A stretch of 64,000 nucleotides of DNA from Acidobacteriota bacterium (GTDB lineage: Bacteria > Acidobacteriota > Terriglobia > Terriglobales > Acidobacteriaceae): NCBI GenBank assembly GCA_013289765.1, contig JABCZI010000008.1, positions 186,001 through 250,000 on the forward strand, in the 5' to 3' direction. Positions 1 through 64,000 of the stretch are shown one piece after another (position 1 is the first letter of the stretch; every line of letters starts with the position of its first letter). Both the position numbers and the translations under genes were made by a program. The notes below the pieces were generated by a model. It made no database searches and had not been told where the DNA came from. It saw nothing but the letters and a program-made list of their open reading frames with translations.

Positions 1-2
1 AA

Positions 3-674
3 GCTGGCGATGCGGCAAAGTCTGCCAAGACTGCTCACGATGAAGCCGATGCGGTTAAAGGCATTGCCAACGCTGCCAAGAAAGATGCCAAGGATGCACT
101 GGCAAAGGCGCAAGCTGCGCAACGTGAGCTAGCACACGCAGAATCCGATGCTGCTAAGGCACAAGCAATAGCCTCGAATGCGTTACGTAAATCTACGGAA
201 GCGGAATCCCGCACAGAGCGCGCAGAACACCAAGCCGATGAAGTGTCCAAAAAGGTTGAGACTGCGAAAAGCGATGTTGCTGTTTTGCAGTCTCTCATGT
301 CGGCACGACGCATAATCGACACCAAGCCATTTGAGCAATTAAAGCAACTCAAAGGGAAGTCGATCCTTACATACTCAACATATGATGACGAACCAAGAAC
401 GTTATGCGGAGCAATTAGTTCTGCCTTGCGATCAACCGCTCAAATGAATGCTATGGGTGGCTGCGGCGCAATGGAAATTGTTGGCCCAGGAATAATCGTT
501 ACGGGACCAGATTTATCAGAATCTAGGGTAGTCGCTAAGGCTTTGTCGGAAGCGATAGGTGTTAACGTTACACCGGTGCCGGATAGTCCAACGGGACCGA
601 ATCGGCAAACCGGAAATCCAAGCCTGCTAAAGGTAATCGTAGGACCAAAAGGTCTATTTTGGTTCGAAAAATAA
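3..674 (+). CDS. Partial coiled-coil protein, function unknown
   Basis: The reading frame is open to the window start, so the N-terminus is missing; an internal ATG at 243 is not the likely start. The first ~85 visible residues are Ala/Lys/Glu/Asp-rich heptad-like sequence typical of a long coiled coil. A compact C-terminal domain of ~110 residues follows, with Gly/Pro-rich strands (GPGIIVTGPDLSES) and the end motif GLFWFEK. I do not recognise the family. Membrane-anchored coiled-coil proteins of this shape are common in genomic islands. The segment is visibly more AT-rich than the neighbouring genes, which fits acquired DNA, and it lies inside the tRNA-fragment boundary at 887-931. Confidence 0.7.
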   Translation, partial: AGDAAKSAKTAHDEADAVKGIANAAKKDAKDALAKAQAAQRELAHAESDAAKAQAIASNALRKSTEAESRTERAEHQADEVSKKVETAKSDVAVLQSLMSARRIIDTKPFEQLKQLKGKSILTYSTYDDEPRTLCGAISSALRSTAQMNAMGGCGAMEIVGPGIIVTGPDLSESRVVAKALSEAIGVNVTPVPDSPTGPNRQTGNPSLLKVIVGPKGLFWFEK

Positions 675-886
675 GCAGCAAAGAGCATCACTAGCGTTGC
701 CTCTTGCTCCCAAACTCAACGGTGCTTCGCGCGCTGTGCCCAAATTTGTGCCTACCGGCAATCCCGAGCGCTTGCGATGAATTGCTATCGTTTCGACTGC
801 AACCCTTGACGACATAGCAACTTATAGCAATTCACTGTGCACACCTAGTAAATCCCATAAGTGCTGTGTTTTCAGTGCTTGCAGTC

Positions 887-931
887 CTTTTAAGGCATGG
901 GTCGCAGGTTCGAGTCCTGCCGCGCTCACCA
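887..931 (+). mobile_element. Displaced 3' half of tRNA-Lys(TTT), probable att site
   Basis: The sequence reads as a tRNA from the anticodon loop onward: loop CTTTTAA (887-893, anticodon TTT), 3' anticodon strand GGCAT, five-base variable loop, T arm GCAGG-TTCGAGT-CCTGC (904-920), acceptor strand CGCGCTC, discriminator A and encoded CCA (929-931). Upstream bases neither complete the anticodon stem (CAGTC instead of ATGCC) nor give the 5' acceptor GAGCGCG, so only the 3' half exists. That is what remains at the far side when an element integrates into a tRNA 3' end. I see no gene in the rest of the 675-1022 gap. Confidence 0.7.
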
Positions 932-1022
932 GAGTCTTCACCGATTCTCCCCTTTGCATTAGGCGCAAGTACCGTCGCGACCCGGTTGCAAAAAGATCCC
1001 TCCTACGTGCAAGCTGATAGCA

Positions 1023-1922
1023 ATGCCAGAGTTGCCCGATATCGCCGCCTACATCAGCGCGCTCGAACCCCGAATTATCGGTCAGCCGCTGGAGCAGATA
1101 CGGCTCGCCAGCCCCTTTCTGCTGCGAACCGCACAACCGCCGCTTGCAAGTGTAGAAGGCCGTACCGTCCGTGAACTCCGGAGGATTGGTAAGCGCATTG
1201 CTGTCGGATTTGAAAATGATCTCTGGCTGATGCTGCACTTAATGATTGCCGGCCGCCTGCACTGGCGCGCGCCACAGGCCAAGCTGGCCGGACGCCAGAA
1301 TCTGGCAGCCTTCGATTTTCCGCACGGTTCTCTGGTTCTCACCGAGGCCGGAGCCAAGCGTCGCGCGTCCTTGCACGTACTCGAGGGCGAGGAAAGTTTG
1401 CGCTCTTTCGACCCGGGAGGAATCGATATTTTCTTCAGCGATCTCGATTCCTTCCGTGCGAAACTGACTTCCGAAAATCACACGCTGAAGCGCGCCCTTA
1501 CCGACCCCCACTTCGTGAACGGAATCGGCAACGCTTATTCCGATGAGATCCTGCATGCGGCGCAACTCTCGCCAATCACTCTCACGCAGAAACTCACACC
1601 GCTCGAGTGGGAGAGATTATTCGCGGCAACCCGCCACACGATTGGCTTCTGGATAGAAAAATTGCGCGACGAGGCGAAGACAGCATTCCCCGAGAAGGTC
1701 ACCGCGTTTCGTAAAGGTATGGCAGTTCACGGTCGCTATGGCGAGCCGTGTCCAAGATGCGGCGACAAGATTCTGCGGATTCGTTACGCCGACAAAGAAA
1801 CGAACTACTGTGCGCGCTGCCAGACGGGTGGCAAAGTCCTTGCGGATCGAAGCCTATCCCGCCTCCTGGGACCTGACTGGCCGCGAACCATGGACGAGCT
1901 CGAAGCTCTCAAGCGCCGCTGA
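1023..1922 (+). CDS. mutM: Formamidopyrimidine-DNA glycosylase / endonuclease VIII family
   Basis: Base-excision repair glycosylase/AP lyase of 299 residues, about the usual family length. It begins MPELPDIAAY; Pro2 and Glu3 are the catalytic N-terminus exposed after Met removal. A helix-two-turn-helix signature is present (NGIGNAYSDEIL, ~residue 163). The C-terminus has a four-cysteine zinc finger (CPRCG near 240 and CARCQ near 259) that binds DNA. Asp6-Ile instead of Glu-Val and overall divergence make it uncertain whether the substrate preference is Fpg-like (8-oxoguanine) or Nei-like (oxidised pyrimidines). It is the first clearly chromosomal gene right of the tRNA fragment and converges on the MFS gene with a 22-base gap. 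Confidence 0.88.
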   Translation: MPELPDIAAYISALEPRIIGQPLEQIRLASPFLLRTAQPPLASVEGRTVRELRRIGKRIAVGFENDLWLMLHLMIAGRLHWRAPQAKLAGRQNLAAFDFPHGSLVLTEAGAKRRASLHVLEGEESLRSFDPGGIDIFFSDLDSFRAKLTSENHTLKRALTDPHFVNGIGNAYSDEILHAAQLSPITLTQKLTPLEWERLFAATRHTIGFWIEKLRDEAKTAFPEKVTAFRKGMAVHGRYGEPCPRCGDKILRIRYADKETNYCARCQTGGKVLADRSLSRLLGPDWPRTMDELEALKRR

Positions 1923-1944
1923 GTACCTACCGTGATCGCAACCT

Positions 1945-3414
1945 TTACTTCGTCGCGGGCACGCTCTTCCCAGCCTCATCCCAAATGCGCACGCCCTTTG
2001 TTTCGTGCAGCAGCAGGCTTCCCACAACAAACGTCATGCCGGCCACAGCCATCGGGTAGTAGAGGCCGGCATAAATATTGCCAGTAGCTGCCACCGACGA
2101 AAGTCCAATCAACGGCAGTAATCCGCCAAACACTCCGTTCCCTATGTGATAAGGCAGAGACAGCGATGTGTATCTTATCTTCGCGGGGAAGGCCTCAATT
2201 AAAAACGCGGCGATGGGACCGTACACTAAACACACATAGAGAACCTGAATGAAAACCAGCAGTACCAACATCGTCCGGTTCGGGTTAGGCGCTTCCTTGG
2301 CGGGCACGAGCGCTCCAGTAGCGTCCGTGGTCATCGCCGTCAGCCCGATCGCTCCGGTAACTTTGTTTCGTGTCGATTTTACCGTGACCACATTGTTTCC
2401 GGCGGCGCGCTCCATGGCTTTGTAGATCGGGATGTACGTGAGTACTCCGAGCAGGCATCCTGCCATCATTAACTTCTTCCGTCCGATGCGGTCGGAAAGC
2501 GCGCCCACGACAGTAAAGAAAGGCATCCCGATCAGCAAGGCAATCGCTACCACAATGTTAGCGGTTTTGACATTCACCTTCAGAATGGTCTGCATATAAA
2601 ACAAAGCGTAGAACTGCCCCGTGTACCAGACCACGCCCTGTCCCGCGGTGGCCCCGAAAAGTGAAATCAGGACGTTCTTCAGATTTGGCCACTTAGTAAA
2701 TGCATCTTTTAAAGGCTGCGCCGAGGTCATTCCGGTGGCCTTCAATTCGGCGAAAATGGGCGACTCCTTCATCTTTAAACGGATATAGAGTGAGATCAAT
2801 ACCAGGATGATGGAGATCAGAAACGGAATGCGCCAGCCGTAGGCTGCGAAGTCTTCCTTCGACATTGAGTTTTGCGTAACCAGAATCACCACCAGCGACA
2901 CGAACAGTCCGAGGGTCGCTGTGATTTGGATAAAGCTGGTGTAAAAGCCGCGCTGGTTGTCAGGCACATGTTCACCCACATAAACCGCAGCTCCGCCATA
3001 CTCGCCGCCGAGCGCCAATCCTTGCAAGACGCGGATTAATAGCAACACAATCGGCGCAAACCAACCTGCCGTTGCGTAAGACGGCAACAGGCCGATGACA
3101 AAGGTTGAAAATCCCATGATGGAGAGTGTGACCAGAAATGCATACTTGCGCCCGACCAAGTCTCCAATGCGTCCGAAAAACAGCGCGCCGAATGGCCTTA
3201 CCAAAAAACCCACAGCGAACGTGGCCAGGTAGGCAACGTAGGCGAAGGTGTCATTGCCCGGAGGATAAAACTTGGGCCCTAGAATGGCAGCCAGGCTGCC
3301 GAAGATGTAGAAGTCATACCACTCGATCATGGTGCCGACAGAGGACGCCATAATCACGCGCCAGATGCCGTATTCGACATTCCGCATCCCCGCACTCTGC
3401 GCAGCGTTCGCCAT
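1945..3414 (-). CDS. MFS transporter, metabolite:H+ symporter (MHS) family
   Basis: Twelve-helix inner-membrane symporter of 489 residues. The N-terminal helix motif GTMIEWYDFYIFG and the loop motif GRIGDLVGRKYAF are hallmarks of the MHS branch (ShiA, ProP, KgtP, citrate carriers); a second loop motif, GALSDRIGRKKLM, is in the second half. A periplasmic insert (~340-375) lies between helices of the C-terminal half. The start was set at the ATG at 3414 because GGAGG lies six bases upstream; the frame extends 27 codons further without a ribosome site. Substrate cannot be called; dicarboxylates, shikimate or osmolytes are usual in the family. Confidence 0.85.
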   Translation of the reverse strand: MANAAQSAGMRNVEYGIWRVIMASSVGTMIEWYDFYIFGSLAAILGPKFYPPGNDTFAYVAYLATFAVGFLVRPFGALFFGRIGDLVGRKYAFLVTLSIMGFSTFVIGLLPSYATAGWFAPIVLLLIRVLQGLALGGEYGGAAVYVGEHVPDNQRGFYTSFIQITATLGLFVSLVVILVTQNSMSKEDFAAYGWRIPFLISIILVLISLYIRLKMKESPIFAELKATGMTSAQPLKDAFTKWPNLKNVLISLFGATAGQGVVWYTGQFYALFYMQTILKVNVKTANIVVAIALLIGMPFFTVVGALSDRIGRKKLMMAGCLLGVLTYIPIYKAMERAAGNNVVTVKSTRNKVTGAIGLTAMTTDATGALVPAKEAPNPNRTMLVLLVFIQVLYVCLVYGPIAAFLIEAFPAKIRYTSLSLPYHIGNGVFGGLLPLIGLSSVAATGNIYAGLYYPMAVAGMTFVVGSLLLHETKGVRIWDEAGKSVPATK

Positions 3415-3614
3415 AGTTTCCTCCGTTACTGCGGGCATAAGTCCCCGCGTCTTGATACCACGCAAAGCGATCGCCCTTCGCTTTGTGGTGTGCATTGTAA
3501 CCTAGACTCGCGATTGCACAATCTTTTTCTGGCGGGACAATATGGCCGCGTGTAGGCAGGCATTCACGCTGGCTTACACTGTCAGGACGCTGGGATTCGA
3601 GGCGATAAGCGCGG

Positions 3615-3646
3615 GTAGATCTTCAGGTCAGTAGATCTTCAGGTCA
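3615..3646. repeat. 16-bp tandem duplication
   Basis: GTAGATCTTCAGGTCA occurs twice in perfect tandem in the intergenic region between the MFS gene and the solute-binding gene. It belongs to a set of 14-16 bp tandem duplications seen across the window. Confidence 0.9.
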
Positions 3647-3709
3647 GAAGAGGGCAGGGAAGTGGATCGAATCGAAGATTGTTCTCTCGATGCGAATACT
3701 TCTCAAAGT

Positions 3710-4654
3710 TTACGCCCGGGCGCTGAAAGGACGCTTGGCAGCGTCGCCCTTCACGACTCGTGCCGCTAGGTCATCAATCGAGGGCATGGATTCCGGAATA
3801 ATCAGTTTTTTCTCCAGCGGTTGCACTCCCGAGCGAATCGCTTCCGTCAGCATTTCCAGCGCTAAATCCGTGTTGGGACGGATATAGATTGTTGCGGCCA
3901 GAAGACCGCTGCGCAGCCACGATTGTCCGGTTTTCGGCAAGCCATCGCAGCCGGTGAACGGTATCTTCATCCACCGCTCGCGTTCGCTTTCCGGAATTTC
4001 CGCGAATGCCTTTCTAGCGCCCATTGCCATGCTGTCATCCTGCGCCCCCACTAAATCGATGATCGTTTCCTGAGATGTGCGAAGGCGCATCCACGAACTC
4101 ATGGCGCGATGCGCGCCCTCTTCGGTCCAATTCGCGCGCAAGGTCTTCACTTGAATGTTGCCGGGTTTGGCCAGGTTCATTCCCGCAGAGCGTTGTTGCG
4201 CCGCCGAGCTATTCGCGGGACCTTCTATGTACATTACCGATCCACCACTCGGCAGTAAGGCCGCAAACTGTTTTCCCTGAATCTTGCCGACTTCTTCATG
4301 GTCAGAGCTGATAGAAAAGACCGGAACCTGTGTCGACTGTCGGAGCTGCCGCAAATAATCCGCCTCATGGTTTAAGACGACCCATCCAATATCCGCCGCT
4401 ACGGCGGCACGGGCCACCTGCGGAAAGCCAGTTCCACCGGCCGGTTCGAATATGATGGCGTCCGGACGCGAAGCGGCAGAGCCCTGGATGAAGTGCAGTA
4501 ACTGCTGGCTTTGCGTCACCGCGTCGTTGTTGGCGTGGACGATTTGAACATCCACTCCCAAGCGCCCCGCAGCCTTTTCAGCCGCTCCCGCCTGCTCCCG
4601 CTGATAATCGTTGTCGTTGTTCGTTAGCGAGACTAGAAAGCTGAGTTTTTTCAT
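3710..4654 (-). CDS. Substrate-binding protein, periplasmic-binding type 1 fold
   Basis: A 314-residue protein with the two-lobed sugar-binding fold (Peripla_BP_4-like). It shows the opening strand KKLSFLVSLTNNDNDYQ, a central PDAIIFEPAG segment, an IEGPANSSAAQQRSAGM segment, and DLVGAQDDSMAMGARKA followed by PFTGCDG, all in family order. No signal peptide or lipobox is visible, and no ABC permease or ATPase is adjacent, so a cytoplasmic sensor or an orphan receptor is possible. The start is placed at the ATG of MKKLSF with a GGTGAAGG-like site; an in-frame ATG nine codons upstream (4681) is an alternative. It is separated from aroF by ~100 bases. Confidence 0.75.
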   Translation of the reverse strand: MKKLSFLVSLTNNDNDYQREQAGAAEKAAGRLGVDVQIVHANNDAVTQSQQLLHFIQGSAASRPDAIIFEPAGGTGFPQVARAAVAADIGWVVLNHEADYLRQLRQSTQVPVFSISSDHEEVGKIQGKQFAALLPSGGSVMYIEGPANSSAAQQRSAGMNLAKPGNIQVKTLRANWTEEGAHRAMSSWMRLRTSQETIIDLVGAQDDSMAMGARKAFAEIPESERERWMKIPFTGCDGLPKTGQSWLRSGLLAATIYIRPNTDLALEMLTEAIRSGVQPLEKKLIIPESMPSIDDLAARVVKGDAAKRPFSARA

Positions 4655-4756
4655 TCCTTCACCCAGCTGATCATATGTCAACGCGCGAATTAGTAATGAT
4701 AACTAGAGTAACCGTCGCGATAAACAATTTGATCCAGAGGTCGTACCAGCATTCCC

Positions 4757-5797
4757 TCAAACCTTAGCCAAATTCGTTTCCTGCTGCACGGACACCGCCG
4801 CCTTGCGCAGCGGTTCGGCGATTGCCTTCATTACCTTTTCGAACCCGGCGAAATCGAGCGATTGAGCGCCGTCGGAAAGCGCCCGCTCCGGGCACGGATG
4901 CACTTCAATAATCAGCCCATCCGCACCAACGGCTACCGCCGCGCGTGAGACTGCCGCAATCAAACTTTGTTTGCCGGTTCCGTGCGATGGATCCGCCATT
5001 ACCGGCAAATGGGAAAGATCGCGCGCCAGTGCTACGGCCGCCAAGTCGAACGTATTGCGCATCTCCGTTTCGAAGGTCTTGATCCCGCGTTCGCAGAGCA
5101 CAACCTGGCTGTTTCCTCCGGAAAGCAAATACTCCGCCGCTAACAGCCACTCCTTAACCGTCGCTGACGGACCTCGTTTCAGCAGTACCGGCTTATTCAC
5201 CGTTGCCAACCGCCGCAGCAGCGCGAAGTTCTGCATGTTGCGCGCTCCCACCTGCAGCATGTCCACATGCTCACAAATAATGTCCACATCCTCCGTGCTC
5301 ATCACTTCGGTCACCACCGGCAGTCCCGTTTGCTCCCGTGCCTCGCGCAAAATCTTCAACGCTTCCAGACCAAGCCCCTGAAAGTCGTACGGCGAAGTCC
5401 GCGGCTTATAAGCTCCGCCTCGAAGCATCGTCGCTCCAGCTTTTTTTACCGCGTGCGCTGTGCTTAGCAACTGCTCGCGGGATTCCACCGAACAGGGTCC
5501 GGCAATCACTACAACTCCCGCCCCCCCGATGGCGACGCCGCCGACATTCACCACTGTTCGCTCCGGCTTGACCTGCCGGCTGACCAGCTTAAAAGGCTGA
5601 GCAATGGCAACCACGTTCTCGACTCCAGGCGCCACCAGCAATGCTTCGATCTCGTGCCGCCGCCCATTTCCCACCGCTGCGACAATTGTGCGCGACACTC
5701 CCCGCGTAACATGCGGTTGATAGCCGGCCTCGCGAATGCGTTCGATTACATGCGCAATCTCCGGCTCGGTTGCCTTCTCGGACATGTTGACGATCAT
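4757..5797 (-). CDS. aroF: 3-deoxy-7-phosphoheptulonate synthase (DAHP synthase, type I beta)
   Basis: First enzyme of the shikimate pathway: condenses phosphoenolpyruvate with erythrose 4-phosphate. It has 346 residues: an N-terminal ferredoxin-like/ACT-like regulatory domain (~1-70) and a TIM barrel beginning near residue 90 with [11 protein letters not shown]. Active-site segments [36 protein letters not shown] and DPSHGTGK are all present. The regulatory domain and length match the Thermotoga/Bacillus class. AGGAG lies seven bases before the ATG at 5797. The ~250 bases upstream encode an aromatic leader peptide (5948-6046) and a terminator (5894-5917), so expression is probably attenuated by charged Phe/Tyr/Trp tRNA. 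Confidence 0.95.
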
Positions 5798-5809
5798 CGA
5801 TTTGCTCCT

Positions 5810-5873
5810 GAACTGCGGAATCTCTGAACTGCGGAATCCCCGAACTGCGGAATCCCCGAACTGCGTAATGCTG
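5810..5873. repeat. Four tandem copies of a 16-bp unit in the aroF 5' UTR
   Basis: GAACTGCGGAATCYCY is repeated at 5810-5825, 5826-5841, 5842-5857 and, degenerate, 5858-5873. The array lies between the attenuator terminator and the aroF ribosome site, so it is transcribed only when terminator read-through occurs. No coding role is seen. Confidence 0.9.
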
Positions 5874-5875
5874 CT

Positions 5876-5896
5876 GCCTTTGCCAAAAGCAAAGGC
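5876..5896 (-). promoter_or_regulatory. Second hairpin overlapping the attenuator terminator arm
   Basis: GCCTTTGC (5876-5883) and GCAAAGGC (5889-5896) form a perfect 8-bp stem with a five-base loop. Its last three bases (5894-5896) are shared with the 3' arm of the terminator stem, so the two structures compete. It may assist read-through or shield the mRNA 5' region. Confidence 0.5.
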
Positions 5897-5917
5897 CGCG
5901 ATTATTGCATCGCGGCC
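5894..5917 (-). terminator. Attenuator terminator upstream of aroF
   Basis: On the minus strand, GGCCGCGAT (5917-5909), a six-base loop and ATCGCGGCC (5902-5894) form a perfect 9-bp GC-rich stem, followed directly by TTTGCTTTT. It lies between the leader peptide stop (5948) and aroF (5797). A leader segment with GCGGC repeats (~5975-5990) can pair with the GCCGC of the first arm and would then act as an antiterminator. Confidence 0.75.
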
Positions 5918-5947
5918 TCTAGTTGAACTTTGCGTGAATTCAGGTGA

Positions 5948-6046
5948 TCAGGTTTGGTTCGATCTCCTCGCAAGTTCAGCCGCAGCCGCTACCCTGGTAA
6001 ACCAGCGGTAGCGAAACGGCTCACTAAACGAGACAAACCTCACCAT
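5948..6046 (-). CDS. Aromatic-amino-acid leader peptide of aroF
   Basis: A 32-residue reading frame, too short for ordinary gene finding, starts with MVRFVSFSEPFRYRWFTRV and ends at TGA (5948-5950). Six of the first sixteen residues are aromatic: Phe at 4, 7, 11 and 16, Tyr13 and Trp15. AGGAG lies seven bases before the ATG. The Tyr-Arg-Trp-Phe codons sit inside a strong hairpin (CGCTACC pairing with GGTAGCG, inner CTGG with CCAG), and a terminator follows at 5917-5894. This is the layout of amino-acid leader attenuators such as those of pheA and trp: stalling at uncharged Phe/Tyr/Trp codons would free the distal arm for antitermination. The role is inferred; the reading frame, ribosome site and hairpins are visible. 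Confidence 0.75.
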   Translation of the reverse strand: MVRFVSFSEPFRYRWFTRVAAAAELARRSNQT

Positions 6047-6100
6047 AAAGACACTCCTGCCTGTCATTTCGAAACTCGGCGGCATTCCAGCCCGCAACAG

Positions 6101-6265
6101 CTATTGTATCGAACTGGCGGTGTTTGAGAACACATTATTGGCGTTCGATCCGATCAGGCGAATCGTTCCTACCACCAGAACCAGAATCACAGCCAACATT
6201 ACCGCATACTCCGCAATATCCTGTCCATCATCTTCCGACCAGAGTTTGCGAATGATTTTCGACAT
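6101..6265 (-). CDS. Flp/Fap-type pilin
   Basis: A 54-residue prepilin of the tight-adherence (Tad) type IVb pilus. After a short charged leader (MSKIIRKLWSEDDGQ) comes the Flp hydrophobic segment with the conserved Glu-Tyr pair (DIAEYAVMLAVILVLVVG), then a short polar tail. Family length is 50-70 residues. The start at 6265 has GGAGGG five bases upstream; the frame extends 20 codons further without such support. No prepilin peptidase or Tad assembly genes are in the window, so it is an orphan pilin here. The 6266-6386 gap holds no other gene. Confidence 0.85.
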   Translation of the reverse strand: MSKIIRKLWSEDDGQDIAEYAVMLAVILVLVVGTIRLIGSNANNVFSNTASSIQ

Positions 6266-6386
6266 CTGTTCCCTCCGATATCCCTGCATAGGTTCCCTGA
6301 AGAGGGAAGACTGCAATAGAAGCAACCATCATGCCGCAGCCCGTAAGGGCTTGTCAATTGTGGAAATCGCCGAAAACACGAAAAGC

Positions 6387-7082
6387 TCAACGCGATGGCC
6401 TGCGGCACAGGACGTGATACTGGGCACCGAGAGGGACGTGCGACAACCCCCCTTCCAGAAATCGCAGCGCCTTAAGAAAGCGTGGAAAAAAGAAGCAATA
6501 GTCTGTTCGCAGAATCTCGAACCCTTCATTCCTCAACAAAGCTTTCGCGTGCGGTGGAGCAAGCGTCACCGCGTCGTGATCAAAAACACATTGCGACATC
6601 ACGTATCGTGTCCCAGGATTCCAAGGATTGTTCTCCCAGAACGAAAACAGGCCCCCGGGACGCACCCGCCTGAAGATGTACTCGACCGCGGAACTTCTCG
6701 CGTCCACTGGTATGTGATGGAAAACTCCGTTGCAATAGGCTAAATCAATGGACTCCGGATCGGAATAGTCGGGAATACTCTTGAACTGGCAATCCGCTGT
6801 TCCATTTCGTTCGCTGGCCAGTTCGAGCGAGCGCGGCGAGATGTCAACTCCCACAACCACTGATGCTGCAAAAGCCGCGTGCAACAATTTGGAGGTGTCT
6901 CCGATTCCACATCCATAATCCAGGATATGGGACGGCTTCTCTCGCAACTTAGCAAGGCATTGCGCAACCCACAAAACCCGGCGATTCGCGAAGAAGTCCT
7001 TGTCCTCGCCGCTCACCGCGAGTGCTTGATTCAAGTCTGCGTCGTAACTGTCGGCGTGAACATCGAACCCCGGACTGCTCAT
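6387..7082 (-). CDS. Class I SAM-dependent methyltransferase
   Basis: A 231-residue Rossmann-fold methyltransferase. SAM-binding motif I is ILDYGCGIGDTSK (~residue 53), the acidic end of strand beta2 is VVGVDIS, and the post-motif segment LAYCNGVFHHIP resembles the Methyltransf_11/25 families. The true start is the ATG at 7082, which overlaps the stop of the upstream glycosyltransferase as ATGA; a longer frame exists but would run into that gene. Translational coupling to the GT2 gene suggests it modifies a glycan or lipid-linked product of the same operon. Substrate unknown. Confidence 0.85.
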   Translation of the reverse strand: MSSPGFDVHADSYDADLNQALAVSGEDKDFFANRRVLWVAQCLAKLREKPSHILDYGCGIGDTSKLLHAAFAASVVVGVDISPRSLELASERNGTADCQFKSIPDYSDPESIDLAYCNGVFHHIPVDARSSAVEYIFRRVRPGGLFSFWENNPWNPGTRYVMSQCVFDHDAVTLAPPHAKALLRNEGFEILRTDYCFFFPRFLKALRFLEGGLSHVPLGAQYHVLCRRPSR

Positions 7083-8290
7083 CGCCGCCGCAGCCCCAAC
7101 ACGCTCATGAAGAAGCTCGCGAAAATTGTCTGTGCTCCCAACGTGAGCAACAGCGCGGCCGGAATCACCAGCCGCATCGTGTGCGAGTAATCGAGCGCGC
7201 CAAAATGTTTGCTCCCCCACGCGCCCACCGCGTACGCAGAGGCCAGCAGTCCGGCAATCATCAACCCGGCGCCCACCACCAGGCCGACTTCCAGAGTGAT
7301 ATAGCGGAACAGCCGGTCCAGCGCCGGATCCGGCGGCAGCAATCCTTCCGTGATGGCAAACATCTTGGTGAACACCGCGAATGCCATGGCATGAAATCCC
7401 AGCATCACGAAGGCAGCCGCATACACCAGCGTGTGAACGTCAAACGTAATGCTCCCTACCGGCCTCGGTCCTGGCAGCAACCACAAGCCCAATAAGAATC
7501 CCGCCACCATCAAAGCCATTCCCGGATACAGAAATAACCACCGCGGGCTATACAGCAGAAAGAAGCGCAACGTTCGCCACCCGTCGCGCCACGTCCGCAG
7601 ATGCGGAGGCCGGTTGCGCCCGTCCGGCGAAAGCGTCGTCGGAACCTCCGCGATTCGCAGCCGCAGCAGCGTAGCCTTCACCACCATCTCGGTCGCAAAC
7701 TCCATCCCAGTCGTCCGCAGCCCCATGCGCTCGTACGCATCTTTACGGAATCCCCTCAGCCCGCAGTAAAAATCTCCCACCGGACTGTGGAAGAACAACC
7801 TTCCAATCCTTGTCAGCACAGGATTTCCGAAATAGCGATGCAGCGCAGGCATGGCATGTTTCTGAATCCCCCCGCGAAAACGATTGCCCATCACCACATC
7901 AGCCCCCGCCCGCAACTGCTCCACAAATCGCGGAATGTGCCCAAAATCGTAGCTGTCGTCCGCGTCTCCCATCACAATGTATTTTCCCCGTGCCCCCGCG
8001 ATTCCTCCCATCAAAGCGTTGCCGTATCCCTTGGCTCGCACATTTACCACGCGCGCTCCCATTCGCTCCGCAATCTCTACCGACCCGTCGCTGCTCCCGT
8101 TATCGGCCACAATCACTTCTCCAGCCATGTTGGCCTCGCGCATCGCCCGCGCAGCCTTGCCTATGCAGGTCTCAAGCGTTTCCGCCTCGTTCAGGCAGGG
8201 CATCACCACCGACACTTCGATGGCTTCGGACTCTTTCACCGGCATCGCCACCGGCTGATAATTTTGTTCCGCTCTGAGCACTGCCCCCAC
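7079..8290 (-). CDS. Glycosyltransferase family 2 with C-terminal membrane domain
   Basis: A 403-residue enzyme resembling dolichyl/polyprenyl-phosphate sugar synthases. The N-terminal GT-A domain shows VSVVMPCLNEAETL, VIVADNGSSDGS and a DxD-like metal motif, VMGDADDSYDF. After residue ~230 there are about four hydrophobic segments, so the enzyme is anchored at the inner membrane facing the cytoplasm. It probably transfers a sugar to a polyprenyl phosphate or glycolipid. It lies 11 bases after the membrane-protein gene and overlaps the methyltransferase by 4 bases, making a three-gene minus-strand operon from 9525 to 6387. Confidence 0.88.
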   Translation of the reverse strand: MGAVLRAEQNYQPVAMPVKESEAIEVSVVMPCLNEAETLETCIGKAARAMREANMAGEVIVADNGSSDGSVEIAERMGARVVNVRAKGYGNALMGGIAGARGKYIVMGDADDSYDFGHIPRFVEQLRAGADVVMGNRFRGGIQKHAMPALHRYFGNPVLTRIGRLFFHSPVGDFYCGLRGFRKDAYERMGLRTTGMEFATEMVVKATLLRLRIAEVPTTLSPDGRNRPPHLRTWRDGWRTLRFFLLYSPRWLFLYPGMALMVAGFLLGLWLLPGPRPVGSITFDVHTLVYAAAFVMLGFHAMAFAVFTKMFAITEGLLPPDPALDRLFRYITLEVGLVVGAGLMIAGLLASAYAVGAWGSKHFGALDYSHTMRLVIPAALLLTLGAQTIFASFFMSVLGLRRR

Positions 8291-8301
8291 GATTGACCTC
8301 C

Positions 8302-9525
8302 CTACACAGCTTTCATACTCCCGCTTGAATTACCGGAATCATAACAGCGAGCCGTCTCACTTCGCTCTATCGCTCCTGCTGCGACCCCCGCACAAATTCC
8401 CATCGACAAGTAAAACACCGCATAATATCGCTCCTCCCAACTGGGTAGGATCAGGAAATGAAGCCCCGCATAGGCCACTGCCACCGCAAACAACACTCGC
8501 ATTTGTCTCGAGATCGCGCCGATCGCCCCCAGCAGCAAGAAGGGCAAGAAGAAACTATTTGCTATTAGGGTGATGCCCGTTCGGAATGCGGAAAGGTAAT
8601 CCCTGAAGGAAAATTGCGCAACTATCTCCGCCGGTGCGACCGGCGCGCCTATAAACGCCCGGTAATACAGCATTTTGATCCCGTAATCCCCCGCGAAGTG
8701 ATTAATGCAGAGTACCGACCCAACCGCAACCAATGACAAGACTCCAGCTTTGAAGATATCGATTCGCTTTTGCCACCAGCACGCCAAAATCGTTGGCCCG
8801 GCTAACACCACGAAGTCGGTCCGAAAAAAAATCGACGCCAGCAGCAGAGCGATCCCAGGCGTAAATTTCTGCTTTTCAAAGATCAAATACAGCGCCCCGA
8901 ATGCGATCAACGTGGCCAGCGCATCCGGCGTAGGATCCCGTCCCATGCTGGCGAGCGGAGGGCTCATCATCAACAGGACTGAAACCGCGGCCGCGAACAT
9001 TGGTTTTAGATAGTTGCTGAGCCACAACAGGACAAGAACGCCCAGCAGGAAATATGAGCTCGCCGAGATCAAAAATCCCGACTTCACCAACCCTATCCCC
9101 GTCTTGCTGACCAGCCACAAAGTTTGATTGTAGAGCGGGCGAATCGCGAACAAGGGAAGGAATTCGGCGTACCGGTAAGCGCTTGCCGCTCGCCCCTGGC
9201 GCGATTCATTCTGCGACGCAGGCGCCCCCGGTTCTTGCCCAAGAAGATTTTCCCGTTCTCTCTTCGGCACTGCTCTCTGAACGTCGCCATAGACGCGCTG
9301 ATGAACTCGAACTATATCGGTTTCTTCCATGAGCAACGCGTTGCCCATGTATTGAATCGCATCCACGTCATAGATCGGTTTACGATAAAGATGGATCGAA
9401 ATCCCACCCAGTATTAAGACATACAGGAAGAGAACAGCCGCCCGGGCTCCGCTGTTTCGCCCTGATCGAACCAATTGCGGCTCTCGAACCGGAATCGGAA
9501 TTGCCGCACTTCGCGCTGCGCTCAT
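8302..9525 (-). CDS. Multi-pass membrane protein, probable GT-C-like mannosyltransferase
   Basis: A 407-residue protein with one N-terminal membrane helix (~30-48), a hydrophilic loop containing DVDAIQYMGNAL, and about eight further hydrophobic helices from residue 150 on. The early acidic DxD-type loop after the first helix and the RDPTPDALATLIAFG segment resemble membrane GT-C glycosyltransferases (PMT/ArnT-like), which use polyprenyl-phosphate sugars such as the product of the adjacent GT2. It heads the operon with GT2 and methyltransferase. I cannot assign a substrate; an undefined membrane protein remains possible. Confidence 0.7.
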   Translation of the reverse strand: MSAARSAAIPIPVREPQLVRSGRNSGARAAVLFLYVLILGGISIHLYRKPIYDVDAIQYMGNALLMEETDIVRVHQRVYGDVQRAVPKRERENLLGQEPGAPASQNESRQGRAASAYRYAEFLPLFAIRPLYNQTLWLVSKTGIGLVKSGFLISASSYFLLGVLVLLWLSNYLKPMFAAAVSVLLMMSPPLASMGRDPTPDALATLIAFGALYLIFEKQKFTPGIALLLASIFFRTDFVVLAGPTILACWWQKRIDIFKAGVLSLVAVGSVLCINHFAGDYGIKMLYYRAFIGAPVAPAEIVAQFSFRDYLSAFRTGITLIANSFFLPFLLLGAIGAISRQMRVLFAVAVAYAGLHFLILPSWEERYYAVFYLSMGICAGVAAGAIERSETARCYDSGNSSGSMKAV

Positions 9526-9704
9526 CCCAACCTCTACTTTCGAAGTGCTGGTAGTTTCTCACAACCAAACCTATTAAGGAACGCAATCGCCCCTTCCAAT
9601 TTCCCCGACTTGATGCTCAATTCCTGCAGCCAGAATCTGTTAGCCTAATAGCCCAAAGGCACCAATCCTTAGAAGAACATCCGCAATTAACCCAGGAGAA
9701 GGTT

Positions 9705-11753
9705 CTGTCCGTAGAAAACGCCACAAAAGATCTTCCCGTCAGATCTTTTACTAACGACCTGCGGCAGCATCCCGCCTATCGTCCGGATATAGACGGTTTG
9801 CGTGCCATCGCAATCATTCCGGTTGTGATCTTTCATGCTTTCCCCAGCCTGATGCCCGGAGGTTTTGTAGGGGTTGATATCTTTTTCGTGATCTCCGGCT
9901 TTCTGATTTCAGGCATCATCCTCAAAGGCCTGCAGCGAGATACCTTCAGCTTCTCTGCTTTTTACTCGAATCGTATTAAGCGAATCTTTCCTGCGCTACT
10001 CCTCGTCTTGGCTTCCTGCTTCGTATTTGGCTGGTTCTTCTTGCTTCCCGGCGAGTTTGCGCAATTAGGCAAGCACATCTTTGGCGGCGCAGGGTATGTC
10101 GAAAACTTCGTACTTCGCCGCGAGGCAGGATATTTCGACACAAGCTCCTTCTTGAAACCGCTTATGCATCTCTGGTCCCTGGGTATCGAGGAGCAGTTTT
10201 ATTTGACCTACCCGTTTTTACTGTGGCTGGCTTGGCGGCTGCGCCGTAACCTTCTCGCCGTCATCGTGCCTCTGGTGCTGATGTCGTTTGCCCTGAATCT
10301 TTTTAAAACCATGAGCGATAGCGTAGCCAGCTTTTTCCTGCCTCAAACCAGATTCTGGGAACTGTGGACAGGAGGATTGCTGGCCTGCATCGGAATTTCC
10401 ACCCAAAAGCTCGAGACCTCTCCGCAAGCGGCCAAAGTGAAAAACATTGTCTCTGTCCTTGGCGTGGTGCTGATCGCATTCGCCATATTCCGGGTGCACG
10501 AAAACGCGTATCCCGGCTGGCATGCGCTCATCCCCGTGTGCGGGGCATCTTTGCTGATTCTTGGCGGGCCTTCCGCGTGGATAAATCGGCACATCCTCTC
10601 CCACCCTTTTGCGGTTTTTGTGGGCTTAATCAGCTATCCCCTTTATCTCTGGCACTGGCCCCTTCTGTCGTTTCCCCGCATCATCAGCGGCAGGGAACTA
10701 ACTTTCACCGCAAGCGCTATTGCTGTGACCCTGAGTTGTCTCTTGTCATGGGTAACCTGGCGCTTCGTGGAAAATCCCATCCGATTCGGCCGCAGGACGT
10801 GGACAAAAACGGCCTCTCTAGTTTTGCTCTCCGTAATCATTGCCTTTGTCGGCTACACCACTTTCCGTCAAGATGGCTTTGCGGTCAGGTTCAAGAATCT
10901 TCCCGACGACTTGGGCAAGTCCCATCCGGAGCAATGGTCAACACCGGAATGCCGGAAAACTGTCGGTAGCGACGAAATGGAATATTGCCGGGGCGGTGCC
11001 CAAAGTCCAGCAGATATAGTGCTCATCGGCGATTCCCATGCAGGCTCCCTGTATCGGGGGCTCGCTCCCGCCTATGAACGGCGTTCGCACGTACTCATGA
11101 ACATCGGAGCGCCTGGATGTGTTCCTTTTTACGATACCGCTTCTTACTCGGTAGGTATCAAGCAAGATATCAACTGCAAGTTGCTAGTGAATCGTATGCT
11201 TGACTTTGCTGCAACCAGCCCTAGTGTGAGGACCATCATCATTTCGTTTAGGGGGCCGGAAAATATATTGGGAGACGACTTCGGGGAGGCAGTTCTAGGA
11301 GAAGCTCCAAAGCGGATAGCATGGGATGGAGCTCCACAGACCTCCAGCCAAGCTGAGGTGTTTACTCTCGCGCTAAAAAATACCGTTGCCCGCCTGTCCT
11401 CAAGCGGTAAACAGATAATTTTGTTTATTGATTGGCCAGAGTTAGGGTTTGACCCAAAATCGTGTCTACCCCGGCCCGTTAAATTCTTTTCAAATCCCCG
11501 TGCCCTGTGTGGCGTCCCCCGGGCTCAAGTGGACTCCCGGAATAGGGTTTATAGGGATCTCATGTTCCAGCTAAAAAAAGATTTCGCAGGTCTGCAATTG
11601 TTCGATCCCTTTCCTTATCTGTGCGACTCCTTCGCATGTTACGCGATGAATGATGGACATCTCCTCTATCGCGATGGCGATCATTTGTCCGCCGCAGGCG
11701 CGGCGTATCTAAGCGACAAATTCCTTTTGGAAGAGCCGCCTCTAAGCCCGTAG
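9705..11753 (+). CDS. OafA/YrhL-type acyltransferase with C-terminal SGNH domain
   Basis: Bacterial acyltransferase-3 membrane domain (~residues 25-375, about ten helices) followed by a periplasmic SGNH hydrolase-like domain (~415-680). The first contains the conserved YRPDIDGLRAIAI, VDIFFVISGFLIS and the catalytic-type segment LMHLWSLGIEEQFYL; the second has GDSHAGSL and the DGDHLSAAGA motif with the Asp-His pair. Such proteins O-acetylate surface polysaccharides. No ATG, GTG or TTG lies upstream of the conserved N-terminal motif; a TTG at 9798 falls inside it. A CTG at 9705 preceded by AGGAG with six-base spacing is the best start, an unusual codon. Nearby glycosyltransferase genes fit a surface-glycan role. 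Confidence 0.85.
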   Translation: MSVENATKDLPVRSFTNDLRQHPAYRPDIDGLRAIAIIPVVIFHAFPSLMPGGFVGVDIFFVISGFLISGIILKGLQRDTFSFSAFYSNRIKRIFPALLLVLASCFVFGWFFLLPGEFAQLGKHIFGGAGYVENFVLRREAGYFDTSSFLKPLMHLWSLGIEEQFYLTYPFLLWLAWRLRRNLLAVIVPLVLMSFALNLFKTMSDSVASFFLPQTRFWELWTGGLLACIGISTQKLETSPQAAKVKNIVSVLGVVLIAFAIFRVHENAYPGWHALIPVCGASLLILGGPSAWINRHILSHPFAVFVGLISYPLYLWHWPLLSFPRIISGRELTFTASAIAVTLSCLLSWVTWRFVENPIRFGRRTWTKTASLVLLSVIIAFVGYTTFRQDGFAVRFKNLPDDLGKSHPEQWSTPECRKTVGSDEMEYCRGGAQSPADIVLIGDSHAGSLYRGLAPAYERRSHVLMNIGAPGCVPFYDTASYSVGIKQDINCKLLVNRMLDFAATSPSVRTIIISFRGPENILGDDFGEAVLGEAPKRIAWDGAPQTSSQAEVFTLALKNTVARLSSSGKQIILFIDWPELGFDPKSCLPRPVKFFSNPRALCGVPRAQVDSRNRVYRDLMFQLKKDFAGLQLFDPFPYLCDSFACYAMNDGHLLYRDGDHLSAAGAAYLSDKFLLEEPPLSP

Positions 11754-11796
11754 AAATAGTCGCGACTGTAAAACGCAGCTGCCTTACAATCTTCCC

Positions 11797-12660
11797 GTGC
11801 CCCTTCTCCACAACCTCCGCGTCACCCTGGAAATGATCAAGTGGGAGCACTCCATCTTCGCGCTCCCTTTCGCGCTTTGCGGAGCCATGCTCGCCGCCTC
11901 CGGCCTACCCACTGCCCATCAACTATTCTGGATCGTCATTGCCATGATTGCCGCCCGCTCCGCCGCCATGGCATTCAATCGCCTCGCCGACGCCGCTATC
12001 GACGCCGCCAATCCCCGCACCAGCACCCGCGCCCTTCCCGCCGGGAATCTTTCTCCTGCCTTCGTCACCACGTTCGTCATCGTTTCCAGCGCCATCTTTA
12101 TTGTTGCCGCCTCCCAGCTGAATCGCCTCGCGCTGTATCTCTCGCCGCTTGCGCTCGCCGTGCTCCTTCTCTACTCCTACACCAAGCGCTTCACGCGCTG
12201 GTCGCACATCGTCCTCGGTTTCGCCCTGGGTATCGCTCCTTCCGCGGCCTGGATCGCGGTTCGCGGTTCCCTCGATCCTCGCATCCTCCTGCTCACCGCC
12301 GCCGTCACCTTCTGGGTTGCCGGCTTCGACATTCTCTACGCCTGCCAGGATTTCCAGTTCGACCGCGACGCCGGACTCCATTCCATTCCCCGTTACCTCG
12401 GAATCTCCCGCTCTCTCTGGATCGCGCGCGCCTTCCACCTGATCATGTTGCTTTTGCTGATCGCGTTGCTTCCCGCCTTCGCTCTGGGCAAGCTCGCCTT
12501 CTGCGGCGTTATCGCTGTCGCCCTGCTTCTGTTGTACGAGCACTCCCTGGTAAAGCCCGACGATCTTTCCAAACTCAATGCCGCCTTCTTCACCATGAAC
12601 GGCGTCATCTCCGTAGTCTTCGTCCTCTTCATTGCCGCAGACTTGCTATTTCGAAAATAG
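11797..12660 (+). CDS. ubiA: UbiA-family prenyltransferase
   Basis: Integral-membrane aromatic prenyltransferase of 287 residues with about eight helices. The first Asp-rich motif appears as NRLADAAIDAANPRTSTRA and the second as DILYACQDFQFDRDAG; both bind Mg-diphosphate of the polyprenyl donor. It resembles the 4-hydroxybenzoate octaprenyltransferase branch, which also includes the enzyme of the futalosine menaquinone route, so quinone synthesis is likely but the acceptor is uncertain. The GTG start at 11797 is preceded by TACAAT six bases upstream and by no ribosome site, suggesting a leaderless transcript. Long frames in other phases over this gene are codon-bias shadows. Confidence 0.85.
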   Translation: MPLLHNLRVTLEMIKWEHSIFALPFALCGAMLAASGLPTAHQLFWIVIAMIAARSAAMAFNRLADAAIDAANPRTSTRALPAGNLSPAFVTTFVIVSSAIFIVAASQLNRLALYLSPLALAVLLLYSYTKRFTRWSHIVLGFALGIAPSAAWIAVRGSLDPRILLLTAAVTFWVAGFDILYACQDFQFDRDAGLHSIPRYLGISRSLWIARAFHLIMLLLLIALLPAFALGKLAFCGVIAVALLLLYEHSLVKPDDLSKLNAAFFTMNGVISVVFVLFIAADLLFRK

Positions 12661-13012
12661 AAATAATCACGCAGGGACAGCCGCCTCGGCTGTCCGCCGA
12701 GCGAAGAAGTCTGGGACACTTTAGCGCCAGAGAAGGGAAGCGTCATACACGCAAAAACCGGAATCCCCACCCCCTGCGGCGGAAACTCCGGTTTCCCCAT
12801 TCCCTCCGGTCACGAAGGGTCTGAAGATTTCGATCACAACTCCCGATCTCGCCTCCAGCATGCCCTCCCATCCTCGAAACTTTGTCAGAAGGATGTCTAC
12901 ATTTTGTAAAAACCCGCGGCCCGCGGCAAACTAAGCTCCCGCACCAGTTCCCTTAGTAACTCAATCCCACCTCTCCGAAACTGGTAGCATAAATATTCCC
13001 CCACATCCAATC
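12661..13012. repeat. Intergenic region with REP-like hairpin (family C)
   Basis: GGACAGCC (12675-12682) and GGCTGTCC (12688-12695) form a perfect 8-bp stem, followed by CGCCGAGCGAAG. Related sequence flanks the methyltransferase at 35303. The rest of this 352-base gap has a short GC-rich inverted repeat around 12755-12800 and no gene I can support. Confidence 0.6.
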
Positions 13013-15361
13013 GTGCGCAAATTGCTCCACCTCGGAATTCTTTTTCTCGCTCTCCCGCTTCTGGCGCAGAGCAATGCCGCGGACCTTCACCTCAAGGTCA
13101 TCGGTCCCGGCGGCATCCGGATCAGAGCCTCTGTAGAACTCTCCAGCGACGCCCTTCAGTTCCACCGTTCCTTCTCCACCGACGACTCCGGAGAACTCAC
13201 CACTCGCAATCTTTCCTTCGGCCGTTACCATCTCCAGGTGTGCAGCGAATCTTTTTCCGCTTACAACGGCGTGATCGAGATCCATTCCGCGCTGCCCAGC
13301 GAGTACGTCGTCACGCTCAACATCACCGCCCTCAGCACAGCCGTGAATGTCGCCGCCGGCGCCACACTTCTCGATCCCGAACGAACCACTACCATCAACC
13401 ACCTCGACTCGAAAGCTATAGCCGACCGCCCAGCGTCGCTCCCAGGCCGTTCGCTACCCGACCTCATCAACTCCCAGCCCGGATGGCTCTTCGAAGGCAA
13501 CGCCGTCCTCCACCCCCGCGGCTCCGAATATCAAACTCAATTCGTCGTCGACGGCATCCCTCTCACTGACAATCGCTCGCCCAGCTTCGGCCCCGAAATC
13601 GAAGCTGACGACGTCGACTCCCTTACCATCTACACCGCCGGGATCCCCGCCGAATACGGCCGGAAGATGGGCGGAGTCATCGAAATCAATACTCTTCGCG
13701 ACGCTCACCCGGGCCTGCACGGCCAGACGGTTCTCTCCGGCGGCAACTTCGATACCGCCGCAGCCTTCGCCAGCGTCCAGAATTCATGGGGACCGAACAC
13801 TCTCGGCGCGAGCGCTTCCGGTAACATGACGGCCCGCTACCTGAACCCGGTCGTCCCGGAAAACTACACGAACCGCGGCACCACTGGAGAGTTCTCTCTA
13901 AGCTATGACCGCGATCTCACTCCCAAAGATCGCTTGTCCCTTAACGTCCGCCACGAGCTCGCACGATACGAAATTCCCAACAACCAGTTCCAGCAGTTCC
14001 CGCAGCTCGAAGATCCTCCCGGCACGGTGCCGCAGCTTCAAACTGCCGGTAATTTCGAGACCATCGGTATCGCTTCCTACCAGCACGTCTTTTCAGCGAA
14101 CGTTCTCGCAAATATTCACGGCATGGTGCGCGACAACTCCGCCGATCTGAATTCCAACAATGGCGCCTGGCCCATCGCCGCCTTCCTGCGCAACGATTTC
14201 AAAGAGGGATACATTAAAACCGCCGTTTCCATCCATCACGGCCGCCACGAATGGAAGGCCGGCCTTGAGTCCGACAATATTGTTCTTCGCGAAAGTTTCC
14301 GCGACGTTATCATTGCGGGCCCCAACTATCCCTTTGCTCCCGGTACTCCACCAAGTTTTGCCTTCACCGGCAATCGTCCCGATCTCGAACAGTCGGGCTT
14401 TCTCGAGGATTTGATTCATCTCGGCAAGTGGACCGTCAACGCCGGCCTTCGCTGGGATCACTACCAGCTGATTGTGAATCAGAACGCCGTCAGTCCGCGC
14501 CTTTCGGCCGCCCGCTATTTTCCAGCGGCCAATCTGATCATCCATGCCTCATACGACCGTGTTTTCCAGACCCCATCTTTTGAAAATATTCTTCTCGCCA
14601 GTTCGCCAACCGTAAACTCGCTGAACCCCAACGTCTTGCGCTTGCCGGTTAAGCCTTCACACGGCAATTACTTCGAATTCGGCGCCAGCAAAAGTTTCAT
14701 CGGCCAATTTCGCCTGGATGCCAACTACTTCCGTCGTTACGTGAACAACTTCGCCGACGATGACCAGATCCTCAACACGGCCGTCAGCTTTCCCATCGCG
14801 TTTCGCAAAGCGGTCATCTATGGCGCGGAAGGGAAGCTCGAACTCCCCCACTGGAACCGGTTCTCCGGCTTCCTGAGTTATTCCTATATTGTCGGTAACG
14901 TTTGGTTTCCGGTCACTGGAGGTTTTTTCCTGGGCGATGACGCCGTAAACGCCGCCACCCAGTTCACCGGACATTTTCCCGATTCCCAGGATCAACGCAA
15001 TACCGTTCGCGCCCGCATTCGCTACCAGCTAACCTCGCGCGTGTGGATAGCCGGCGGAACCGAATACGGCAGCGGCCTGCCCTTCGCCTTCACCGGAACC
15101 TATGACCAGGCTCTCGCCGAATACGGCCAGCAAATAGTGAACCGCATTAACTTCGCCGACGGACGCATCCGCTCCTCAGTCTCCGTCGATATTTCTACTG
15201 GCGCCGATCTCTACAAAAAAGAAGCTCGTTCCCTTCGCCTGCAAGCCGATGTAGAAAACATCAACAACCGCCTCAACGTCCTCGACTTCGCAGGCCTCTT
15301 CTCCGCCAGCGCGATTGCGCCGCCGCGAAGCTACTTCCTCCGCCTGGCCGCCACCTTTTGA
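13013..15361 (+). CDS. TonB-dependent outer-membrane receptor with regulatory-like N-domain
   Basis: A 782-residue outer-membrane transporter of the acidobacterial/SusC-like type. A signal peptide (MRKLLHLGILFLALPLLAQS) is followed by a carboxypeptidase-regulatory-like beta-sandwich (~25-105), a plug domain (~120-230: FVVDGIPLTDN, AGIPAEYGRKMGGVIEI) and a 22-strand-type barrel ending in the outer-membrane insertion pattern YFLRLAATF. Length is close to usual for TonB receptors with this domain. The GTG at 13013 is the start that gives a clean signal peptide. Ligand unknown; polysaccharide fragments or metal chelates are typical. No SusD partner is adjacent. Confidence 0.85.
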   Translation: MRKLLHLGILFLALPLLAQSNAADLHLKVIGPGGIRIRASVELSSDALQFHRSFSTDDSGELTTRNLSFGRYHLQVCSESFSAYNGVIEIHSALPSEYVVTLNITALSTAVNVAAGATLLDPERTTTINHLDSKAIADRPASLPGRSLPDLINSQPGWLFEGNAVLHPRGSEYQTQFVVDGIPLTDNRSPSFGPEIEADDVDSLTIYTAGIPAEYGRKMGGVIEINTLRDAHPGLHGQTVLSGGNFDTAAAFASVQNSWGPNTLGASASGNMTARYLNPVVPENYTNRGTTGEFSLSYDRDLTPKDRLSLNVRHELARYEIPNNQFQQFPQLEDPPGTVPQLQTAGNFETIGIASYQHVFSANVLANIHGMVRDNSADLNSNNGAWPIAAFLRNDFKEGYIKTAVSIHHGRHEWKAGLESDNIVLRESFRDVIIAGPNYPFAPGTPPSFAFTGNRPDLEQSGFLEDLIHLGKWTVNAGLRWDHYQLIVNQNAVSPRLSAARYFPAANLIIHASYDRVFQTPSFENILLASSPTVNSLNPNVLRLPVKPSHGNYFEFGASKSFIGQFRLDANYFRRYVNNFADDDQILNTAVSFPIAFRKAVIYGAEGKLELPHWNRFSGFLSYSYIVGNVWFPVTGGFFLGDDAVNAATQFTGHFPDSQDQRNTVRARIRYQLTSRVWIAGGTEYGSGLPFAFTGTYDQALAEYGQQIVNRINFADGRIRSSVSVDISTGADLYKKEARSLRLQADVENINNRLNVLDFAGLFSASAIAPPRSYFLRLAATF

Positions 15362-15362
15362 T

Positions 15363-15425
15363 AGTTGTCATCCTGAGCGAGCAATAATCGGCTGAAAGCC
15401 GATTATGCGCAGTCGAAGGACCCCC
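15363..15425. repeat. Interspersed repeat with inner hairpin
   Basis: Just after the TonB receptor stop, GTCATCCTGAGCGAGC and CAGTCGAAGGACC, arms of a repeat common in Acidobacteria (recalled, not checked), surround a perfect hairpin, TAATCGGCT (15385-15393) with AGCCGATTA (15397-15405). It could double as a transcription stop for the receptor gene, although no U-run follows. Confidence 0.55.
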
Positions 15426-15482
15426 TACACCCTCTCGGTCACTCCGCGCCCCGCACAGGTGTTTCTAGTAAAGGTCCTCGCA

Positions 15483-15632
15483 CTACGCCCGCTTAAAATA
15501 CTGCACCGCCCGCTCGTGCTTCTGCGCCGCCACCCTGGTAGAAAAAGTCCCCAAATTCTTTCGCTTACCCGTCTTCGCATCTTTCTTGCGGGAATACAAA
15601 CGATACTCGCCGGATTGTAGTTTGCGAATCAT
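15483..15632 (-). CDS. Small basic conserved protein, unknown function
   Basis: A 49-residue Lys/Arg/Tyr-rich protein starting MIRKLQSGEYRLYSRKKD and ending QKHERAVQYFKRA. The composition, with a GEYRLYSRK strand and a basic helix, suggests nucleic-acid binding; I recall close relatives as uncharacterised proteins in many soil bacteria. A TTG start 13 codons upstream is possible but adds non-conserved sequence. It lies just downstream of the nuoI terminator on the same strand and so needs its own promoter. Confidence 0.65.
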   Translation of the reverse strand: MIRKLQSGEYRLYSRKKDAKTGKRKNLGTFSTRVAAQKHERAVQYFKRA

Positions 15633-15669
15633 GTGAGAAAAAGATGCGGTTGCCCATTCACCGGTTGGC

Positions 15670-15696
15670 AAAATAAAAAAGACCCTCGCGGGTCTT
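15670..15696 (-). terminator. Intrinsic terminator after nuoI
   Basis: On the minus strand, AAGACCC-GCGA-GGGTCTT (15696-15679) is followed by TTTTATTTT, giving a 7-bp stem and U-rich tail 80 bases after the nuoI stop. Confidence 0.85.
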
Positions 15697-15777
15697 AATT
15701 TCCTTTGTGAACCCTAATGGCCTTAGCTTAAACGTTTCTAATCGCCATTGATCCGTGTAAATCCGTGGCCGACACTG

Positions 15778-16308
15778 CTAACTTCCCGCAACCATCTCCT
15801 TGGGAGCTCCACCGTCCACGTCGGCCTGGTTGAACACAACATTGGCTCCCATGTGTGCCGGCCGGGCGGCCAGCATTTGCTCCTTGCGGTACACCAGATT
15901 ACTGGCGTTGAACGTCGCCAGCTCAAATCCATGCCCGTGAGTAATCGCGTCTGTGGGACAAGCCTCCACGCAATACCCGCAAAAGATACATCGATTGTAA
16001 TCGATGTTGTAAACCTTGGCGTAGCGTTCGGCGCCGCTCACGCGATGCTCCGCGGTGTTGTCGGCGGCCTCGATATAGATGCAATTCGAAGGACAGTTGG
16101 CCGCGCATAGAAAACAGGCTACACATTTCTCCAGCCCATTCTCGTCGCGCTGCAACACGTGAGCCCCACGAAACCGGGCTTCAATGCGCGCGCCGCGAAG
16201 GGGACCTTTGCCGTCTGGATAGTTCTCAACCGTCGTAGGCTGAAACATCTCCATAAAGGTGATGCTCATCCCTTTGGCGATGGCAGCAATATTTTTTAGA
16301 ACCGTCAT
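15778..16308 (-). CDS. nuoI: NADH-quinone oxidoreductase subunit I
   Basis: Ferredoxin-like peripheral subunit of respiratory complex I carrying the N6a/N6b [4Fe-4S] clusters that pass electrons towards the quinone site. Both eight-cysteine motifs are intact: CVACFLCAANCPSNC (~residue 56) and CIFCGYCVEACPTDA (~95). 176 residues from the ATG at 16308; an in-frame GTG ten codons upstream is less likely. The other nuo genes are not adjacent, so this is an isolated nuoI, as happens when complex I genes are dispersed. A strong terminator follows at 15696-15670. Confidence 0.93.
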   Translation of the reverse strand: MTVLKNIAAIAKGMSITFMEMFQPTTVENYPDGKGPLRGARIEARFRGAHVLQRDENGLEKCVACFLCAANCPSNCIYIEAADNTAEHRVSGAERYAKVYNIDYNRCIFCGYCVEACPTDAITHGHGFELATFNASNLVYRKEQMLAARPAHMGANVVFNQADVDGGAPKEMVAGS

Positions 16309-16452
16309 ATTCCGTCCAGTATACCGGATAGCGCGCACACCTGGCGGGATCGGGATGCCCGGTGGCAGCGAGCACGCTGAAGTTCCCGAGGGAAACGGCC
16401 GATAAAGATTGAGTATCCGCGCCTATCCACGCTTGCGCGGAGTCGAGGGCCT

Positions 16453-16851
16453 ATGGCATCAAGCGGCGTTGCTCACGGCAGCGCACGATCGGTTTCCGAG
16501 CGGCTGAAGGCAGCCACCGACGAGTTACAAAAACTGGAGCAGTTAGTCGTCTCGGGCGACTGCGCTCCCCGTGTTCTCACCGAATTTCGCGGCGCCGTCG
16601 ACAGCATCCGCCAGACCGCGTGGGCGGTTCAGCAGTGGACCGAGTTGCAAAGTCAGAATCGCGATCCCTACACTGTTCTCGGTCTCCTTTCCGAAGAACG
16701 CGTAAGACGCGCCGCTCAACTCAGCCGCGATTTGACCATCGATCTGCAATCTCTGGAGGTAGGCGTCGAAACCGAAGGCTTGGATAAATTGTTTCAAGCC
16801 ACTAAAAGCCTTTACGAGGTGCTGGCTCCACTATTTCGAAACAATATGTAG
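16453..16851 (+). CDS. Hypothetical helical protein
   Basis: A 132-residue, all-helical, Gln/Glu/Leu-rich soluble protein with segments SERLKAATDELQKLEQLV, VLTEFRGAVDSIRQTAWAV and LSEERVRRAAQLSRDL, and no signal peptide or membrane helix. Codon use matches neighbouring genes and the frame is long for its GC, so it is probably real. I do not recognise a named domain. It stands alone between nuoI (divergent) and the rhomboid gene (convergent). Confidence 0.7.
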   Translation: MASSGVAHGSARSVSERLKAATDELQKLEQLVVSGDCAPRVLTEFRGAVDSIRQTAWAVQQWTELQSQNRDPYTVLGLLSEERVRRAAQLSRDLTIDLQSLEVGVETEGLDKLFQATKSLYEVLAPLFRNNM

Positions 16852-16892
16852 GGGCATTCCTATTATTGATTTCAGACTATTAAATAGTCGAC

Positions 16893-17591
16893 TTATCGCT
16901 CCATCGCATAGGGATGCCGCAATTTCCGCTCCCCAAAAACCTTCACCAGTAGTGCCCCAGAAATAAATCCGCCGACGTGCGCCCAAAATGCGACCCCTCC
17001 CATATTTTGCCTTTGAACGGACAGTGCAGTGGCTGTCCCGCTCAGAAAGTTCAGCACAAACCAATATCCCAGGATGATCCACGCCGGCACCCACACCACA
17101 AATATAAAGAACCACGTCAGCACTCGCGCCCTCGGATACAAAACAAAATAAGCCCCCAGCACACCGGCAATCGCCCCGCTCGCTCCCACCGCAGGCGCCG
17201 TCGAATACAGATTCACGATCACGTGCGTGCTCATTGCGAGCACGCCTGTCAGCAGGTAGAACACGAGATATTTGAAATGTCCCAGATAGTCTTCGACATT
17301 GTCTCCAAAAATATACAGAAACCACATGTTGCCGATCACATGCATCCACGAGCCGTGCAAAAAAAGCGAAGTCAGGAAGGGAATCGCGACCACCGCCGCC
17401 GGATATTTCGCCGAGCCCGCCAGAAGCGCCGCCAAATGGGACGGCACCACCCCAAACTGAAAAATCAATGCGTTAAGACTCCGCTGGTCCAGCGCGGCTT
17501 CGAAGAGAAATATCAGCAAATTTAACGCAATCAGGAAGCGCGTCACCCACGGAGTGCTATACCGCGGCTGGTCATCACGAATAGGAAGCAT
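16893..17591 (-). CDS. Rhomboid-family intramembrane serine protease
   Basis: A 232-residue polytopic membrane protease that cleaves substrates within or next to the bilayer. The conserved L1/TM2 segment GSWMHVIGNMWFLYIFGDNVED, the catalytic serine in GASGAIAGVLGAY (~residue 128) and the catalytic histidine in FWAHVGGFISG (~205) are in the usual order and spacing. About six hydrophobic helices are visible. It converges on the upstream hypothetical gene and is divergent from truB. Confidence 0.92.
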   Translation of the reverse strand: MLPIRDDQPRYSTPWVTRFLIALNLLIFLFEAALDQRSLNALIFQFGVVPSHLAALLAGSAKYPAAVVAIPFLTSLFLHGSWMHVIGNMWFLYIFGDNVEDYLGHFKYLVFYLLTGVLAMSTHVIVNLYSTAPAVGASGAIAGVLGAYFVLYPRARVLTWFFIFVVWVPAWIILGYWFVLNFLSGTATALSVQRQNMGGVAFWAHVGGFISGALLVKVFGERKLRHPYAMER

Positions 17592-17679
17592 AAGAAATCT
17601 GTTAACTTAGTAATCGGGTAATCGTACTAGAACCAGCTCGGAAAAGTTTCCCCCTGAAGAGAGTATTCAGATTCGTATC

Positions 17680-17738
17680 AGGGTACGCCTTCAGGCGTAT
17701 CGTAAATGCCCAGGTCCCAAATCGCCTTTAGGCGCTGC
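17680..17738. repeat. Paired GCC-TTCA-GGC / GCC-TTTA-GGC hairpins
   Basis: TACGCC-TTCA-GGCGTA (17684-17699) and CGCC-TTTA-GGCG (17723-17734) are two short palindromes 24 bases apart between the rhomboid and truB genes. They resemble REP/BIME-type elements. They do not end in U-runs. Confidence 0.5.
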
Positions 17739-17775
17739 CAACACTTACAGATACTTGAAATACCAAATCCTCCCC

Positions 17776-18819
17776 ATGAATGGCGTCATCATCCTCGACA
17801 AGCCCGCTGGCTGGACCTCCCACGACGTGGTCAACCGCATGCGCCGTATTCTCGGCCAGCGCTCCATCGGCCATCTCGGCACGCTCGACCCGCTCGCTAC
17901 CGGCGTCCTTCCGCTCGTCACCGGCAGTCTCACCCGCCTGGCGCAGTTCTACATCTCCTCCGAAAAGACTTATGAAGGCGTCATCCGCTTCGGCTTCGCC
18001 ACCAATACTTACGACGCCGACGGGGAACCCGCCGGCGAGGCTCTTTCGGTCAGCCCGACACTCCCCGAATTACAAAATATCTCTGCGCGATTCGTCGGAG
18101 TCATTCAGCAAGTCCCCCCGCCGTTCTCCGCCAAAAAAATCCACGGCGTCCCCGCTTACAAGCTTGCCCGCAAACAACAAGAAGTGGTGCTCAAGCCAGT
18201 CGAAGTCGAGATTAAAGAGCTCGCCATCCTCTCCGTCCAGGCCGACCGCGCTCACTTCCGCGCCCGCGTCGCCTCCGGAACCTACATGCGCTCCGTCGCC
18301 CATGAAATGGGCCAGGCCCTTGGCTGCGGAGCTCATTTAGAAACATTGCGCCGCACTGCGGTGGCCGAATTCGACATAACCCAGGCACACACCATCGAAG
18401 AAATCGAGAGCCATAAGAACGGTTCGCGAAAAGTTGCTCTGCGAGAATTTAATCTCGATGAAGCAATTGACACTCAGGAAGGAAATTATCATTCCGACCG
18501 CAGCTTCGCTTTCCCGAAGGGAAAGGGAAGCGGAGTCGAGAGCCTGCCCCGAGCAAGCGAAGCGCGCCGAGGGGAACCTGCTGTCGATGGCGCCATCGAA
18601 TCCCTCTTCGTCCATCCCCGCGAACTTCTGCCTCAGCTACCGTGCGTCACCGCCGACGAACCCACTGCCGCCCGCATCCGCAGCGGACGCCCCATCAATC
18701 TCCCCGAACTCTCCCGCGCCCGCCAAGTCAAAGTATTCGCCGGCCAGCGCGACCTGATCGCCATCGCCACCCGCGTCGCCGGCACGCTATTCCACCCCAA
18801 AATCGTCTTCCCCAGTTAG
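17776..18819 (+). CDS. truB: tRNA pseudouridine-55 synthase
   Basis: Makes pseudouridine 55 in the T-loop of tRNAs. The catalytic Asp is in LGTLDPLATGVLPL, preceded by NGVIILDKPAGWTSHDVV; the thumb segment FVGVIQQVPPPFSAKKI and SGTYMRSVAHEMG are present. The C-terminal PUA-like end (ARQVKVFAGQRDLIAIA) is intact. At 347 residues it is longer than most TruB proteins because a Ser/Arg/Gly-rich stretch of ~35 residues between the catalytic and C-terminal domains is encoded by an interspersed repeat (18535-18585) that kept the frame. The ATG at 17776 is preferred over a TTG seven codons upstream. Confidence 0.93.
   Translation: MNGVIILDKPAGWTSHDVVNRMRRILGQRSIGHLGTLDPLATGVLPLVTGSLTRLAQFYISSEKTYEGVIRFGFATNTYDADGEPAGEALSVSPTLPELQNISARFVGVIQQVPPPFSAKKIHGVPAYKLARKQQEVVLKPVEVEIKELAILSVQADRAHFRARVASGTYMRSVAHEMGQALGCGAHLETLRRTAVAEFDITQAHTIEEIESHKNGSRKVALREFNLDEAIDTQEGNYHSDRSFAFPKGKGSGVESLPRASEARRGEPAVDGAIESLFVHPRELLPQLPCVTADEPTAARIRSGRPINLPELSRARQVKVFAGQRDLIAIATRVAGTLFHPKIVFPS
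18535..18585. repeat. Interspersed repeat inside truB
   Basis: The stretch with CCTGCCCCGAGC, GCGAAG and CGAGGGG follows the CCTGCCCTGAGCGAAG...GGG pattern of an intergenic hairpin repeat, also seen in inverse form at 42325-42348. Here it is read in frame as a linker of TruB. Confidence 0.55.
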
Positions 18820-19016
18820 TGCTGTACTCACCATCCGGCCGAGGGCCCGTGGTTCATGAGGGACGCACACTCGTGTCCGTCGCTGTTGACTTTGACCCCA
18901 TACACTGTATTGACTTCGCCCCGGTTCAATGCTAACGTTCCGCCCGCACTTTGTTCCCGATGTAATCCTCCCGCCCCGCAAGCTGGGCTCTCAGGATTTC
19001 TGGTGCTAGGTTAGGC

Positions 19017-19055
19017 CCCGTCATAGGAGGCCGCGGCTTCCGAAAGTCTGACGGG
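19017..19055 (+). promoter_or_regulatory. Leader hairpin before the PEP-CTERM gene
   Basis: CCCGTCA (19017-19023) and TGACGGG (19049-19055) make a 7-bp stem enclosing a GGCCGCGG-rich loop, 33 bases before the start of the PEP-CTERM gene. Function unknown; it does not match a riboswitch I know. Confidence 0.4.
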
Positions 19056-19087
19056 TTTCCGAGCGCAGTTACAAGGAGTCCCTGATC

Positions 19088-19711
19088 ATGAAGCGCACGC
19101 TTCTTCTTCTTCTGGCCGCATTGTCTCTCGCTTTGCCGCTCGGCGCGTTCGCCGACAACGTGGATTTCTCTAACAACGGCGGTACCCTCACCGGAAGCTC
19201 CGCCGGACTCACCCTCTCCGGCTCCATGCTCACCGAGGTCGTTGGCCTCAACGGCAATGGCCCCATTCAGGGCGACCTGGGCACCGTGAGTTTCACCACC
19301 GGTTCGCTGCTCTCCGGCAGCGTCGCGACTAGCGCCGTCTTTAACGCTGGCGGAAGCTTCGTCATCACCGGCAACGGCACCAATGGCGTTCCCAACGGCG
19401 TGATCTTCAGCGGCACCTTCACCAGCACCGTCACCTGGACATACTCGGGCGTCACGCTCCCTGACGGCTCCGAGATTTTCGACATCGCTGGCAACGTTGG
19501 GCCGGGCAGCACTGTTCAAGGCTACGCGGTCGTCAGCACCGACGGGTTTACGACAGTGTCGGGAACTCTTGGCAGCGGCAACACCATCGTCTCCATCAGC
19601 ACGGTGCCTGAGCCCGGCACTCTCGGACTGCTCGGCACTGGCTTGGCGGGCCTGGCAGGAATAGTTCGCCGAAAGAAGTTTTTCAGGCGAAACGTCACGC
19701 CTCCGCTATGA
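19088..19711 (+). CDS. PEP-CTERM sorting-domain protein
   Basis: A 207-residue exported protein. It has an N-terminal signal peptide (KRTLLLLLAALSLALPLGAFA), a Ser/Thr/Gly-rich beta-strand body, and a C-terminal PEP-CTERM signal: VPEPGTLGLLGTGLAGLAG followed by the basic cluster IVRRKKFFRR. Proteins with this tail are handled by exosortase/EpsH-type transpeptidases and are linked to extracellular polysaccharide. AAGGAG lies nine bases before the ATG. A short basic extension after the usual RRK end (NVTPPL) is slightly unusual. No exosortase gene is in the window. Confidence 0.9.
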   Translation: MKRTLLLLLAALSLALPLGAFADNVDFSNNGGTLTGSSAGLTLSGSMLTEVVGLNGNGPIQGDLGTVSFTTGSLLSGSVATSAVFNAGGSFVITGNGTNGVPNGVIFSGTFTSTVTWTYSGVTLPDGSEIFDIAGNVGPGSTVQGYAVVSTDGFTTVSGTLGSGNTIVSISTVPEPGTLGLLGTGLAGLAGIVRRKKFFRRNVTPPL

Positions 19712-19846
19712 CGGATTGCGAAGATTAATGTCTTAGTGGGAGGCGATCACACACCACAGGCTCCCCCAGCCTGTACTAGACGTGCATCTCCTGACGAATT
19801 GATAGAGCAAAACTCTCGACTGTCCGCAGCCTAAATGAGGTCATCC

Positions 19847-22519
19847 ATGACCACCCGTCGCAAGCTCAACATCCGCAACCTTGTTGTCGCGTTTGCATTG
19901 TCCGTCGCGATTTTGACCGTCATAACACTACTCGCCACGCCCGCCGTCGCGCAGAATCCCGTACCGTTTATCGACCAGCCGCTGATTCCCGATGCCATCG
20001 CGCCCGGCAGTCCGGGATTTACCCTGACCGTGAATGGCGCGGGACTTGTTTCCGGCTCGGTAGTGAATTGGAACGGCAGCCCGCGCACCACGACCTTTGT
20101 GAGCGATCATCAACTGACCGCATCCATTCTCGCATCCGACACTACCAAGGCGTCCACTGCCTCAGTCACGGTAGTCAGCCCCAATCCGGGCGTTTCCAAT
20201 GCCCAGTTCTTCTCGATCGCTGTACCGGAGACGTCCATTTCTTTCGCGTCCGTAGCGACCTACAACTCCGGTGGCGTCTATCCTAGTTCTTTGGTGGTCG
20301 CTGATGTGAACGGCGACGGCAAGCCGGACATCGTTGTGGGTAGTTGTTGTGGTTCTGTCAGTTTGGTTGGGGTACTGCTCGGCAACGGCGACGGGACGTT
20401 CCAGAACGTGCTGATTGCGTATACAGAGTCCGGAGGACAGTTGAAGGAGCTCAGTTCGCTCGCCGTCGGGGATGTAAATGGGGACGGCAAGCCCGATCTC
20501 ATAGTTGCCATCTGTTGCCTAAGCAACGGCGACGGCGCAGCTGTAGTGCTGCTAGGCAACGGAGACGGAACCTTCCAATCACCAGTAATTTACGACACGG
20601 GCGGCGGTGCGGCAACGCAGTTGGTCGTGGCCGACCTGAATGGGGACGGCAACCTCGACATCGCGCTCTCCAACTACAACAACAGTAACAACAGCACGGT
20701 GGCCGTGTTGTTGGGTAATGGCGACGGTACGTTTCAGTCCGCGTTAGCCTCTCCCGCCCCCGACGATGCCGGTTGTCTCACCATCGCCGATGTGAACCTC
20801 GACGGAAGGCCCGATGCGCTGGTCTGCAGCGAGGCTTCGGTTGCCGTGCTTTTAGGGAACGGGAACGGAACTTTCCAGTCGTTCGCTGGCACCAATTTCT
20901 ACACCGGTTTCTGTACCCCCAACGTAGCGGTCGGGGACGTGAATGGCGACGGCTTTCCTGACCTGGTGGCGCCCAATGCGGGAGCCGATGGCTGCGGACC
21001 CGTTGGTTTTGCCGGCATCCTGCTGGGCAACGGTAACGGCGCCTTTCAGCCTGAGATCAACTACTTGGCGGTGGGCTACACGCGTGCTGGAGTTGGGGGG
21101 GCGGCCGTTGCTGACTTGAACGGTGACGGTACGCTCGACGTCGTCGTTGCCAGCGGCGAGGGTCTTTTTAGCCCAGTTCAGGGTTCGGTTGGGGTGGTTC
21201 TCGGCAACGGCGATGGGACCTTTCAGGCTCCCGTATCCCTCGGTGCCGGTGGTGTATTTACCAACCGTGTAGTGGTCGCAGATGTGAACGGCGACGGCAA
21301 ACCAGATATCCTCGTAGCAAACGTCGGCTCCTCCACAGTCGGGGTACTGTTGAACAACACCGCAACATCCAAAGCCGTTACCAACACAGTTCTTGCATCC
21401 TCGCTCAACCCGTCGGTATATGGGCAGGCCGTTACTTTCACCGCAACCGTCACGTCCAGCGTCGGTACCCCGACCGGAACCATTCAACTTAAAAACGGTT
21501 CGGCGGTGGTAGCCAGCGGAACGCTCACGGGCGGGAAGACGCTAATCTCAATTTCATCTCTGCCTGCGGGTTCGGATTCGATTACCGCGACTTACCAGGG
21601 CTCCGCCACGTTCGCGCCCAGTACATCGGCTCCCCTTAGCCTCGTTGTAAACATCGCCACCACGACAACCACTCTCGCCTCGTCGCTGAACCCGGCAGGC
21701 ACCAGCCAGGCCGTCACCTTCACCGCGACCGTTACCAGCCAATTCGGCGGCGCTGCCACAGGCTCCGTGGTTTTCCTCTCAGGTTCGCAGACGCTGGGCA
21801 CGGCTTCGCTCAGTGGGAATCACGCAAGCCTGACCACCTCTTTCTCCACCACCGGAACCTATTCCATCTCCGCGAAATACAATGGCGACGGCAACGATAC
21901 CGCCAGCACTTCGCCCGTCTTGCGGCAGGTAGTGAACAGCACTACCAAGTCCGCAACTTCTACGACGCTAACCTCCAACCTGAACCCCTCGATCTACGGT
22001 CAGTCGATAACATTCAAGGCCACCGTAACGACCGCGGGATCCATCGCGCCCACCGGAACCGTGAACTTCACCTGGAGCGGCTACACCATCGGCACCGCCA
22101 CGCTCAACTCCAGTGGCGTGGCCACACTCACCAAGTCCAACCTAAACGTCTATACCTACCCCCTGGTCGCGGCGTATTCCGGGGACCCAAACAACTTGGC
22201 GAGCACCTCCATCGTCCTGAACCAGGTCGTGAAGCAAGCCACCAGCGCGGCCACTCTGACTTCATCACCCAATCCATCAATCCAAGGTCAAGCCGTGACC
22301 TTCACCGCGAAGATCACATCGCCAACAGTCGTACCCACCGGCCCGGTAACCTTCAAGGTGGGGAACACGGTTCTCGGAACCGCGCAACTCAGCGGCGGCA
22401 AGGCAACCTTCACAACCTCCACGCTGCCCGTCGGCTCAACCATCGTCACCGTGACTTATCCGTGGAACTCAAACATCGCCAGCAGTTCGGCGTCGATAAC
22501 GCAGACTGTGGGGCAATAA
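19847..22519 (+). CDS. Secreted FG-GAP/VCBS and Ig-like repeat protein
   Basis: An ~890-residue surface or secreted protein. A signal/anchor segment (~10-36) is followed by an IPT/TIG-like domain (~40-130), about seven FG-GAP/VCBS repeats (~140-510) marked by repeated calcium-binding-like DVNGDGKPD motifs, and four bacterial Ig-like (Big_3) domains (~515-890), each opening with SSLNPS-YGQ-type strands and VTFTATVTS. FG-GAP repeats form a beta propeller. It may act in adhesion or binding outside the cell. The ATG at 19847 follows GAGG; an ATG four codons upstream (19835) is an alternative. There is no PEP-CTERM or LPXTG end. Confidence 0.85.
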   Translation: MTTRRKLNIRNLVVAFALSVAILTVITLLATPAVAQNPVPFIDQPLIPDAIAPGSPGFTLTVNGAGLVSGSVVNWNGSPRTTTFVSDHQLTASILASDTTKASTASVTVVSPNPGVSNAQFFSIAVPETSISFASVATYNSGGVYPSSLVVADVNGDGKPDIVVGSCCGSVSLVGVLLGNGDGTFQNVLIAYTESGGQLKELSSLAVGDVNGDGKPDLIVAICCLSNGDGAAVVLLGNGDGTFQSPVIYDTGGGAATQLVVADLNGDGNLDIALSNYNNSNNSTVAVLLGNGDGTFQSALASPAPDDAGCLTIADVNLDGRPDALVCSEASVAVLLGNGNGTFQSFAGTNFYTGFCTPNVAVGDVNGDGFPDLVAPNAGADGCGPVGFAGILLGNGNGAFQPEINYLAVGYTRAGVGGAAVADLNGDGTLDVVVASGEGLFSPVQGSVGVVLGNGDGTFQAPVSLGAGGVFTNRVVVADVNGDGKPDILVANVGSSTVGVLLNNTATSKAVTNTVLASSLNPSVYGQAVTFTATVTSSVGTPTGTIQLKNGSAVVASGTLTGGKTLISISSLPAGSDSITATYQGSATFAPSTSAPLSLVVNIATTTTTLASSLNPAGTSQAVTFTATVTSQFGGAATGSVVFLSGSQTLGTASLSGNHASLTTSFSTTGTYSISAKYNGDGNDTASTSPVLRQVVNSTTKSATSTTLTSNLNPSIYGQSITFKATVTTAGSIAPTGTVNFTWSGYTIGTATLNSSGVATLTKSNLNVYTYPLVAAYSGDPNNLASTSIVLNQVVKQATSAATLTSSPNPSIQGQAVTFTAKITSPTVVPTGPVTFKVGNTVLGTAQLSGGKATFTTSTLPVGSTIVTVTYPWNSNIASSSASITQTVGQ

Positions 22520-22604
22520 CCAGGATGGCCGTAGGCGAGGCCCTCCCAGAAGTAGTGTCCGATAAGAAGTATTATGTAAAGTGTGTTGCCCGGCAACTGC
22601 AGCG

Positions 22605-23030
22605 TTAGCTAATAACCTCGACCGATCCCGCTGGCGCCCGCTGCTGAATTCCCCGGTCTAAAGTAGCCAACTTTCCTTTGTTATGGATCGCAAGCGCCAC
22701 CAGATAGGCATCGGTAATCTGTCTGTGGCCGGTTAACGCGGCGGGCATTCGTTCGAGGGCTTCACCCACTCCGTTGGAATCACTCCAAAATCGATGTCCC
22801 GGAACTTCCACATTGCGGACGAGGATCTGCAACGCGCCGGAGGGCGCGAGCGCCCGCTCGGAGAACGCCGGATTGGACAAACCCCTTACCAGCGCCGCTT
22901 GCGTAATCGGACAACTCGCCCAGCCGTGTTGCGCATGCCGCGCAAACCACCGGCCGGCCTTTTCGTGCGCCGCATGCTCCGTCCATGCCAATGCGACGAG
23001 AACGTTGCCGTCGAGCAAGTACGCCAACAC
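22605..23030 (-). CDS. vapC: PIN-domain toxin, VapC type
   Basis: A 141-residue PIN-domain ribonuclease, the toxin of a type II toxin-antitoxin pair. The first acidic site is in LLDGNVLVAL (Asp7); the distal sites are in TGHRQITDAYLVALA (Asp ~107) and KLATLDRGI (Asp ~124). The middle motif reads CPITQAALVRGL, like the VapC subgroup with Thr-Gln instead of Glu. The GTG start overlaps the antitoxin stop by one base (TAGTG), so the two are translationally coupled. Probable targets are tRNA or rRNA, as for other VapC proteins (family knowledge). Confidence 0.85.
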   Translation of the reverse strand: MLAYLLDGNVLVALAWTEHAAHEKAGRWFARHAQHGWASCPITQAALVRGLSNPAFSERALAPSGALQILVRNVEVPGHRFWSDSNGVGEALERMPAALTGHRQITDAYLVALAIHNKGKLATLDRGIQQRAPAGSVEVIS

Positions 23031-23257
23031 TAAATCTCATCCTCTAGCAATTGCTTCACTCGTTCGCTGGAGATCTTCTTGCCCCCTTTAGGCAAGACCA
23101 CGCGGCAGAAGCCGTTAACCAGTTCCATCTGCACAGGGGCATTCGCTCCCCGCCGGACGAGTTCCGACGCAGCCTTGCCCAGGGCCAGCGAGCGCGCTTC
23201 GGAGTACTCCCGCACGAGCTTCAGTGCGTCATCATCAAGATTCAACGTGGTGCGCAT
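23030..23257 (-). CDS. vapB: Ribbon-helix-helix antitoxin, VapB type
   Basis: A 75-residue protein with an RHH DNA-binding N-terminus (MRTTLNLDDDALKLVREYSE) and the helix ALGKAASELVRRG, followed by a toxin-binding tail. It precedes vapC and overlaps it by one base. Upstream are two TGATGTCA direct repeats 20 bp apart, a likely autoregulatory operator. No ribosome site is visible; AT-rich sequence lies immediately before the ATG. Confidence 0.85.
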   Translation of the reverse strand: MRTTLNLDDDALKLVREYSEARSLALGKAASELVRRGANAPVQMELVNGFCRVVLPKGGKKISSERVKQLLEDEI

Positions 23258-23267
23258 AATACAAATA

Positions 23268-23295
23268 TGATGTCATTGCACGCCATGTGATGTCA
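23268..23295. promoter_or_regulatory. Direct-repeat operator of the vapBC operon
   Basis: TGATGTCA occurs at 23268-23275 and 23288-23295, two helical turns apart, starting 11 bases before the vapB ATG. Spacing and place fit binding by the RHH antitoxin. Confidence 0.5.
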
Positions 23296-23405
23296 CTATG
23301 TGAAAGAAAGCATCAGCTGCAACAAAGTGATGCTGTAGTGAGATATGCCCTTTTAAGGCCGTTCGAGTTGATTTTCCTGACGGCTGACAGCTGAGAGCTG
23401 CCCTT

Positions 23406-23891
23406 CTACATCTTGTACTTACCCAAATCCTCGTCGTTCAGCCCATCCAGATATTTTCGCAGTTCTTCCGCGGTCGCGCGGTCCGACATGTTCGCCGCTT
23501 GCTTCGAATTCTTCAGCACGATCTCATCCACGAATATCGGACAATCCACCCGCAGCGCCAGCGCCAGCGCATCCGATGGACGCGAGTCCACGCTCACCAC
23601 CTCGCCCCCGCGCTCCAGCCAGATCACCGCATAAAACGTATCTTCCCGCAACTCCGTCACCACCACCTTGTGCACCTGCGTCTCCAGCCCAGTCAGGACA
23701 TTCTTAATCAAATCATGCGTCATCGGACGCGGCGTGCTCACCTTCTCCATCTCGAGCGCAATCGCATTGGCCTCGTAAACCCCCACCCAAATCGGCAGCA
23801 CACTCTCGCCCGCCACATCCTTCAAAATCACAATCGGCATATTACTAACCGGATCCATAAGTAAGCCGCGGATCGTCATTTCTACTTCCAT
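23406..23891 (-). CDS. Bifunctional nuclease (BFN/DUF151) family protein
   Basis: A 161-residue soluble protein of the BFN family, first known from plants and widespread in bacteria. Conserved parts are PIVILKDV, LPIWVGVYEANAIALEME, RPMTHDLIKNVL, and the signature VDSRPSDALALALRVDCPIFV (in two pieces). The Arg-Pro-Ser-Asp-Ala segment is the family hallmark. The start at 23891 has AGGAG six bases upstream; an ATG five codons earlier lacks one. The C-terminal tail (RATAEELRKYLDGLNDEDLGKY) matches the bacterial form with a UVR-like end. The cellular role in bacteria is uncertain. It lies downstream of miaB on the same strand. Confidence 0.9.
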   Translation of the reverse strand: MEVEMTIRGLLMDPVSNMPIVILKDVAGESVLPIWVGVYEANAIALEMEKVSTPRPMTHDLIKNVLTGLETQVHKVVVTELREDTFYAVIWLERGGEVVSVDSRPSDALALALRVDCPIFVDEIVLKNSKQAANMSDRATAEELRKYLDGLNDEDLGKYKM

Positions 23892-23954
23892 ATCGGACTC
23901 CTTCAAGTGCTGCTTTAAGCTCGTTCTGCTGCGCGTGCCTCGGTCTTCGCTTTT

Positions 23955-25358
23955 TTATACCACCAATTCGCCCAGGAGGCTGTTGGGAAAACTTGTGGTT
24001 GCCCTCACCTCGACGTAGCTTCCTACGGCAAGAGATGCGTCTGGGGGCGCGGTAAAGTTGAGGGTCTTGTTTTGGCTGGTGCGGCCCATCCACTGCGCGC
24101 GGGCTTCGTTTCGTCCTTCAACCATTACTTCGCATACGGTTCCTATGTACTTCTTGTAGCTCGCGGTTTGTATTGCGCGCTGGTGTAAATTGACGATTTC
24201 GAGACGGCGGATTTTCTCTTCGTCCGGGATGGCATCTTCCATTGCCAACGACGGAGTGTTTGGCCTGGGGGAATATTTGAATGCGAAGACCGCATCGTAG
24301 CCGACCTCATCCAGCAACGACAAAGTTTCGGCGAAATCCTCTTCCGTTTCTCCAGGGAAACCAACGATGATGTCGCTGGTGATGCTGATCTCGCGTTTCG
24401 CCGACTTCATCCAGGCAATGCGTTCGAGATATTGTTCGCGCGTGTAGAGCCGCTGCATCGCGTTGAGCACGCGGTCGGATCCGCTCTGCACGGGGAGATG
24501 CACGTGATCGCAAAGCGTCGGTACAGCATCGATCGCATCAATGATGTCGCGTCCAAAATCGCGCGGATGCGAAGTCGTGAACCGCACTCGCCGAATCCCT
24601 GGGACTTCCGCCACCGCCGCCAGCAATTCCGCAAACGTTTTCTTCCCGCCCGGCTTCCCTGCCGGATCCTGATACGAATTCACGTTCTGCCCGAGCAATT
24701 GAATTTCCGTGTAGCCCAGATCGGCCATCTGGCGCGCTTCCGCGAGCACCGACTCCGAAGTCCGGCTGCGTTCCTTGCCGCGCGTGAACGGCACGACGCA
24801 GTAGGAGCAAAACTTATCGCAGCCTTCGATGATGGTGATGTATCCCCGATGCGGATTCGTCCGCGCGGTAAATTCGGTCTCGAAGCAGTCTTCGGTTTCG
24901 CGGTCGTCGAGCCCGGTGATGCGGATCAGGCTTACGGGCTCCGGCTTACGGGCTTCGGGCTGTTGGCTCGCGGAGTTCGCTGCCTGCGGTCCTGCGCTTT
25001 CTAGCTCCGCCAACATCTTCGGCAGGTTGCGATAGCTCGCCGACCCGCACACCAGCGAAACATAGGGCGCGCGCTCGAAAATCTTTTCGCCTTCCTGTTG
25101 CGCCACGCAGCCCAGCACGCCAAACTTCTTGCCCTGCTTCTGATACTTCTTGTAATCGCTAAGCCGGTTGAAAACTTTCTGCTCCGCCTTGTCCCGGATG
25201 GAGCAGGTGTTGTACAGCACCAGCCCGGCCTCTTCTACCGTCTGCACCTGCCGGTACCCCTCATGCACCAGCGTGCCAATAACCTTTTCGGAGTCATGCA
25301 CATTCATCTGGCAGCCAAAGGTTTCGAGGTAAAACGTCTTCTGAGGGGCGGTGGACAT
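23955..25358 (-). CDS. miaB: tRNA-2-methylthio-N6-dimethylallyladenosine synthase
   Basis: Radical-SAM methylthiotransferase that adds a 2-methylthio group to i6A37 of tRNA. The UPF0004 domain (~8-135) has three cluster cysteines in TFGCQMN, LYNTCSIRD and VLGCVAQQEG; the radical-SAM CxxxCxxC is in CDKFCSYCVVPFTRG (~185); a TRAM domain ends the protein. 467 residues, usual length. The start is the ATG at 25358 (MSTAPQKTFYLETFGCQ). The frame stays open 59 codons further upstream only because it passes through REP-like repeats at 25381-25516, so that extension should not be annotated. Confidence 0.95.
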   Translation of the reverse strand: MSTAPQKTFYLETFGCQMNVHDSEKVIGTLVHEGYRQVQTVEEAGLVLYNTCSIRDKAEQKVFNRLSDYKKYQKQGKKFGVLGCVAQQEGEKIFERAPYVSLVCGSASYRNLPKMLAELESAGPQAANSASQQPEARKPEPVSLIRITGLDDRETEDCFETEFTARTNPHRGYITIIEGCDKFCSYCVVPFTRGKERSRTSESVLAEARQMADLGYTEIQLLGQNVNSYQDPAGKPGGKKTFAELLAAVAEVPGIRRVRFTTSHPRDFGRDIIDAIDAVPTLCDHVHLPVQSGSDRVLNAMQRLYTREQYLERIAWMKSAKREISITSDIIVGFPGETEEDFAETLSLLDEVGYDAVFAFKYSPRPNTPSLAMEDAIPDEEKIRRLEIVNLHQRAIQTASYKKYIGTVCEVMVEGRNEARAQWMGRTSQNKTLNFTAPPDASLAVGSYVEVRATTSFPNSLLGELVV

Positions 25359-25380
25359 AAAGCCAGTATAAGCGATGCTC

Positions 25381-25516
25381 GTGTGGGTCGGACACTCCTG
25401 TCCGACGCTTTTGACGTTGGGGTTGGAGTTGACTGGTGTCAGACTCACGCTTGCAAACCCAATATCGTACGGCAACCCAAGGTCAAAGGCGTCGGACAGG
25501 AGTGTCCGACCCACAC
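25381..25516. repeat. Inverted pair of REP-like repeats, family A
   Basis: GTGTGGGTCGGACACTCCTG... at 25381-25415 and its reverse complement at 25482-25516 (GTCAAAGGCGTCGGACAGG...GTGTGGG complement) enclose ~65 bases. Each arm also contains its own hairpin (GTCGGACA with TGTCCGAC). Other copies are at 26076-26110 and 29434-29490. They bracket the RAYT gene at 25546-26034. Confidence 0.85.
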
Positions 25517-25545
25517 GGGCAACGGCAACAGCCACATGGGTTGTC

Positions 25546-26034
25546 TTACTTTTCTGCTGATTGCTCGACCCAGAGCCACTTGTAGTCTTGCGGTCTTTCT
25601 ACTAATCCCCTTCTCACGGGATTCTGGCGCAGGTATTCCAGTTTCTTTTCGAAGCTTTCCTGCGACCGCAGGACATGGTCGAAGGATTCCTCCTGCCAGA
25701 CTGGGCCGTTGGATCCCAAGAGTTTATTCACGCTTCGGGCGGAGGTACCTTTGATCAGCTTCAGAATTGCCGGTAGAGAGTACGGCCAGTCTTTTTCATC
25801 TCGCAGCGGAGTCAGCAAGACATGCACATGATCTGGCATTACGACTGCGGCGTGAAGGTCGTAGCGTTTGGTGTTGTCATGCAGGCAGTGGTAGAGGATG
25901 GCATCCCGGGCTTCCGGAGTGAAGGCAACCTGATTCAGTCTGCAGAATGAGACGAATAAGGTTCGTCCTGCTTTCTGGTAGTGCGGGAGCATGCGGCGGT
26001 ATTCGTATTTTCGCTCGAGAGTCTGTTTGGGCAA
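25546..26034 (-). CDS. REP-associated tyrosine transposase (RAYT, Y1_Tnp)
   Basis: A 162-residue single-strand DNA transposase of the IS200-like Y1 family. The HUH metal motif is AAVVMPDHVHVLLTP (~residue 70) and the catalytic Tyr is in KKLEYLRQNPVRRGLV (~132). KGTSARSVNKLLGSNGPVWQEESFDHVLR is the usual RAYT middle and appears intact. RAYTs are host-domesticated relatives that process REP hairpins. A family-A REP lies on each side (25482-25516 and 26076-26110). The frame begins with TTG; the ATG at 25992 (MLPHYQKAGR) may be the true start, as many family members begin close to LPHYQ. Confidence 0.9.
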   Translation of the reverse strand: MPKQTLERKYEYRRMLPHYQKAGRTLFVSFCRLNQVAFTPEARDAILYHCLHDNTKRYDLHAAVVMPDHVHVLLTPLRDEKDWPYSLPAILKLIKGTSARSVNKLLGSNGPVWQEESFDHVLRSQESFEKKLEYLRQNPVRRGLVERPQDYKWLWVEQSAEK

Positions 26035-26075
26035 TTGGGGTCACCGTTAAAAGCAAAATCAAAGTCAAAAGCAAA

Positions 26076-26110
26076 GTCAAAGGCGTCGGACAAGAGTGTC
26101 CGACCCACAC
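26076..26110. repeat. REP-like repeat, family A, 5' of the RAYT
   Basis: GTCAAAGGCGTCGGACAAGA with the following TGTCCGACCCACAC. It is preceded by four imprecise GTCAAA(G) units (26049-26080). One mismatch (AAGAG for AGGAG) separates it from the other copies. It sits 42 bases upstream of the transposase start. Confidence 0.8.
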
Positions 26111-26188
26111 GATCACACTTGCGACACGAGCATTGCATTTCGCTGGGGCTTTGTCTGTGACGAATAACCATTCTTCATCTGGGCTTTT

Positions 26189-26749
26189 TTAGCCGCGCTG
26201 GGGGCAAAGGGCGCAGCGGATTTCGAGATGTTTGCTGCGGCAGCGGCGGGGGAGGCTTTTGCGGAGGCGGACACTGAGGCAGGAATCAAGGAGGCACCAG
26301 GCTTCGCGGTATTTTTCGAACATGGCGCGGGACTGGCGGCGGGTATGGGGATAGAAGCGGATGCCTTTGCGTGAGCCGACGGCCTGGATGGGGATGATGT
26401 ACCAGATATTTTCGGGGACGACGTAGGCGACGAAGAAATCGATTTCGCGGGAGGTGTAGACCAGGCCGCTGGCTCCGGTGGTTTTGACGCGGTAGCGAGT
26501 CTCGGCGTAGAGGGTGGCGGATTTGACTTGGACGCGAAGGAATCCGCGTTCGAGTTCGACGACGGAATCGTAGCGATTGCTGTCTCCCCAGGGGAGGCAG
26601 ACGGTGAAGCCGAGATGGGTGGCGCGGGCCAGGAAGGCGGCTTCGGCGGCTTCTCCGCGACGTTTGCGGGTGGGCTCGGCGACGGCGTGGATGGTGATAG
26701 AGGTCAGAGGGGGCTGCGGTTGGTTCGAATTGTGGGTTTTGTTCCGCAT
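26189..26749 (-). CDS. PD-(D/E)XK endonuclease-like protein (PDDEXK_11)
   Basis: A 186-residue protein resembling the group-I-intron-type PD-(D/E)XK endonuclease family. The core runs from KRRGEAAEAAFLARA (conserved Glu) through LPWGDSNRYDSVVE (catalytic-type Asp) to FLRVQVKSATLY (QxK motif), then DFFVAYVVPENIWYIIPI. Solitary copies are frequent in soil bacteria; host function is unknown. The C-terminal ~35 residues are Arg/Cys-rich and not obviously conserved. Two terminator-like hairpins (26753-26868) lie between a TATAAT-type promoter and the ATG, so transcription may be attenuated. Confidence 0.75.
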   Translation of the reverse strand: MRNKTHNSNQPQPPLTSITIHAVAEPTRKRRGEAAEAAFLARATHLGFTVCLPWGDSNRYDSVVELERGFLRVQVKSATLYAETRYRVKTTGASGLVYTSREIDFFVAYVVPENIWYIIPIQAVGSRKGIRFYPHTRRQSRAMFEKYREAWCLLDSCLSVRLRKSLPRRCRSKHLEIRCALCPQRG

Positions 26750-26752
26750 GAT

Positions 26753-26868
26753 AAAAAGGGCGCAGCCGGTGGGCTGCGCCTGAAAGACGCTCCTCTTGAA
26801 ATGAAATGTGAAATGTGTGGGCGACGGGGTGAAAACACAAACGGCGCAGACCCCGAAGGGCTGCGCCG
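26753..26868 (-). terminator. Two tandem terminator-like hairpins before the PDDEXK gene
   Basis: On the minus strand, the first stem (CGGCGCAG at 26868-26861 with CTGCGCCG at 26849-26842) is followed by TTTGTGTTTT; the second (GGCGCAGCC 26780-26772 with GGCTGCGCC 26767-26759) is followed by CTTTTT and then the ATG nine bases later. A TATAAT lies upstream at 26895-26890. Gap 26750-27083 holds these and the hairpin at 27034-27057, and no gene. Confidence 0.65.
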
Positions 26869-27033
26869 CTGTTTCGACTCTATAATCCTATTATATCATA
26901 TTGCATAGGGCAACTGTGACAGGTTAGCTGCATTTATTTCTCCCAACGAATCAACGACTTAATCAAAAATACGGGCATTCAGGGGCTTGACAAGATTTTG
27001 GCAGGATTGCGAAAAGGACCGATTTTCGGCAAT

Positions 27034-27057
27034 GGGGCGGACGAAACCGTCCGCCCC
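27034..27057. terminator. Strong hairpin after the AHSA1-like gene
   Basis: GGGGCGGACG (27034-27043), loop AAAC, CGTCCGCCCC (27048-27057): perfect 10-bp stem 27 bases downstream of the AHSA1-like stop. No clear U-run follows on the minus strand, so it may be a REP-type hairpin or a weak terminator. Confidence 0.5.
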
Positions 27058-27083
27058 GTTGCGCTTGTGTGCTGACATGCGGT

Positions 27084-27602
27084 TTAGCGCCGAGTATCGA
27101 TGGTTTCTCCCCGCTCGACGTAAGCGACGAGCCATCCCATGACGCGCTGCCAGCCGTCGGAATGGCTGGCTGCGGCCGCGGGATCGCCCGCGAAACCTTC
27201 CTGGCGAATTCTTAAAAGCGTGCCGGTGCCGGCTCGCTCCGGGCCTTTCGGGTGCAGGCCGTGCACGCTTTGCGGTTCGAGCTCCCAGCGGACGATGGTT
27301 TTGAGCGAGCCGGTCCAATCCGCAATCCAAGTGTAGACGAGCAGGCGCGGAGGATCGACTTCGAGATATTCGCCGTCGATGTGAAACCTGGTGCCATCGA
27401 CGCCGACACCGTCGCTGGACCACTTACCGCCGACGCGGACGTCAGCCTTCGAATCCGTAACACGGTACATATCGCTGGCGCCCCACCAGCGCTGCATTTG
27501 CTCGGGATCGGTGATGGCCTGGAAGACGCGGGCCGGAGGAGCGGCGATGAAAATCTCGCCGGTGATTATGTTTTGATCGGGAGTGATTGCGACGGTTGCC
27601 AT
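27084..27602 (-). CDS. SRPBCC / AHSA1-type protein
   Basis: A 172-residue START/SRPBCC-fold protein of the AHSA1 (activator of Hsp90 ATPase-like) group. Visible signatures are IFIAAPPARVFQAITDPEQMQRWWG near the N-terminus, VGGKWSSDGVG and DGWQRVMGWLVAYVERGE at the C-terminus. In bacteria these bind hydrophobic ligands and are often controlled by an adjacent ArsR-type regulator, as here (28256-28651). The ATG has AGGAG seven bases upstream. Ligand unknown. A secreted-protein gene lies between it and the regulator. Confidence 0.85.
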   Translation of the reverse strand: MATVAITPDQNIITGEIFIAAPPARVFQAITDPEQMQRWWGASDMYRVTDSKADVRVGGKWSSDGVGVDGTRFHIDGEYLEVDPPRLLVYTWIADWTGSLKTIVRWELEPQSVHGLHPKGPERAGTGTLLRIRQEGFAGDPAAAASHSDGWQRVMGWLVAYVERGETIDTRR

Positions 27603-27683
27603 AAGCTTGCTCCTATTTGCCGGTGATTATGAATTTAATGTTAGTCGTTGCCATGAAAACTCCAGCTGCGGGTTTAAGGAGAG

Positions 27684-27722
27684 CCCACTTCTCGCGGAGG
27701 ACGCGAGAAATGGGGCACCCAG
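27684..27722. repeat. REP-like hairpin, family B (variant copy)
   Basis: CCCACTTCTCGCGG then ACGCGAGAAATGGGGCACCC: palindromic arms CTTCTCGCG and CGCGAGAAA. It belongs to the family around 39715-46449 but has GGAGG in place of AAAGA in the loop. Confidence 0.75.
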
Positions 27723-27747
27723 ATTTTCGCAGAAGATTTTCTTGCAA

Positions 27748-28254
27748 CTACTTTTGCGCTAACTCGCTGCGTTTCAGGTCGAAGAACTGCTTCATTTCTT
27801 TTCCCGGAGCTTGAAACGTCCAGTCTTCGGTATGGTGGTTGGGGTCGAGGATGGTGATTACGAGGCGCTGCATGTGACCGGGGCCCGAAGGGGAGAGATT
27901 GGTGGCGTCAAGGAAGTCGAAGGTGATGGTCTTGCCGTCGGGCGATGAGGAGGCCGTCATGCGGGGTTGGTTGCCGGCGCCGCAGTAATGAGTCATGAGC
28001 AGGCGATCGGGGCCATCGAGGTGAAACATCGTAATCATGTTTTCGCGGTCGATGCCGTGGATCTCGCTCATCAGGGCGGAACCGCCAGCGGTGTCGCGGA
28101 ACGAGACGTTGAGCGGTTTACCTTGAGAGGTCTTCCCTTCCCAGGAGCCGGAGAGGGATTTGAGTTGATCGAAAGATTTCTGCGCGGCGGATTGCGCGAA
28201 GGCGGCGGTTGCGGTGAAGGCAAGGATTGAGAGAGCGATGCGGATTGATTTCAT
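27748..28254 (-). CDS. Secreted protein of unknown function (DUF1579-like)
   Basis: A 168-residue exported protein. Signal peptide SIRIALSILAFTATAAFAQS with a cleavage site after AFA. The mature part opens FDQLKSLSGSWEGKT and contains VSFRDTAGGSALMSEIHG, a pattern of lipocalin-like secreted proteins that I cannot name with confidence. The start at 28254 begins one base after the ArsR stop, so it is translated in the same operon. The regulator, this protein and AHSA1 form a cassette. Confidence 0.75.
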   Translation of the reverse strand: MKSIRIALSILAFTATAAFAQSAAQKSFDQLKSLSGSWEGKTSQGKPLNVSFRDTAGGSALMSEIHGIDRENMITMFHLDGPDRLLMTHYCGAGNQPRMTASSSPDGKTITFDFLDATNLSPSGPGHMQRLVITILDPNHHTEDWTFQAPGKEMKQFFDLKRSELAQK

Positions 28255-28255
28255 G

Positions 28256-28651
28256 TTAGCGATTTCCTTTCGAGGGTTTCGTATTGGGTTTTGCGGCATG
28301 GGGCTGCGTGGTTTCACTGGCGTACTCGGCTTCGACAAAAGTTTTCAGGTTGGTGAGGCTTAGCTTCCAGAAGTTGCGATATTGATCGAGCCAGCTGTCG
28401 ACGGCGCGGAGAGGCTCGGGATTGAGTTGGTAGACGCGATGGCGTCCCTCGCGATGTTCGCGAACCAGATGAGCGCGGCGCAAGAGGCGCAGGTGCTTCG
28501 AGATGGCGGGACGGGAGACGGGGAAGGCTCCGGCAATTGTCCCGGCGGGCTGACCGCCGCGGCGCAGTAAATCGAGCACCGCCCTCCTCGTAGGATCAGC
28601 GAGCGCCTGGAAAGTGAGCTCGGGCGAATATGTAACCGATCGGTGACGCAT
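28256..28651 (-). CDS. ArsR-family winged-helix transcriptional regulator
   Basis: A 131-residue ArsR/SmtB-type repressor: FQALADPTRRAVLDLLRRG (helices 1-2), recognition region VSRPAISKHLRLLRRAHLVREHREGRHRVYQL, and a C-terminal helix (DSWLDQYRNFWKLSLTNL). No metal-binding Cys pair is visible, so it belongs to the non-metal group often paired with SRPBCC genes. A GTAAC-N6-GTTAC inverted repeat lies 5 bases upstream of its ATG (28657-28672), and a palindrome ACCGATCGGT falls within its first codons, so autoregulation is likely. Confidence 0.9.
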   Translation of the reverse strand: MRHRSVTYSPELTFQALADPTRRAVLDLLRRGGQPAGTIAGAFPVSRPAISKHLRLLRRAHLVREHREGRHRVYQLNPEPLRAVDSWLDQYRNFWKLSLTNLKTFVEAEYASETTQPHAAKPNTKPSKGNR

Positions 28652-28656
28652 AATGC

Positions 28657-28672
28657 GTAACCTTACAGTTAC
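28657..28672. promoter_or_regulatory. Inverted-repeat operator of the ArsR cassette
   Basis: GTAAC (28657-28661), six bases, GTTAC (28668-28672), directly upstream of the arsR-type gene and within the divergent region shared with the antitoxin gene at 28738. Confidence 0.55.
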
Positions 28673-28737
28673 AGAATGGGGCTGTCAAGCAGAAATTTAT
28701 GGAGACTTTAGGGTCTTACCATTGGTATAATGTAAGC

Positions 28738-28974
28738 ATGATACGACAGATTACATCAGTAAGCACTAAGGGCCAGTTCGTGATTCCGTCCGAGATGAGG
28801 ACATCTCTCGGCATCAAGCCCGGGACGCGGATCGCCGTTACTCAAGAGGGATCGCGCATCGTTCTCGAACCAGTATCCGAGGAACTGGTGGACAAGACGC
28901 GCGGGCTTTTTTCGGGCAAGACTTCCCTTTCGCAGGAACTGAAACGAGAGCGGCGACGGAAGGATAAATGGTAA
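28738..28974 (+). CDS. AbrB/SpoVT-type antitoxin
   Basis: A 78-residue swapped-hairpin AbrB DNA-binding protein: ITSVSTKGQFVIPSEMRTSL followed by GIKPGTRIAVTQEGSRIVLEP. The acidic/basic tail (residues 55-78) would bind the toxin. The ATG at 28738 lies six bases after TATAAT (28726-28731) with no ribosome site, so the mRNA may be leaderless; an upstream frame start at 28699 is in the promoter. Its last 7 bases overlap the PIN toxin gene. Confidence 0.85.
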   Translation: MIRQITSVSTKGQFVIPSEMRTSLGIKPGTRIAVTQEGSRIVLEPVSEELVDKTRGLFSGKTSLSQELKRERRRKDKW

Positions 28975-29378
28975 CGTACGTTCTCGACTCGAGTGCGATT
29001 CTGCGCTATTTGGATGACGAGGCGGGCGCGGTGCGCGTGGCAGAGATCATAAAATCGCACTTGGCGGGAAGGTGCGAAGCGATGATTTCCGCCCCGCATT
29101 GGGGAGAGATCGCCGGGATCACATGCAAGGTCCATGGCAGGCAGGCGATGGAATTAGTACTTTCCCGCTTGAGCGCATTCGGATTCGAGGTGGTGGCGGC
29201 GGATGCGGAACGGGCCGTCGCAGCGGCGCTCATCAAGCTCAAGAGCGGTGTTTCCTATGTCGATGCGTTTGGCGTGGAGCTGGTGGCTGAGGACGGCGAC
29301 CGGGTTTTCGTGACCGCGGATTTTGATTTCAAAGCCGTGAGCCGAGATGTGGCGATTGAGTTTCTGCCGGCGAAGTGA
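28968..29378 (+). CDS. vapC: PIN-domain toxin, VapC type
   Basis: A 136-residue PIN ribonuclease. Acidic sites: Asp7 in YVLDSSAILRYL, Glu ~47 in APHWGEIAGITC, Asp ~99 in GVSYVDAFGVELV and Asp ~117 in VFVTADFDF. It overlaps the AbrB-type antitoxin by 7 bases in a second TA pair. It is unrelated at sequence level to the VapC at 22605. REP-like repeats follow at 29434-29490. Confidence 0.88.
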   Translation: MVTYVLDSSAILRYLDDEAGAVRVAEIIKSHLAGRCEAMISAPHWGEIAGITCKVHGRQAMELVLSRLSAFGFEVVAADAERAVAAALIKLKSGVSYVDAFGVELVAEDGDRVFVTADFDFKAVSRDVAIEFLPAK

Positions 29379-29433
29379 TCGAAGGAAAATCTCTTCCAGA
29401 TCAAATCAGACGAAAATCAAGGTCAAGGTCAAG

Positions 29434-29490
29434 GTCAAAGGCGTCGGACAGGAGTGTCCGACCCACACGAGCAGTCCGACCCACACGAGC
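29434..29490. repeat. REP-like repeat, family A, with partial second copy
   Basis: GTCAAAGGCGTCGGACAGGA then GTGTCCGACCCACAC (29434-29468), followed by a truncated AGTCCGACCCACACGAGC (29473-29490). GGTCAA is repeated three times just upstream (29421-29438). Confidence 0.8.
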
Positions 29491-29493
29491 TGA

Positions 29494-30111
29494 TCAGATC
29501 TCTCTTTCGACCAGATTCAGGAATGCCTGGTGGACGCGGGTGTCGGCGGAGAGTTCGGGATGGAAGGTTGAGGCCATGGCGGTTCCCTGCCGGACGGCAA
29601 CGGGGTCGGCCCCTTCGGTGGCGATGACTTCGACGGCGGGGCCGACACGGGAAATCTTTGGGGCGCGGATGAAGACCATTTCGAGGGGCGAGTCGGGCTG
29701 CTTCTGGCCGGTTTGGTTCTGGTCGGTTTGGTTCTGATTAAGAGCGGCTGGTAGAAGCTTGCCTTGGCGGATGGAGCTGTCGAGCTGGCGTCCGTAGGCG
29801 TTGCGACGGATGGCAATATCGATTGCGCCGAGGCCGGCCTGCGTGGGGTTTTCAACTTCCGTGGCCAGGAGGATTGCGCCGGCGCAGGTACCGAAGGTGG
29901 GCTTCAGACGAACGAACTGTTTCAGTTTTTCGAAGCCGTCCTCTCCCAGCAAATTCAGGAACGTGCCCGATTCCCCGCCGGGGATGATCAGGCCGTCGAT
30001 TTCATCCAGTTGAGCGGGTTTTTTGACGAGCACAACTTTGGCGCCAAGTTCTTCGAGGCGGCGGCGGTGGGCGTCGAAATCGCCTTGGAGGGCCAGGACT
30101 CCGATGGTCAT
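29494..30111 (-). CDS. pdxT: Pyridoxal 5'-phosphate synthase glutaminase subunit
   Basis: Glutaminase of the PdxS/PdxT vitamin-B6 pathway, supplying ammonia to PdxS. It opens IGVLALQGDFDAH; the catalytic Cys is in FGTCAGAILLA, with GGESGTF and the His-Glu pair in STFHPELSADTR. 205 residues. A Gln/Asn/Thr-rich loop (~136-150, NQNQTDQNQTGQKQ) is encoded by 15-bp tandem repeats and lengthens the usual protein. The ATG at 30111 is 7 bases after TAAAAT with no ribosome site, so it may be leaderless. pdxS is not in the window. Confidence 0.93.
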   Translation of the reverse strand: MTIGVLALQGDFDAHRRRLEELGAKVVLVKKPAQLDEIDGLIIPGGESGTFLNLLGEDGFEKLKQFVRLKPTFGTCAGAILLATEVENPTQAGLGAIDIAIRRNAYGRQLDSSIRQGKLLPAALNQNQTDQNQTGQKQPDSPLEMVFIRAPKISRVGPAVEVIATEGADPVAVRQGTAMASTFHPELSADTRVHQAFLNLVEREI

Positions 30112-30186
30112 GAAGACAATTTTACCCGAAGGGATAAAAGTGAAAATCCCGCCCAAGCGGAACCTGGACGGGACATGCTTGCGATC

Positions 30187-31206
30187 TCATTGGTAGGAGA
30201 AGGTTAACTCGTCGAGGTACATGTTGTACTGGTCCTGGTTTTGATTGCCATCCATTTGATAATTGATGGTGATCCCATACCAGCCCGGCGATGAACCGTG
30301 GCCAAATGTCCAGTTGAGAGTATGAGTGTCTCCGTTTAGCGTGATGGACTGATAGGTTAAATGATTGTCGGAAGTGCGCTGCACCTTGAGCGTCAGATGA
30401 TTCCACTGGTTGCTGTTCGGGTTGCAAGGGATCCCGGTCGGAATCCACTGGCCCTTCTGGTTATCAAAGACGTCCCACTGGTTACCGCCGGCTAGCCTGC
30501 ACTCGTGGCCAAAGATGAAACCCATATTGTCGAAGTACTGGTTGATGTCGAACTCCAGAGCCTGGGGAAGAGCGAGATTATATCCAAAGAAATAGACATC
30601 GTAAGTGAAGTTGTACAAGGTCGGCACCAGCTGTTGATTGGGGTCGGGCACGCCTTGCGAAGACGCGGTCCCGATCAAGTGGTTGTTCCACAACCCGTCA
30701 GAGAAAGGAGTCGTTCCTCCCACATTAAATTCGGAGGCGTGTCCGCTCATCGAAGGCGAACTGATGTCCTGGCCCATCCAGAAGGAGATTCCGTTGCAGG
30801 GGGAAGGAGAACAGTCGACGAAATTTGGCGGTCCCTGGCCGTATGCGCTCCAGCCGCCACTCTGCTGCACATGGGAGAACGAATTCCCTCCGCTCGGAGC
30901 TGGACTGGGGGGCGCTGGGCTGGGTGGCGGCGGGGTTGAGCTGGAAGTGGAAGTAGTGGACGTCGTGTTGCTGCTACTTGGAGCAGGTGTGCCGGTTGAG
31001 CTAGAGGTGCTGGAAGTGGAAGCGCCGCTGCTGGAGGAAGTGCCGGAACTGGGGATTGCGCTCGAGTTGGCCTTGGGGAGTGAACTTCCTGAACACCCGC
31101 TCAATAGAAGCATCCACGATAGGAGGGTGACTACAGCCGCGCACTGAAACAGGATAGTTCGATCCGCATGATTTTTTTGCGCCGGGCAGCATTGGCGGTA
31201 AGACAT
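30187..31206 (-). CDS. Lipoprotein with Ser/Thr/Pro linker and lectin-like domain
   Basis: A 339-residue protein. A long N-region leads to a hydrophobic segment and lipobox LLLSGCSG (Cys ~38), then a low-complexity Ser/Thr/Pro linker to ~residue 105, and a C-terminal ~230-residue beta-rich domain with many Trp and Tyr (FDINQYFDNMGFIFGHECR, QWNHLTLKVQR). The end DQYNMYLDELTFSYQ resembles concanavalin-like jelly rolls, so sugar binding at the surface is plausible (inference). GAGG lies eight bases before the ATG. Confidence 0.75.
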   Translation of the reverse strand: MSYRQCCPAQKNHADRTILFQCAAVVTLLSWMLLLSGCSGSSLPKANSSAIPSSGTSSSSGASTSSTSSSTGTPAPSSSNTTSTTSTSSSTPPPPSPAPPSPAPSGGNSFSHVQQSGGWSAYGQGPPNFVDCSPSPCNGISFWMGQDISSPSMSGHASEFNVGGTTPFSDGLWNNHLIGTASSQGVPDPNQQLVPTLYNFTYDVYFFGYNLALPQALEFDINQYFDNMGFIFGHECRLAGGNQWDVFDNQKGQWIPTGIPCNPNSNQWNHLTLKVQRTSDNHLTYQSITLNGDTHTLNWTFGHGSSPGWYGITINYQMDGNQNQDQYNMYLDELTFSYQ

Positions 31207-31742
31207 TTATTAACCTCGCAAATGGGGGATTAAAGGACGTAAGTCCTTGGGTCTGTTCGGAGAGTGGCGATTCCAACAGGTAACCGGTGGCCAGAAGAAG
31301 GTGCCAGGACGTTCTGCACCTGGTAATTCACAGACCGTTCAAATCGCGGCGGCTAATGCTTGCCGTAATTCAAAACTCTCGCAGACGCGCTCAGGGTGAC
31401 CTGACGAGGAACGGGGTCTAGATCTGGGAACTACTGTGGGAACAGTATACCTCTACACTCCTGGCCATTTAGAAGAAAAACGCCCAATTCCGAATACTTT
31501 GGGCAGGAGGGTTTTGAGTCAGGAAGGCGCCCAAACACCACAAAGCCGGGCTGGTTGGCCCGGCTTACTTGCGTGGAACTGGTCCGTTTCGGCCTTGTTT
31601 CGACCTGCGGCCCAGAATGCCAAATTTTTCGAGCTCTCACCTTCGTTCGTCTCATTTGCAGAAACGAAGTCTCAATACGGGCGAAATCTCAATCCCAGTT
31701 TGCGCCGCGGGGTCACCGTTCCGCGCCGCATTACATCGACAG
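31207..31742. other. Gene-poor region with hairpins
   Basis: Contains AAGGAC-TTAC-GTCCTT (~31233-31250, upstream of the lipoprotein gene) and a strong stem AAGCCGGGC (31543-31551) with GCCCGGCTT (31558-31566). The latter is followed on the minus strand by TTTGTGGTGTTTGG, so it could terminate the small gene at 31743-32033. No convincing gene is present. Confidence 0.5.
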
Positions 31743-32033
31743 CTACATCACCAGCGCGAGGTTCTCCAGTTCATACTGCAAGACGGGCAGGGCGCACCCA
31801 GCCATCTCGACGCGGCCGGCTGCATCGAGTGCCGCTTTCGGCGAAACTCCATAGCCGCGGCCCATCAGGAAAATCTGTAACAGTTCGGCAGCCTCGTAGG
31901 AATCGATCATGCCGCCCTGGAGCAGATCGCTGCGCAGCGCTGCCAGCTCGACTGCCGTGAATCTGTCTTTATCGTTATGGACTGTATCGTCCTTACCGTT
32001 CATTGAGTTTTCAAACATTGCGTTTTCAAACAT
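31743..32033 (-). CDS. Small hypothetical protein
   Basis: About 96 residues from an ATG at 32033; further in-frame ATGs lie upstream (32042, 32120). The C-terminal two thirds (FTAVELAALRSDLLQGGM, DSYEAAELLQIFLMGRGYG, PKAALDAAGRVEMAGC) look like a compact helical protein. The N-terminus contains a 15-bp duplication giving MFENAMFENSM. GGAGG lies 11 bases before the chosen start. I do not recognise a family. Confidence 0.5.
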   Translation of the reverse strand: MFENAMFENSMNGKDDTVHNDKDRFTAVELAALRSDLLQGGMIDSYEAAELLQIFLMGRGYGVSPKAALDAAGRVEMAGCALPVLQYELENLALVM

Positions 32034-32445
32034 GGCCGTCATCACCTCCGACTCCGACCTCTTGTTGCCTATTAGACTCATCGGCAGCCTGCCAAGTTGC
32101 ATGCAATTCGGTTGCCGCACCAGCCGGCTTGTTTCAAATGCGGAAAACCGGCTGGCTTAGATATATAAACCCCTGTAAACACGGGAAGTTGCAGGCAACC
32201 CGGGCCGGTGACGGTGCTTTCCACAGGTGTCATTGATGGTTCGCGCGTCCTAAAACCGACACATAGTGTCGCTTTGGAACGCGAGTCGTCGCTCTGAAGT
32301 CGACCGGAGTGAAGTGTCAAGGTTTGTAAGCTTAGCGTTTGTAATCAGAACTTGGGTGAGGAGAGAATCCGCGCGGCCGCCGGAGAAGGGTCTGGCAACC
32401 GGAACGCGAGCACACCGACGGAATGAACGCGAGAGCAACCGAGGA
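32034..32445. other. Intergenic region with long inverted repeat
   Basis: CCAGCCGG (32120-32127) and CCGGCTGG (32148-32155) form an 8-bp stem with a 20-base loop upstream of the small gene. The remaining sequence to the Trm112-like gene shows no supported gene; frames there are shadows. Confidence 0.45.
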
Positions 32446-32613
32446 TCAGTTTTCCATGGTCGCCTGGTCCACCAGCATGATAGGGATGTCGTCCTTGACC
32501 GCATACACCCGGCGGCACTGAGTGCACTTCAAGCTTTCGGGGTTCTGGCGGTATTCGAGCGCCTGCTTGCATTCCGGGCAAACTAAAATTTCAAGTAAAT
32601 CTTTGGCAATCAT
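32446..32613 (-). CDS. Trm112/YcaR-family small zinc protein (UPF0434)
   Basis: A 55-residue protein below usual length cut-offs. It begins MIAKDLLEILVCPECKQAL, then LKCTQCRRVYAVKDDIPIM: two CxxC-type pairs (CPEC and CTQC) and the VYxxxDDIPxML end typical of the Trm112p-like family. Members activate methyltransferases or have unknown roles in bacteria. An in-frame ATG three codons upstream (32622) is an alternative start. It is divergent from folD. Confidence 0.85.
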   Translation of the reverse strand: MIAKDLLEILVCPECKQALEYRQNPESLKCTQCRRVYAVKDDIPIMLVDQATMEN

Positions 32614-32630
32614 CCAGAGCATTGTACCCC

Positions 32631-32658
32631 ACGACGAGACTGCGACGACGAGACTGCG
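32631..32658. repeat. 14-bp tandem duplication
   Basis: ACGACGAGACTGCG occurs twice in tandem in the intergenic region upstream of folD. Confidence 0.85.
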
Positions 32659-32759
32659 GCACGGCTCAAGCGCCCTAAAGAAAATCGGCGGGTTGTGGCG
32701 GTCAGGCCGCGCGCTGGCTTGGCGGTGTAATATTTTCTATTCAGACTCAGGAGACTGGA

Positions 32760-33713
32760 TTGCCTGCAAAAATTATAGACGGCGTCAAGATGGCGAGCGA
32801 GATCCGCAGCGAAGTGGCGGCAGAAATAAAGAAGATGGCTCGCACCGGAGTGCGCCCGGGGCTCGCCGTCATACTAGTCGGACATAATCCGGCGTCGGAA
32901 ATCTATGTGCGCGGCAAGGTCAAAGCTTCTAACGAAGTTGGACTGTACAGCGAGCAGCACAATCGTCCCGAAACCGCGACCACCACAGAACTGCTTTCGC
33001 TGGTTGAAGACCTCAACCGCCGGGAGGAAATCGACGGCATCCTGGTGCAATTGCCGCTGCCCGCTCAGGTTGATTCCAAAAAGATCTTGATGGCCGTCGA
33101 TCCCACGAAAGATGTGGACGGCTTCCATCCCGTCAACGTCGGCTTTCTCTCGACGCAGCGACCCGGTTTAGTTCCCTGCACTCCTGCTGGAGTCATCGAA
33201 ATTCTGCGCCGCAGTAACATTCCTATCGCCGGACAGAACGCGGTCGTTGTAGGACGGAGTGATATCGTGGGCAAGCCCGCGGCAATGCTCTTGCTGAACG
33301 CCAACGCCACCGTTACGGTCTGTCATTCGAAGACGCCCGACCTGCCGGGTGTTTGCCGGCGCGCCGATATTCTTGTGGCTGCGATCGGACGCGCTGGAAT
33401 GATCACCGGCGATTTCGTGAAGCCCGGCGCAACCGTGATTGACGTAGGCATGAATAAGGTGACTGATCCTGCCGTCTTCCAGCGCCTGTTCGGCGGCCGA
33501 CTGTATAAAAGTGGCAAGCGGGAAGAAGCTTTCCGTGCGAAGGGATCGACGCTGGTCGGCGATGTGCATCCTGAAGTGGCCGAAGTGGCAGGAGCGCTGA
33601 CGCCGGTTCCCGGTGGAGTCGGTCCGCTGACCATTGCGATGCTGATGTATAACACCGTGAAAGCGGCGAAGATGAGGCGAGGCAGCAGTGTGCCGGAAAT
33701 GTCCATCAAATGA
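32760..33713 (+). CDS. folD: Methylenetetrahydrofolate dehydrogenase / cyclohydrolase
   Basis: Bifunctional one-carbon enzyme interconverting 5,10-methylene- and 10-formyl-tetrahydrofolate. Conserved parts: AVILVGHNPASEIYVRGK (catalytic Lys-type segment), ILVQLPLPAQVD, DPTKDVDGFHPVN, PCTPAGVIEIL, VVGRSDIVGKPAAMLL (NADP site), and TPVPGGVGPLTIAML. 317 residues, slightly long because of an insert (~240-255) before GDVHPEV. The start is a TTG at 32760 with AGGAG seven bases upstream. coaE follows on the same strand after ~105 bases. Confidence 0.95.
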   Translation: MPAKIIDGVKMASEIRSEVAAEIKKMARTGVRPGLAVILVGHNPASEIYVRGKVKASNEVGLYSEQHNRPETATTTELLSLVEDLNRREEIDGILVQLPLPAQVDSKKILMAVDPTKDVDGFHPVNVGFLSTQRPGLVPCTPAGVIEILRRSNIPIAGQNAVVVGRSDIVGKPAAMLLLNANATVTVCHSKTPDLPGVCRRADILVAAIGRAGMITGDFVKPGATVIDVGMNKVTDPAVFQRLFGGRLYKSGKREEAFRAKGSTLVGDVHPEVAEVAGALTPVPGGVGPLTIAMLMYNTVKAAKMRRGSSVPEMSIK

Positions 33714-33819
33714 AAGACTTTCACCATAGAGGCACAGAGCCGCAGCGAAAATCGAGAAAGAAAGAAAGATTTTCTCAGTGCCTCCGGGTCTCGGTCGTGG
33801 GTTTTCTTGCGGGGAGAGC

Positions 33820-34461
33820 TTGCTGAAAGTTGGCCTCACCGGCGGGATCGCATCCGGAAAATCCGTAGTCGGAGAGATGTTGGTCGCTCTCGGCGCGCAC
33901 CTCATTCAAGCGGACGAGATCTCCCACCAACTCATGCAGCCCGGACAAAACGTTTACTACGAGGTAGTCGCGCATTTCGGCCGCGAGATTCTCAACTACG
34001 ACGGCAGAGTGAACCGCAGCAAACTGGCCGAGGCCGCTTTCGGCAAGAGTGCGCCTGGCACGGGTTCCCGCATTGAAGAGTTGAATCGCATTGTCCATCC
34101 CGCGGTCATTCGCCGCCAGTTAGAGTGGCTGGAAGAGACCGGGCGCCAGCATCCCGGCGCGATTGCGATCGTGGAAGCCGCGCTTATTATCGAAGCGGGC
34201 GCGGCGAAAGGCTTCGATCGCTTAATCGTGGTCACCTGCAGTGACGAACAACGCGTCGCCCGGTTCGCCGCGCGTCAGAAGATCGATCTCGATGCCGCCC
34301 GCAAAGAAGTCGCCCGCCGCATGGCCGCGCAACTTCCCGAAGCAGAAAAAATCAAAGCGGCCGATTATGTAATCGACAACTCCGGCTCGCTCGATCACAC
34401 GCAAGAACAGGTCCGCCAATTGTGGGAGAAGCTGCGCGCCGCGGCGCCGGCCAAGGGCTAA
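33820..34461 (+). CDS. coaE: Dephospho-CoA kinase
   Basis: Last enzyme of coenzyme A synthesis, phosphorylating dephospho-CoA at the 3' hydroxyl. P-loop GLTGGIASGKS near the N-terminus, the substrate-lid segment LIQADEISHQLM, and RIVHPAVIRRQLEWL and IVEAALIIEAG in family order. 213 residues from the TTG at 33820 (read MLKVGLTGG), with GGGGAG five bases upstream. A GTG 14 codons earlier is in frame but adds unconserved residues. Confidence 0.93.
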   Translation: MLKVGLTGGIASGKSVVGEMLVALGAHLIQADEISHQLMQPGQNVYYEVVAHFGREILNYDGRVNRSKLAEAAFGKSAPGTGSRIEELNRIVHPAVIRRQLEWLEETGRQHPGAIAIVEAALIIEAGAAKGFDRLIVVTCSDEQRVARFAARQKIDLDAARKEVARRMAAQLPEAEKIKAADYVIDNSGSLDHTQEQVRQLWEKLRAAAPAKG

Positions 34462-34477
34462 CGCTCAGAGAATTAAA

Positions 34478-34732
34478 TCAGCAGCCCCATTCGGCCTCGC
34501 CCGGGGTTGCAAAATACCGCCGTGAGTTTTCTCGTTCCGCGGCCCTCGACGTCAATTCGAGCAACGCCAGACGGGCAGCAGACACCAGACGAGTTTTTTC
34601 TTGCTGCGGCATTTGCTCCCATGCGTCAGCGTCTAGCTTGGTGGCGCGGCTTCCCAGGTCCGAATGCAGCGCCTGATGATAGCGGTGGAAAAGTTCTGCC
34701 AATTGTTCCGCGGATACTTCTTGAATCGACAT
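34478..34732 (-). CDS. Small hypothetical protein
   Basis: An 84-residue soluble protein starting MSIQEVSAEQLAELFHRYHQ and continuing through DADAWEQMPQQEKTRLVSAARL, mostly amphipathic helices. GGAAGG lies upstream of the ATG at 34732. No recognisable domain; composition and frame usage suggest a real gene. It converges with coaE (16-base gap). Confidence 0.6.
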   Translation of the reverse strand: MSIQEVSAEQLAELFHRYHQALHSDLGSRATKLDADAWEQMPQQEKTRLVSAARLALLELTSRAAERENSRRYFATPGEAEWGC

Positions 34733-34808
34733 CGAATGCCATCCTTCCTCGATCAATCGTGCGACTGGGCCCACTCAATGAGAGAGTGACGGGCATTTCA
34801 CCCGTGTT

Positions 34809-35000
34809 TCAAGCAGCGCGAGTCACTGGTTTTTTCCGCTCCGGCAGTTCTACTACTGCGTCTTCGCCGGATCCGAGCCGCAGACGCACCCAATGACCAC
34901 CCTGACGAGGCTTGCACTCCCTGCACAGCGCTGCCAGGAATCGCGCATAAAATGCGACACCTGTCGTGCACAGTACCGTAATTGCCGCCGTCACGAACAT
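34809..35000 (-). CDS. Small single-pass membrane protein
   Basis: A 63-residue protein with one N-terminal membrane helix (FVTAAITVLCTTGVAFYARFL) and a Cys/Arg-rich tail (CRECKPRQ, then LRLGSGEDAVVELPERKKPV). GGAGG lies six bases before the ATG at 35000, which supports translation. Function unknown. It lies in tandem with, and 77 bases upstream of, the 34478-34732 gene. Confidence 0.6.
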   Translation of the reverse strand: MFVTAAITVLCTTGVAFYARFLAALCRECKPRQGGHWVRLRLGSGEDAVVELPERKKPVTRAA

Positions 35001-35179
35001 TTCGGGCCTCCAGGCTCGGATCCCAGGGTCTGAAGCGTTGCCTGGAATCACTCACCTAGGTCATCACTCACCCAGATCATTGGATACGAAAGTCCATAAA
35101 TCTCGAATAAAACGTGCATAAATTATTGGTAAAGATAAAGATGAAGATGGTTTGATAAACACTCAGCGTGTGGATAGAC

Positions 35180-35272
35180 GCTCATGTGGAGACAGCCGCG
35201 CTGCTCTATGACCGCCACGGCATCCTACGAGAGAAGCTCGACGGCGGTGTTCCATCCACTGCGTTTCGCGCA
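35180..35272. repeat. Direct repeat D, left copy
   Basis: GCTCATGTGGAGACAGCC (35180-35197) and, after a variable centre, AAGCTCGACGGCGGTGTTCC with ATCCACTGCG. The same two blocks recur at 36088-36171 on the other side of the methyltransferase gene. The core GACAGCC and CGAAGCTCG relate to family C at 12675. The 35001-35302 gap holds nothing else I can support. Confidence 0.7.
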
Positions 35273-35302
35273 ACCAAACTTTGAGCTGCTATCATTGCGG
35301 CC

Positions 35303-36061
35303 ATGTCCACAGCGCAAACCTGGGATCCGGCGTCTTATGCGCGAAACGCGAGATTCGTATCCGACTTAGGATCGCCCGTGGTGGATTTGCTTGCACCTAA
35401 GGCTGGCGAAAGGATCCTCGATCTTGGTTGCGGAGACGGCGTACTAACGAAAAAGCTAGCGGATTTGGGTTGTGAAGTGGTTGCGGTCGATTCGAGCGTT
35501 CCGCAGATCGAAGCCGCGAGGAAGCTCGGTTTAAACGCATCCGCGATCAGCGGCGAAGACCTGCCGTACAAGGAGGAATTCGATGCCGTGTTTAGTAATG
35601 CCGTGCTGCACTGGATTAGGCGTGCAGATGCAATGCTTGCTGGAGTGTATCGTTCTTTGAAACCAGGCGGCCGATTTATTGCTGAATGTGGAGGCCACGG
35701 TTGCGTTCACAAGATCCGGACTGCTCTGGTTCAAGCATTGGACCGCCGCGGGTTTGATGGCGAGGCTCGCGTTCCGTGGTACTTCCCCACCCCCGGCGAC
35801 TACGCTACCAGGCTGGAACGCGCAGGGTTTCGCGTCGATAGCATTGCGCTGATCCCGCGTCCAACTCCCTTGCCTGGCGACATCATTGGTTGGTTGGAAA
35901 CTTTTGCTCTCAATTTTTTTCAAGGCTTCTCCGACGAAGCTCGCCGCGACTATTTGCAGGAGGTTCGGACGGCCTTGGAACCGCAACTTCGCGATGCCGA
36001 TGGATACTGGGTGGCCGACTACGTACGACTGCGATTCGCGGCAACCAAAGCTCGCGACTGA
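35303..36061 (+). CDS. SAM-dependent methyltransferase (Methyltransf_11/25 type)
   Basis: A 252-residue class I methyltransferase. Motif I ILDLGCGDGVLTKKLA (~residue 38), acidic VVAVDSS, then AVFSNAVLHWIR and SLKPGGRFIAECGG match the trans-aconitate methyltransferase-like group. The C-terminal half (WYFPTPGDYATRLERAGFRV, LNFFQGFSDEARRDYLQEV) is also typical of that group. TATCAT lies seven bases before the ATG and no ribosome site is seen. It is flanked by direct repeats D. Substrate unknown. Confidence 0.88.
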   Translation: MSTAQTWDPASYARNARFVSDLGSPVVDLLAPKAGERILDLGCGDGVLTKKLADLGCEVVAVDSSVPQIEAARKLGLNASAISGEDLPYKEEFDAVFSNAVLHWIRRADAMLAGVYRSLKPGGRFIAECGGHGCVHKIRTALVQALDRRGFDGEARVPWYFPTPGDYATRLERAGFRVDSIALIPRPTPLPGDIIGWLETFALNFFQGFSDEARRDYLQEVRTALEPQLRDADGYWVADYVRLRFAATKARD

Positions 36062-36087
36062 TAGGTTGTAGAACAAGACTACAAGAT

Positions 36088-36171
36088 GCTCATGTGGAGA
36101 CAGCCCCCGGCAATCCAGTTGAGCGAAGCTCGACGGCGGTGTTCCATCCACTGCGCTTTGGTGCAGAAGGT
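36088..36171. repeat. Direct repeat D, right copy
   Basis: GCTCATGTGGAGACAGCC followed by a shorter centre and AAGCTCGACGGCGGTGTTCC plus ATCCACTGCG. It shares both end blocks with 35180-35272, in the same orientation. Confidence 0.7.
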
Positions 36172-36293
36172 CTTCCCCACCGTCAAGCCCCGGCGCTTTT
36201 GTTTACTTCCGCCGGACGAAACCGAAACTCTAGCGAGGACACCGATTAACTCTCACCATGCCTTCCTCTGATCGGGATGCAATCCAAGAGGAC

Positions 36294-37295
36294 CTACTCC
36301 GGAACCATTCCGATCGTTCCCAGCCACGTATCTACCAACCGAGGCCATGCCGTAACCGAAAGCTTCGTGCGCCTCAGCCCGAACGCATGGCCGCCTTGCG
36401 CATACAGATGCATCTCCACGGGAACGCCGGCGTTCTTGAGCGCGATATAGTACGCCAGCGAATCGTTTACGTTGTCCACGTGGTCATCCTCGGCCTGCAG
36501 CAAGAACGTAGGCGGCGTCTGGCGGGTGACATGGAGATCGGGGTTCAACGAAAGATCTCTATCGGCGTTCGCCGGATGAGAAACCACAAACTTCTTGACG
36601 CCCTGGTGCGCATCCCACTCCGCCGCGGACAGCGACAGATGGCCCGGATAAATAGCCACCGCAAAATTGGGGCGACAGCTCTCTCTGTCGGCCGCATCTA
36701 CAGCCGGATACAAACGGTGATCAAAATGGTTGCTAATCGCTGCTACCAGATGCCCTCCTGAGGAAAATCCAAGCACACCAATCTTATGCGGATCAATGTG
36801 CCACTCGGTTGCGTGAAAGCGCACGAGACCCACCGTCCTCTGCGCATCTTCGAGCGCCATCGGTGATTCCGGATACGGTCCCGATTTTGGATACGGCCCC
36901 ACATCGGTCACGCGGTATTTCAACAGCACACACGTGATCCCGTTGGGCGTCAGCCAGTCACAGACCTCTGTGCCTTCAAGATCGACGGCCAGTTCCTGGT
37001 AGCCCCCGCCAGGGAAGACGATGACCGCTGCGCCCGAATTCTTTCCTTGTGGCAAATAGACCGTCATCGTAGGATGCGTGACGTTGCTAATCCCGACCGC
37101 TGGCCTGCCGGCAACCAGGAACTCCTTACCCGTCGTCTTAGCGGCCTCTGGCCCCGCGACAGGTTGCGGATCAGGCGCTCTGCCTGGCCATATCGGCACT
37201 TGCGTATGTCCCGGCGATGGCTGCCAAACCGGCATCTGCGCGCTCAGACTGGCAACCGCAAACACAACAGTGACAGCCAAGATCAAAGGCATCAT
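36294..37295 (-). CDS. Secreted alpha/beta-hydrolase, acetylxylan-esterase-like
   Basis: A 333-residue exported hydrolase with signal peptide PLILAVTVVFAVASLSAQ. The oxyanion segment VIVFPGGGYQELA, nucleophile GFSSGGHLVAA (Ser), acid in LQAEDDHVDNVNDSL and His in YAQGGHAFGL complete the triad. The pattern matches the BD-FAE/carbohydrate-esterase type annotated near xylanase B. It probably deacetylates plant or microbial polysaccharide fragments in the periplasm. The start may be either of two adjacent ATGs (37295 or 37292), with GGGGA upstream. Confidence 0.85.
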   Translation of the reverse strand: MMPLILAVTVVFAVASLSAQMPVWQPSPGHTQVPIWPGRAPDPQPVAGPEAAKTTGKEFLVAGRPAVGISNVTHPTMTVYLPQGKNSGAAVIVFPGGGYQELAVDLEGTEVCDWLTPNGITCVLLKYRVTDVGPYPKSGPYPESPMALEDAQRTVGLVRFHATEWHIDPHKIGVLGFSSGGHLVAAISNHFDHRLYPAVDAADRESCRPNFAVAIYPGHLSLSAAEWDAHQGVKKFVVSHPANADRDLSLNPDLHVTRQTPPTFLLQAEDDHVDNVNDSLAYYIALKNAGVPVEMHLYAQGGHAFGLRRTKLSVTAWPRLVDTWLGTIGMVPE

Positions 37296-37414
37296 CACAA
37301 TCCCCAGAGACAGGATAGAGCAAGACGAACTCTTATCTGAAGATCGGTGCTGATAACCACATGACTAGATAGGTTCTGACAACCGCTTCGCGTTACTCGA
37401 TCCGAGTTGTCGGC

Positions 37415-38158
37415 TCACTTCACGGGTTCCCAGCCCTCGGGCAGCATATCGAATGCCAGCGTGTCACGGTAGGCGTACTGATTGCCTTCCAGTACGGCCA
37501 CTGGCGTCAACATATGCCAGATGCGATCATCGTCGAAGACGTAACACTCACCCGATTCGCGCATCGTGAAGCGATCCATTTCCTGCTTGTTATTGTCAGT
37601 TATGACGACTTCGCCGCCCTGAGCGCCGCAGCGGCCCACGAGATGCGTGGCGATGTACTTTTCCCCGTCTTTATGCAAGCCCGGTGGACTGGTGTCGCAC
37701 GGCCGGCCAGGCGCAGCCGTGAACCTTATCAGATGAACGTTGACCAAATACTTCGTACCCACCGTCGACAGCGGCAGGTAATGAAGGTGGTGAGCAATCA
37801 TCTTGCGAACGCCTATGGAACCGGCGATCTCGGGGGGCAGCGGAGCGTACTCTCGCGGCTGGCCGCCGATTGTCGTGTTGTATTTTTTCAGCTGCACATA
37901 GGGCGTGCTCTCTTCGCTCAACCAAACCTTTACACCACCCTCAACAATCTCGGCCCCGACACGATTTAAGGAACGATACCTGTCGCCTCCATCGTAGTAT
38001 TTGTCCTTTGGAACGGACCAGGCGGCATGGGATAACGCTTCCAGCGAACGCGCTATGTCTACATCAACCCTGAGCGGCTGACGACTGAACCCGCGCTCGA
38101 CGAGGTCGCTTCGCGACCTGGCATTGGTTGCAACCGGAATGAAACTATCTTGACTCAT
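37415..38158 (-). CDS. 2-oxoglutarate-Fe(II) dioxygenase family (PF10014-like)
   Basis: A 247-residue jelly-roll dioxygenase related to amino-acid hydroxylases such as isoleucine dioxygenase and BsmA. The metal-site candidates are His and Asp in PPGLHKDGEKYIATHLVGR and a distal His in DDDRIWHMLTPV; the Arg for 2-oxoglutarate is probably in YAYRDTLAFD. AGGAG lies five bases before the ATG at 38158; an upstream in-frame ATG is less supported. Substrate is probably a free amino acid or small molecule (inference). It is divergent from the ECF sigma gene. Confidence 0.8.
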   Translation of the reverse strand: MSQDSFIPVATNARSRSDLVERGFSRQPLRVDVDIARSLEALSHAAWSVPKDKYYDGGDRYRSLNRVGAEIVEGGVKVWLSEESTPYVQLKKYNTTIGGQPREYAPLPPEIAGSIGVRKMIAHHLHYLPLSTVGTKYLVNVHLIRFTAAPGRPCDTSPPGLHKDGEKYIATHLVGRCGAQGGEVVITDNNKQEMDRFTMRESGECYVFDDDRIWHMLTPVAVLEGNQYAYRDTLAFDMLPEGWEPVK

Positions 38159-38329
38159 GATTGCTCCTGATAAATGACAAGTGCTTGACGACTGCATGAC
38201 CAACCAGCATGCGCGCGCGCAAATTATAGCCGACGCAGTTCAGCGCAGAGGATGCCGACGATTCTGGGCGGGAGGTTGTCGCCGTTTGCCAAATTGATTC
38301 GGGGCAGGTGGTTTGCTAAGGTCGTCATC

Positions 38330-39685
38330 ATGCCCGAGCGTGTCATGTCCGAGAGTTCCAGCGAGCAAATCCGCGAATTGCTCGACTCCCTTTATCGCGT
38401 GGATTCGGGACGGATCCTGGCAACTCTGATCCGCCTGCTGGGTGATTTTGATCTTGCAGAGGAGGCGATGCACGAAGCCTTTGCGGCTGCGTTGAGCCTC
38501 TGGCCAAGCAGTGGAGTACCCGGCAACCCGCGACCATGGCTGATTTCGACGGCACGATTCAAGGCTATTGACACTCTGCGTCGACGGGCAAGATTTGATG
38601 CGTCTCAAGACGAGTTGGTGCGCTATCTCGAAGCGCAATGGAATTCGGCGGAAAGGACCAAGGCAGAGAACAGACTTGAGCATAATCGCCTTGAAGATGA
38701 ATTCCTTGAAGATGATCGGCTGCGGCTGATTTTTACCTGCTGTCATCCAGCTCTAGCGCCGGAAGCGCGCGTTGCGCTCACCTTGCGTGAGGTGTGCGGG
38801 CTGACGACCGAGGAGATCGCAAAGGCCTTCCTCACCACTCCACGGACGCTGGCGCAGCGCATTGTGCGCGCCAAGGCAAAGATTCGTGAGGAACGGATTC
38901 CCTACGAGGTTCCGACGCCGCAGGAATTGCCGGAGCGGCTGGGCGCGGTGCTTCAGGTCATCTATCTCGTCTTTAACGAGGGCTACTCCGCTGCGGCGGG
39001 AGCGGAGGTAACGCGGGCCGAGCTCACAGGCGAGGCGATTCGACTGGGCCGGTTGCTGACCGAGCTTCATTTGACCGAGCTCGGGCCAGAGCCAGAAGTG
39101 ACGGGTTGGGAAGTCATGGGTCCGGAGATCATGGGGCTGCTTGCCCTGATGTTGCTGCATGAATCCCGTCGCGCCGCGAGAACCTCTTCGACCGGAGAGC
39201 TGATTTTGCTGGAGAATCAAGACCGCGCGCTCTGGAACAGGGAGCAGATCGCGGAGGGAGTGGCATTGCTGGAGAAAGCCCTGAAGTCTCAGCAGAAGTC
39301 CCGGCGCTTCGGCGCTTACACGTTACAGGCTGCGATTGCGGCCGTTCATGCGGAGGCGGAATCGGTGGCTGCGACCGACTGGCGGCAGATTGTCGCGCTT
39401 TACGACCAATTGCTACGAATTCAGCCTTCGCCAGTTGTACAGCTAAATCGTGCCGTGGCAATTGCCATGTGCGATGGTCCAGAGGCGGGTCTGGCGCAGA
39501 TCGATGCGGTGTTGGAAGATGGCGAATTGGCAAATTATTACCTGGCGCATTCCGCCCGTGCAGATATGTACCGCAGGCTGGGCAGGACCGCTGAGGCTCG
39601 GGCTTCTTATGAGAAGGCGCTGGCCCTGACCCAACAGGAACCGGAGCGGCAATTCCTGCAAGAGCGAATTCGGCAGCTGGGATAA
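38330..39685 (+). CDS. ECF42-type RNA polymerase sigma factor with C-terminal TPR-like extension
   Basis: A 451-residue sigma factor, far longer than ordinary ECF factors. Sigma2 spans ~15-85 (GDFDLAEEAMHEAFAAAL, PRPWLISTARFKAIDTLRR) and sigma4 ~125-180 (LTLREVCGLTTEEIAKAFL, AQRIVRAKAKIREERIPYEV). The ~260-residue C-terminal part (GAVLQVIYLVFNEGYSAA, then TPR-like repeats to the end) is the mark of group ECF42, which acts without a classical anti-sigma and is genetically linked to YCII/DGPF genes. Three YCII genes lie 2-8 kb downstream behind matching promoters. An insert with repeated NRLE/DDRLE-like residues lies between the sigma domains. ATG at 38330; 38345 is an alternative. Confidence 0.9.
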   Translation: MPERVMSESSSEQIRELLDSLYRVDSGRILATLIRLLGDFDLAEEAMHEAFAAALSLWPSSGVPGNPRPWLISTARFKAIDTLRRRARFDASQDELVRYLEAQWNSAERTKAENRLEHNRLEDEFLEDDRLRLIFTCCHPALAPEARVALTLREVCGLTTEEIAKAFLTTPRTLAQRIVRAKAKIREERIPYEVPTPQELPERLGAVLQVIYLVFNEGYSAAAGAEVTRAELTGEAIRLGRLLTELHLTELGPEPEVTGWEVMGPEIMGLLALMLLHESRRAARTSSTGELILLENQDRALWNREQIAEGVALLEKALKSQQKSRRFGAYTLQAAIAAVHAEAESVAATDWRQIVALYDQLLRIQPSPVVQLNRAVAIAMCDGPEAGLAQIDAVLEDGELANYYLAHSARADMYRRLGRTAEARASYEKALALTQQEPERQFLQERIRQLG

Positions 39686-39714
39686 AAAATGGAGTAGCTG
39701 TCGGGAGGGTGGTC

Positions 39715-40127
39715 GGGTGCCCCATTTCTCGCGTTCTTTGCGAGAAATGGGGGTTTTTCGCCGACACCCTATCAACCCCTCAACCAGCGCTCCACCGAAT
39801 TTTCTCCTCCCCACCAAGTCCAATCGCTGATCCGAACCAATCCCGCTTCTCCGTATGCGTAAGAGCGGTAGCTGCTCCACCGCCAGTCCTCCGGACTCGC
39901 CACCAGTCCGCGCACCACCGGATTGCGGGTTTGCCAAGTAGCGGATTGCGCCGATAGCAGCTCCAGGGGATGAAATGGAGGCTTCCCGTGCCGTAATAAC
40001 GCTTCAGCAGGGCAGGATGCGAGGTCGTGTCTGTGACGGATGAACAAATGGCCCGAATCTCGGCTTATCGTGAGCTATAAGTCAAAAGCCCCACTTCTCG
40101 CAAAGAACGCGAGAAATGGGGCACCCA
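39715..40127 (-). mobile_element. Decayed RAYT element bounded by family-B REP hairpins
   Basis: Family-B hairpins at 39715-39752 and 40088-40127 lie in inverted orientation (GGGTGCCCCATTTCTCGCG versus CGCGAGAAATGGGGCACCC) and enclose a broken RAYT gene. The outer sequence next to the right hairpin (GCTTATCGTGAGC...GTCAAAAGCCCCAC) recurs at 42294 and 44819, so the mobile unit includes ~30 bases beyond the palindrome. Confidence 0.75.
39772..40047 (-). pseudogene. RAYT transposase remnant, HUH core deleted
   Basis: The N-terminal RAYT motif YYGTGSLHFIPWSCYRR is readable in one frame and the C-terminal part NPVVRGLVASPEDWRWSSYR followed by YGEAGLVRI in another. Between them the central ~70-100 residues, including the HUH motif and catalytic Tyr region, are missing and the frame shifts. 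A 91-codon open frame (MFIRHRHDLASCPAEALLRH...) spans the join but cannot be an active transposase. It is a relic of a different RAYT from the one at 25546. Confidence 0.8.
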
Positions 40128-40245
40128 ACCTACTTGAGGGACACTTCGCGAATGGGAGATGTGGGCCACCCGCCATCGTTGGGGGGAAAGCGGGATACGC
40201 GCGTCCGTCCCACACTCCCCATTTTGGGACATAATAGAAAAAGCT

Positions 40246-41022
40246 ATGACGCTTGGATTCCTCGGAACCGGTGAAATCACGTCGGCCATGGTAACCGGCT
40301 TGAGCTCACATGACACCGAATTCCGATCCATCAGAGTATCTCCGCGCAACTTTCAAATCGCCACAAATCTTGCTAATCGCTTTCCCGGCGTGTCGATCGC
40401 TTCGTCCAATCAAGATCTTCTGGATTTCTCGGATACGGTCGTGATTGCGGTGCGTCCCCCGATTGCCCGAGATGTTCTTTCGGAATTGCGCTTCCGTCCC
40501 GATCATCGCGTAATCAGTGTGGTGTCCGCCCTTTCGTTGGAGAGCGCTACTGAACTCGTTGCACCTGCTACTCGTATCACAAGGGCCGTGCCGCTTCCTT
40601 CCACTGCCAAACGAATGGGTCCGACGGCAATATATCCACCGGATCGGTTCGTGAACGATCTTTTTGCCGCCATCGGAACTGTGTTTGCAGTCGAAACCGA
40701 GGCTGAATTCGATGCGATATGCGCGGCGACCGCAACCATTGCGACCTTTTATGCATTCATGGACGGCGTTGCCTCCTGGTTGTGCAGCAATCAAATCCCA
40801 AAGGTCGAGGCTCGCGAGTACGTCGCGCGAATGTTCTTGGGAGTGACCAGCACAGCGAGCGACCGGCCGGAGAACAGTTTTCAGTCGTTGGCGAGCGCCC
40901 ACGCGACCAGGGGTGGCATCAACGACCAATTTCTTAGATACCTGGTTGAACGCGGCTTAGTGACGAGTATTAGTGAAGGTCTAGAGTTGGTTATGCAGAG
41001 GATTCGGACATCGGGCAAATGA
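40246..41022 (+). CDS. Pyrroline-5-carboxylate reductase-like protein
   Basis: A 258-residue NAD(P)-binding protein. The N-terminus is LGFLGTGEITSAMVTGL (Rossmann GxGxxxxAM), then VSPRNFQIATNLANRF, TVVIAVRPPIARDVL and ITRAVPLPSTAKRMGPTAIYP, the order of ProC proteins. The C-terminal dimerisation region (HATRGGINDQFLRYL) parallels the ProC signature TPGGxT but is divergent, so a paralogue with another imine substrate is possible. ATG at 40246; CATAAT lies 12 bases upstream. A longer frame start lies in REP-rich DNA. Confidence 0.8.
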   Translation: MTLGFLGTGEITSAMVTGLSSHDTEFRSIRVSPRNFQIATNLANRFPGVSIASSNQDLLDFSDTVVIAVRPPIARDVLSELRFRPDHRVISVVSALSLESATELVAPATRITRAVPLPSTAKRMGPTAIYPPDRFVNDLFAAIGTVFAVETEAEFDAICAATATIATFYAFMDGVASWLCSNQIPKVEAREYVARMFLGVTSTASDRPENSFQSLASAHATRGGINDQFLRYLVERGLVTSISEGLELVMQRIRTSGK

Positions 41023-41105
41023 CGACAACCGGTCCAGATTTCGCATGCTGCTAAGCTGTTTGATTTATTCGAGAAGTGGCCTTGTCGCCGGAGTCAGGAG
41101 TATTC

Positions 41106-41501
41106 ATGCCGAAGACACAGACATTGTTAGCCCAGGCTTACTCTGCCTTCAATCATCGGGATATCGATAGCGCCCTGGCGCTCATGAGCGAGAACGTCAG
41201 TTGGCCCAAGGCATCGGAAGGCGGACGGGTCGTCGGGAAAGAAGAGATTCGGTCCTACTGGACCCGTCAGTGGAAGGAATTGGATCCTCACGTGGAACCA
41301 CTTGAGGTGATCGACCATGAAGGCGGCATAACTGAGGTCAAAGTTCATCAGCTCGTGAAAAGCCTTGGTGGCGATGTCCTTTCTGATAGCGAGGTGTGGC
41401 ACGTCTATACCATCGCCAACGGTCTCATCGAGCGCATGGACCTCAAGGAAGGCGAGACGAGCTCGGACTCAACCCCGTCTGCAGCATTCTCCAGACACTA
41501 A
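41106..41501 (+). CDS. SnoaL-like / NTF2-fold protein
   Basis: A 131-residue protein with the NTF2-like cone fold pattern: LLAQAYSAFNHRDIDSALALM, VSWPKASEGGRVVGKEEIRSY, then beta strands with VHQLVKSLGGDVLSDSEVWHVYTIANGLIERMDL. Such proteins act as small isomerases/hydrolases or have unknown functions and are frequent around ECF sigma genes. AGGAG lies five bases before the ATG at 41106. No ECF42-type promoter was found directly upstream. Confidence 0.8.
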   Translation: MPKTQTLLAQAYSAFNHRDIDSALALMSENVSWPKASEGGRVVGKEEIRSYWTRQWKELDPHVEPLEVIDHEGGITEVKVHQLVKSLGGDVLSDSEVWHVYTIANGLIERMDLKEGETSSDSTPSAAFSRH

Positions 41502-41570
41502 CCTGCGTGAGGATTTTCCGCTGTTAGTCGCCACTCGCCGCGGAAGAAGAAAAGATTTCTTTGGACAATC

Positions 41571-41598
41571 TGTCGATTTCGGTCCGGCCGTTCGACTA
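41571..41598 (+). promoter_or_regulatory. ECF42-type promoter, distal copy for YCII gene 1
   Basis: TGTCGA (41571-41576), 16-base spacer, CGACTA (41593-41598). It is embedded in a ~90-base block shared with 42940-43020 and 44890-44985, including an A-rich stretch upstream. It lies ~245 bases before the ATG at 41842. Confidence 0.6.
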
Positions 41599-41677
41599 TA
41601 TCGTGAAGGGCGGGCAACTGGCCCTCCAGAAAGTGTTTGCCGGGGTGATACGTTACGCGAAAAATCTGTAAATCGCG

Positions 41678-41706
41678 TGTCGATTCCCGGCCACCCCGTT
41701 CGACTA
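41678..41706 (+). promoter_or_regulatory. ECF42-type promoter, proximal copy for YCII gene 1
   Basis: TGTCGA (41678-41683), 17-base spacer, CGACTA (41701-41706), ~135 bases before the ATG at 41842. With the copy at 41571 it makes a tandem arrangement. The rest of the 41502-41841 gap contains no gene. Confidence 0.55.
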
Positions 41707-41841
41707 GTAAGTGGAGCCGCACCGCGCACCCGGCCACTCGCAACATTTCGGGCCCGGAGCGGTCCGAGCTCTTATATAAAAGTAGCGGCCCTGATAAGGT
41801 GTCCGCACAACACTCGATATTCATTACAAAAGGAGAACACC

Positions 41842-42267
41842 ATGCGCTTCATGATGATCATGTTTCCGAAGGAATACACAAACGCAAAAGCCGGTTGGGT
41901 ACCCGACCTCAAAAGCATGGAGGCAATGGGCAAGTACAACGAGGAACTAGGGAAAGCCGGCGTGCTGCTCGCACTCGACGGGCTGACCCCGCCCGCGACC
42001 ATGAGCGCGCGCGTCACCTTCAAAAACGGAAAATCGAAAGTGACCGACGGTCCGTTTACCGAAACGAAGGAAGTGGTCGGCGGCTACTGGATCATCCAGG
42101 TGAAGTCGCGCGAAGAGGCGCTCGAATGGGCCTCGCGCATCCCCGGAGGCGACAACGAAACGGTCGAAGTTCGCCGGATGTTTGACATGACCGACTTCGA
42201 TCCCGAGACCCAAGAGTATATCCAAAAGAAGTTCGGCGACGAAGTGGCCGCTGAGATGCGCCAGTAG
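41842..42267 (+). CDS. YCII-related (DGPF-domain) protein 1
   Basis: A 141-residue YCII/DGPF-family protein: MRFMMIMFPKEYTNAK at the start, DGLTPPATMSARVTF, then the hallmark DGPFTETKEVVGGYWIIQV and SREEALEWASRIP. The family is ferredoxin-like, possibly enzymatic, and is regularly linked to ECF42 sigma factors. AGGAG lies six bases before the ATG. Two TGTCGA/CGACTA promoters lie upstream. The reading frame extends far upstream but the added sequence is promoter DNA. Confidence 0.93.
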   Translation: MRFMMIMFPKEYTNAKAGWVPDLKSMEAMGKYNEELGKAGVLLALDGLTPPATMSARVTFKNGKSKVTDGPFTETKEVVGGYWIIQVKSREEALEWASRIPGGDNETVEVRRMFDMTDFDPETQEYIQKKFGDEVAAEMRQ

Positions 42268-42317
42268 TAATAAAGCTCGGCGCGCTTGGTTGGGCTTATC
42301 GTGAGCTCAAGTCAAAA

Positions 42318-42385
42318 GCCCCACCCTTCGACTTCGCTCAGGGCAGGCTTTCTCGCAAAGAACGCGAGAAATGGGGCACCCAACA
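42318..42385. repeat. Family-B REP interrupted by another repeat
   Basis: The hairpin GCCCCAC...TTTCTCGCAAAGAACGCG is split after GCCCCAC by ~24 bases beginning CCTTCGACTTCGCTCAGGG (42325-42348), an unrelated palindromic repeat. The outer sequence GGGCTTATCGTGAGCTCAAG (42293-42312) shows it was once the end of a RAYT element. Confidence 0.75.
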
Positions 42386-42402
42386 TCCCACCCGGGCCGG
42401 CG

Positions 42403-42849
42403 TTAACCGTAGGTGAGGTCGGTGCTCTGTCCGACTTCGATGATATAGCCGTCAGGATCGCGAATGTAGCAGCGTATCTCGCCGTACTTGGGGATTGGTT
42501 CCGTGATGAACTCGGCTCCCCGACTTTTCCATAATTTGTAGCACGCTTGAATATCCGCAACGCGGAAATTCATAAAGCTGTTGATGTGATTTGGGTCGGG
42601 GACGCTGAGCGTTACGGTCGGCTTATCCGGGGTCGGGCCGCCTCCAACGTTCAGAATCATCCAGATATTCGCAAGCTGAAGGTACGGAGGCGCGTTGCCG
42701 TCACCCATGGTCAGAATGCGAGCGCCGAAGACCTTTTCGTAGTAGCGAGCCGATCGCTCGACGTCGGCGACGGTGAGAAAATGCGCGATGCTTATCCCTT
42801 CTTTCGGGGGCATCTCATAGCTCTTCTGCTCGATTTGTACGCTGTTCAT
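42403..42849 (-). CDS. VOC-family (glyoxalase/bleomycin-resistance fold) protein
   Basis: A 148-residue vicinal-oxygen-chelate protein: ISIAHFLTVADVERSARYYEKVFG, then WMILNVGGGPTPDKPTV, and RGAEFITEPIPKYGEIRCYIRDPDGYIIEVGQ at the end. The terminal DPDGYIIE with Glu and the HF motif near residue 23 are candidate metal ligands. GGAG lies six bases before the ATG. Its upstream region is shared divergently with the second YCII gene. Substrate unknown; dioxygenase, lyase or resistance roles occur in the family. Confidence 0.88.
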   Translation of the reverse strand: MNSVQIEQKSYEMPPKEGISIAHFLTVADVERSARYYEKVFGARILTMGDGNAPPYLQLANIWMILNVGGGPTPDKPTVTLSVPDPNHINSFMNFRVADIQACYKLWKSRGAEFITEPIPKYGEIRCYIRDPDGYIIEVGQSTDLTYG

Positions 42850-42961
42850 TTACGACTCCAATTCCGATAAACAGTGGGGACTAGTCGACCTTTGGTTTCG
42901 GTCGGCACCATAATAACTGAGACTCACTTGTGCCGGAAGAAGCAGAATTTCTTTGACGATT

Positions 42962-42989
42962 TGTCGAATTCCGTCCAGTCGTTCGACTA
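42962..42989 (+). promoter_or_regulatory. ECF42-type promoter for YCII gene 2
   Basis: TGTCGA (42962-42967), 16-base spacer, CGACTA (42984-42989), 76 bases before the ATG at 43066. The surrounding block (AGAATTTCTTTGACGA upstream, GGGCAACCGGCCCGCC downstream) is shared with the other copies. Confidence 0.65.
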
Positions 42990-43065
42990 TGTAGTGAAGG
43001 CAGGGCAACCGGCCCGCCCGAGGACTAAACATAAAGACCGTTACAGAAAACCAGGAGAAAAAGCC

Positions 43066-43434
43066 ATGCCACAGTATCTGGTTGCCAACTACCTCCCCGA
43101 CAACTTCGACCCGTCCACTGTAAGCAAAACGATGATGGAGGAGATCCACGCGCTCAACCGCGAAATGATTGCTGCCGGCGTGAGGAAGTTCGCCTGCGGC
43201 ATTTCCCCGGCTGGCAGCGCGAAGACGCTGCGGGCCCAGCCCGACGGCAAGGTGCTCGTCACCGACGGGCCGTACCTGGAAACGAAGGAGCATATAGGCG
43301 GTTTCTGGATACTTGAAGCCGCTGACCTGGACGAGGCGCTGGCGTGGGCGAAGAAGGCTGCCATCGCCTGCGATGTGGCCGGCGAGGTACGCGAGCTTCT
43401 ATTCTTCCCGGCCCTGGAGGGAGCAACGAAATAG
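43066..43434 (+). CDS. YCII-related (DGPF-domain) protein 2
   Basis: A 122-residue YCII protein: MPQYLVANYLPDNFDPSTVS, then DGKVLVTDGPYLETKEHIGG with FWILEAADLDEALAWAKKAA. The DGPY-ETKE motif is intact. AGGAG lies eight bases before the ATG. An ECF42-type promoter precedes it at the standard distance, and the Tat-type hydrolase gene follows 42 bases downstream, probably in one operon. It is a paralogue of proteins 1 and 3, not a recent duplicate: identity is confined to the family motifs. Confidence 0.92.
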   Translation: MPQYLVANYLPDNFDPSTVSKTMMEEIHALNREMIAAGVRKFACGISPAGSAKTLRAQPDGKVLVTDGPYLETKEHIGGFWILEAADLDEALAWAKKAAIACDVAGEVRELLFFPALEGATK

Positions 43435-43476
43435 TCTCCCCGCCACGACTTCGGAATATGCACCGCCTTGAATGAT

Positions 43477-44625
43477 ATGAGCAATCAACTCACTCGTCGC
43501 GATTTCGCTATCCGCAGCGCCGGCTTTGGTCTGGCCGGTTCTAATCTGGCTTGGGGACTCGCGTCTGCAGCTACGCTGGCGGAAGCTGAGCAACCCTCGC
43601 GCTCAGAAACTTCGCCGGCGGTTGCGGACCCATATTCCCTTGACCCATATTCCCTTGTCGATCCGGAACTTCTTCCTGTGCTCAAGCAGTTCCCCGCCTA
43701 TGACCTCACAGCGGAGATGGTCGGCAAGTTCCGGCAAATGCCCGGCACGCCGCCGTTACCTGCTCCCGCGCCGCAGCCCGTGGAGCGGCATATCCCCGGG
43801 CCGCCCGGGGCACCCGAGGTTCGTCTTTGGATTGTTGATCCTGCGCCGCTCGAGAAGGGCAAGCCGTTGTTGCTTCACATGCACGGCGGCGGCTTCATGA
43901 TGACCGATCCGAATTTGATGCCCCGGTTGCAGGAGATCGCGACGGATTGCCATTGCGTCGTCGTCTCGGTTGACTACCGGCTGGCTCCGGAGACGCGCTA
44001 TCCCGGCTCGCTTGAGGACAATTACGCCGCGCTGAAATGGGTCCATGCCCATGCGGCGGAGCTCGGCATTGATCGCTCCAGGATTGCCGTGGGCGGTGAG
44101 AGCGCGGGCGCCGGCCACGCAGCCAGCCTTGCGATTCACGCGCTCGACCGCAACAAACGCGATCGCAGCGAACCTGACCGCAAGAAAGAAGAAGTTCCCA
44201 TCTGTTTCCAGTTGCTCATCTACCCCGCGCTGGACGACCGAACAGGCAGCTCACACCCAGCGCCGCCCGCCATTGGCCACTTTCTGTGGACTGCAAGCGC
44301 CAATCGTCTTGCCTGGAGCTCGCTGCTCGGAGTTCCAGCGGGTTCGTCCAAGGTGCCGGTTGCAGCCGTACCCGCCCGGGTAGCCAGCGTCGCCGGCCTA
44401 CCGCCGGCCTGGATCGGCGTCGGTGCTATCGACCTGTTCGTCGAAGAAGATATGGAGTATGCGCGGCGGCTCGTCCATGCCGGAGTCGCGACGGAACTCT
44501 TGGTCATGCGTGGCGCCTTTCATGGATTTGACTTGCTCGTGCCGGACGCTGAAGCCTCCAAACAATTCAGCGCGAGTTGGAAGTCTGCGCTGCGCAAGGC
44601 ATTTGGCGCGGGCAAAGCTGCTTAG
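43477..44625 (+). CDS. Exported alpha/beta-hydrolase, HSL/GDXG family
   Basis: A ~382-residue esterase/lipase. It carries a twin-arginine-type signal (TRRDFAIRSAGFGLAGSNLA). The oxyanion motif HMHGGGFMM, nucleophile GGESAGAGHAASL, Asp in GAIDLFVEEDMEYA and His in RGAFHGFDLL form the hormone-sensitive-lipase arrangement. A 15-bp tandem duplication near the N-terminus of the mature part gives DPYSLDPYSL. No good ribosome site precedes the ATG at 43477 (TTG at 43468 also possible); it may be translated with the preceding YCII gene. Confidence 0.88.
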   Translation: MSNQLTRRDFAIRSAGFGLAGSNLAWGLASAATLAEAEQPSRSETSPAVADPYSLDPYSLVDPELLPVLKQFPAYDLTAEMVGKFRQMPGTPPLPAPAPQPVERHIPGPPGAPEVRLWIVDPAPLEKGKPLLLHMHGGGFMMTDPNLMPRLQEIATDCHCVVVSVDYRLAPETRYPGSLEDNYAALKWVHAHAAELGIDRSRIAVGGESAGAGHAASLAIHALDRNKRDRSEPDRKKEEVPICFQLLIYPALDDRTGSSHPAPPAIGHFLWTASANRLAWSSLLGVPAGSSKVPVAAVPARVASVAGLPPAWIGVGAIDLFVEEDMEYARRLVHAGVATELLVMRGAFHGFDLLVPDAEASKQFSASWKSALRKAFGAGKAA

Positions 44626-44635
44626 CGGAGAAGCT

Positions 44636-44882
44636 GGGTGCCCCATTTCTCGCGTTCTTTGCGAGAAGTGGGGCCTTTCGCTGACAGCCTCCCAACCGTC
44701 ATCACTCTGTCGAATTCTCTCCTCCCCGTAATGATTCTTTAAGCCCCATGGCATGGGAAAACTCTAGCGCCGGTGAGAGGCCATGTGTTTGACGGATGAA
44801 CATTGGAACTAAACTCGGGCTTATCGTGGGCTCAAGTCAAAAGCCCCACTTCTCGCAAAGAACGCGAGAAATGGGGCACCCA
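44636..44882. mobile_element. MITE-like, internally deleted family-B RAYT element
   Basis: Family-B hairpins in inverted orientation at 44636-44674 and 44843-44882 bound ~170 bases. Near the left end the sequence (CGCTGACAGCC, TCGAATTCTCTCCTCCCC) matches the 3' end of the RAYT relic at 39755-39815, and near the right end (GTTTGACGGATGAAC, GGGCTTATCGTGGGCTCAAG) it matches the 5' end of that relic. The transposase body is gone. The 44626-45026 gap contains this element and the ECF42-type promoter, and no gene. Confidence 0.75.
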
Positions 44883-44920
44883 GCCTTTTGGGCAGAAGAA
44901 GAAAAATTCCTTGGACTACT

Positions 44921-44948
44921 TGTCGAATTCCTGTGGGCCGTTCGACTA
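44921..44948 (+). promoter_or_regulatory. ECF42-type promoter for the secreted-protein gene
   Basis: TGTCGA (44921-44926), 16-base spacer, CGACTA (44943-44948), 78 bases before the ATG at 45027, inside the shared ~90-base block. Confidence 0.65.
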
Positions 44949-45026
44949 TGTCGTGAAGGCGGGGCAACCGGCCCGCCGCAACGCCGTTACAGGAAAAAGA
45001 CTTGGCCCGTTCTAAGGAGGAAAAGA

Positions 45027-45740
45027 ATGCTCAAAAGGATTAGCGCAATCGCAATCAAAAGTTTTGCACTGCTTCTCGTGCTTGGTACGGCATATCAGGC
45101 GGTGGCGCAGGCTGCCGCAACATCGTCCACCACCACAACGTATGCGAAGATGGCTCCGGTCGACCAATACCTCATGACGGATCAGAGTGCGGAAATCGCC
45201 CTGGCGCGCAGTGCAGCGCCGGACTCCATTGCACACGATGCAGAGGTGCAGGTTCTTGGACGTCATGGTTTCGAAACGGCGGTCAAAGGCACGAACGGTT
45301 TTGTGTGTATCGTGGCACGGGGCTGGACATCCGCTGCCGATCCTGACTTTTGGAATCCGAAAGTGCGGGTTCCCATGTGTTTTAACGCGGCAGCCGCGCA
45401 TTCTTACCTTGTGCGCCTCGCCAAAGAGACCGAGTGGGGACTGGCGGGGCGTACGCAAGGTCAGATGACTGAGTCCGTCAAAGCCGCCCTCGCCAAAAAA
45501 GAATCGCCGGCGATGGAGTCTGGGGCGATGTGCTACATGCTGTCGAAGCAAGGCTACGGCGGCGACAGCAGCCCTCACTGGCCTCCGCACCTCATGTTTT
45601 TCTATTCGGACACCGACCTCGCAATTTGGGGAGCGAATCTGCCGGGTTCCCCCGTCATTGGTATGAGCGACCCCGTGGAGCACCTGACCTCGTTCGTGAT
45701 TCAGGTGCAACGGTGGTCAGACGGAACCGAAGGCCGCTAA
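45027..45740 (+). CDS. Secreted protein of unknown function
   Basis: A 237-residue exported protein with signal peptide (SAIAIKSFALLLVLGTAYQAVAQ). The mature part contains YLMTDQSAEIALARSAAP, HDAEVQVLGRHGFETAVKG, NGFVCIVARGWTS and WPPHLMFFYSDTDLAIWG. I recall similar uncharacterised proteins in Acidobacteria but know no function. AAGGAGG lies eight bases before the ATG. It is the only non-YCII gene directly behind the ECF42-type promoter, so it is probably in the same regulon. The reading frame upstream of 45027 is promoter DNA. Confidence 0.75.
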   Translation: MLKRISAIAIKSFALLLVLGTAYQAVAQAAATSSTTTTYAKMAPVDQYLMTDQSAEIALARSAAPDSIAHDAEVQVLGRHGFETAVKGTNGFVCIVARGWTSAADPDFWNPKVRVPMCFNAAAAHSYLVRLAKETEWGLAGRTQGQMTESVKAALAKKESPAMESGAMCYMLSKQGYGGDSSPHWPPHLMFFYSDTDLAIWGANLPGSPVIGMSDPVEHLTSFVIQVQRWSDGTEGR

Positions 45741-45803
45741 GCCGGACTGTGCAAAGGGCGTATAAGCGCTTGTACATATTGGTAAATATGAGAGGACAAT
45801 CAA

Positions 45804-46361
45804 ATGAGAAATGTAATCTACGCCATCAACATTACCCTGGATGGCTGCTGCGACCACACCAAACAAGTTGCCGATGACGAACTACTCGAACACTATGCGC
45901 GCCTCTTGCGAGATGATGCCGACCTGCTCGTCTATGGGCGTAAAACCTATCAATTGATGGTTCCTTATTGGCCGGATGTCGCAAAAGACCCTTCTTCGAC
46001 CAAAGCGGACGTCGAATTTTCCCGAGCCTTTGTCTCCAAGAAGAAGGTTGTTTTTTCACGATCGTTAGACAGCGCGGAAGATGGAAATACGAGAATTGTT
46101 CGTACTGACCTTCGCGACGAAATACTTAAATTGAAGCAAGAATCAGGCAAGAATATTTTGGTCGGTGGTGTAGATATTCCTTCACAGCTTGTAGAACTTG
46201 GTCTGGTTGACGAATATCGTTTTGTCGTTGGGCCCATCATTGGTGGGGAAGGGAGACGGTTGTTCGAAGCTGTCAACCTGCCGGAGAAACGCCGATTGAA
46301 ACTTGTCGAGTCGAAGACTCTTAAATCGGGATGTGTTGCACTTCGTTACTTGAAACAGTGA
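45804..46361 (+). CDS. Dihydrofolate-reductase-like protein (RibD C-terminal family)
   Basis: A 185-residue member of the DHFR/RibD_C superfamily, as in YyaP/YwjB: NVIYAINITLDGCCDH, then DADLLVYGRKTYQLMVPYWP, KKVVFSRSL and KNILVGGVDIPSQLVELGLVDEYRFVVGPI with the terminal GGEGRRLFE. It is probably an NADPH-dependent reductase; folate activity is doubtful because the family is diverse. It follows the secreted-protein gene by 63 bases and could be co-transcribed with it. AGAGGA lies upstream of the ATG. Confidence 0.88.
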   Translation: MRNVIYAINITLDGCCDHTKQVADDELLEHYARLLRDDADLLVYGRKTYQLMVPYWPDVAKDPSSTKADVEFSRAFVSKKKVVFSRSLDSAEDGNTRIVRTDLRDEILKLKQESGKNILVGGVDIPSQLVELGLVDEYRFVVGPIIGGEGRRLFEAVNLPEKRRLKLVESKTLKSGCVALRYLKQ

Positions 46362-46406
46362 CGGAAAGATGGAACTTCACTCGGTCAGATCCGCTCTGTC
46401 GAAAAT

Positions 46407-46449
46407 CCCCACTTCTCGCGCAAAGAACGCGCGAGAAATGGGGCACCCG
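46407..46449. repeat. REP-like hairpin, family B, extended stem
   Basis: CCCCACTTCTCGCGCAAAGA then ACGCGCGAGAAATGGGGCAC: a longer GC step (CGCG) in each arm than other copies, a compensatory pair change that keeps the stem. A second GGCACCC follows. Confidence 0.75.
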
Positions 46450-46554
46450 GCACCCGGTCGAAAATCCGGCGATCTGTACGGAAATCAATACGGTCTAATG
46501 GGAAAGTGAACACGTCCTACAGAAGACCGATTGAGTAAGTGCAGGGGAATGCCC

Positions 46555-47070
46555 TTAGGGCTTTGCGGGCAGGGGCTGCCAGAGCTCAATCTTGTTCCCA
46601 TCCGAGTCATAGATCCAGGCAAAGCGGCCGTAGGATTCATCCATTCGTTTGGGGTCAATCTTTACGCCCTCTTGTTTTAAGCGGTCGAGCAATGCGTCCA
46701 TATCGTCCACGATGTAGTTGATCATGAACGGTGCGGGGCTGGGGTCGAGATATTTAGTGGAGGCGGGAAAGATCGTCCAAACGGTAACGTGTTCCTTTTG
46801 CGGATCGTCGTGTTCGCGCCACGGAAGCATGGCGCCTGAGCCATTGTCAGCGAGTCCAAGATGCTTCGAATACCATTCGCGCATCTGATCGCGATTCGCG
46901 GATTTGAAGAAGACTCCGCCGATGCCAAGGATGCGCCCGCGCTGCTCCATTTTGACAGGCGGCTTCGACTTTTCAGGTTGGGGAGATTTCACTTGCTGTC
47001 CTCCTATTGAGCTGGCGGAGATAAGCAACAGCGAGCCGAACGCAATTGTAATCCACGATACGGGTTGCAT
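46555..47070 (-). CDS. Secreted VOC-family protein
   Basis: A 171-residue protein with an N-terminal signal (PVSWITIAFGSLLLISASSI) and a VOC domain: ILGIGGVFFKSANRDQMREWY, HVTVWTIFPASTKYL, then VDDMDALLDRLKQEGVKIDP and YDSDGNKIELWQP. Glu in KIELW and other strand ends are candidate metal ligands. An exported VOC protein is unusual. TATAAT (47082-47077) lies six bases before the ATG and no ribosome site is seen, so the mRNA may be leaderless. It is divergent from YCII gene 3. Confidence 0.82.
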   Translation of the reverse strand: MQPVSWITIAFGSLLLISASSIGGQQVKSPQPEKSKPPVKMEQRGRILGIGGVFFKSANRDQMREWYSKHLGLADNGSGAMLPWREHDDPQKEHVTVWTIFPASTKYLDPSPAPFMINYIVDDMDALLDRLKQEGVKIDPKRMDESYGRFAWIYDSDGNKIELWQPLPAKP

Positions 47071-47195
47071 CGGCGGATTATACAGAAGGTTCGATTGGAA
47101 TGGAGAAATCGGTTCGATCAAGCTTTGCCGCGATTTACTCTTTCTGGATGGCGCATGAGGTCTCGAACTGGCTCGAGGCTAAAAAGTGGGGTAGC

Positions 47196-47223
47196 GGTCG
47201 ATCTTCGGTCACCCGAACGACTA
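47196..47223 (+). promoter_or_regulatory. ECF42-type promoter for YCII gene 3
   Basis: GGTCGA (47196-47201), 16-base spacer, CGACTA (47218-47223), 85 bases before the ATG at 47309. The first base differs from the other copies (G for T), and the flanking block is not conserved here, so the two hexamers and the spacing stand out alone. Confidence 0.55.
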
Positions 47224-47308
47224 TCTGATAACGGATATCTGATAAGAAAGCGACGAGCTACAGCTCTGAATCGCAGCGCAAGGAGTCACCGGAAACAAGG
47301 AGGAATGG

Positions 47309-47716
47309 ATGAAATACATCTGTTTGGGATACATCGAGCCAGGAAAGTTCGAAGGGATGACCGAGGACGAGCGACACCGAACGCTCGACGAATGCTTTGA
47401 GCACAACGACCATTTGCGCGCCAACGGACATCTTGTTGCCGAAGTACCTCTTCAGCCTCCGGAGACCGCGTTGACCCTGTACTGGAAAAACGGCAAAGTC
47501 GTTACGACGGACGGTCCCTATGCGGAAACCAAGGAACAGCTTGGCGGCATTCAGATCCTTGAGGCACGAGACCTCAATCATGCCGTTCAGCTTGTCGCAC
47601 AGCAACCAGGCTTTAAGTATGGACTTGGGCCGATTGAGATACGGCCGCTTGCGGATTTGAACGAGATAATAAAGGCGAGCGAGCAGCGGCGGCGGCGAAA
47701 GGATATCTCGCGATGA
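47309..47716 (+). CDS. YCII-related (DGPF-domain) protein 3
   Basis: A 135-residue YCII protein: KYICLGYIEPGKFEGMTEDE, then LYWKNGKVVTTDGPYAETKE with QLGGIQILEARDLNHAVQL, and the C-terminal IEIRPLADLNEI. The hallmark DGPYAETKE is intact. The tail is Arg-rich (EQRRRRKDISR). AAGGAGG lies five bases before the ATG. It has its own ECF42-type promoter and stands alone. Confidence 0.92.
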   Translation: MKYICLGYIEPGKFEGMTEDERHRTLDECFEHNDHLRANGHLVAEVPLQPPETALTLYWKNGKVVTTDGPYAETKEQLGGIQILEARDLNHAVQLVAQQPGFKYGLGPIEIRPLADLNEIIKASEQRRRRKDISR

Positions 47717-48111
47717 GGGCGGCACGAGGGAAAGCCCGAAGGAAAGCCAGAAGGAAAGAATGATCAGTATCATGCCCCTGGCCTCCGGCGTGGCAACCCG
47801 AGTGGTCTGCCTGGCGAATTGCCGGCAACTCGGAAGTTGCCCCAGCGCTGAGCTGTGTCCCGGCGTAGAGTTTCGTAACCGTCTCGTTACCCGTCCGTAG
47901 TCTCGCTTTCGACACGCCACAGATCGTTTCCACAGATCGTACATCGCGGGTCGCCCACATTACTCCAGCGATCCAGAGCATGGTGTGACATCGAACCTTG
48001 CCTCCCGCAATTAATCAGCGCCTTTGCGACGGAACATTGTTTAGAATCAAACGTAGAATTGAGTAAGGCCTTCTTCCCAGTTTGAGTTCGCGGCCTTGAG
48101 GCTTTGTCCTT
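47717..48111. other. Intergenic region upstream of htrA-like gene
   Basis: Holds a perfect stem GGCAACT-CGGA-AGTTGCC (47824-47841) and GTAAC-N6-GTTAC (47875-47890), the same inverted-repeat spacing as the ArsR operator at 28657-28672. A long antisense frame over this and the protease gene is a codon-bias shadow. No gene is supported. Confidence 0.45.
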
Positions 48112-49263
48112 ATGAGACTTGTACGCCCTGCAGTGTTGGCGCTGGTGCTTGCCGGCGCATTCTTTTATTTCACGACCTGGCGCTCCAATGGGAAACGTGC
48201 CGAGTCGAATCCGGCGAGCTGGTTGAGCCACCCCGCGCAAGTGGAGATCACGGAAGCTTCCGGGGGCGAAGGGCTGGATGGCGAAGAGCAGAACAATATC
48301 AGCGTCTATCGCAGGAACATTCCGTCGGTGGTGAACGTCACGTCGCGCGCCATGGCCTTCGACTTCTTCTACGGCATGGTTCCGCAGGAAGGACAGGGCT
48401 CCGGTTTTGTGATCGACAAGGAAGGCCACATCCTGACCAACTATCACGTCATCGCCGACGCGCGCCAGGTGGAAGTGACCATGCACAATCGTAAAAAGTA
48501 TAAGGCGACGATTGTGGGGACCGATCCGGCGCACGATTTGGCGGTAATCCAGATCAAGGCGCCAGATCTGGTTCCGTCCGTGCTGGGCGATTCGCGCAAT
48601 TTGCAAGTGGGACAGAAGGTGTACGCCATCGGCAATCCGTTCGGCTTGGCGGGGACGATGACACGCGGCATCGTGAGTTCGATTCGCCCGGTGCGCGAGC
48701 CTAACGGCGCGACCATTGAAGAAGCGATTCAGACGGATGCCGCGATCAACCCCGGCAATTCCGGCGGCCCGCTGATGAACTGGCATGGAGAAGTGATTGG
48801 CATCAATACCATGATTCTGTCGAGCGTGGGACAGAATGCGGGGATCGGCTTTGCGATCCCCATCAACACGGCGAAAGCCGTGCTCAATGATCTGATGACG
48901 CTGGGCCGGGTGCGGCGTCCGGCGCTCGGAGTCCGAACCATTCCGATCACGGCGGAGTTGGCCCAGGAAATTGGCTTGCCCGCCGATTACGGTTTGCTGA
49001 TCGTGCAAGTCACTCCCGGCGGCTCCGCCGACCAGGCTGGGCTGCACGGAGGAACCGAGCGAGCTTATCTGGGCAATATCCCAATCATGCTGGGCGGAGA
49101 TTTGATCGTGGCCATCGACGGAGATAAAGTTGTCGACGAACAAGATCTTTCCCAGGTGATGAACAACCACCGTGCCGGCGATACGGTGAAGGTGACGATC
49201 TATCGCGATAAGAAACGGATGGTAGTGAACGTAGCGTTGGGAGAAGCGCGGGAGCAGGTGTGA
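48112..49263 (+). CDS. HtrA/DegP-type serine protease with one PDZ domain
   Basis: A 383-residue membrane-anchored periplasmic protease. An N-terminal helix (PAVLALVLAGAFFYFTTW) is followed by a trypsin-like domain (~65-265) with the triad His in ILTNYHVIAD, Asp in DPAHDLAVIQI and Ser in INPGNSGGPLMNW, and a PDZ domain (~270-380; LLIVQVTPGGSADQAGL). One PDZ domain and the anchor make it DegS/HtrA-like rather than DegP. It acts in envelope protein quality control or regulated proteolysis. No ribosome site is evident before the ATG. Confidence 0.93.
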   Translation: MRLVRPAVLALVLAGAFFYFTTWRSNGKRAESNPASWLSHPAQVEITEASGGEGLDGEEQNNISVYRRNIPSVVNVTSRAMAFDFFYGMVPQEGQGSGFVIDKEGHILTNYHVIADARQVEVTMHNRKKYKATIVGTDPAHDLAVIQIKAPDLVPSVLGDSRNLQVGQKVYAIGNPFGLAGTMTRGIVSSIRPVREPNGATIEEAIQTDAAINPGNSGGPLMNWHGEVIGINTMILSSVGQNAGIGFAIPINTAKAVLNDLMTLGRVRRPALGVRTIPITAELAQEIGLPADYGLLIVQVTPGGSADQAGLHGGTERAYLGNIPIMLGGDLIVAIDGDKVVDEQDLSQVMNNHRAGDTVKVTIYRDKKRMVVNVALGEAREQV

Positions 49264-49396
49264 GTGGAGTAATCGCTGAGTGAGAGATTGGTAAATTCCG
49301 AGTCATCCTCGCTATACGATCCGCATGGCTGGAACGACTCGGAACGAATCTGATTCACTGCGATGCCTGCTCAGTTCCCTGCTTCCGCCGAACCGC

Positions 49397-50371
49397 TTAC
49401 GCGGCGGACTCGGCGAAGAATTCTTCAATTTCATTCACTTCTTTATCGTTGAGGCGCAGATCTCCCGCACGCATTACGCCTTCAGCCTGCTTCGCGTTGC
49501 GCGCTCCGACGATCGCTCCGGTTACGGCGGGATGACGCAGCGTCCACGCGATGGCGACTTCTCCCACGGAACGGTTGTGACGTTTGGCGATCTCGCGCAG
49601 GAGATCGACGAGCGCCAGATTGCGTGAAAGATTCGGTTCAGTGAAATCGGGATGTCCCTTCCGCCAGTCGTCTTTGGGCAGCTTGGCGGCTCGATCGCGG
49701 GTCATAGCGCCGGTGAGCAGGCCCGAAGCCATCGGAGAATAAACGATGACGCCGATGCCGGCGCGCAGGCAGTAAGGCAGAATGTCGTCTTCCACTTCGC
49801 GGTGCACTAATGAATAAGGAGGCTGCAGAGAAGTCACCGGAGCGATGGCCTGAGCCCGCTTCAGTTGCGAGACACTGAAGTTGGAGACGCCGATCCAGCG
49901 TACTTTTCCCTCGCGTTTCAGGTCAGCCATGGTTGACCAACCTTCTTCGAGCGCGGACGAGTCCGGATCAGGAGGCCAGTGAATCTGGTAAAGGTCAATT
50001 ACGTCAATCGAAAGGCGCCGAAGGCTGTCCTCGACCTCGCGGCGGATGGAATCCCGGCTCAGTACTTTTTTCACATCGCCTTTGCCTTTGTCATCCCAGC
50101 GCAGGCCGCACTTGGTGAAGATATAAGGGCGCGGACCGGACCAGCTTTTGAGCGCGCGCGCGACCACTTCTTCGGAGTGTCCCAGACCGTAAACGGCGGC
50201 GGTGTCAATCCAGTTGACGCCGAGTTCGAGCGAGCGGTGAATGGCGGCGATGGAGTCGTCATCGTCCTGCCCTCCCCAGGCGAATTGCCAGCCCGAACCG
50301 CCAACCGCCCAGGCTCCATAACCAACGCGAGTAATATTCAAATCGGAATTGCCAAGAGTGCGAGTTTGCAT
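49397..50371 (-). CDS. Aldo/keto reductase
   Basis: A 324-residue (alpha/beta)8 NADPH-dependent oxidoreductase. It opens MQTRTLGNSDLNITRVGYG; the catalytic Asp/Tyr segment is GVNWIDTAAVYGLGHSEE, Lys is in PYIFTKCGLRW and His in IDLYQIHWPPD. The C-terminal cofactor segment GAIVGARNAKQAEGVM is intact. It resembles the YajO/IolS/AKR11-13 groups; substrate unknown. GGGAG lies seven bases before the ATG at 50371; the frame runs 70 codons upstream with no support. It is divergent from the YjbR gene. Confidence 0.92.
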   Translation of the reverse strand: MQTRTLGNSDLNITRVGYGAWAVGGSGWQFAWGGQDDDDSIAAIHRSLELGVNWIDTAAVYGLGHSEEVVARALKSWSGPRPYIFTKCGLRWDDKGKGDVKKVLSRDSIRREVEDSLRRLSIDVIDLYQIHWPPDPDSSALEEGWSTMADLKREGKVRWIGVSNFSVSQLKRAQAIAPVTSLQPPYSLVHREVEDDILPYCLRAGIGVIVYSPMASGLLTGAMTRDRAAKLPKDDWRKGHPDFTEPNLSRNLALVDLLREIAKRHNRSVGEVAIAWTLRHPAVTGAIVGARNAKQAEGVMRAGDLRLNDKEVNEIEEFFAESAA

Positions 50372-50432
50372 ATGAAATCTCCCAGGCTTCCTTAGATTGT
50401 CAGGAAATAAAACCGTTGCATAAAACAATGCC

Positions 50433-50843
50433 ATGAATGTCGATGCGATTCGCGAATTTTGCCTGGCTTTTCCCCAAGCGACGGAGAAACTGCAGTGGGG
50501 CGACCAGCTCTGCTTCAAGATCGGGGGAAAGATTTTTGTGATGCTCGGCCTGGATAATCCCCGGCTCTGCTTCAAATGCACGCCCGAATCGTTCTCCGAG
50601 TTGATTGAGCGCGAAGATATTCGTCCCGCGCCGTATGTTGGGCGCTACAAATGGGTGATGCTGGATCGACTGGATGCGTTGCGCTGGGATGAGTTGCGAG
50701 GGCTTATTGAGCAGGCGTATGAGATGGTGGCCGCGAAGGGATCGACGAAGATACCGGCGAAGAAGCTCAAGAAAAAGAAACGTCCATCGAAGCAATTCCC
50801 TGGCAAGAAGCCGAAGCGACGTCGAGATGGCGCTTGCGGATAA
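50433..50843 (+). CDS. MmcQ/YjbR-family protein
   Basis: A 136-residue protein of the YjbR (CyaY-like fold) family: MNVDAIREFCLAFPQATEKL, WGDQLCFKIGGKIFVMLGL, then LCFKCTPESFSELIEREDI, RPAPYVGRYKWVMLD and EQAYEMVAAKG. The last ~30 residues are Lys/Arg-rich (KKLKKKKRPSKQF), absent from most family members and suggesting nucleic-acid contact. Function in bacteria is poorly known; DNA binding has been proposed. Confidence 0.88.
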   Translation: MNVDAIREFCLAFPQATEKLQWGDQLCFKIGGKIFVMLGLDNPRLCFKCTPESFSELIEREDIRPAPYVGRYKWVMLDRLDALRWDELRGLIEQAYEMVAAKGSTKIPAKKLKKKKRPSKQFPGKKPKRRRDGACG

Positions 50844-50949
50844 ATTTGGCCGACAGGAGCGCGAGGCCCTACACCTGCGGCATTTGACTCCACTTGCCGC
50901 GGTCGGCTAGCCTCAAGAGTCCGCTCATTCCGGATACGTTCGATCCAGC

Positions 50950-52707
50950 ATGCGATTCCATCACAAATCATTGATTCTGCTGCTTATGGCGGCTGCGGCA
51001 GTGCCGGGGTCATGGTGCGCTGGATCGACGGAGCCGGTGCATGCACAGCATGCGATGGTGGTCAGCGCCCATGAGCTAGCCTCGCGCGCTGGAGTGGAGA
51101 TGATGCGAACCGGCGGTAATGCGGTGGACGCCGCGGTGGCGACGGGGTTTGCGCTGGCAGTGGTGCATCCGGCGGCGGGAAATCTGGGCGGCGGCGGATT
51201 CATGCTGGTGCGGATGGCGGACGGCAGGACGCACTTTCTGGATTACCGGGAGATGGCTCCGGCAGCGGCGACCCGCGATATGTACCTGGACGCGCAGGGG
51301 AATGTTATCGAAGATGCGAGCGAAATTGGATATAAGGCGATCGGTGTACCAGGATCGGTTGCGGGCATGGTTTACGCCGAACAGAAGTATGGCAAGTTGA
51401 CGCTGAAGCAAGTGATGACTCCAGCGATCCGCATGGCGCGCGAAGGATATGCGCTGACTTGGGGAGAGGCTCGCGACTTCCACGATAAATATTTAGCGAA
51501 GTTTTCCGAGTCGCGACGCATTTTCCAACGGGAAGGAAATTACTATTTGCCCGGCGAGACGTTCCGCCAGCCTGATCTGGCGCGGACGCTGGAACGGATT
51601 GCCGCGAAGCCGGAAGACTTTTATCACGGAAGTTTGGCGCGGGAATTGGCAGCGGCGATGCAGAAAGGTGGAGGGCTGATCACCGCTGACGATTTGGCGC
51701 GTTATGAAGTGAAAGAACGCGAAGCGGTTCGGGGAACCTATCGCGGATATGAAATCATCAGCGCGCCGCCGCCGTCCTCAGGCGGAACCGTTCTGATTGA
51801 ATCACTGAACATTCTCGAAGGCTACGATCTGGCGAAGCTGGGAAACCGGTCGGCGCAGTCGATTCACTACATCACGGAAGCGTTTCGGCGGGCATTTTTC
51901 GATCGGGCGGAATTCATGGGCGACCCGGATTTCTCGAAGATTCCAGTGGCGCAATTGATCGACAAGAAGTATGGCGAGGCGTGGAGGAATTCGATTGACT
52001 CGGATCATGCCAGCCCTAGTGGAGAATTGAAACGTCCCGCCATTTTCAGCGAGCTAGAACAGTATGCTGCCGCGCATCCTGAGCCGCAGGCGAATCATGA
52101 GTCGCCGCATACGACCCACTATTCCGTGGTGGATGCGGAGGGGAATGCGGTCGCGGTTACAACGACTATTAACGACTGGTTTGGGTCGCGCGTCACGGCG
52201 GACGGTCTGGGATTCCTGATGAATGATGAGATGGATGATTTCTCCGCCAAGCCGGGCGTGCCGAATGCAGACGGCCTGATTCAGGGTGCAGCCAATGCGA
52301 TTGGTCCAGGCAAGCGGCCGCTATCGTCGATGAGTCCGACGATTGTTGTGCGTGACGGAAAAGTGGTTTTGGTGCTCGGTTCACCGGGCAGTTCGAAAAT
52401 TATTACCACCGTGGCGAACGTGCTCATGGGCGTAATCGATTATGGGATGAATATTCAGGAGGCGGTGAATGCTCCCCGCTTTCACAATCAGTGGTTGCCA
52501 GATGTGTTGAACGTGGAGCGATGGTTTTCGCCCGACACGGTTCAGGCTTTACAGAAGATGGGATATCACGTGCAAATCGGACTGCACGACGGAGGAGATG
52601 TTTCCCCCTACTGGAGCGAAGCGGAATGCATAGCCATCGACACGAAGAGCGGAGAGCGGCTGGGAGCGAGCGATGGCCGGAGCAACGGAAAGGCAGTAGG
52701 CTACTAA
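50950..52707 (+). CDS. ggt: Gamma-glutamyltransferase
   Basis: Periplasmic N-terminal-nucleophile hydrolase of 585 residues that transfers or hydrolyses gamma-glutamyl groups of glutathione. A signal peptide (SLILLLMAAAAVPGSWCAG) precedes HAMVVSAHELASRAGVEMMR and GGNAVDAAVATGFALAVVHP. The autoprocessing site and catalytic Thr lie in SPHTTHYSVVDAEGNAVAVT (~residue 392), with the substrate motif PLSSMSPTIV and LGSPGSSKIITTV. Length is normal. It probably recycles Cys and Glu from glutathione in the periplasm. Confidence 0.95.
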   Translation: MRFHHKSLILLLMAAAAVPGSWCAGSTEPVHAQHAMVVSAHELASRAGVEMMRTGGNAVDAAVATGFALAVVHPAAGNLGGGGFMLVRMADGRTHFLDYREMAPAAATRDMYLDAQGNVIEDASEIGYKAIGVPGSVAGMVYAEQKYGKLTLKQVMTPAIRMAREGYALTWGEARDFHDKYLAKFSESRRIFQREGNYYLPGETFRQPDLARTLERIAAKPEDFYHGSLARELAAAMQKGGGLITADDLARYEVKEREAVRGTYRGYEIISAPPPSSGGTVLIESLNILEGYDLAKLGNRSAQSIHYITEAFRRAFFDRAEFMGDPDFSKIPVAQLIDKKYGEAWRNSIDSDHASPSGELKRPAIFSELEQYAAAHPEPQANHESPHTTHYSVVDAEGNAVAVTTTINDWFGSRVTADGLGFLMNDEMDDFSAKPGVPNADGLIQGAANAIGPGKRPLSSMSPTIVVRDGKVVLVLGSPGSSKIITTVANVLMGVIDYGMNIQEAVNAPRFHNQWLPDVLNVERWFSPDTVQALQKMGYHVQIGLHDGGDVSPYWSEAECIAIDTKSGERLGASDGRSNGKAVGY

Positions 52708-52847
52708 GAACGATTGCTGATTGATGATTCCTGATTTTTGATTGTTGATTGAAGATCAAAACCGGCATGCTTCGGTCTTTCAATTAATAACCGGCGAATC
52801 AATAATCGGCAATCATCAATCAACAATTTCTCTATAAGGGAACGAGC

Positions 52848-53669
52848 ATGCTGAAAGCGGTATCCACGTATCTATATGTCAAGGAGCGGCTGCATCCGGG
52901 AATTCTGGATGGGCTGACTCGCAATGGAGTGCAGGCGATCGAAATTTTCGCGGCTCGGCAGCACCTCGATTATGCCAACCGCAAAGCTCACGTGAAAGAG
53001 ATTGCCGAATGGTTTCGCGGGAGCGGAGTTCCCTTGAATTCGGTGCATTCGCCTCTCTATGCCGACTACGACTGGGGCCGTACCGGCGGAACTCCGATCA
53101 ATCTGGCATCGATAGACCGGGCGGGATTAGTGGAAGCAACCGACGAGGTAAAGCGGGCGCTGGAGATTGCGGAGCAGATTCCATTTCGCTTTCTGATCCA
53201 GCATCTTGGATTGCCGAATGAAAGCTATAGCGAGAAGAAGTTCGAGTCGGCGATGACTTCGATTGAGCACTTGCGGGCGTTCGCGAAACCCCTGGGAGTG
53301 CGCATTCTGCTGGAAAATATTCCCAACGAGCTTTCCACGCCGGAAAGACTGGTTGAGATGATTCACACAGCGCACTTTGACGATGTGGGCATCTGCTTCG
53401 ACTTTGGGCACGCGCACATGATGAACTCGGTGCGCGAGTCGTTCGAGATTTTGCGGCAACAGATCTGCTCCACCCACGTTCACGACAATAACAAGGATCG
53501 CGATTCGCACCTGTGGCCGGGAAAAGGAACCATCGACTGGAAAGAGGCAATGGAACTGCTTCGGTCCGCGCCCCAAACGCCAGCTTTGATGCTGGAACTG
53601 GACTGGGATGAGAAGGTGAATCCCCTGGAAAAGCTTGGGGAGACGTTTGAGAAACTGGAAACGGCGTAG
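52848..53669 (+). CDS. Sugar phosphate isomerase/epimerase-type TIM barrel (AP_endonuc_2)
   Basis: A 273-residue TIM barrel of the xylose-isomerase-like family: GVQAIEIFAARQHLDY, VHSPLYADYDW, FLIQHLGLPNE, RILLENIPNELSTPE, then GICFDFGHAHMM and CSTHVHDNNKDRDSHL. The His/Glu/Asp ligands of the barrel metal site are visible in these segments. Substrate could be a sugar phosphate, inosose or endonuclease-type DNA; context does not decide. AGGGAAC lies before the ATG. The preceding gap (52708-52847) is full of GATTG-type low-complexity repeats. Confidence 0.85.
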   Translation: MLKAVSTYLYVKERLHPGILDGLTRNGVQAIEIFAARQHLDYANRKAHVKEIAEWFRGSGVPLNSVHSPLYADYDWGRTGGTPINLASIDRAGLVEATDEVKRALEIAEQIPFRFLIQHLGLPNESYSEKKFESAMTSIEHLRAFAKPLGVRILLENIPNELSTPERLVEMIHTAHFDDVGICFDFGHAHMMNSVRESFEILRQQICSTHVHDNNKDRDSHLWPGKGTIDWKEAMELLRSAPQTPALMLELDWDEKVNPLEKLGETFEKLETA

Positions 53670-53773
53670 GGCAATTGGCAATTGGCGCGATTGTGTAGTC
53701 GGGCAATTTAGGTCCTAAAGAAAACGTCGAGTATTAATTGCTGGATGATCCGGTTACTAAATTAAGCAATCTT

Positions 53774-55096
53774 ATGTCACCTGTAACGACTATTGCTGAA
53801 ATTGGCAAGCACGAAGGGGAGTCGGTCACGCTCCGGGGCTGGCTTTACAACATGCGCGCGAGCGGGAAGCTTCTATTTCCGCAATTTCGCGACGGCTCGG
53901 GCGTGATTCAGGGAGTGGTGCCGAAGAACGCGGTTACGCCGGAAGTATTCGAGGCGGTCAAGACCTTGACGCAAGAGTCTAGCGTGATCGTCGAAGGCAA
54001 GGTTCGCGCCGATGCGCGCGCGCCCGGCGGCTACGAGCTCGATGTGGCGAATGTGCAGGTGGTGCAGCGCGTGCCGGAGTCCGACCCTTACCCGATTACT
54101 CCGAAAGAACACGGCACTGAGTTTTTGATGGAGCACCGGCATCTGTGGGTGCGGTCGCAGCGGCAGGCATCGATTCTTCGGGTGCGGGCGGAGATCATCA
54201 AGGCAGTGCGCGATTTTTTTGATGAACGCGGATTCACGCTCACTGATCCGCCGATTCTTACTCCCGCCGCTTGCGAGGGCACGAGCACGCTGTTCCCCGT
54301 CGATTACTTTGAGGAGCAGGCTTACCTGACGCAGTCCGGGCAGCTTTACATCGAAGCGACGGCGATGGCTTTGGGCAAAGTGTATTCGTTCGGTCCAACG
54401 TTTCGGGCGGAGAAATCGAAGACGCGTCGCCACCTGACCGAGTTCTGGATGGTTGAGCCAGAGATTGCTTATGCCGAACTCGATGACCTGATGGACTTGG
54501 CCGAAGGGTTAATTACATTCGTCGTGAAGCGCTGCCTGGAACGGCGCCGCGTTGATCTGCAGGCGATTGGCCGTGACATCTCGAAGCTGGAAAAGATTGA
54601 AGCGCCGTTCCCGCGAATCACTTACGACGAGGCGGTGAAGAATTTGCAGGAAGGGCACGCCAAAGGGGCGCTGGAGACGCAGTTTGAGTGGGGCGGAGAC
54701 CTTGGGTCACCGGACGAGACGTATCTTTCGGCACAGTTTGATAAGCCCGTTATGGTGCATCGTTATCCCGCGAAAGTGAAAGCGTTCTATATGGAACCTG
54801 ACCCGCAGCGGCCCGAGTTAGCCCTGTGTGTGGATGTACTGGCGCCAGAAGGTTACGGAGAAATTATTGGCGGGTCGCAGCGTATGGCGTCGCACGAGTT
54901 GCTGGTGCGGCGTATTCGTGAGCACGGATTGCCGGAAGAAGCGTTCAAGTGGTATCTGGATTTGCGCAAATACGGCAGCGTGCCGCACGGCGGCTTTGGA
55001 ATGGGCATTGAACGGGCAGTGGCATGGATCTGCGGGCTTGAACATGTGCGGGAGACGATTCCCTTCCCCCGGATGCTGAACCGGTTATATCCGTGA
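53774..55096 (+). CDS. asnS: Asparaginyl-tRNA synthetase
   Basis: Class IIb aminoacyl-tRNA synthetase, 440 residues. The OB-fold anticodon domain (~1-110: [20 protein letters not shown]) precedes the catalytic core with motif 2 [20 protein letters not shown] and motif 3 [16 protein letters not shown]. The end [18 protein letters not shown] is AsnRS-type. The IIGGSQRM segment matches the AsnRS/archaeal AspRS active site. The ATG at 53774 ([15 protein letters not shown]) is preferred over a TTG 12 codons upstream. Confidence 0.94.
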
Positions 55097-55181
55097 AGAA
55101 TTGATTGGGCGATTTGTGATTGTGTGATTGAAGAGCGTTCGCCGTTTTCAATCATCAACTGATTACACACTACTAGATCCT

Positions 55182-56123
55182 ATGAACACAAAACTAAGCC
55201 CCACGAACATCAATCCCAAGAGTATTCGCGTGATCGGGGTCCCGCTTGATCTCGGGCAATCGCGCCGCGGCGTCGACATGGGACCTTCCGCCGTGCGTGT
55301 GGCGGGACTAGAAGCGCGTCTTGAAGCGTTGGGACATGAGGTGGAAGACGGAGGCAACGTTGCGGTTGCGATCCCCGAACAGAAAAAAGAGGGCGATACC
55401 CACGCCAAGTATTTGAAAGAAATTACTGCAACTTGTACCAAGCACGCCGAGTTGGTGATTAAGACGCTGGAAGCAGGAAAAGTTCCGGTTACATTGGGCG
55501 GCGATCATTCGGTGGCTGCCGGGACGGTGGCGGGCGTGGCCGAGTTTTATCGGCGGCAGAACCAGCGGATCGGGCTTATATGGATTGATGCCCACACCGA
55601 CATCAATACGCCGGAGAGTTCACCGAGCGGCAATGTGCATGGAATGCCGCTAGCGGCGATCATGGGATTGGGCCCGCCGGAGTTGGCGAACATTCTGGAT
55701 TTTTCTCCGAAGGTGAAGCCGGAGAACTGCGTGCTGGTGGGAGTTCGCGATATTGATGCGGTCGAAAAGGAAAATGTGCGGCGTGCGGGTATTGGCGTTT
55801 TCACCATGCGCGACATTGATGAGCGCGGCATGCGAACGGTAATGGAGGAAGCGCTACGCATGGCTGGGCGCGGCACCGCCGGTTATCATATTTCGCTCGA
55901 CATGGATTGGATCGATCCTGAGGACGCGCCGGGCGTGGGCACTCCAGTGCGCGGCGGGGCGACTTATCGCGAAGCTCATCTGGCTATGGAAATCATCGCC
56001 GACCATGGACGTATGCTGAGCTTCGAAATCGTGGAAGTGAATCCGGTGATCGACGAGCACAACCAGACTGCGGACTTAGCGGTGGAATTGGCGTTGTCGG
56101 CATTTGGGAAGAAGATTTTATAA
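55182..56123 (+). CDS. rocF: Arginase
   Basis: A 313-residue ureohydrolase converting arginine to ornithine and urea. All metal-ligand motifs are present: [24 protein letters not shown] and [19 protein letters not shown], plus [10 protein letters not shown]. Length and the [13 protein letters not shown] opening match true arginase rather than agmatinase. The start is the ATG at 55182; a longer frame begins in intergenic repeats. ddl starts 6 bases after the stop, so they share a transcript. Confidence 0.92.
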
Positions 56124-56129
56124 ACAATT

Positions 56130-57320
56130 ATGAGCAAGATTCGTGTCGGAATACTTTTTGGAGGGCGTAGCGGAGAGCATGAAGTTTCGCTGCTTTCCGC
56201 CGCGTCGGTTCTCAACGCTATCGATAAAGATAAATACGAGGTTGTTCCGATTGGCATTACCAAGGATGGGCGGTGGCTGACTGCGGGGGACGCGGAAAAT
56301 TTGCTGCAAGGCAAATTGGTGATTGAGCCTCGGCACCTGCGTGCGGGCGATCCTGAACTGACGCAGCCAGCCGCAGTATTGGCGCGCGGAGAAGCGGTCG
56401 TGGTGCCTCCGGAACCCGTGCATCGGCAGAGTGGGCTTGTCCCTTTTCAGACGGAAGCGGCACTGACGCGTCGAGCTGCGGATCGGGCGATCAATGTAGA
56501 TGTGATTTTTCCCGTGCTACACGGCACGTTTGGCGAAGATGGAACGATTCAGGGACTGCTGGAACTGGCTGACATCGCTTATGTAGGTGCGGGCGTGCTG
56601 GGTTCGGCTGCGGGGATGGACAAAGATGTGATGAAGTCGCTGTTTATGGCGGCGGGAATTCCAATCGTGAGGCACGTCACGATTCTGCGCAGTGCGTGGG
56701 AAAAGGAGCCGAAGAAAGTTGAGAAATTCGTTGAGAGCAAACTGAAGTTTCCTGTGTTTGTGAAGCCGGCGAATTTGGGATCGTCCGTGGGAATCAGCAA
56801 GGCGCACAATCGCAAGGAGCTGGGCCCGGCCATCGAGGAAGCCGCAAGATTCGATCGGAAGATTGTGATCGAGCAAGGTGTAGGCGGAAAGAAGAACAAA
56901 GCGCGCGAGATTGAATGTTCCGTGCTGGGTAACGATGAACCCGCGGCTTCGATTCCAGGCGAAATTGTTCCGGTCAAAGAATTTTACGATTACAACGCGA
57001 AATATCTCGATGAGGGATCTGAACTCATTATTCCAGCGAAGCTCACCAAAGCTGAAACCAAGAAAGTCCAGGAGCTCGCGGTGCGGTCATTCAAGGCCGT
57101 GGACTGCTCCGGGCTGGCGCGCGTGGATTTCTTGATGGATCCGCTAACCCGCAAGATATATTTGAACGAGATCAATACGATGCCCGGATTTACTTCGATC
57201 AGCATGTATCCCAAGCTGTGGGCGGCTTCCGGCCTCGAGTATTCAGACCTGATCGACCAGCTTATTCAGCTTGGGATAGAGCGGCACGCCGACAAAAAGA
57301 AAAATCAGTACAGCCGGTAA
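56130..57320 (+). CDS. ddl: D-alanine--D-alanine ligase
   Basis: ATP-grasp ligase for the D-Ala-D-Ala end of peptidoglycan stem peptides. It opens [39 protein letters not shown] and [20 protein letters not shown] are the substrate and ATP loops, and [20 protein letters not shown] the metal site. At 396 residues it is of the long form with an insert (~58-105) between the first strand and the substrate domain. It follows rocF by 6 bases and converges with the CocE-type gene. Confidence 0.95.
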
Positions 57321-57354
57321 TCTTATTTGTCTGTGCTTATTTACCTCTGACTTC

Positions 57355-59400
57355 TTACTGCGTCACCACCAGCGGCAATTCGACAAAGCTAGCCTCGCCG
57401 GGCGCGTGATAGACGTGCTGCGTGGCTTTGCGATACTCCCCTGGTTTCGCCCAAAAGATATTCGGCACAAACGTTTGCGGGTTCCGGTCATACAGCGGGA
57501 ACCAACTGGATTGAATCTGCACCATGATGCGATGGCCGGGTAGAAAAACATGGTTCGCGGTTGGAAGGTTGAAGCGATAAAGCAGTGGTTGGCCGGAAGC
57601 GATGGGCTTGGCGGTTTCCAAGCTCTCGCGATAACGGCCGCGGAAGATGTCCGCGGAAACCATCAGCTCATATCCACCCATGGCCGGTTGCGCGGCGACC
57701 TCGTCGGGATAGACGTCGATTAATTTAACCACCCAGTCGGAATCCGTGCCGCTGGTGGAGGCTATGAGATTAGCGACGGGTTGCCCGCTGATCTTCATCG
57801 GCGTTGTCAAAACGTCCGAAGTAAACACCGCGACATCGGGGCGGCCAGACGATTCACGCTGGTCGTCGACGAGCCATTCGGGCCAGGTTAATCCATTGCC
57901 GTAGCCGATGGGTTGAATTGGCCGGGCTCGAAACGGCACTGGTTTCGTAGGATCGGAAATGTATTCATCGAATGCTGCGTCGCTCGTTTTAGACTCGTTA
58001 AGGCTCGCTTTCAATCCGGCGTTGAGATAAAGCGGGGTGGGGTGAATCGAACATCCTTTGTCGCAGCCAGCCGGCCAACTCGACAGGCGACGCCACGTAT
58101 TGGTTCCGGTTTCGTAGGCGTTGACAGGCGCGACGTCGGAGTTCGGGGCGTCATCCTTCAAATAGTGATCGAGAAATGGGCGAAGAATCTGTTCGCGGAA
58201 AAAGAGCCCGGTATCGCTATTGAACTTCAGTGCTCCCAGAGAACTGGCGTCGCCTATTTCCTGTCCGTGATGCCACGGCCCCATAACTAAAAACAATTTG
58301 TCGCGGTTGGCATCTTGTTTTTTCAGCGCATCGTAGAGGGCCGGCGCGCCGTAAATATCTTCCTGATCCCACAGGCTGTCGACCAACATGGTTGGAACTT
58401 TCAACGGCTGGACCGCAAGAATGCGGTCCATGGCCTGTTGCTGCCACCACGAGTCATAGCTGGGGTGATCGATCAGCTTGCGCCAGAATCCGACTTGCTC
58501 GAGCCCGTGGCGGCGACCGAGTTCGCCGGCTGATCCTGCTTCCATAAAGACATCGTAATCATCGAAATGGTTGGTCCACCATTTCTCGTCCGAGGAGCGC
58601 GTGGCTTCCTGCACTTGGATGTACGGCATATTCTGTTCGCGGAATGCGCCGTTGTGAAACCAGTCGTCACCCCTCCAGCCGTCGACCATGGGATTCATCG
58701 GCACCGCGACTTTCAGCGCCGGATGCGGATTCACCAAGGCCATCAACGTAGTGAAACCATCGTAGGAGATTCCGAGCACGCCGACCTTGCCGTTGCTTTC
58801 GGGAACATTCTTAACCAGCCAGTCGATGGTGTCGTAGGTGTCGGTTGCGTGATCGACAGGCGTGGGATTCAGCGGACCGTGCAGCGGACGCGTCATCACG
58901 TAGTCGCCTTCCGAACCATACTTGCCGCGGACATCCTGGATCACGCGGATGTATCCGCCATCGACGATAACTTCCGTGGCGTTGTCGTAGCCTTCCAGGA
59001 TGGAAGCGAGGTGTCCACTCGCGGCGTGCGTCGTCTGTTCGGTCGCGCTATAAGGCGTGCGCGTGAGCAGGATCGGCGCATGCTTTGCACCTTTCGGAAG
59101 AAGAATGATGGTATGAAGCTTGACGCCGTCGCGCATGGGGATCATGACGTCGCGCTTGATGTAGTCGAAAGTGTCGGTAACGGGTGTGTACTTGGCTGGC
59201 GATTCGCTGGGTAAATCGGATTGTTTCGAGGGTTGGGCGGTCTGGCATCGGGCTGGTTCAGCGAATGAAGGCGCGAAGAAAACAAGTGCGGCTAAAACTA
59301 AAGTTAAAATAAAGAATGGAGAGATTTCGGTCCGACGCGAAATGGTACGCATCAACGAGCCAGCCACTCGCGACGAAGATGACTTTCTTCTTTGATTCAT
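57355..59400 (-). CDS. CocE/NonD-family hydrolase
   Basis: A ~681-residue exported hydrolase of the X-Pro-dipeptidyl-peptidase/cocaine-esterase family. After an anchor or signal helix (ISPFFILTLVLAALVFFAPS) the catalytic domain shows GKVGVLGISYDGFTTLMALV (Ser), MLVDSLWDQEDIYG (Asp) and VMGPWHHGQEIG (His). The C-terminal jelly roll (~450-680) includes MVQIQSSWFPLYDRNPQT. GAGGTG lies before the ATG at 59400. Substrate is an ester, amide or beta-lactam-like acyl compound; the host role is unknown. Confidence 0.9.
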   Translation of the reverse strand: MNQRRKSSSSRVAGSLMRTISRRTEISPFFILTLVLAALVFFAPSFAEPARCQTAQPSKQSDLPSESPAKYTPVTDTFDYIKRDVMIPMRDGVKLHTIILLPKGAKHAPILLTRTPYSATEQTTHAASGHLASILEGYDNATEVIVDGGYIRVIQDVRGKYGSEGDYVMTRPLHGPLNPTPVDHATDTYDTIDWLVKNVPESNGKVGVLGISYDGFTTLMALVNPHPALKVAVPMNPMVDGWRGDDWFHNGAFREQNMPYIQVQEATRSSDEKWWTNHFDDYDVFMEAGSAGELGRRHGLEQVGFWRKLIDHPSYDSWWQQQAMDRILAVQPLKVPTMLVDSLWDQEDIYGAPALYDALKKQDANRDKLFLVMGPWHHGQEIGDASSLGALKFNSDTGLFFREQILRPFLDHYLKDDAPNSDVAPVNAYETGTNTWRRLSSWPAGCDKGCSIHPTPLYLNAGLKASLNESKTSDAAFDEYISDPTKPVPFRARPIQPIGYGNGLTWPEWLVDDQRESSGRPDVAVFTSDVLTTPMKISGQPVANLIASTSGTDSDWVVKLIDVYPDEVAAQPAMGGYELMVSADIFRGRYRESLETAKPIASGQPLLYRFNLPTANHVFLPGHRIMVQIQSSWFPLYDRNPQTFVPNIFWAKPGEYRKATQHVYHAPGEASFVELPLVVTQ

Positions 59401-59548
59401 GTTCACCTCGTGAAACAAGAGTGTACTGATCGGCGGCGCTGAGAACAAATTCGAGTTACTACTTGCGCACGATCGAGGATCTTCTTGACGAAGAACCCTC
59501 GGCGTTGTACGATTGTTGACAAGTTTGCTCTTCGGGGCAGACTTGGAA

Positions 59549-59660
59549 TTTCATGCAGAGTGGCTGAGGGACGAGCCCTGTGACGCCACGGCAACCGGAT
59601 CGGGATCATATATCCTGACCGCCAGGTGCCAACTCCCGCCCGGAAACGGGGAACATGAGA
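59549..59660 (+). ncRNA. SAM-I (S-box) riboswitch aptamer
   Basis: Aptamer core reads P1 TCATG (59551-59555), GAGTGGCTGAGGGACGAGCC, CTGTGACGCCACGGCAACC, a P3 arm, CAGGTGCCAACTCCC, P4 CCCG-GAAA-CGGG, then closing CATGA (59654-59658). The invariants GAGGGA, GGCAACC and GGTGCCAA-TCC match the S-box consensus. A TTGACA (59516-59521) lies ~30 bases upstream. A terminator follows at 59695-59735, so SAM binding should prevent read-through into the thrC-like gene at 59792. The 59401-59791 gap is fully explained by promoter, aptamer and terminator. Confidence 0.93.
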
Positions 59661-59694
59661 TTCGGATGCGAAGCTTATTTGTATTGCATTCCGA

Positions 59695-59735
59695 CCTCTT
59701 TTCCCATTTCCTGGAAAAAGAGGCCTTTGTTTTTT
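59695..59735 (+). terminator. SAM-riboswitch expression platform terminator
   Basis: CCTCTTTTCC (59695-59704) pairs with GGAAAAAGAGG (59713-59723) with one bulge, followed by CCTTTGTTTTTT. It sits between the aptamer and the thrC-like start. Confidence 0.8.
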
Positions 59736-59791
59736 AGGGCGCTCCCGGCTCGTCCCAGCGACTCGCTGCTTGAATAGAAAGCGAGTACCCG

Positions 59792-61102
59792 ATGTCGAAT
59801 TACAACGCCCACTACGAATTACGCTGCCGGGAATGCGGACGAAGTTGGGGCAACCAGCCCCGCTCGATCTGCGATGAGTGTTTCTCTCCTCTGGAAATTA
59901 CCTACGATTATGAAGCGCTTCGCCCGTCGGTTACCCGCGAAAGCATTGCGCAACGCGCGCCCAACATGTGGCGCTATTCCGAATTGCTGCCTCTACCCGA
60001 AGGGTTCGAGCCTCGGTTGCCGGTTGGGTTTACGCCGCTGTTCCAGGCGCCTCGTCTGGCGGAGCAATGGTTCGGGAATACGAACGACGCGAAAACGGTT
60101 GCGCAGAATCTCTATCTCAAGAATGATGCCGTGTGCTTGCCGACGCTGAGTTTTAAAGACCGCGTGGTGGCGGTTGCGCTGGCGAATGCGCAAGCTTTTG
60201 GATTCGATACGGTCGCATGTTCTTCGACCGGCAACCTGGCGAACGCGGTCGCAGCCCATGCCGCGCGTCTGGGTCTTAAAGCGTGGATATTTATCCCTTC
60301 CGATCTTGAGCCGGCAAAAATTCTCGGCACGCAAGTGTTCGGCGCAAACGTGGTGCGCATCGCGGGTAACTATGACCAGGTGAATCGCCTGTGCTCGCAA
60401 ATTGCCGAAGAGCGCCGCTGGGGCTTCGTCAACGTGAACCTGCGGCCGTATTACGCCGAGGGATCGAAGACGGTCGGCTTCGAGATCGCCGAGCAACTGG
60501 GCTGGCGCTTGCCGGACAATGTCGTCGTGCCAATGGCAGGGGGGTCGTTGATTACTAAAATCAAAAAAGCTTTTGATGAACTCACGAAGCTTGGCCTGGT
60601 TGAGGAAAAGCCAGTAAAGTTCTTCGGCGCGCAGGCTACGGGATGCTCTCCGATATCGACGGCGGTGAAGACTGGCAGCGCGGAGATAGATCCACAGAAA
60701 CCCGCGACGATTGCGCGGTCGCTTGCCATCGGCAATCCTGCCGACGGCCACTACGCCATTAAGACCATCAAGCAGAGCGGGGGATGGAGCGAGGATGTGA
60801 GCGATCCGGAGGTAATTGATTCGATCCGGCTGCTGGCGGCGACCGAAGGCATCTTCACCGAAACCGCTGGCGGCGTCACCGTGGGTACGGCGGGAAAACT
60901 TTATCGCCAGGACCGCATTCTGCCTGAGGAAACGACCGTGCTCTGCATCACCGGCAACGGCCTGAAGACAACCGATGTGCTGGCGGGAGTGTATGAAATC
61001 GAAAGGCCCATCGCTCCCAAGCTTGCAGAATTCGAAAAGTACTTGCAGGACACGCTAGAGAGTGTTGGCGTGGTGAGAGAAGCGGCGACGGTGGGCGTGT
61101 AG
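59792..61102 (+). CDS. thrC: Threonine-synthase-like PLP enzyme, SAM-riboswitch controlled
   Basis: A 436-residue fold-type II PLP enzyme. The N-terminal Cys motifs CRECG (~11) and CDEC (~28) form a zinc-ribbon-like start; PLP Lys is in LPTLSFKDRVVAVALANA and the phosphate loop in CSSTGNLANAVAAHAARLG. The C-terminus has ETAGGVTVGTAG and VLCITGNGLKTTDV. This matches threonine synthase, which acts on O-phosphohomoserine. Control by a SAM-I riboswitch and a CysO-like carrier 47 bases downstream point instead to sulfur or methionine metabolism; homocysteine formation from O-phosphohomoserine is one hypothesis. A plain threonine synthase cannot be excluded. Confidence 0.85.
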   Translation: MSNYNAHYELRCRECGRSWGNQPRSICDECFSPLEITYDYEALRPSVTRESIAQRAPNMWRYSELLPLPEGFEPRLPVGFTPLFQAPRLAEQWFGNTNDAKTVAQNLYLKNDAVCLPTLSFKDRVVAVALANAQAFGFDTVACSSTGNLANAVAAHAARLGLKAWIFIPSDLEPAKILGTQVFGANVVRIAGNYDQVNRLCSQIAEERRWGFVNVNLRPYYAEGSKTVGFEIAEQLGWRLPDNVVVPMAGGSLITKIKKAFDELTKLGLVEEKPVKFFGAQATGCSPISTAVKTGSAEIDPQKPATIARSLAIGNPADGHYAIKTIKQSGGWSEDVSDPEVIDSIRLLAATEGIFTETAGGVTVGTAGKLYRQDRILPEETTVLCITGNGLKTTDVLAGVYEIERPIAPKLAEFEKYLQDTLESVGVVREAATVGV

Positions 61103-61149
61103 ACGGTGCATAGGTTTGAAAGGGCGCGGCTTAGCCGCTGAGGTTCGAT

Positions 61150-61431
61150 ATGGCAATTACGGTACAAATTCCGACCGCACTGCGACGGCACACCGCAGGC
61201 GTAGGTTCGATCGCCTGTGCCGCCACCAATTTGGGAGAACTGTTCACCGCCCTCGATGAAAAGTTTCCGGAATTAAAACCTCACCTGCGCGATGAAACTG
61301 GCCAGGTCCGCCGCTTTCTTAACATTTACGTGAATGAAGAGGACATCCGCTTCCTGGGAGGACCCAGCTATGCCTTCCAGGATGGCGATGAAGTACTGCT
61401 GGTGCCGTCGATTGCCGGCGGCGCGGTTTAG
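61150..61431 (+). CDS. CysO/MoaD/ThiS-like sulfur carrier protein
   Basis: A 93-residue ubiquitin-fold sulfur carrier. It opens ITVQIPTALRRHT and contains FLNIYVNEEDIRFLGG, then DGDEVLLVPSIAGGAV. The middle and end closely follow mycobacterial CysO (IYVN-ED-RF, DGD-V). Carriers end in Gly-Gly for thiocarboxylate formation; here two residues (Ala-Val) follow the GG, so a protease must expose it or it is inactive. GAGG lies six bases before the ATG. Its immediate partner is the SAM-regulated thrC-like gene, not cysM. No JAMM protease or E1-like gene is in the window. Confidence 0.9.
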   Translation: MAITVQIPTALRRHTAGVGSIACAATNLGELFTALDEKFPELKPHLRDETGQVRRFLNIYVNEEDIRFLGGPSYAFQDGDEVLLVPSIAGGAV

Positions 61432-61486
61432 CCCCTTCCCTTCTCTAAAGCCCCCTAAATCTTTACTGATAGTGTAGAATGCGATC

Positions 61487-61504
61487 TAACTAACCGGTTA
61501 ATTA
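61487..61504. promoter_or_regulatory. Palindromic operator before the TetR gene
   Basis: TAACTAACCGGTTAATTA is nearly palindromic around CCGG, four bases before the tetR-type ATG. The pattern resembles operators of TetR regulators that control YbhFSR/HlyD-type efflux. It probably serves autoregulation. Confidence 0.6.
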
Positions 61505-61507
61505 AGC

Positions 61508-62203
61508 ATGCCTCAACTCTTGCGCTCTTCCAAACCCCATCCCCGCCTCGGCTCGCGCGGCAAGCCGGAAGAAAGCCGCGCCGCGATTCTTTCGGCCGCG
61601 GCCAAAGAGTTCTCCGAGCACGGGATTGCCGGTGCCCGCACCGACGCGATTGCTCGCGCAGCGCATGTGAATAAGGCTTTGCTCTATTACTACTTCAAAG
61701 ACAAGGAAACACTTTACGGCGCAGTATTGGACAACGCCTTTTTCGGGATGAAGGAAAAAGTCTTCGCGGTGCTCGATAGCGATTTGCCTCCGCGAGAGAA
61801 GATTCTGGCCTATGCAGGCACGTACTTCGATTTCATCGCCTCCAATCCTCTCTATCCAAAACTGATGCAGCGGGAAATGATGCGCGCGCGGGAAGGCCAC
61901 CCCGAGCACATCGACCGGCTGGTCAAGACATATTTTCAACCCATCTATGGCCGTGTCGGCGAGTTGATTCGCAAAGGAATTGCGGAAGGCGAATTTCGCA
62001 AGGTCGATCCGGCTCACTTCGTTCCGTCAATGCTGGCCATTATCATTTTCTATTTCAGCAGCGCTCCCGTAATGCAGCGGATCGTGCGTTTCAATCCGCT
62101 GGCTCCGGAACGTATTGCCGAACGGCGCGCCGCGGTGCTCGACTTTATTTCCCACGCATTATTTCAGTCCCCCTTCCACACAACGCCAGGAGTACCCAAA
62201 TGA
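61508..62203 (+). CDS. TetR-family transcriptional regulator
   Basis: A 231-residue regulator. The HTH is at ~20-68: SRAAILSAAAKEFSEHGI, ARTDAIARAAHVNKALLYYYFKDKETLY. The ligand domain contains PREKILAYAGTYFDFI and QREMMRAREGHPEHIDRLV. The start is the ATG at 61508; the first ~18 residues (PQLLRSSKPHPRLGSRG) are a basic extension. Its stop overlaps the ATG of the efflux adaptor (ATGA), so it is part of and probably represses the efflux operon through the palindrome at 61487. Confidence 0.92.
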   Translation: MPQLLRSSKPHPRLGSRGKPEESRAAILSAAAKEFSEHGIAGARTDAIARAAHVNKALLYYYFKDKETLYGAVLDNAFFGMKEKVFAVLDSDLPPREKILAYAGTYFDFIASNPLYPKLMQREMMRAREGHPEHIDRLVKTYFQPIYGRVGELIRKGIAEGEFRKVDPAHFVPSMLAIIIFYFSSAPVMQRIVRFNPLAPERIAERRAAVLDFISHALFQSPFHTTPGVPK

Positions 62204-63300
62204 GTGCTCGCAACCGATTTTTCATTCTTCTCAGCATAATTTTTGTGATTGCCGCGACGTATTACTTTTTCTCCACCGACCATTCTCAAGACCTGGTGCT
62301 GATCGGTACCGTCGACTCCAATCAGGTGATTGTCAGCGCTCAGGTGGAAGGACGCATCCAGAAATTGATGGTGGATGAAGGCACGCCGGTGAAGGCTGGT
62401 GACTTGATCGCCGTGCTCGACCCGTCTGAGCTACAGACGCAGGAGGCCGCGGCGTCAGCGACCATCGCCAGCTTGCAGCACAAAGTTTCCGAAATGCAGC
62501 ACACCGAGCGGTCAACTTCTGGCTCGACTTCGAGCGACGTCGCGAATGCGCAGGCGAAAGTGTCATCGGCGAAAGCGCAGTTGATGCAAGCCAAGGCCAC
62601 GCTTGATCGCACGGAGAGCGACAGCCGGCGCGCGGTCGAACTGGCGAAGGCTGGCGTGGCTTCCGACCAGGAGCGAGTGCAGGCGGAAACCAACCTTCAG
62701 GCTGCTGAGGCGACCATGCAAGCTCAGCAAGAATTGGTAAAGGCGGCGCAGGCGGATCTGAACTCCGCGATCGCCCGCACGCAGCAGGCGAACGCCGCGC
62801 GGAGCACTGTGCAATCGACGCGAGCTGATCTTACAAACGCTATTGCACAGAAGAATCAAGCCGCGGTGCGGTTGGGCTATACGAATGTATATGCGCCTGT
62901 TACCGGCACCGTTTCTGTGCGAGCGGCGCGGCAAGGTGAAGTGGTGAATATTGGCGCGCCGATCGTAACCATCGTCGATCTCACGGACACATGGGCGAGG
63001 GTCGCAATTCCGGAGACTTATGCCGACCACATCGGCTATGGTGATGTGCTGCGAATTCGCCTGCCGGGCGGGACCATTACGAACGGAAAAGTATTTTTCA
63101 AAGGGGTGGAAGGCGATTTTGCCACCCAGCGCGATGTGAGCCGCCGCAAGCGGGATATCAAGACGATCGTACTAAAAGTGCGGCTGGATAATCCCAAGGG
63201 CGCGTTCGTGCCGGGAATGACGGCCGAAGTGCTGGTTTCTCCGGCGCAGACGAAGGGCGATGCGGCCTCGCGGAGTACTGCAGCAGCGGGGCAGCGATGA
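62200..63300 (+). CDS. HlyD-family efflux periplasmic adaptor
   Basis: A 366-residue membrane-fusion protein. One N-terminal helix (FFILLSIIFVIAATYYFF), a biotinyl-lipoyl-like half (VSAQVEGRIQKLMVDEGTPV), a long coiled coil (~75-215, Ala/Gln/Glu-rich) and the second lipoyl half and beta barrel (YTNVYAPVTGTVSVRAARQG, VLRIRLPGG). It resembles YbhG/EmrA-type adaptors linking an ABC exporter to an outer-membrane channel. It overlaps tetR and the ABC ATPase by 4 bases each. Confidence 0.93.
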   Translation: MSARNRFFILLSIIFVIAATYYFFSTDHSQDLVLIGTVDSNQVIVSAQVEGRIQKLMVDEGTPVKAGDLIAVLDPSELQTQEAAASATIASLQHKVSEMQHTERSTSGSTSSDVANAQAKVSSAKAQLMQAKATLDRTESDSRRAVELAKAGVASDQERVQAETNLQAAEATMQAQQELVKAAQADLNSAIARTQQANAARSTVQSTRADLTNAIAQKNQAAVRLGYTNVYAPVTGTVSVRAARQGEVVNIGAPIVTIVDLTDTWARVAIPETYADHIGYGDVLRIRLPGGTITNGKVFFKGVEGDFATQRDVSRRKRDIKTIVLKVRLDNPKGAFVPGMTAEVLVSPAQTKGDAASRSTAAAGQR

Positions 63301-64000
63301 TGGCAGACGAGAAATTCGACACGCGACGTCGAATGCCTGACTCCGCAACTCCGCACGCCATCGAAGTGCAGCACATCGTTAAGAAGTATGGCAACTTCAC
63401 CGCTGTTGACGATGTTTCGTTCAACGTAGATAACGGGGAGATCTTCGGCCTGCTCGGACCGAACGGCGCCGGGAAGTCAACGCTGATTCGTATGATGACG
63501 ACGCTAATTCCCATCACTTCGGGGATTGCGCGCATTGCCGGCCATGATGTGGCGAAGGATCCGGATGCCGTGCGGCGGACGATTGGAGTGATTCCGCAAG
63601 CCCTCACCAGCGATCTCGATCTTACGGTGGAAGAGAATCTGAATATTTATGCGAAGCTGTATGACGTGCCAGCGAAGGAGCGTAAGCGCTCCATCGAAGA
63701 GCTACTGGGGCTGGTCGACCTGACCAAGTGGCGCGGCGCGCAGACCAAGACGCTATCCGGCGGTATGCGGCGACGGCTGGAGATAGCTCGCGGGCTGGTG
63801 CATCATCCAAAAATCTTCTTTCTCGACGAGCCCACAACCGGACTCGATCCGGTATCGCGCGTAGCCGTGTGGGAGATGTTGGGCAATATCAAAAGCCAGC
63901 GGCAACTTACCATTTTGATCACCACGCATTACATGGACGAGGCCGACCGGCTGTGCGACCGCATCGCCATTGTCGATCATGGGAAGCTGGTCGCACTCGA
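63297..64000 (+). CDS. ABC transporter ATP-binding protein (3'-truncated by window end)
   Basis: The first ~234 residues are visible; the gene continues beyond the window. Walker A GLLGPNGAGKSTLI, Q-loop VIPQALTSDLDLT, signature LSGGMRRRLEIARGLVHHP, Walker B KIFFLDEPTTGLDP and H-loop LITTHYMDEADRL are all intact. The pattern is the multidrug/NodI/YbhF-type exporter ATPase. The ATG overlaps the adaptor stop as ATGA (a second ATG follows directly). The membrane subunits should lie just downstream. Confidence 0.93.
   Translation, partial: MMADEKFDTRRRMPDSATPHAIEVQHIVKKYGNFTAVDDVSFNVDNGEIFGLLGPNGAGKSTLIRMMTTLIPITSGIARIAGHDVAKDPDAVRRTIGVIPQALTSDLDLTVEENLNIYAKLYDVPAKERKRSIEELLGLVDLTKWRGAQTKTLSGGMRRRLEIARGLVHHPKIFFLDEPTTGLDPVSRVAVWEMLGNIKSQRQLTILITTHYMDEADRLCDRIAIVDHGKLVAL

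Follow-up and report, generated by a model that had tools for sequence, protein, structure and literature searches.

A SAM-I riboswitch operon of Acidobacteriota pairing a threonine synthase-like enzyme with a sulfur carrier, and its predicted role in homocysteine synthesis

The operon and its products

The window (the whole stretch of acidobacterial DNA that was analysed, 64,000 nucleotides long) carries a SAM-I (S-box) riboswitch aptamer on its forward strand at 59548-59661, matching the full Rfam model RF00162 from end to end (74.0 bits against a gathering threshold of 44.4, E = 1.8e-15); a search of the whole 4.8 Mb genome to which the window belongs gave no second SAM-I match. An intrinsic terminator at 59695-59735 on the same strand forms the expression platform, and consists of a hairpin (59695-59723) followed by a T-rich run, CCTTTGTTTTTT, that reaches to 59735; the stretch holding it (59690-59740) has a folding energy of -15.0 kcal/mol. 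When 59548-59745 is folded, aptamer and terminator both form; when most of the aptamer is omitted (59640-59740), the minimum free energy structure pairs 3' sequence of the aptamer with the left arm of the terminator. In these folding models the alternative pairing provides the usual layout needed for an OFF switch, and the element would be expected to act as one.

The reading frame that follows, at 59792-61102 (forward strand), starts 131 positions past the last aptamer base and encodes a MetM-like ThrC paralogue of 436 amino acids, for which family matches, alignment and tree together predict the function of an O-phosphohomoserine:carrier-thiocarboxylate homocysteine synthase. The product is a member of PF00291, passes the cut-off of the threonine synthase family TIGR00260 (257.6 bits against 167.1), and has threonine synthases as its closest solved structures, with 1uim first. 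After a gap of 47 nucleotides comes a gene at 61150-61431 (forward strand) for a MetO-like sulfur-carrier protein of 93 amino acids, identified from profile and PDB matches as a CysO-like member of the ThiS family. The PDB chains that match it best are 3dwg_C (E = 3.2e-20) and 4n6e_B (E = 2.4e-17), the former being from the M. tuberculosis CysO/CysM entry (compare PMC12910592). A sequence-only reading of the window had placed an S-box aptamer at 59549-59660, a terminator at 59695-59735, a threonine synthase-like gene after the terminator and, 47 bases further on, a carrier close to mycobacterial CysO; all four are borne out by the matches and folds given here.

The carrier ends SIAGGAV, with two residues beyond Gly-Gly, and in this it resembles most carriers that we read. 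Gly-Gly is followed by 1-28 residues in 115 of the 127 carriers whose end could be read (a set covering both carrier types and Nonomuraea), by exactly two in 69 cases and with variable tail sequence; in the other 12, of which Nonomuraea is one, Gly-Gly is the C-terminal end. (In all, 133 carriers were read, 24 of 157 loci having yielded none, and six without a Gly-Gly end readable by our rule were excluded from the tail count; one of the six, at L052, actually ends AGGAE.) E1 enzymes require a free Gly-Gly, so most acidobacterial MetO proteins must first be trimmed; judged from the carrier sequences, the tail implies trimming by a JAMM protease.

Recurrence in relatives and distribution across the class

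A scan of contigs from one genome per species gave 80 loci, all acidobacterial or from Terriglobia and 65-91% identical. A carrier reading frame accompanies the ThrC-like gene in 75 of them (1.5 kb further on at L092, in one frame with MetM at L080, and partly masked at L059 and L101); none was found at L044, L048, L073 or L088, and at L074 the sequence stops 5 nucleotides after the gene. All 11 loci submitted to Rfam returned a riboswitch match, and a covariance model found the riboswitch upstream in 70 of the 80 loci, two of them weakly (L028 and L057), the model having been built from the window switch and ten Rfam-positive loci, so that 10 of the 70 helped to build it. For the remaining 10 loci, five of which have less than 300 nucleotides of upstream sequence, the model gave no match. 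The recurrence of the same order in relatives argues that the succession of riboswitch, ThrC-like gene and carrier is not due to chance. The order at L088 is riboswitch, MetM, ThrB and ThrC in a row, which puts MetM beside a true ThrC. Outside the phylum, the actinobacterium Nonomuraea gerenzanensis has a MetM relative (52.7% identical) preceded by a SAM-I switch (68.7 bits), with a carrier (36% identical) that starts 88 nucleotides past the point where the MetM match ends.

We compared MetM with ThrC in an alignment made up of the window protein and 153 of 155 further MetM sequences (L092 and L191 dropped for length and the fragment from G007 left out), in which many close relatives and near-identical sequences were kept and L038 was used without its single unknown residue (X). 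The presumed PLP lysine, K122 within SFKDR, is kept in this alignment of 154 MetM and six ThrC sequences. At 21 positions Nonomuraea shares a residue that is fixed in at least 95% of the 154 MetM sequences and that no ThrC among the six has: P33, V125, L149, L172, E173, V197, N198, C201, G211, N216, R218, Y221, S225, A249, K256, D318, G319, D335, T358, G361 and T393. Several of these lie in what we take to be the region that holds the substrate phosphate in ThrC, and N216, R218 and Y221 sit in the VNxN..EGxKT region. In a tree of 37 sequences, a branch supported at 100/99 sets the 28 MetM taken from the alignment (Nonomuraea included) apart from the rest, and the six ThrC likewise fall on one side of a branch. 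The window protein thus stands outside the ThrC group and bears the 21 MetM-only positions despite passing TIGR00260; a tree of ThrC-like proteins, which the sequence-only reading had proposed, puts those of the window's kind in a group of their own. The ThrC on contig C10 of the window's genome is placed with Priestia thrC, and the ThrC-like protein on C1 with a Chlorohelix protein. Nonomuraea MetM clusters with the other MetM sequences, but its branch is long; the tree program warned of long branches, that of Nonomuraea included, which makes the joins among those rows uncertain.

The distribution of MetM was assessed in 121 genomes of the class (completeness of 90% or more), among them that of the window. 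MetM was called at 427 bits or more, or from a contig-end fragment (G063), the next best matches being ThrC-like and at most 254 bits; MetX was called at 346 bits or more (31 genomes), matches of at most 163 bits resembling paralogues, with one contig fragment at 177 bits taken as MetX (G109 being the genome in which MetX is counted from a fragment). MetA occurs in four of the 121 genomes. MetM was found in 78 and MetX or MetA in 33; 74 genomes have MetM only, 29 MetX/MetA only, four both and 14 neither, an exclusion with a Fisher p of 2.3e-13 when the 121 genomes are treated as independent of phylogeny. The 14 with neither point either to another route in the class or to missed genes. Within the window's own family (27 genomes), 22 have MetM (one as a fragment), four have MetX (G009, G043, G067 and G091, from two genera), none has both and one (G105) has neither. 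Each of the 22 family members with MetM has a separate ThrC too, and a ThrC of the type found on C10 is present in 63 of the 78 MetM genomes of the class at E<=1e-70; at that threshold it was not found in the other 15, in which MetM might therefore make threonine too. The presence of a JAMM protease was rejected as a discriminating marker, as all 121 genomes have one.

Genes around MetM in the class were named by sequence family. A SAM-I switch stands 97-266 nucleotides before the MetM match on the same strand in 54 of the 78 genomes, and none was found just upstream in 24, under stricter filters that make the riboswitch counts for the class lower bounds. In the 78 stretches around MetM (the window included, of differing length and some cut by contig ends) we found a carrier in 55, a ThrB-like (homoserine kinase-like) gene in 17 and a ThiF-type E1 in 10, with no carrier found in 23, some of these cut by contig ends. 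ThrB makes O-phosphohomoserine, and the two ThrB copies scanned pass the homoserine kinase family TIGR00191 (237 and 236 bits against 168). In G027 and G080 the order is riboswitch, MetM, MetY and MetX, followed further on by ThrB, and no carrier was found at these loci.

Methionine genes of the window's genome and known systems compared

The genome is 97.6% complete, which makes gene absences strong but not final. It encodes two more ThrC-like proteins, one on C10 (281.7 bits against TIGR00260), whose gene is followed by the homoserine kinase gene thrB, and one on C1 of the NF006050 type; no SAM-I switch was found on either gene. Neither enzyme of the acyl-homoserine route, MetX (best match 23.7 bits) or MetA, was found in the genome, nor was HcyBio (PF01837); metH is present on C3. 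A second carrier gene on C2 adjoins a gene for a ThiF-rhodanese E1 belonging to the MoeB/MoeZ family. A CysM-like gene and, directly after it, the only JAMM match of the genome lie some 5 kb from there, all four genes falling within 9 kb. Carrier-trimming parts thus appear to occur once in the genome and may have to be shared. Besides MetO, the genome encodes further carriers.

Two full-length PF01053 proteins are encoded as well, both of which score below every cut-off among the best 25 families listed for each: 362 and 350 bits against 495 for O-acetylhomoserine sulfhydrylase (TIGR01326), and 431 and 344 bits against 505 for cystathionine gamma-synthase (TIGR02080). The copy on C3 comes near another cystathionine gamma-synthase model (NF005871, 491.5 against 513 bits); its top family is cystathionine gamma-lyase/homocysteine desulfhydrase, again below cut-off, and its gene lacks a riboswitch and adjoins a CysK/CBS-like gene, which is a reverse-transsulfuration layout. 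The sequence-only reading had proposed looking for a second thrC without a riboswitch, for the absence of conventional homocysteine genes, and for JAMM and E1-like genes nearby. The thrC was found on C10 beside thrB; metX, metA and HcyBio were not found, although the genome still has two PF01053 enzymes whose role is uncertain; and the JAMM and E1 genes both exist, but on C2 and not near the operon.

In Wolinella succinogenes, which has a HcyS/HcyD/HcyF/MetY system, a metalloprotease reportedly removes the residue after Gly-Gly of HcyS (Krishnamoorthy and Begley 2011). The window carrier similarly has residues after Gly-Gly, and homocysteine would in both cases be made on the carrier; however, the Wolinella PLP enzyme is said to be MetY (PF01053) acting on O-acetylhomoserine, whereas the partner in the window belongs to PF00291 and not to PF01053, and we therefore rejected a Wolinella-type MetY system. 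The DUF39/HcyBio route was likewise rejected, PF01837 not having been found in the genome. For the MetM/MetO pair, Hasebe and colleagues (2024, Appl Environ Microbiol 90:e01247-24) reportedly state that MetM, acting with thiocarboxylated MetO, makes homocysteine from O-phosphohomoserine, and that archaea and further bacteria have the pair as well.

The accessible part of PMC12172450 describes MetM of Streptomyces as a homocysteine synthase with homologues in cyanobacteria (Hasebe et al. 2024, as given there), an upstream SAM riboswitch for metM of S. albulus, and a Microcystis gene beside thrC, annotated as a sulfur carrier, that resembles S. albulus metO. Compared by that published description, the window shares with S. 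albulus the ThrC-like enzyme, the adjacent carrier gene, the upstream SAM riboswitch and, by prediction, O-phosphohomoserine; it differs in belonging to Acidobacteriota, in the tail after Gly-Gly that most of the acidobacterial carriers read have, and in the position of its E1 and JAMM genes, which share a region with a CysM-like gene. The ThrC of Microcystis aeruginosa PCC7806 is a further MetM homologue (51.6% to S. albulus MetM) with an adjoining carrier-like gene but, unlike the window, without a SAM riboswitch, its protein being reported as a threonine synthase/deaminase in the same accessible part of PMC12172450. For CysO/CysM of M. tuberculosis, the available portion of PMC12910592 describes passage of thiocarboxylate sulfur to a phosphorylated amino acid; the window carrier is of the CysO type, whereas its PLP partner is ThrC-like and the predicted product homocysteine rather than cysteine. 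We rejected a CysO/CysM cysteine operon because of that partner, the CysM-like gene of this genome lying elsewhere, on C2. At least one homocysteine route was said in 2018 to be still to be discovered (PMC5764234, in the part available). Within the literature searched, by title and start of abstract and with subscription journals thinly covered, we found no report of MetM in Acidobacteria and no SAM-I/ThrC pair beyond PMC12172450.

Competing explanations and the proposed route

Since the threonine and methionine pathways have O-phosphohomoserine in common, SAM might control what is simply an ordinary second threonine synthase, with the carrier as a chance or cofactor-related neighbour; the TIGR00260 score above cut-off, the conserved PLP lysine and the 15 of 78 MetM genomes without a C10-type ThrC at the threshold used all speak for this. 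We considered it very improbable and rejected it, because the genome already has thrC-thrB and a separate ThrC accompanies MetM throughout the family, because L088 has MetM, ThrB and ThrC in a row, because 21 residues differ from all six ThrC compared, and because of the SAM-I control, the rarity of MetM where MetX or MetA is present, and the carrier near MetM in 55 of 78 stretches. It is unlikely, too, that MetM makes homocysteine from O-phosphohomoserine and free sulfide, with MetO helping but not an obligatory donor. Such a reaction would fit the 23 of 78 MetM stretches in which no carrier was found close by, among them G027 and G080 with their riboswitch-MetM-MetY-MetX order; carriers encoded elsewhere could serve in these, however, as the further carriers of the window's genome illustrate, a carrier occurs with MetM in 75 of 80 loci, and three genomes have a carrier with a SAM-I switch of its own.

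A PF01053 enzyme acting on O-phosphohomoserine, like the cystathionine gamma-synthase of plants, could instead supply most of the homocysteine and leave another product to metM-metO. The genome does hold two full-length PF01053 proteins, one of them close to a cystathionine gamma-synthase cut-off, and SAM-I switches precede a PF01053 enzyme 47-49% identical to the C3 copy in five MetM-less genomes of another family (L143-L146 and L148). Against this, which we judge very unlikely, stand the reverse-transsulfuration layout and lyase/desulfhydrase top family of the C3 copy and its lack of a riboswitch, metM alone having been found with a SAM-I switch in this genome.

We conclude from the combined analysis that the operon is very probably an acidobacterial metM-metO operon under SAM feedback, making homocysteine by way of a carrier thiocarboxylate. 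The homocysteine route through a ThrC paralogue and a carrier that the sequence-only reading had predicted is supported by the second thrC, by the lack of any metX, metA or HcyBio found, by the E1 and JAMM genes, and by the separate group in the tree; it matches MetM/MetO as described, a mechanism that the reading had reached without knowing of the published work, and on that match we regard the window as a member of that kind. With the structure taken from the model match and the folds, low SAM would let transcription pass the terminator. The MetO precursor, which ends Gly-Gly-Ala-Val, would be trimmed to Gly-Gly by the single JAMM protease of the genome, and the E1-like ThiF plus rhodanese protein, whose genes are present, would adenylate and thiocarboxylate the carrier. 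By analogy with MetM/MetO, CysM/CysO and HcyS, MetM would take O-phosphohomoserine from ThrB, remove its phosphate by means of PLP and add the sulfur of the carrier thiocarboxylate at C-gamma. The homocysteine so formed would at first be bound to the carrier and then be freed, perhaps by the JAMM protease. MetH would convert it to methionine and thereby feed SAM, which would shut the operon; threonine would be made by the separate thrC.

Such a route would explain methionine synthesis in the absence of metX and metA in many genomes of a large soil group with few cultured members, a route that automatic annotation as threonine synthase hides. The analysis adds regulatory and phyletic evidence for MetM/MetO, along with candidate residues and gene contexts for telling MetM from ThrC in other genomes; relative to the accessible part of PMC12172450, what is added is the occurrence of MetM across Acidobacteriota, its exclusion pattern with MetX, a SAM-I regulon that extends beyond metM, a set of signature residues and the tail on the carrier. 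A wider proposal, whose chances we put a little short of even, is that most Terriglobia make homocysteine only on a protein carrier, and maybe cysteine too, with MetO/MetM and CysO-like/CysM carriers sharing one E1 and one JAMM protease, an arrangement that the genome studied here suggests. MetO would then be an inactive tailed precursor, the JAMM protease would both activate the carrier and release homocysteine, and SAM would control sulfur loading through the further SAM-I switches that some lineages have on carrier/aspartate kinase or desulfurase/E1 genes.

At least 17 such further switches, not just before MetM, were found in the class, and the genes after 16 of them were read (that on contig C198 of G101 was left out); in 12 of the 17 cases the gene that follows belongs to methionine metabolism, the aspartate family or sulfur transfer. 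Besides the five before PF01053 enzymes, three precede a MetO-type carrier and aspartate kinase (L152, L155 and L156), and one (L153) an aspartate kinase-like gene without a carrier; a gene at L152:14157-17489 that had been taken as MetH-like was dropped, Pfam giving a Sortilin-Vps10 match. Three more precede genes of the cysteine desulfurase type: at L154 SufS is followed by an E1 and a cysteine synthase, at L157 cysK comes next, and the desulfurase-type genes of L157 and L158 resemble NifS, below the NifS cut-off. Two switches (L147 and L149, in genomes G077 and G113) are followed by genes without a recognised family, and two (L150 and L151) precede a reading frame for a MoxR-like ATPase.

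SAM-I riboswitches before PF01053 enzymes

In five genomes of f6, a family other than the window's own, an enzyme of the family PF01053 lies 3' of a SAM-I riboswitch (loci L143, L144, L145, L146 and L148), and our searches of these five genomes found neither MetM, MetX nor MetA. The gene order at L148 is amino-acid kinase, PF01053 enzyme, semialdehyde dehydrogenase. These loci possibly represent a transsulfuration route that uses O-phosphohomoserine.

MetM beside MetY and MetX

Two stretches from relatives' genomes, L140 (genome G027, contig C10, 9500-18000) and L141 (G080, contig C237, 17000-26500), each carry a SAM-I riboswitch, MetM, MetY and MetX, with ThrB farther along, and a carrier gene is absent from both stretches around this arrangement (the family scan used to name MetY and MetX covered, of this pair, L140 only). 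Either two homocysteine routes are paired at one place, or MetM has an altered role here.

SAM-I riboswitches before a MoxR-like ATPase

At L150 (G097) and L151 (G100), an AAA_5/MoxR-like ATPase reading frame directly follows the SAM-I riboswitch (65 bits), and past it lies a large reading frame, with a VWA_CoxE match in L151 alone; a congener of these genomes has a SAM-I riboswitch scoring 60 bits (L149, G077). A MoxR-like ATPase is an uncommon target for a SAM switch.

Reading frames, carrier tails and surroundings

A single 531-residue reading frame spans MetM and MetO at L080:5995-7590, which is either a natural fusion or an assembly frameshift. The MetO tail past Gly-Gly is 28 residues long and cysteine-rich in L111, and 20 residues long in L119.

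Downstream of the window's operon, on the same strand, are a TetR-like regulator and an HlyD-like protein (61508-63300 onward) and, farther along, ABC-transporter-like genes (all named by eye); these look unrelated to the operon. Loci L045, L058 and L082 contain matches to Acido-Lenti-1 RNA (RF01687), some kilobases away from MetM.
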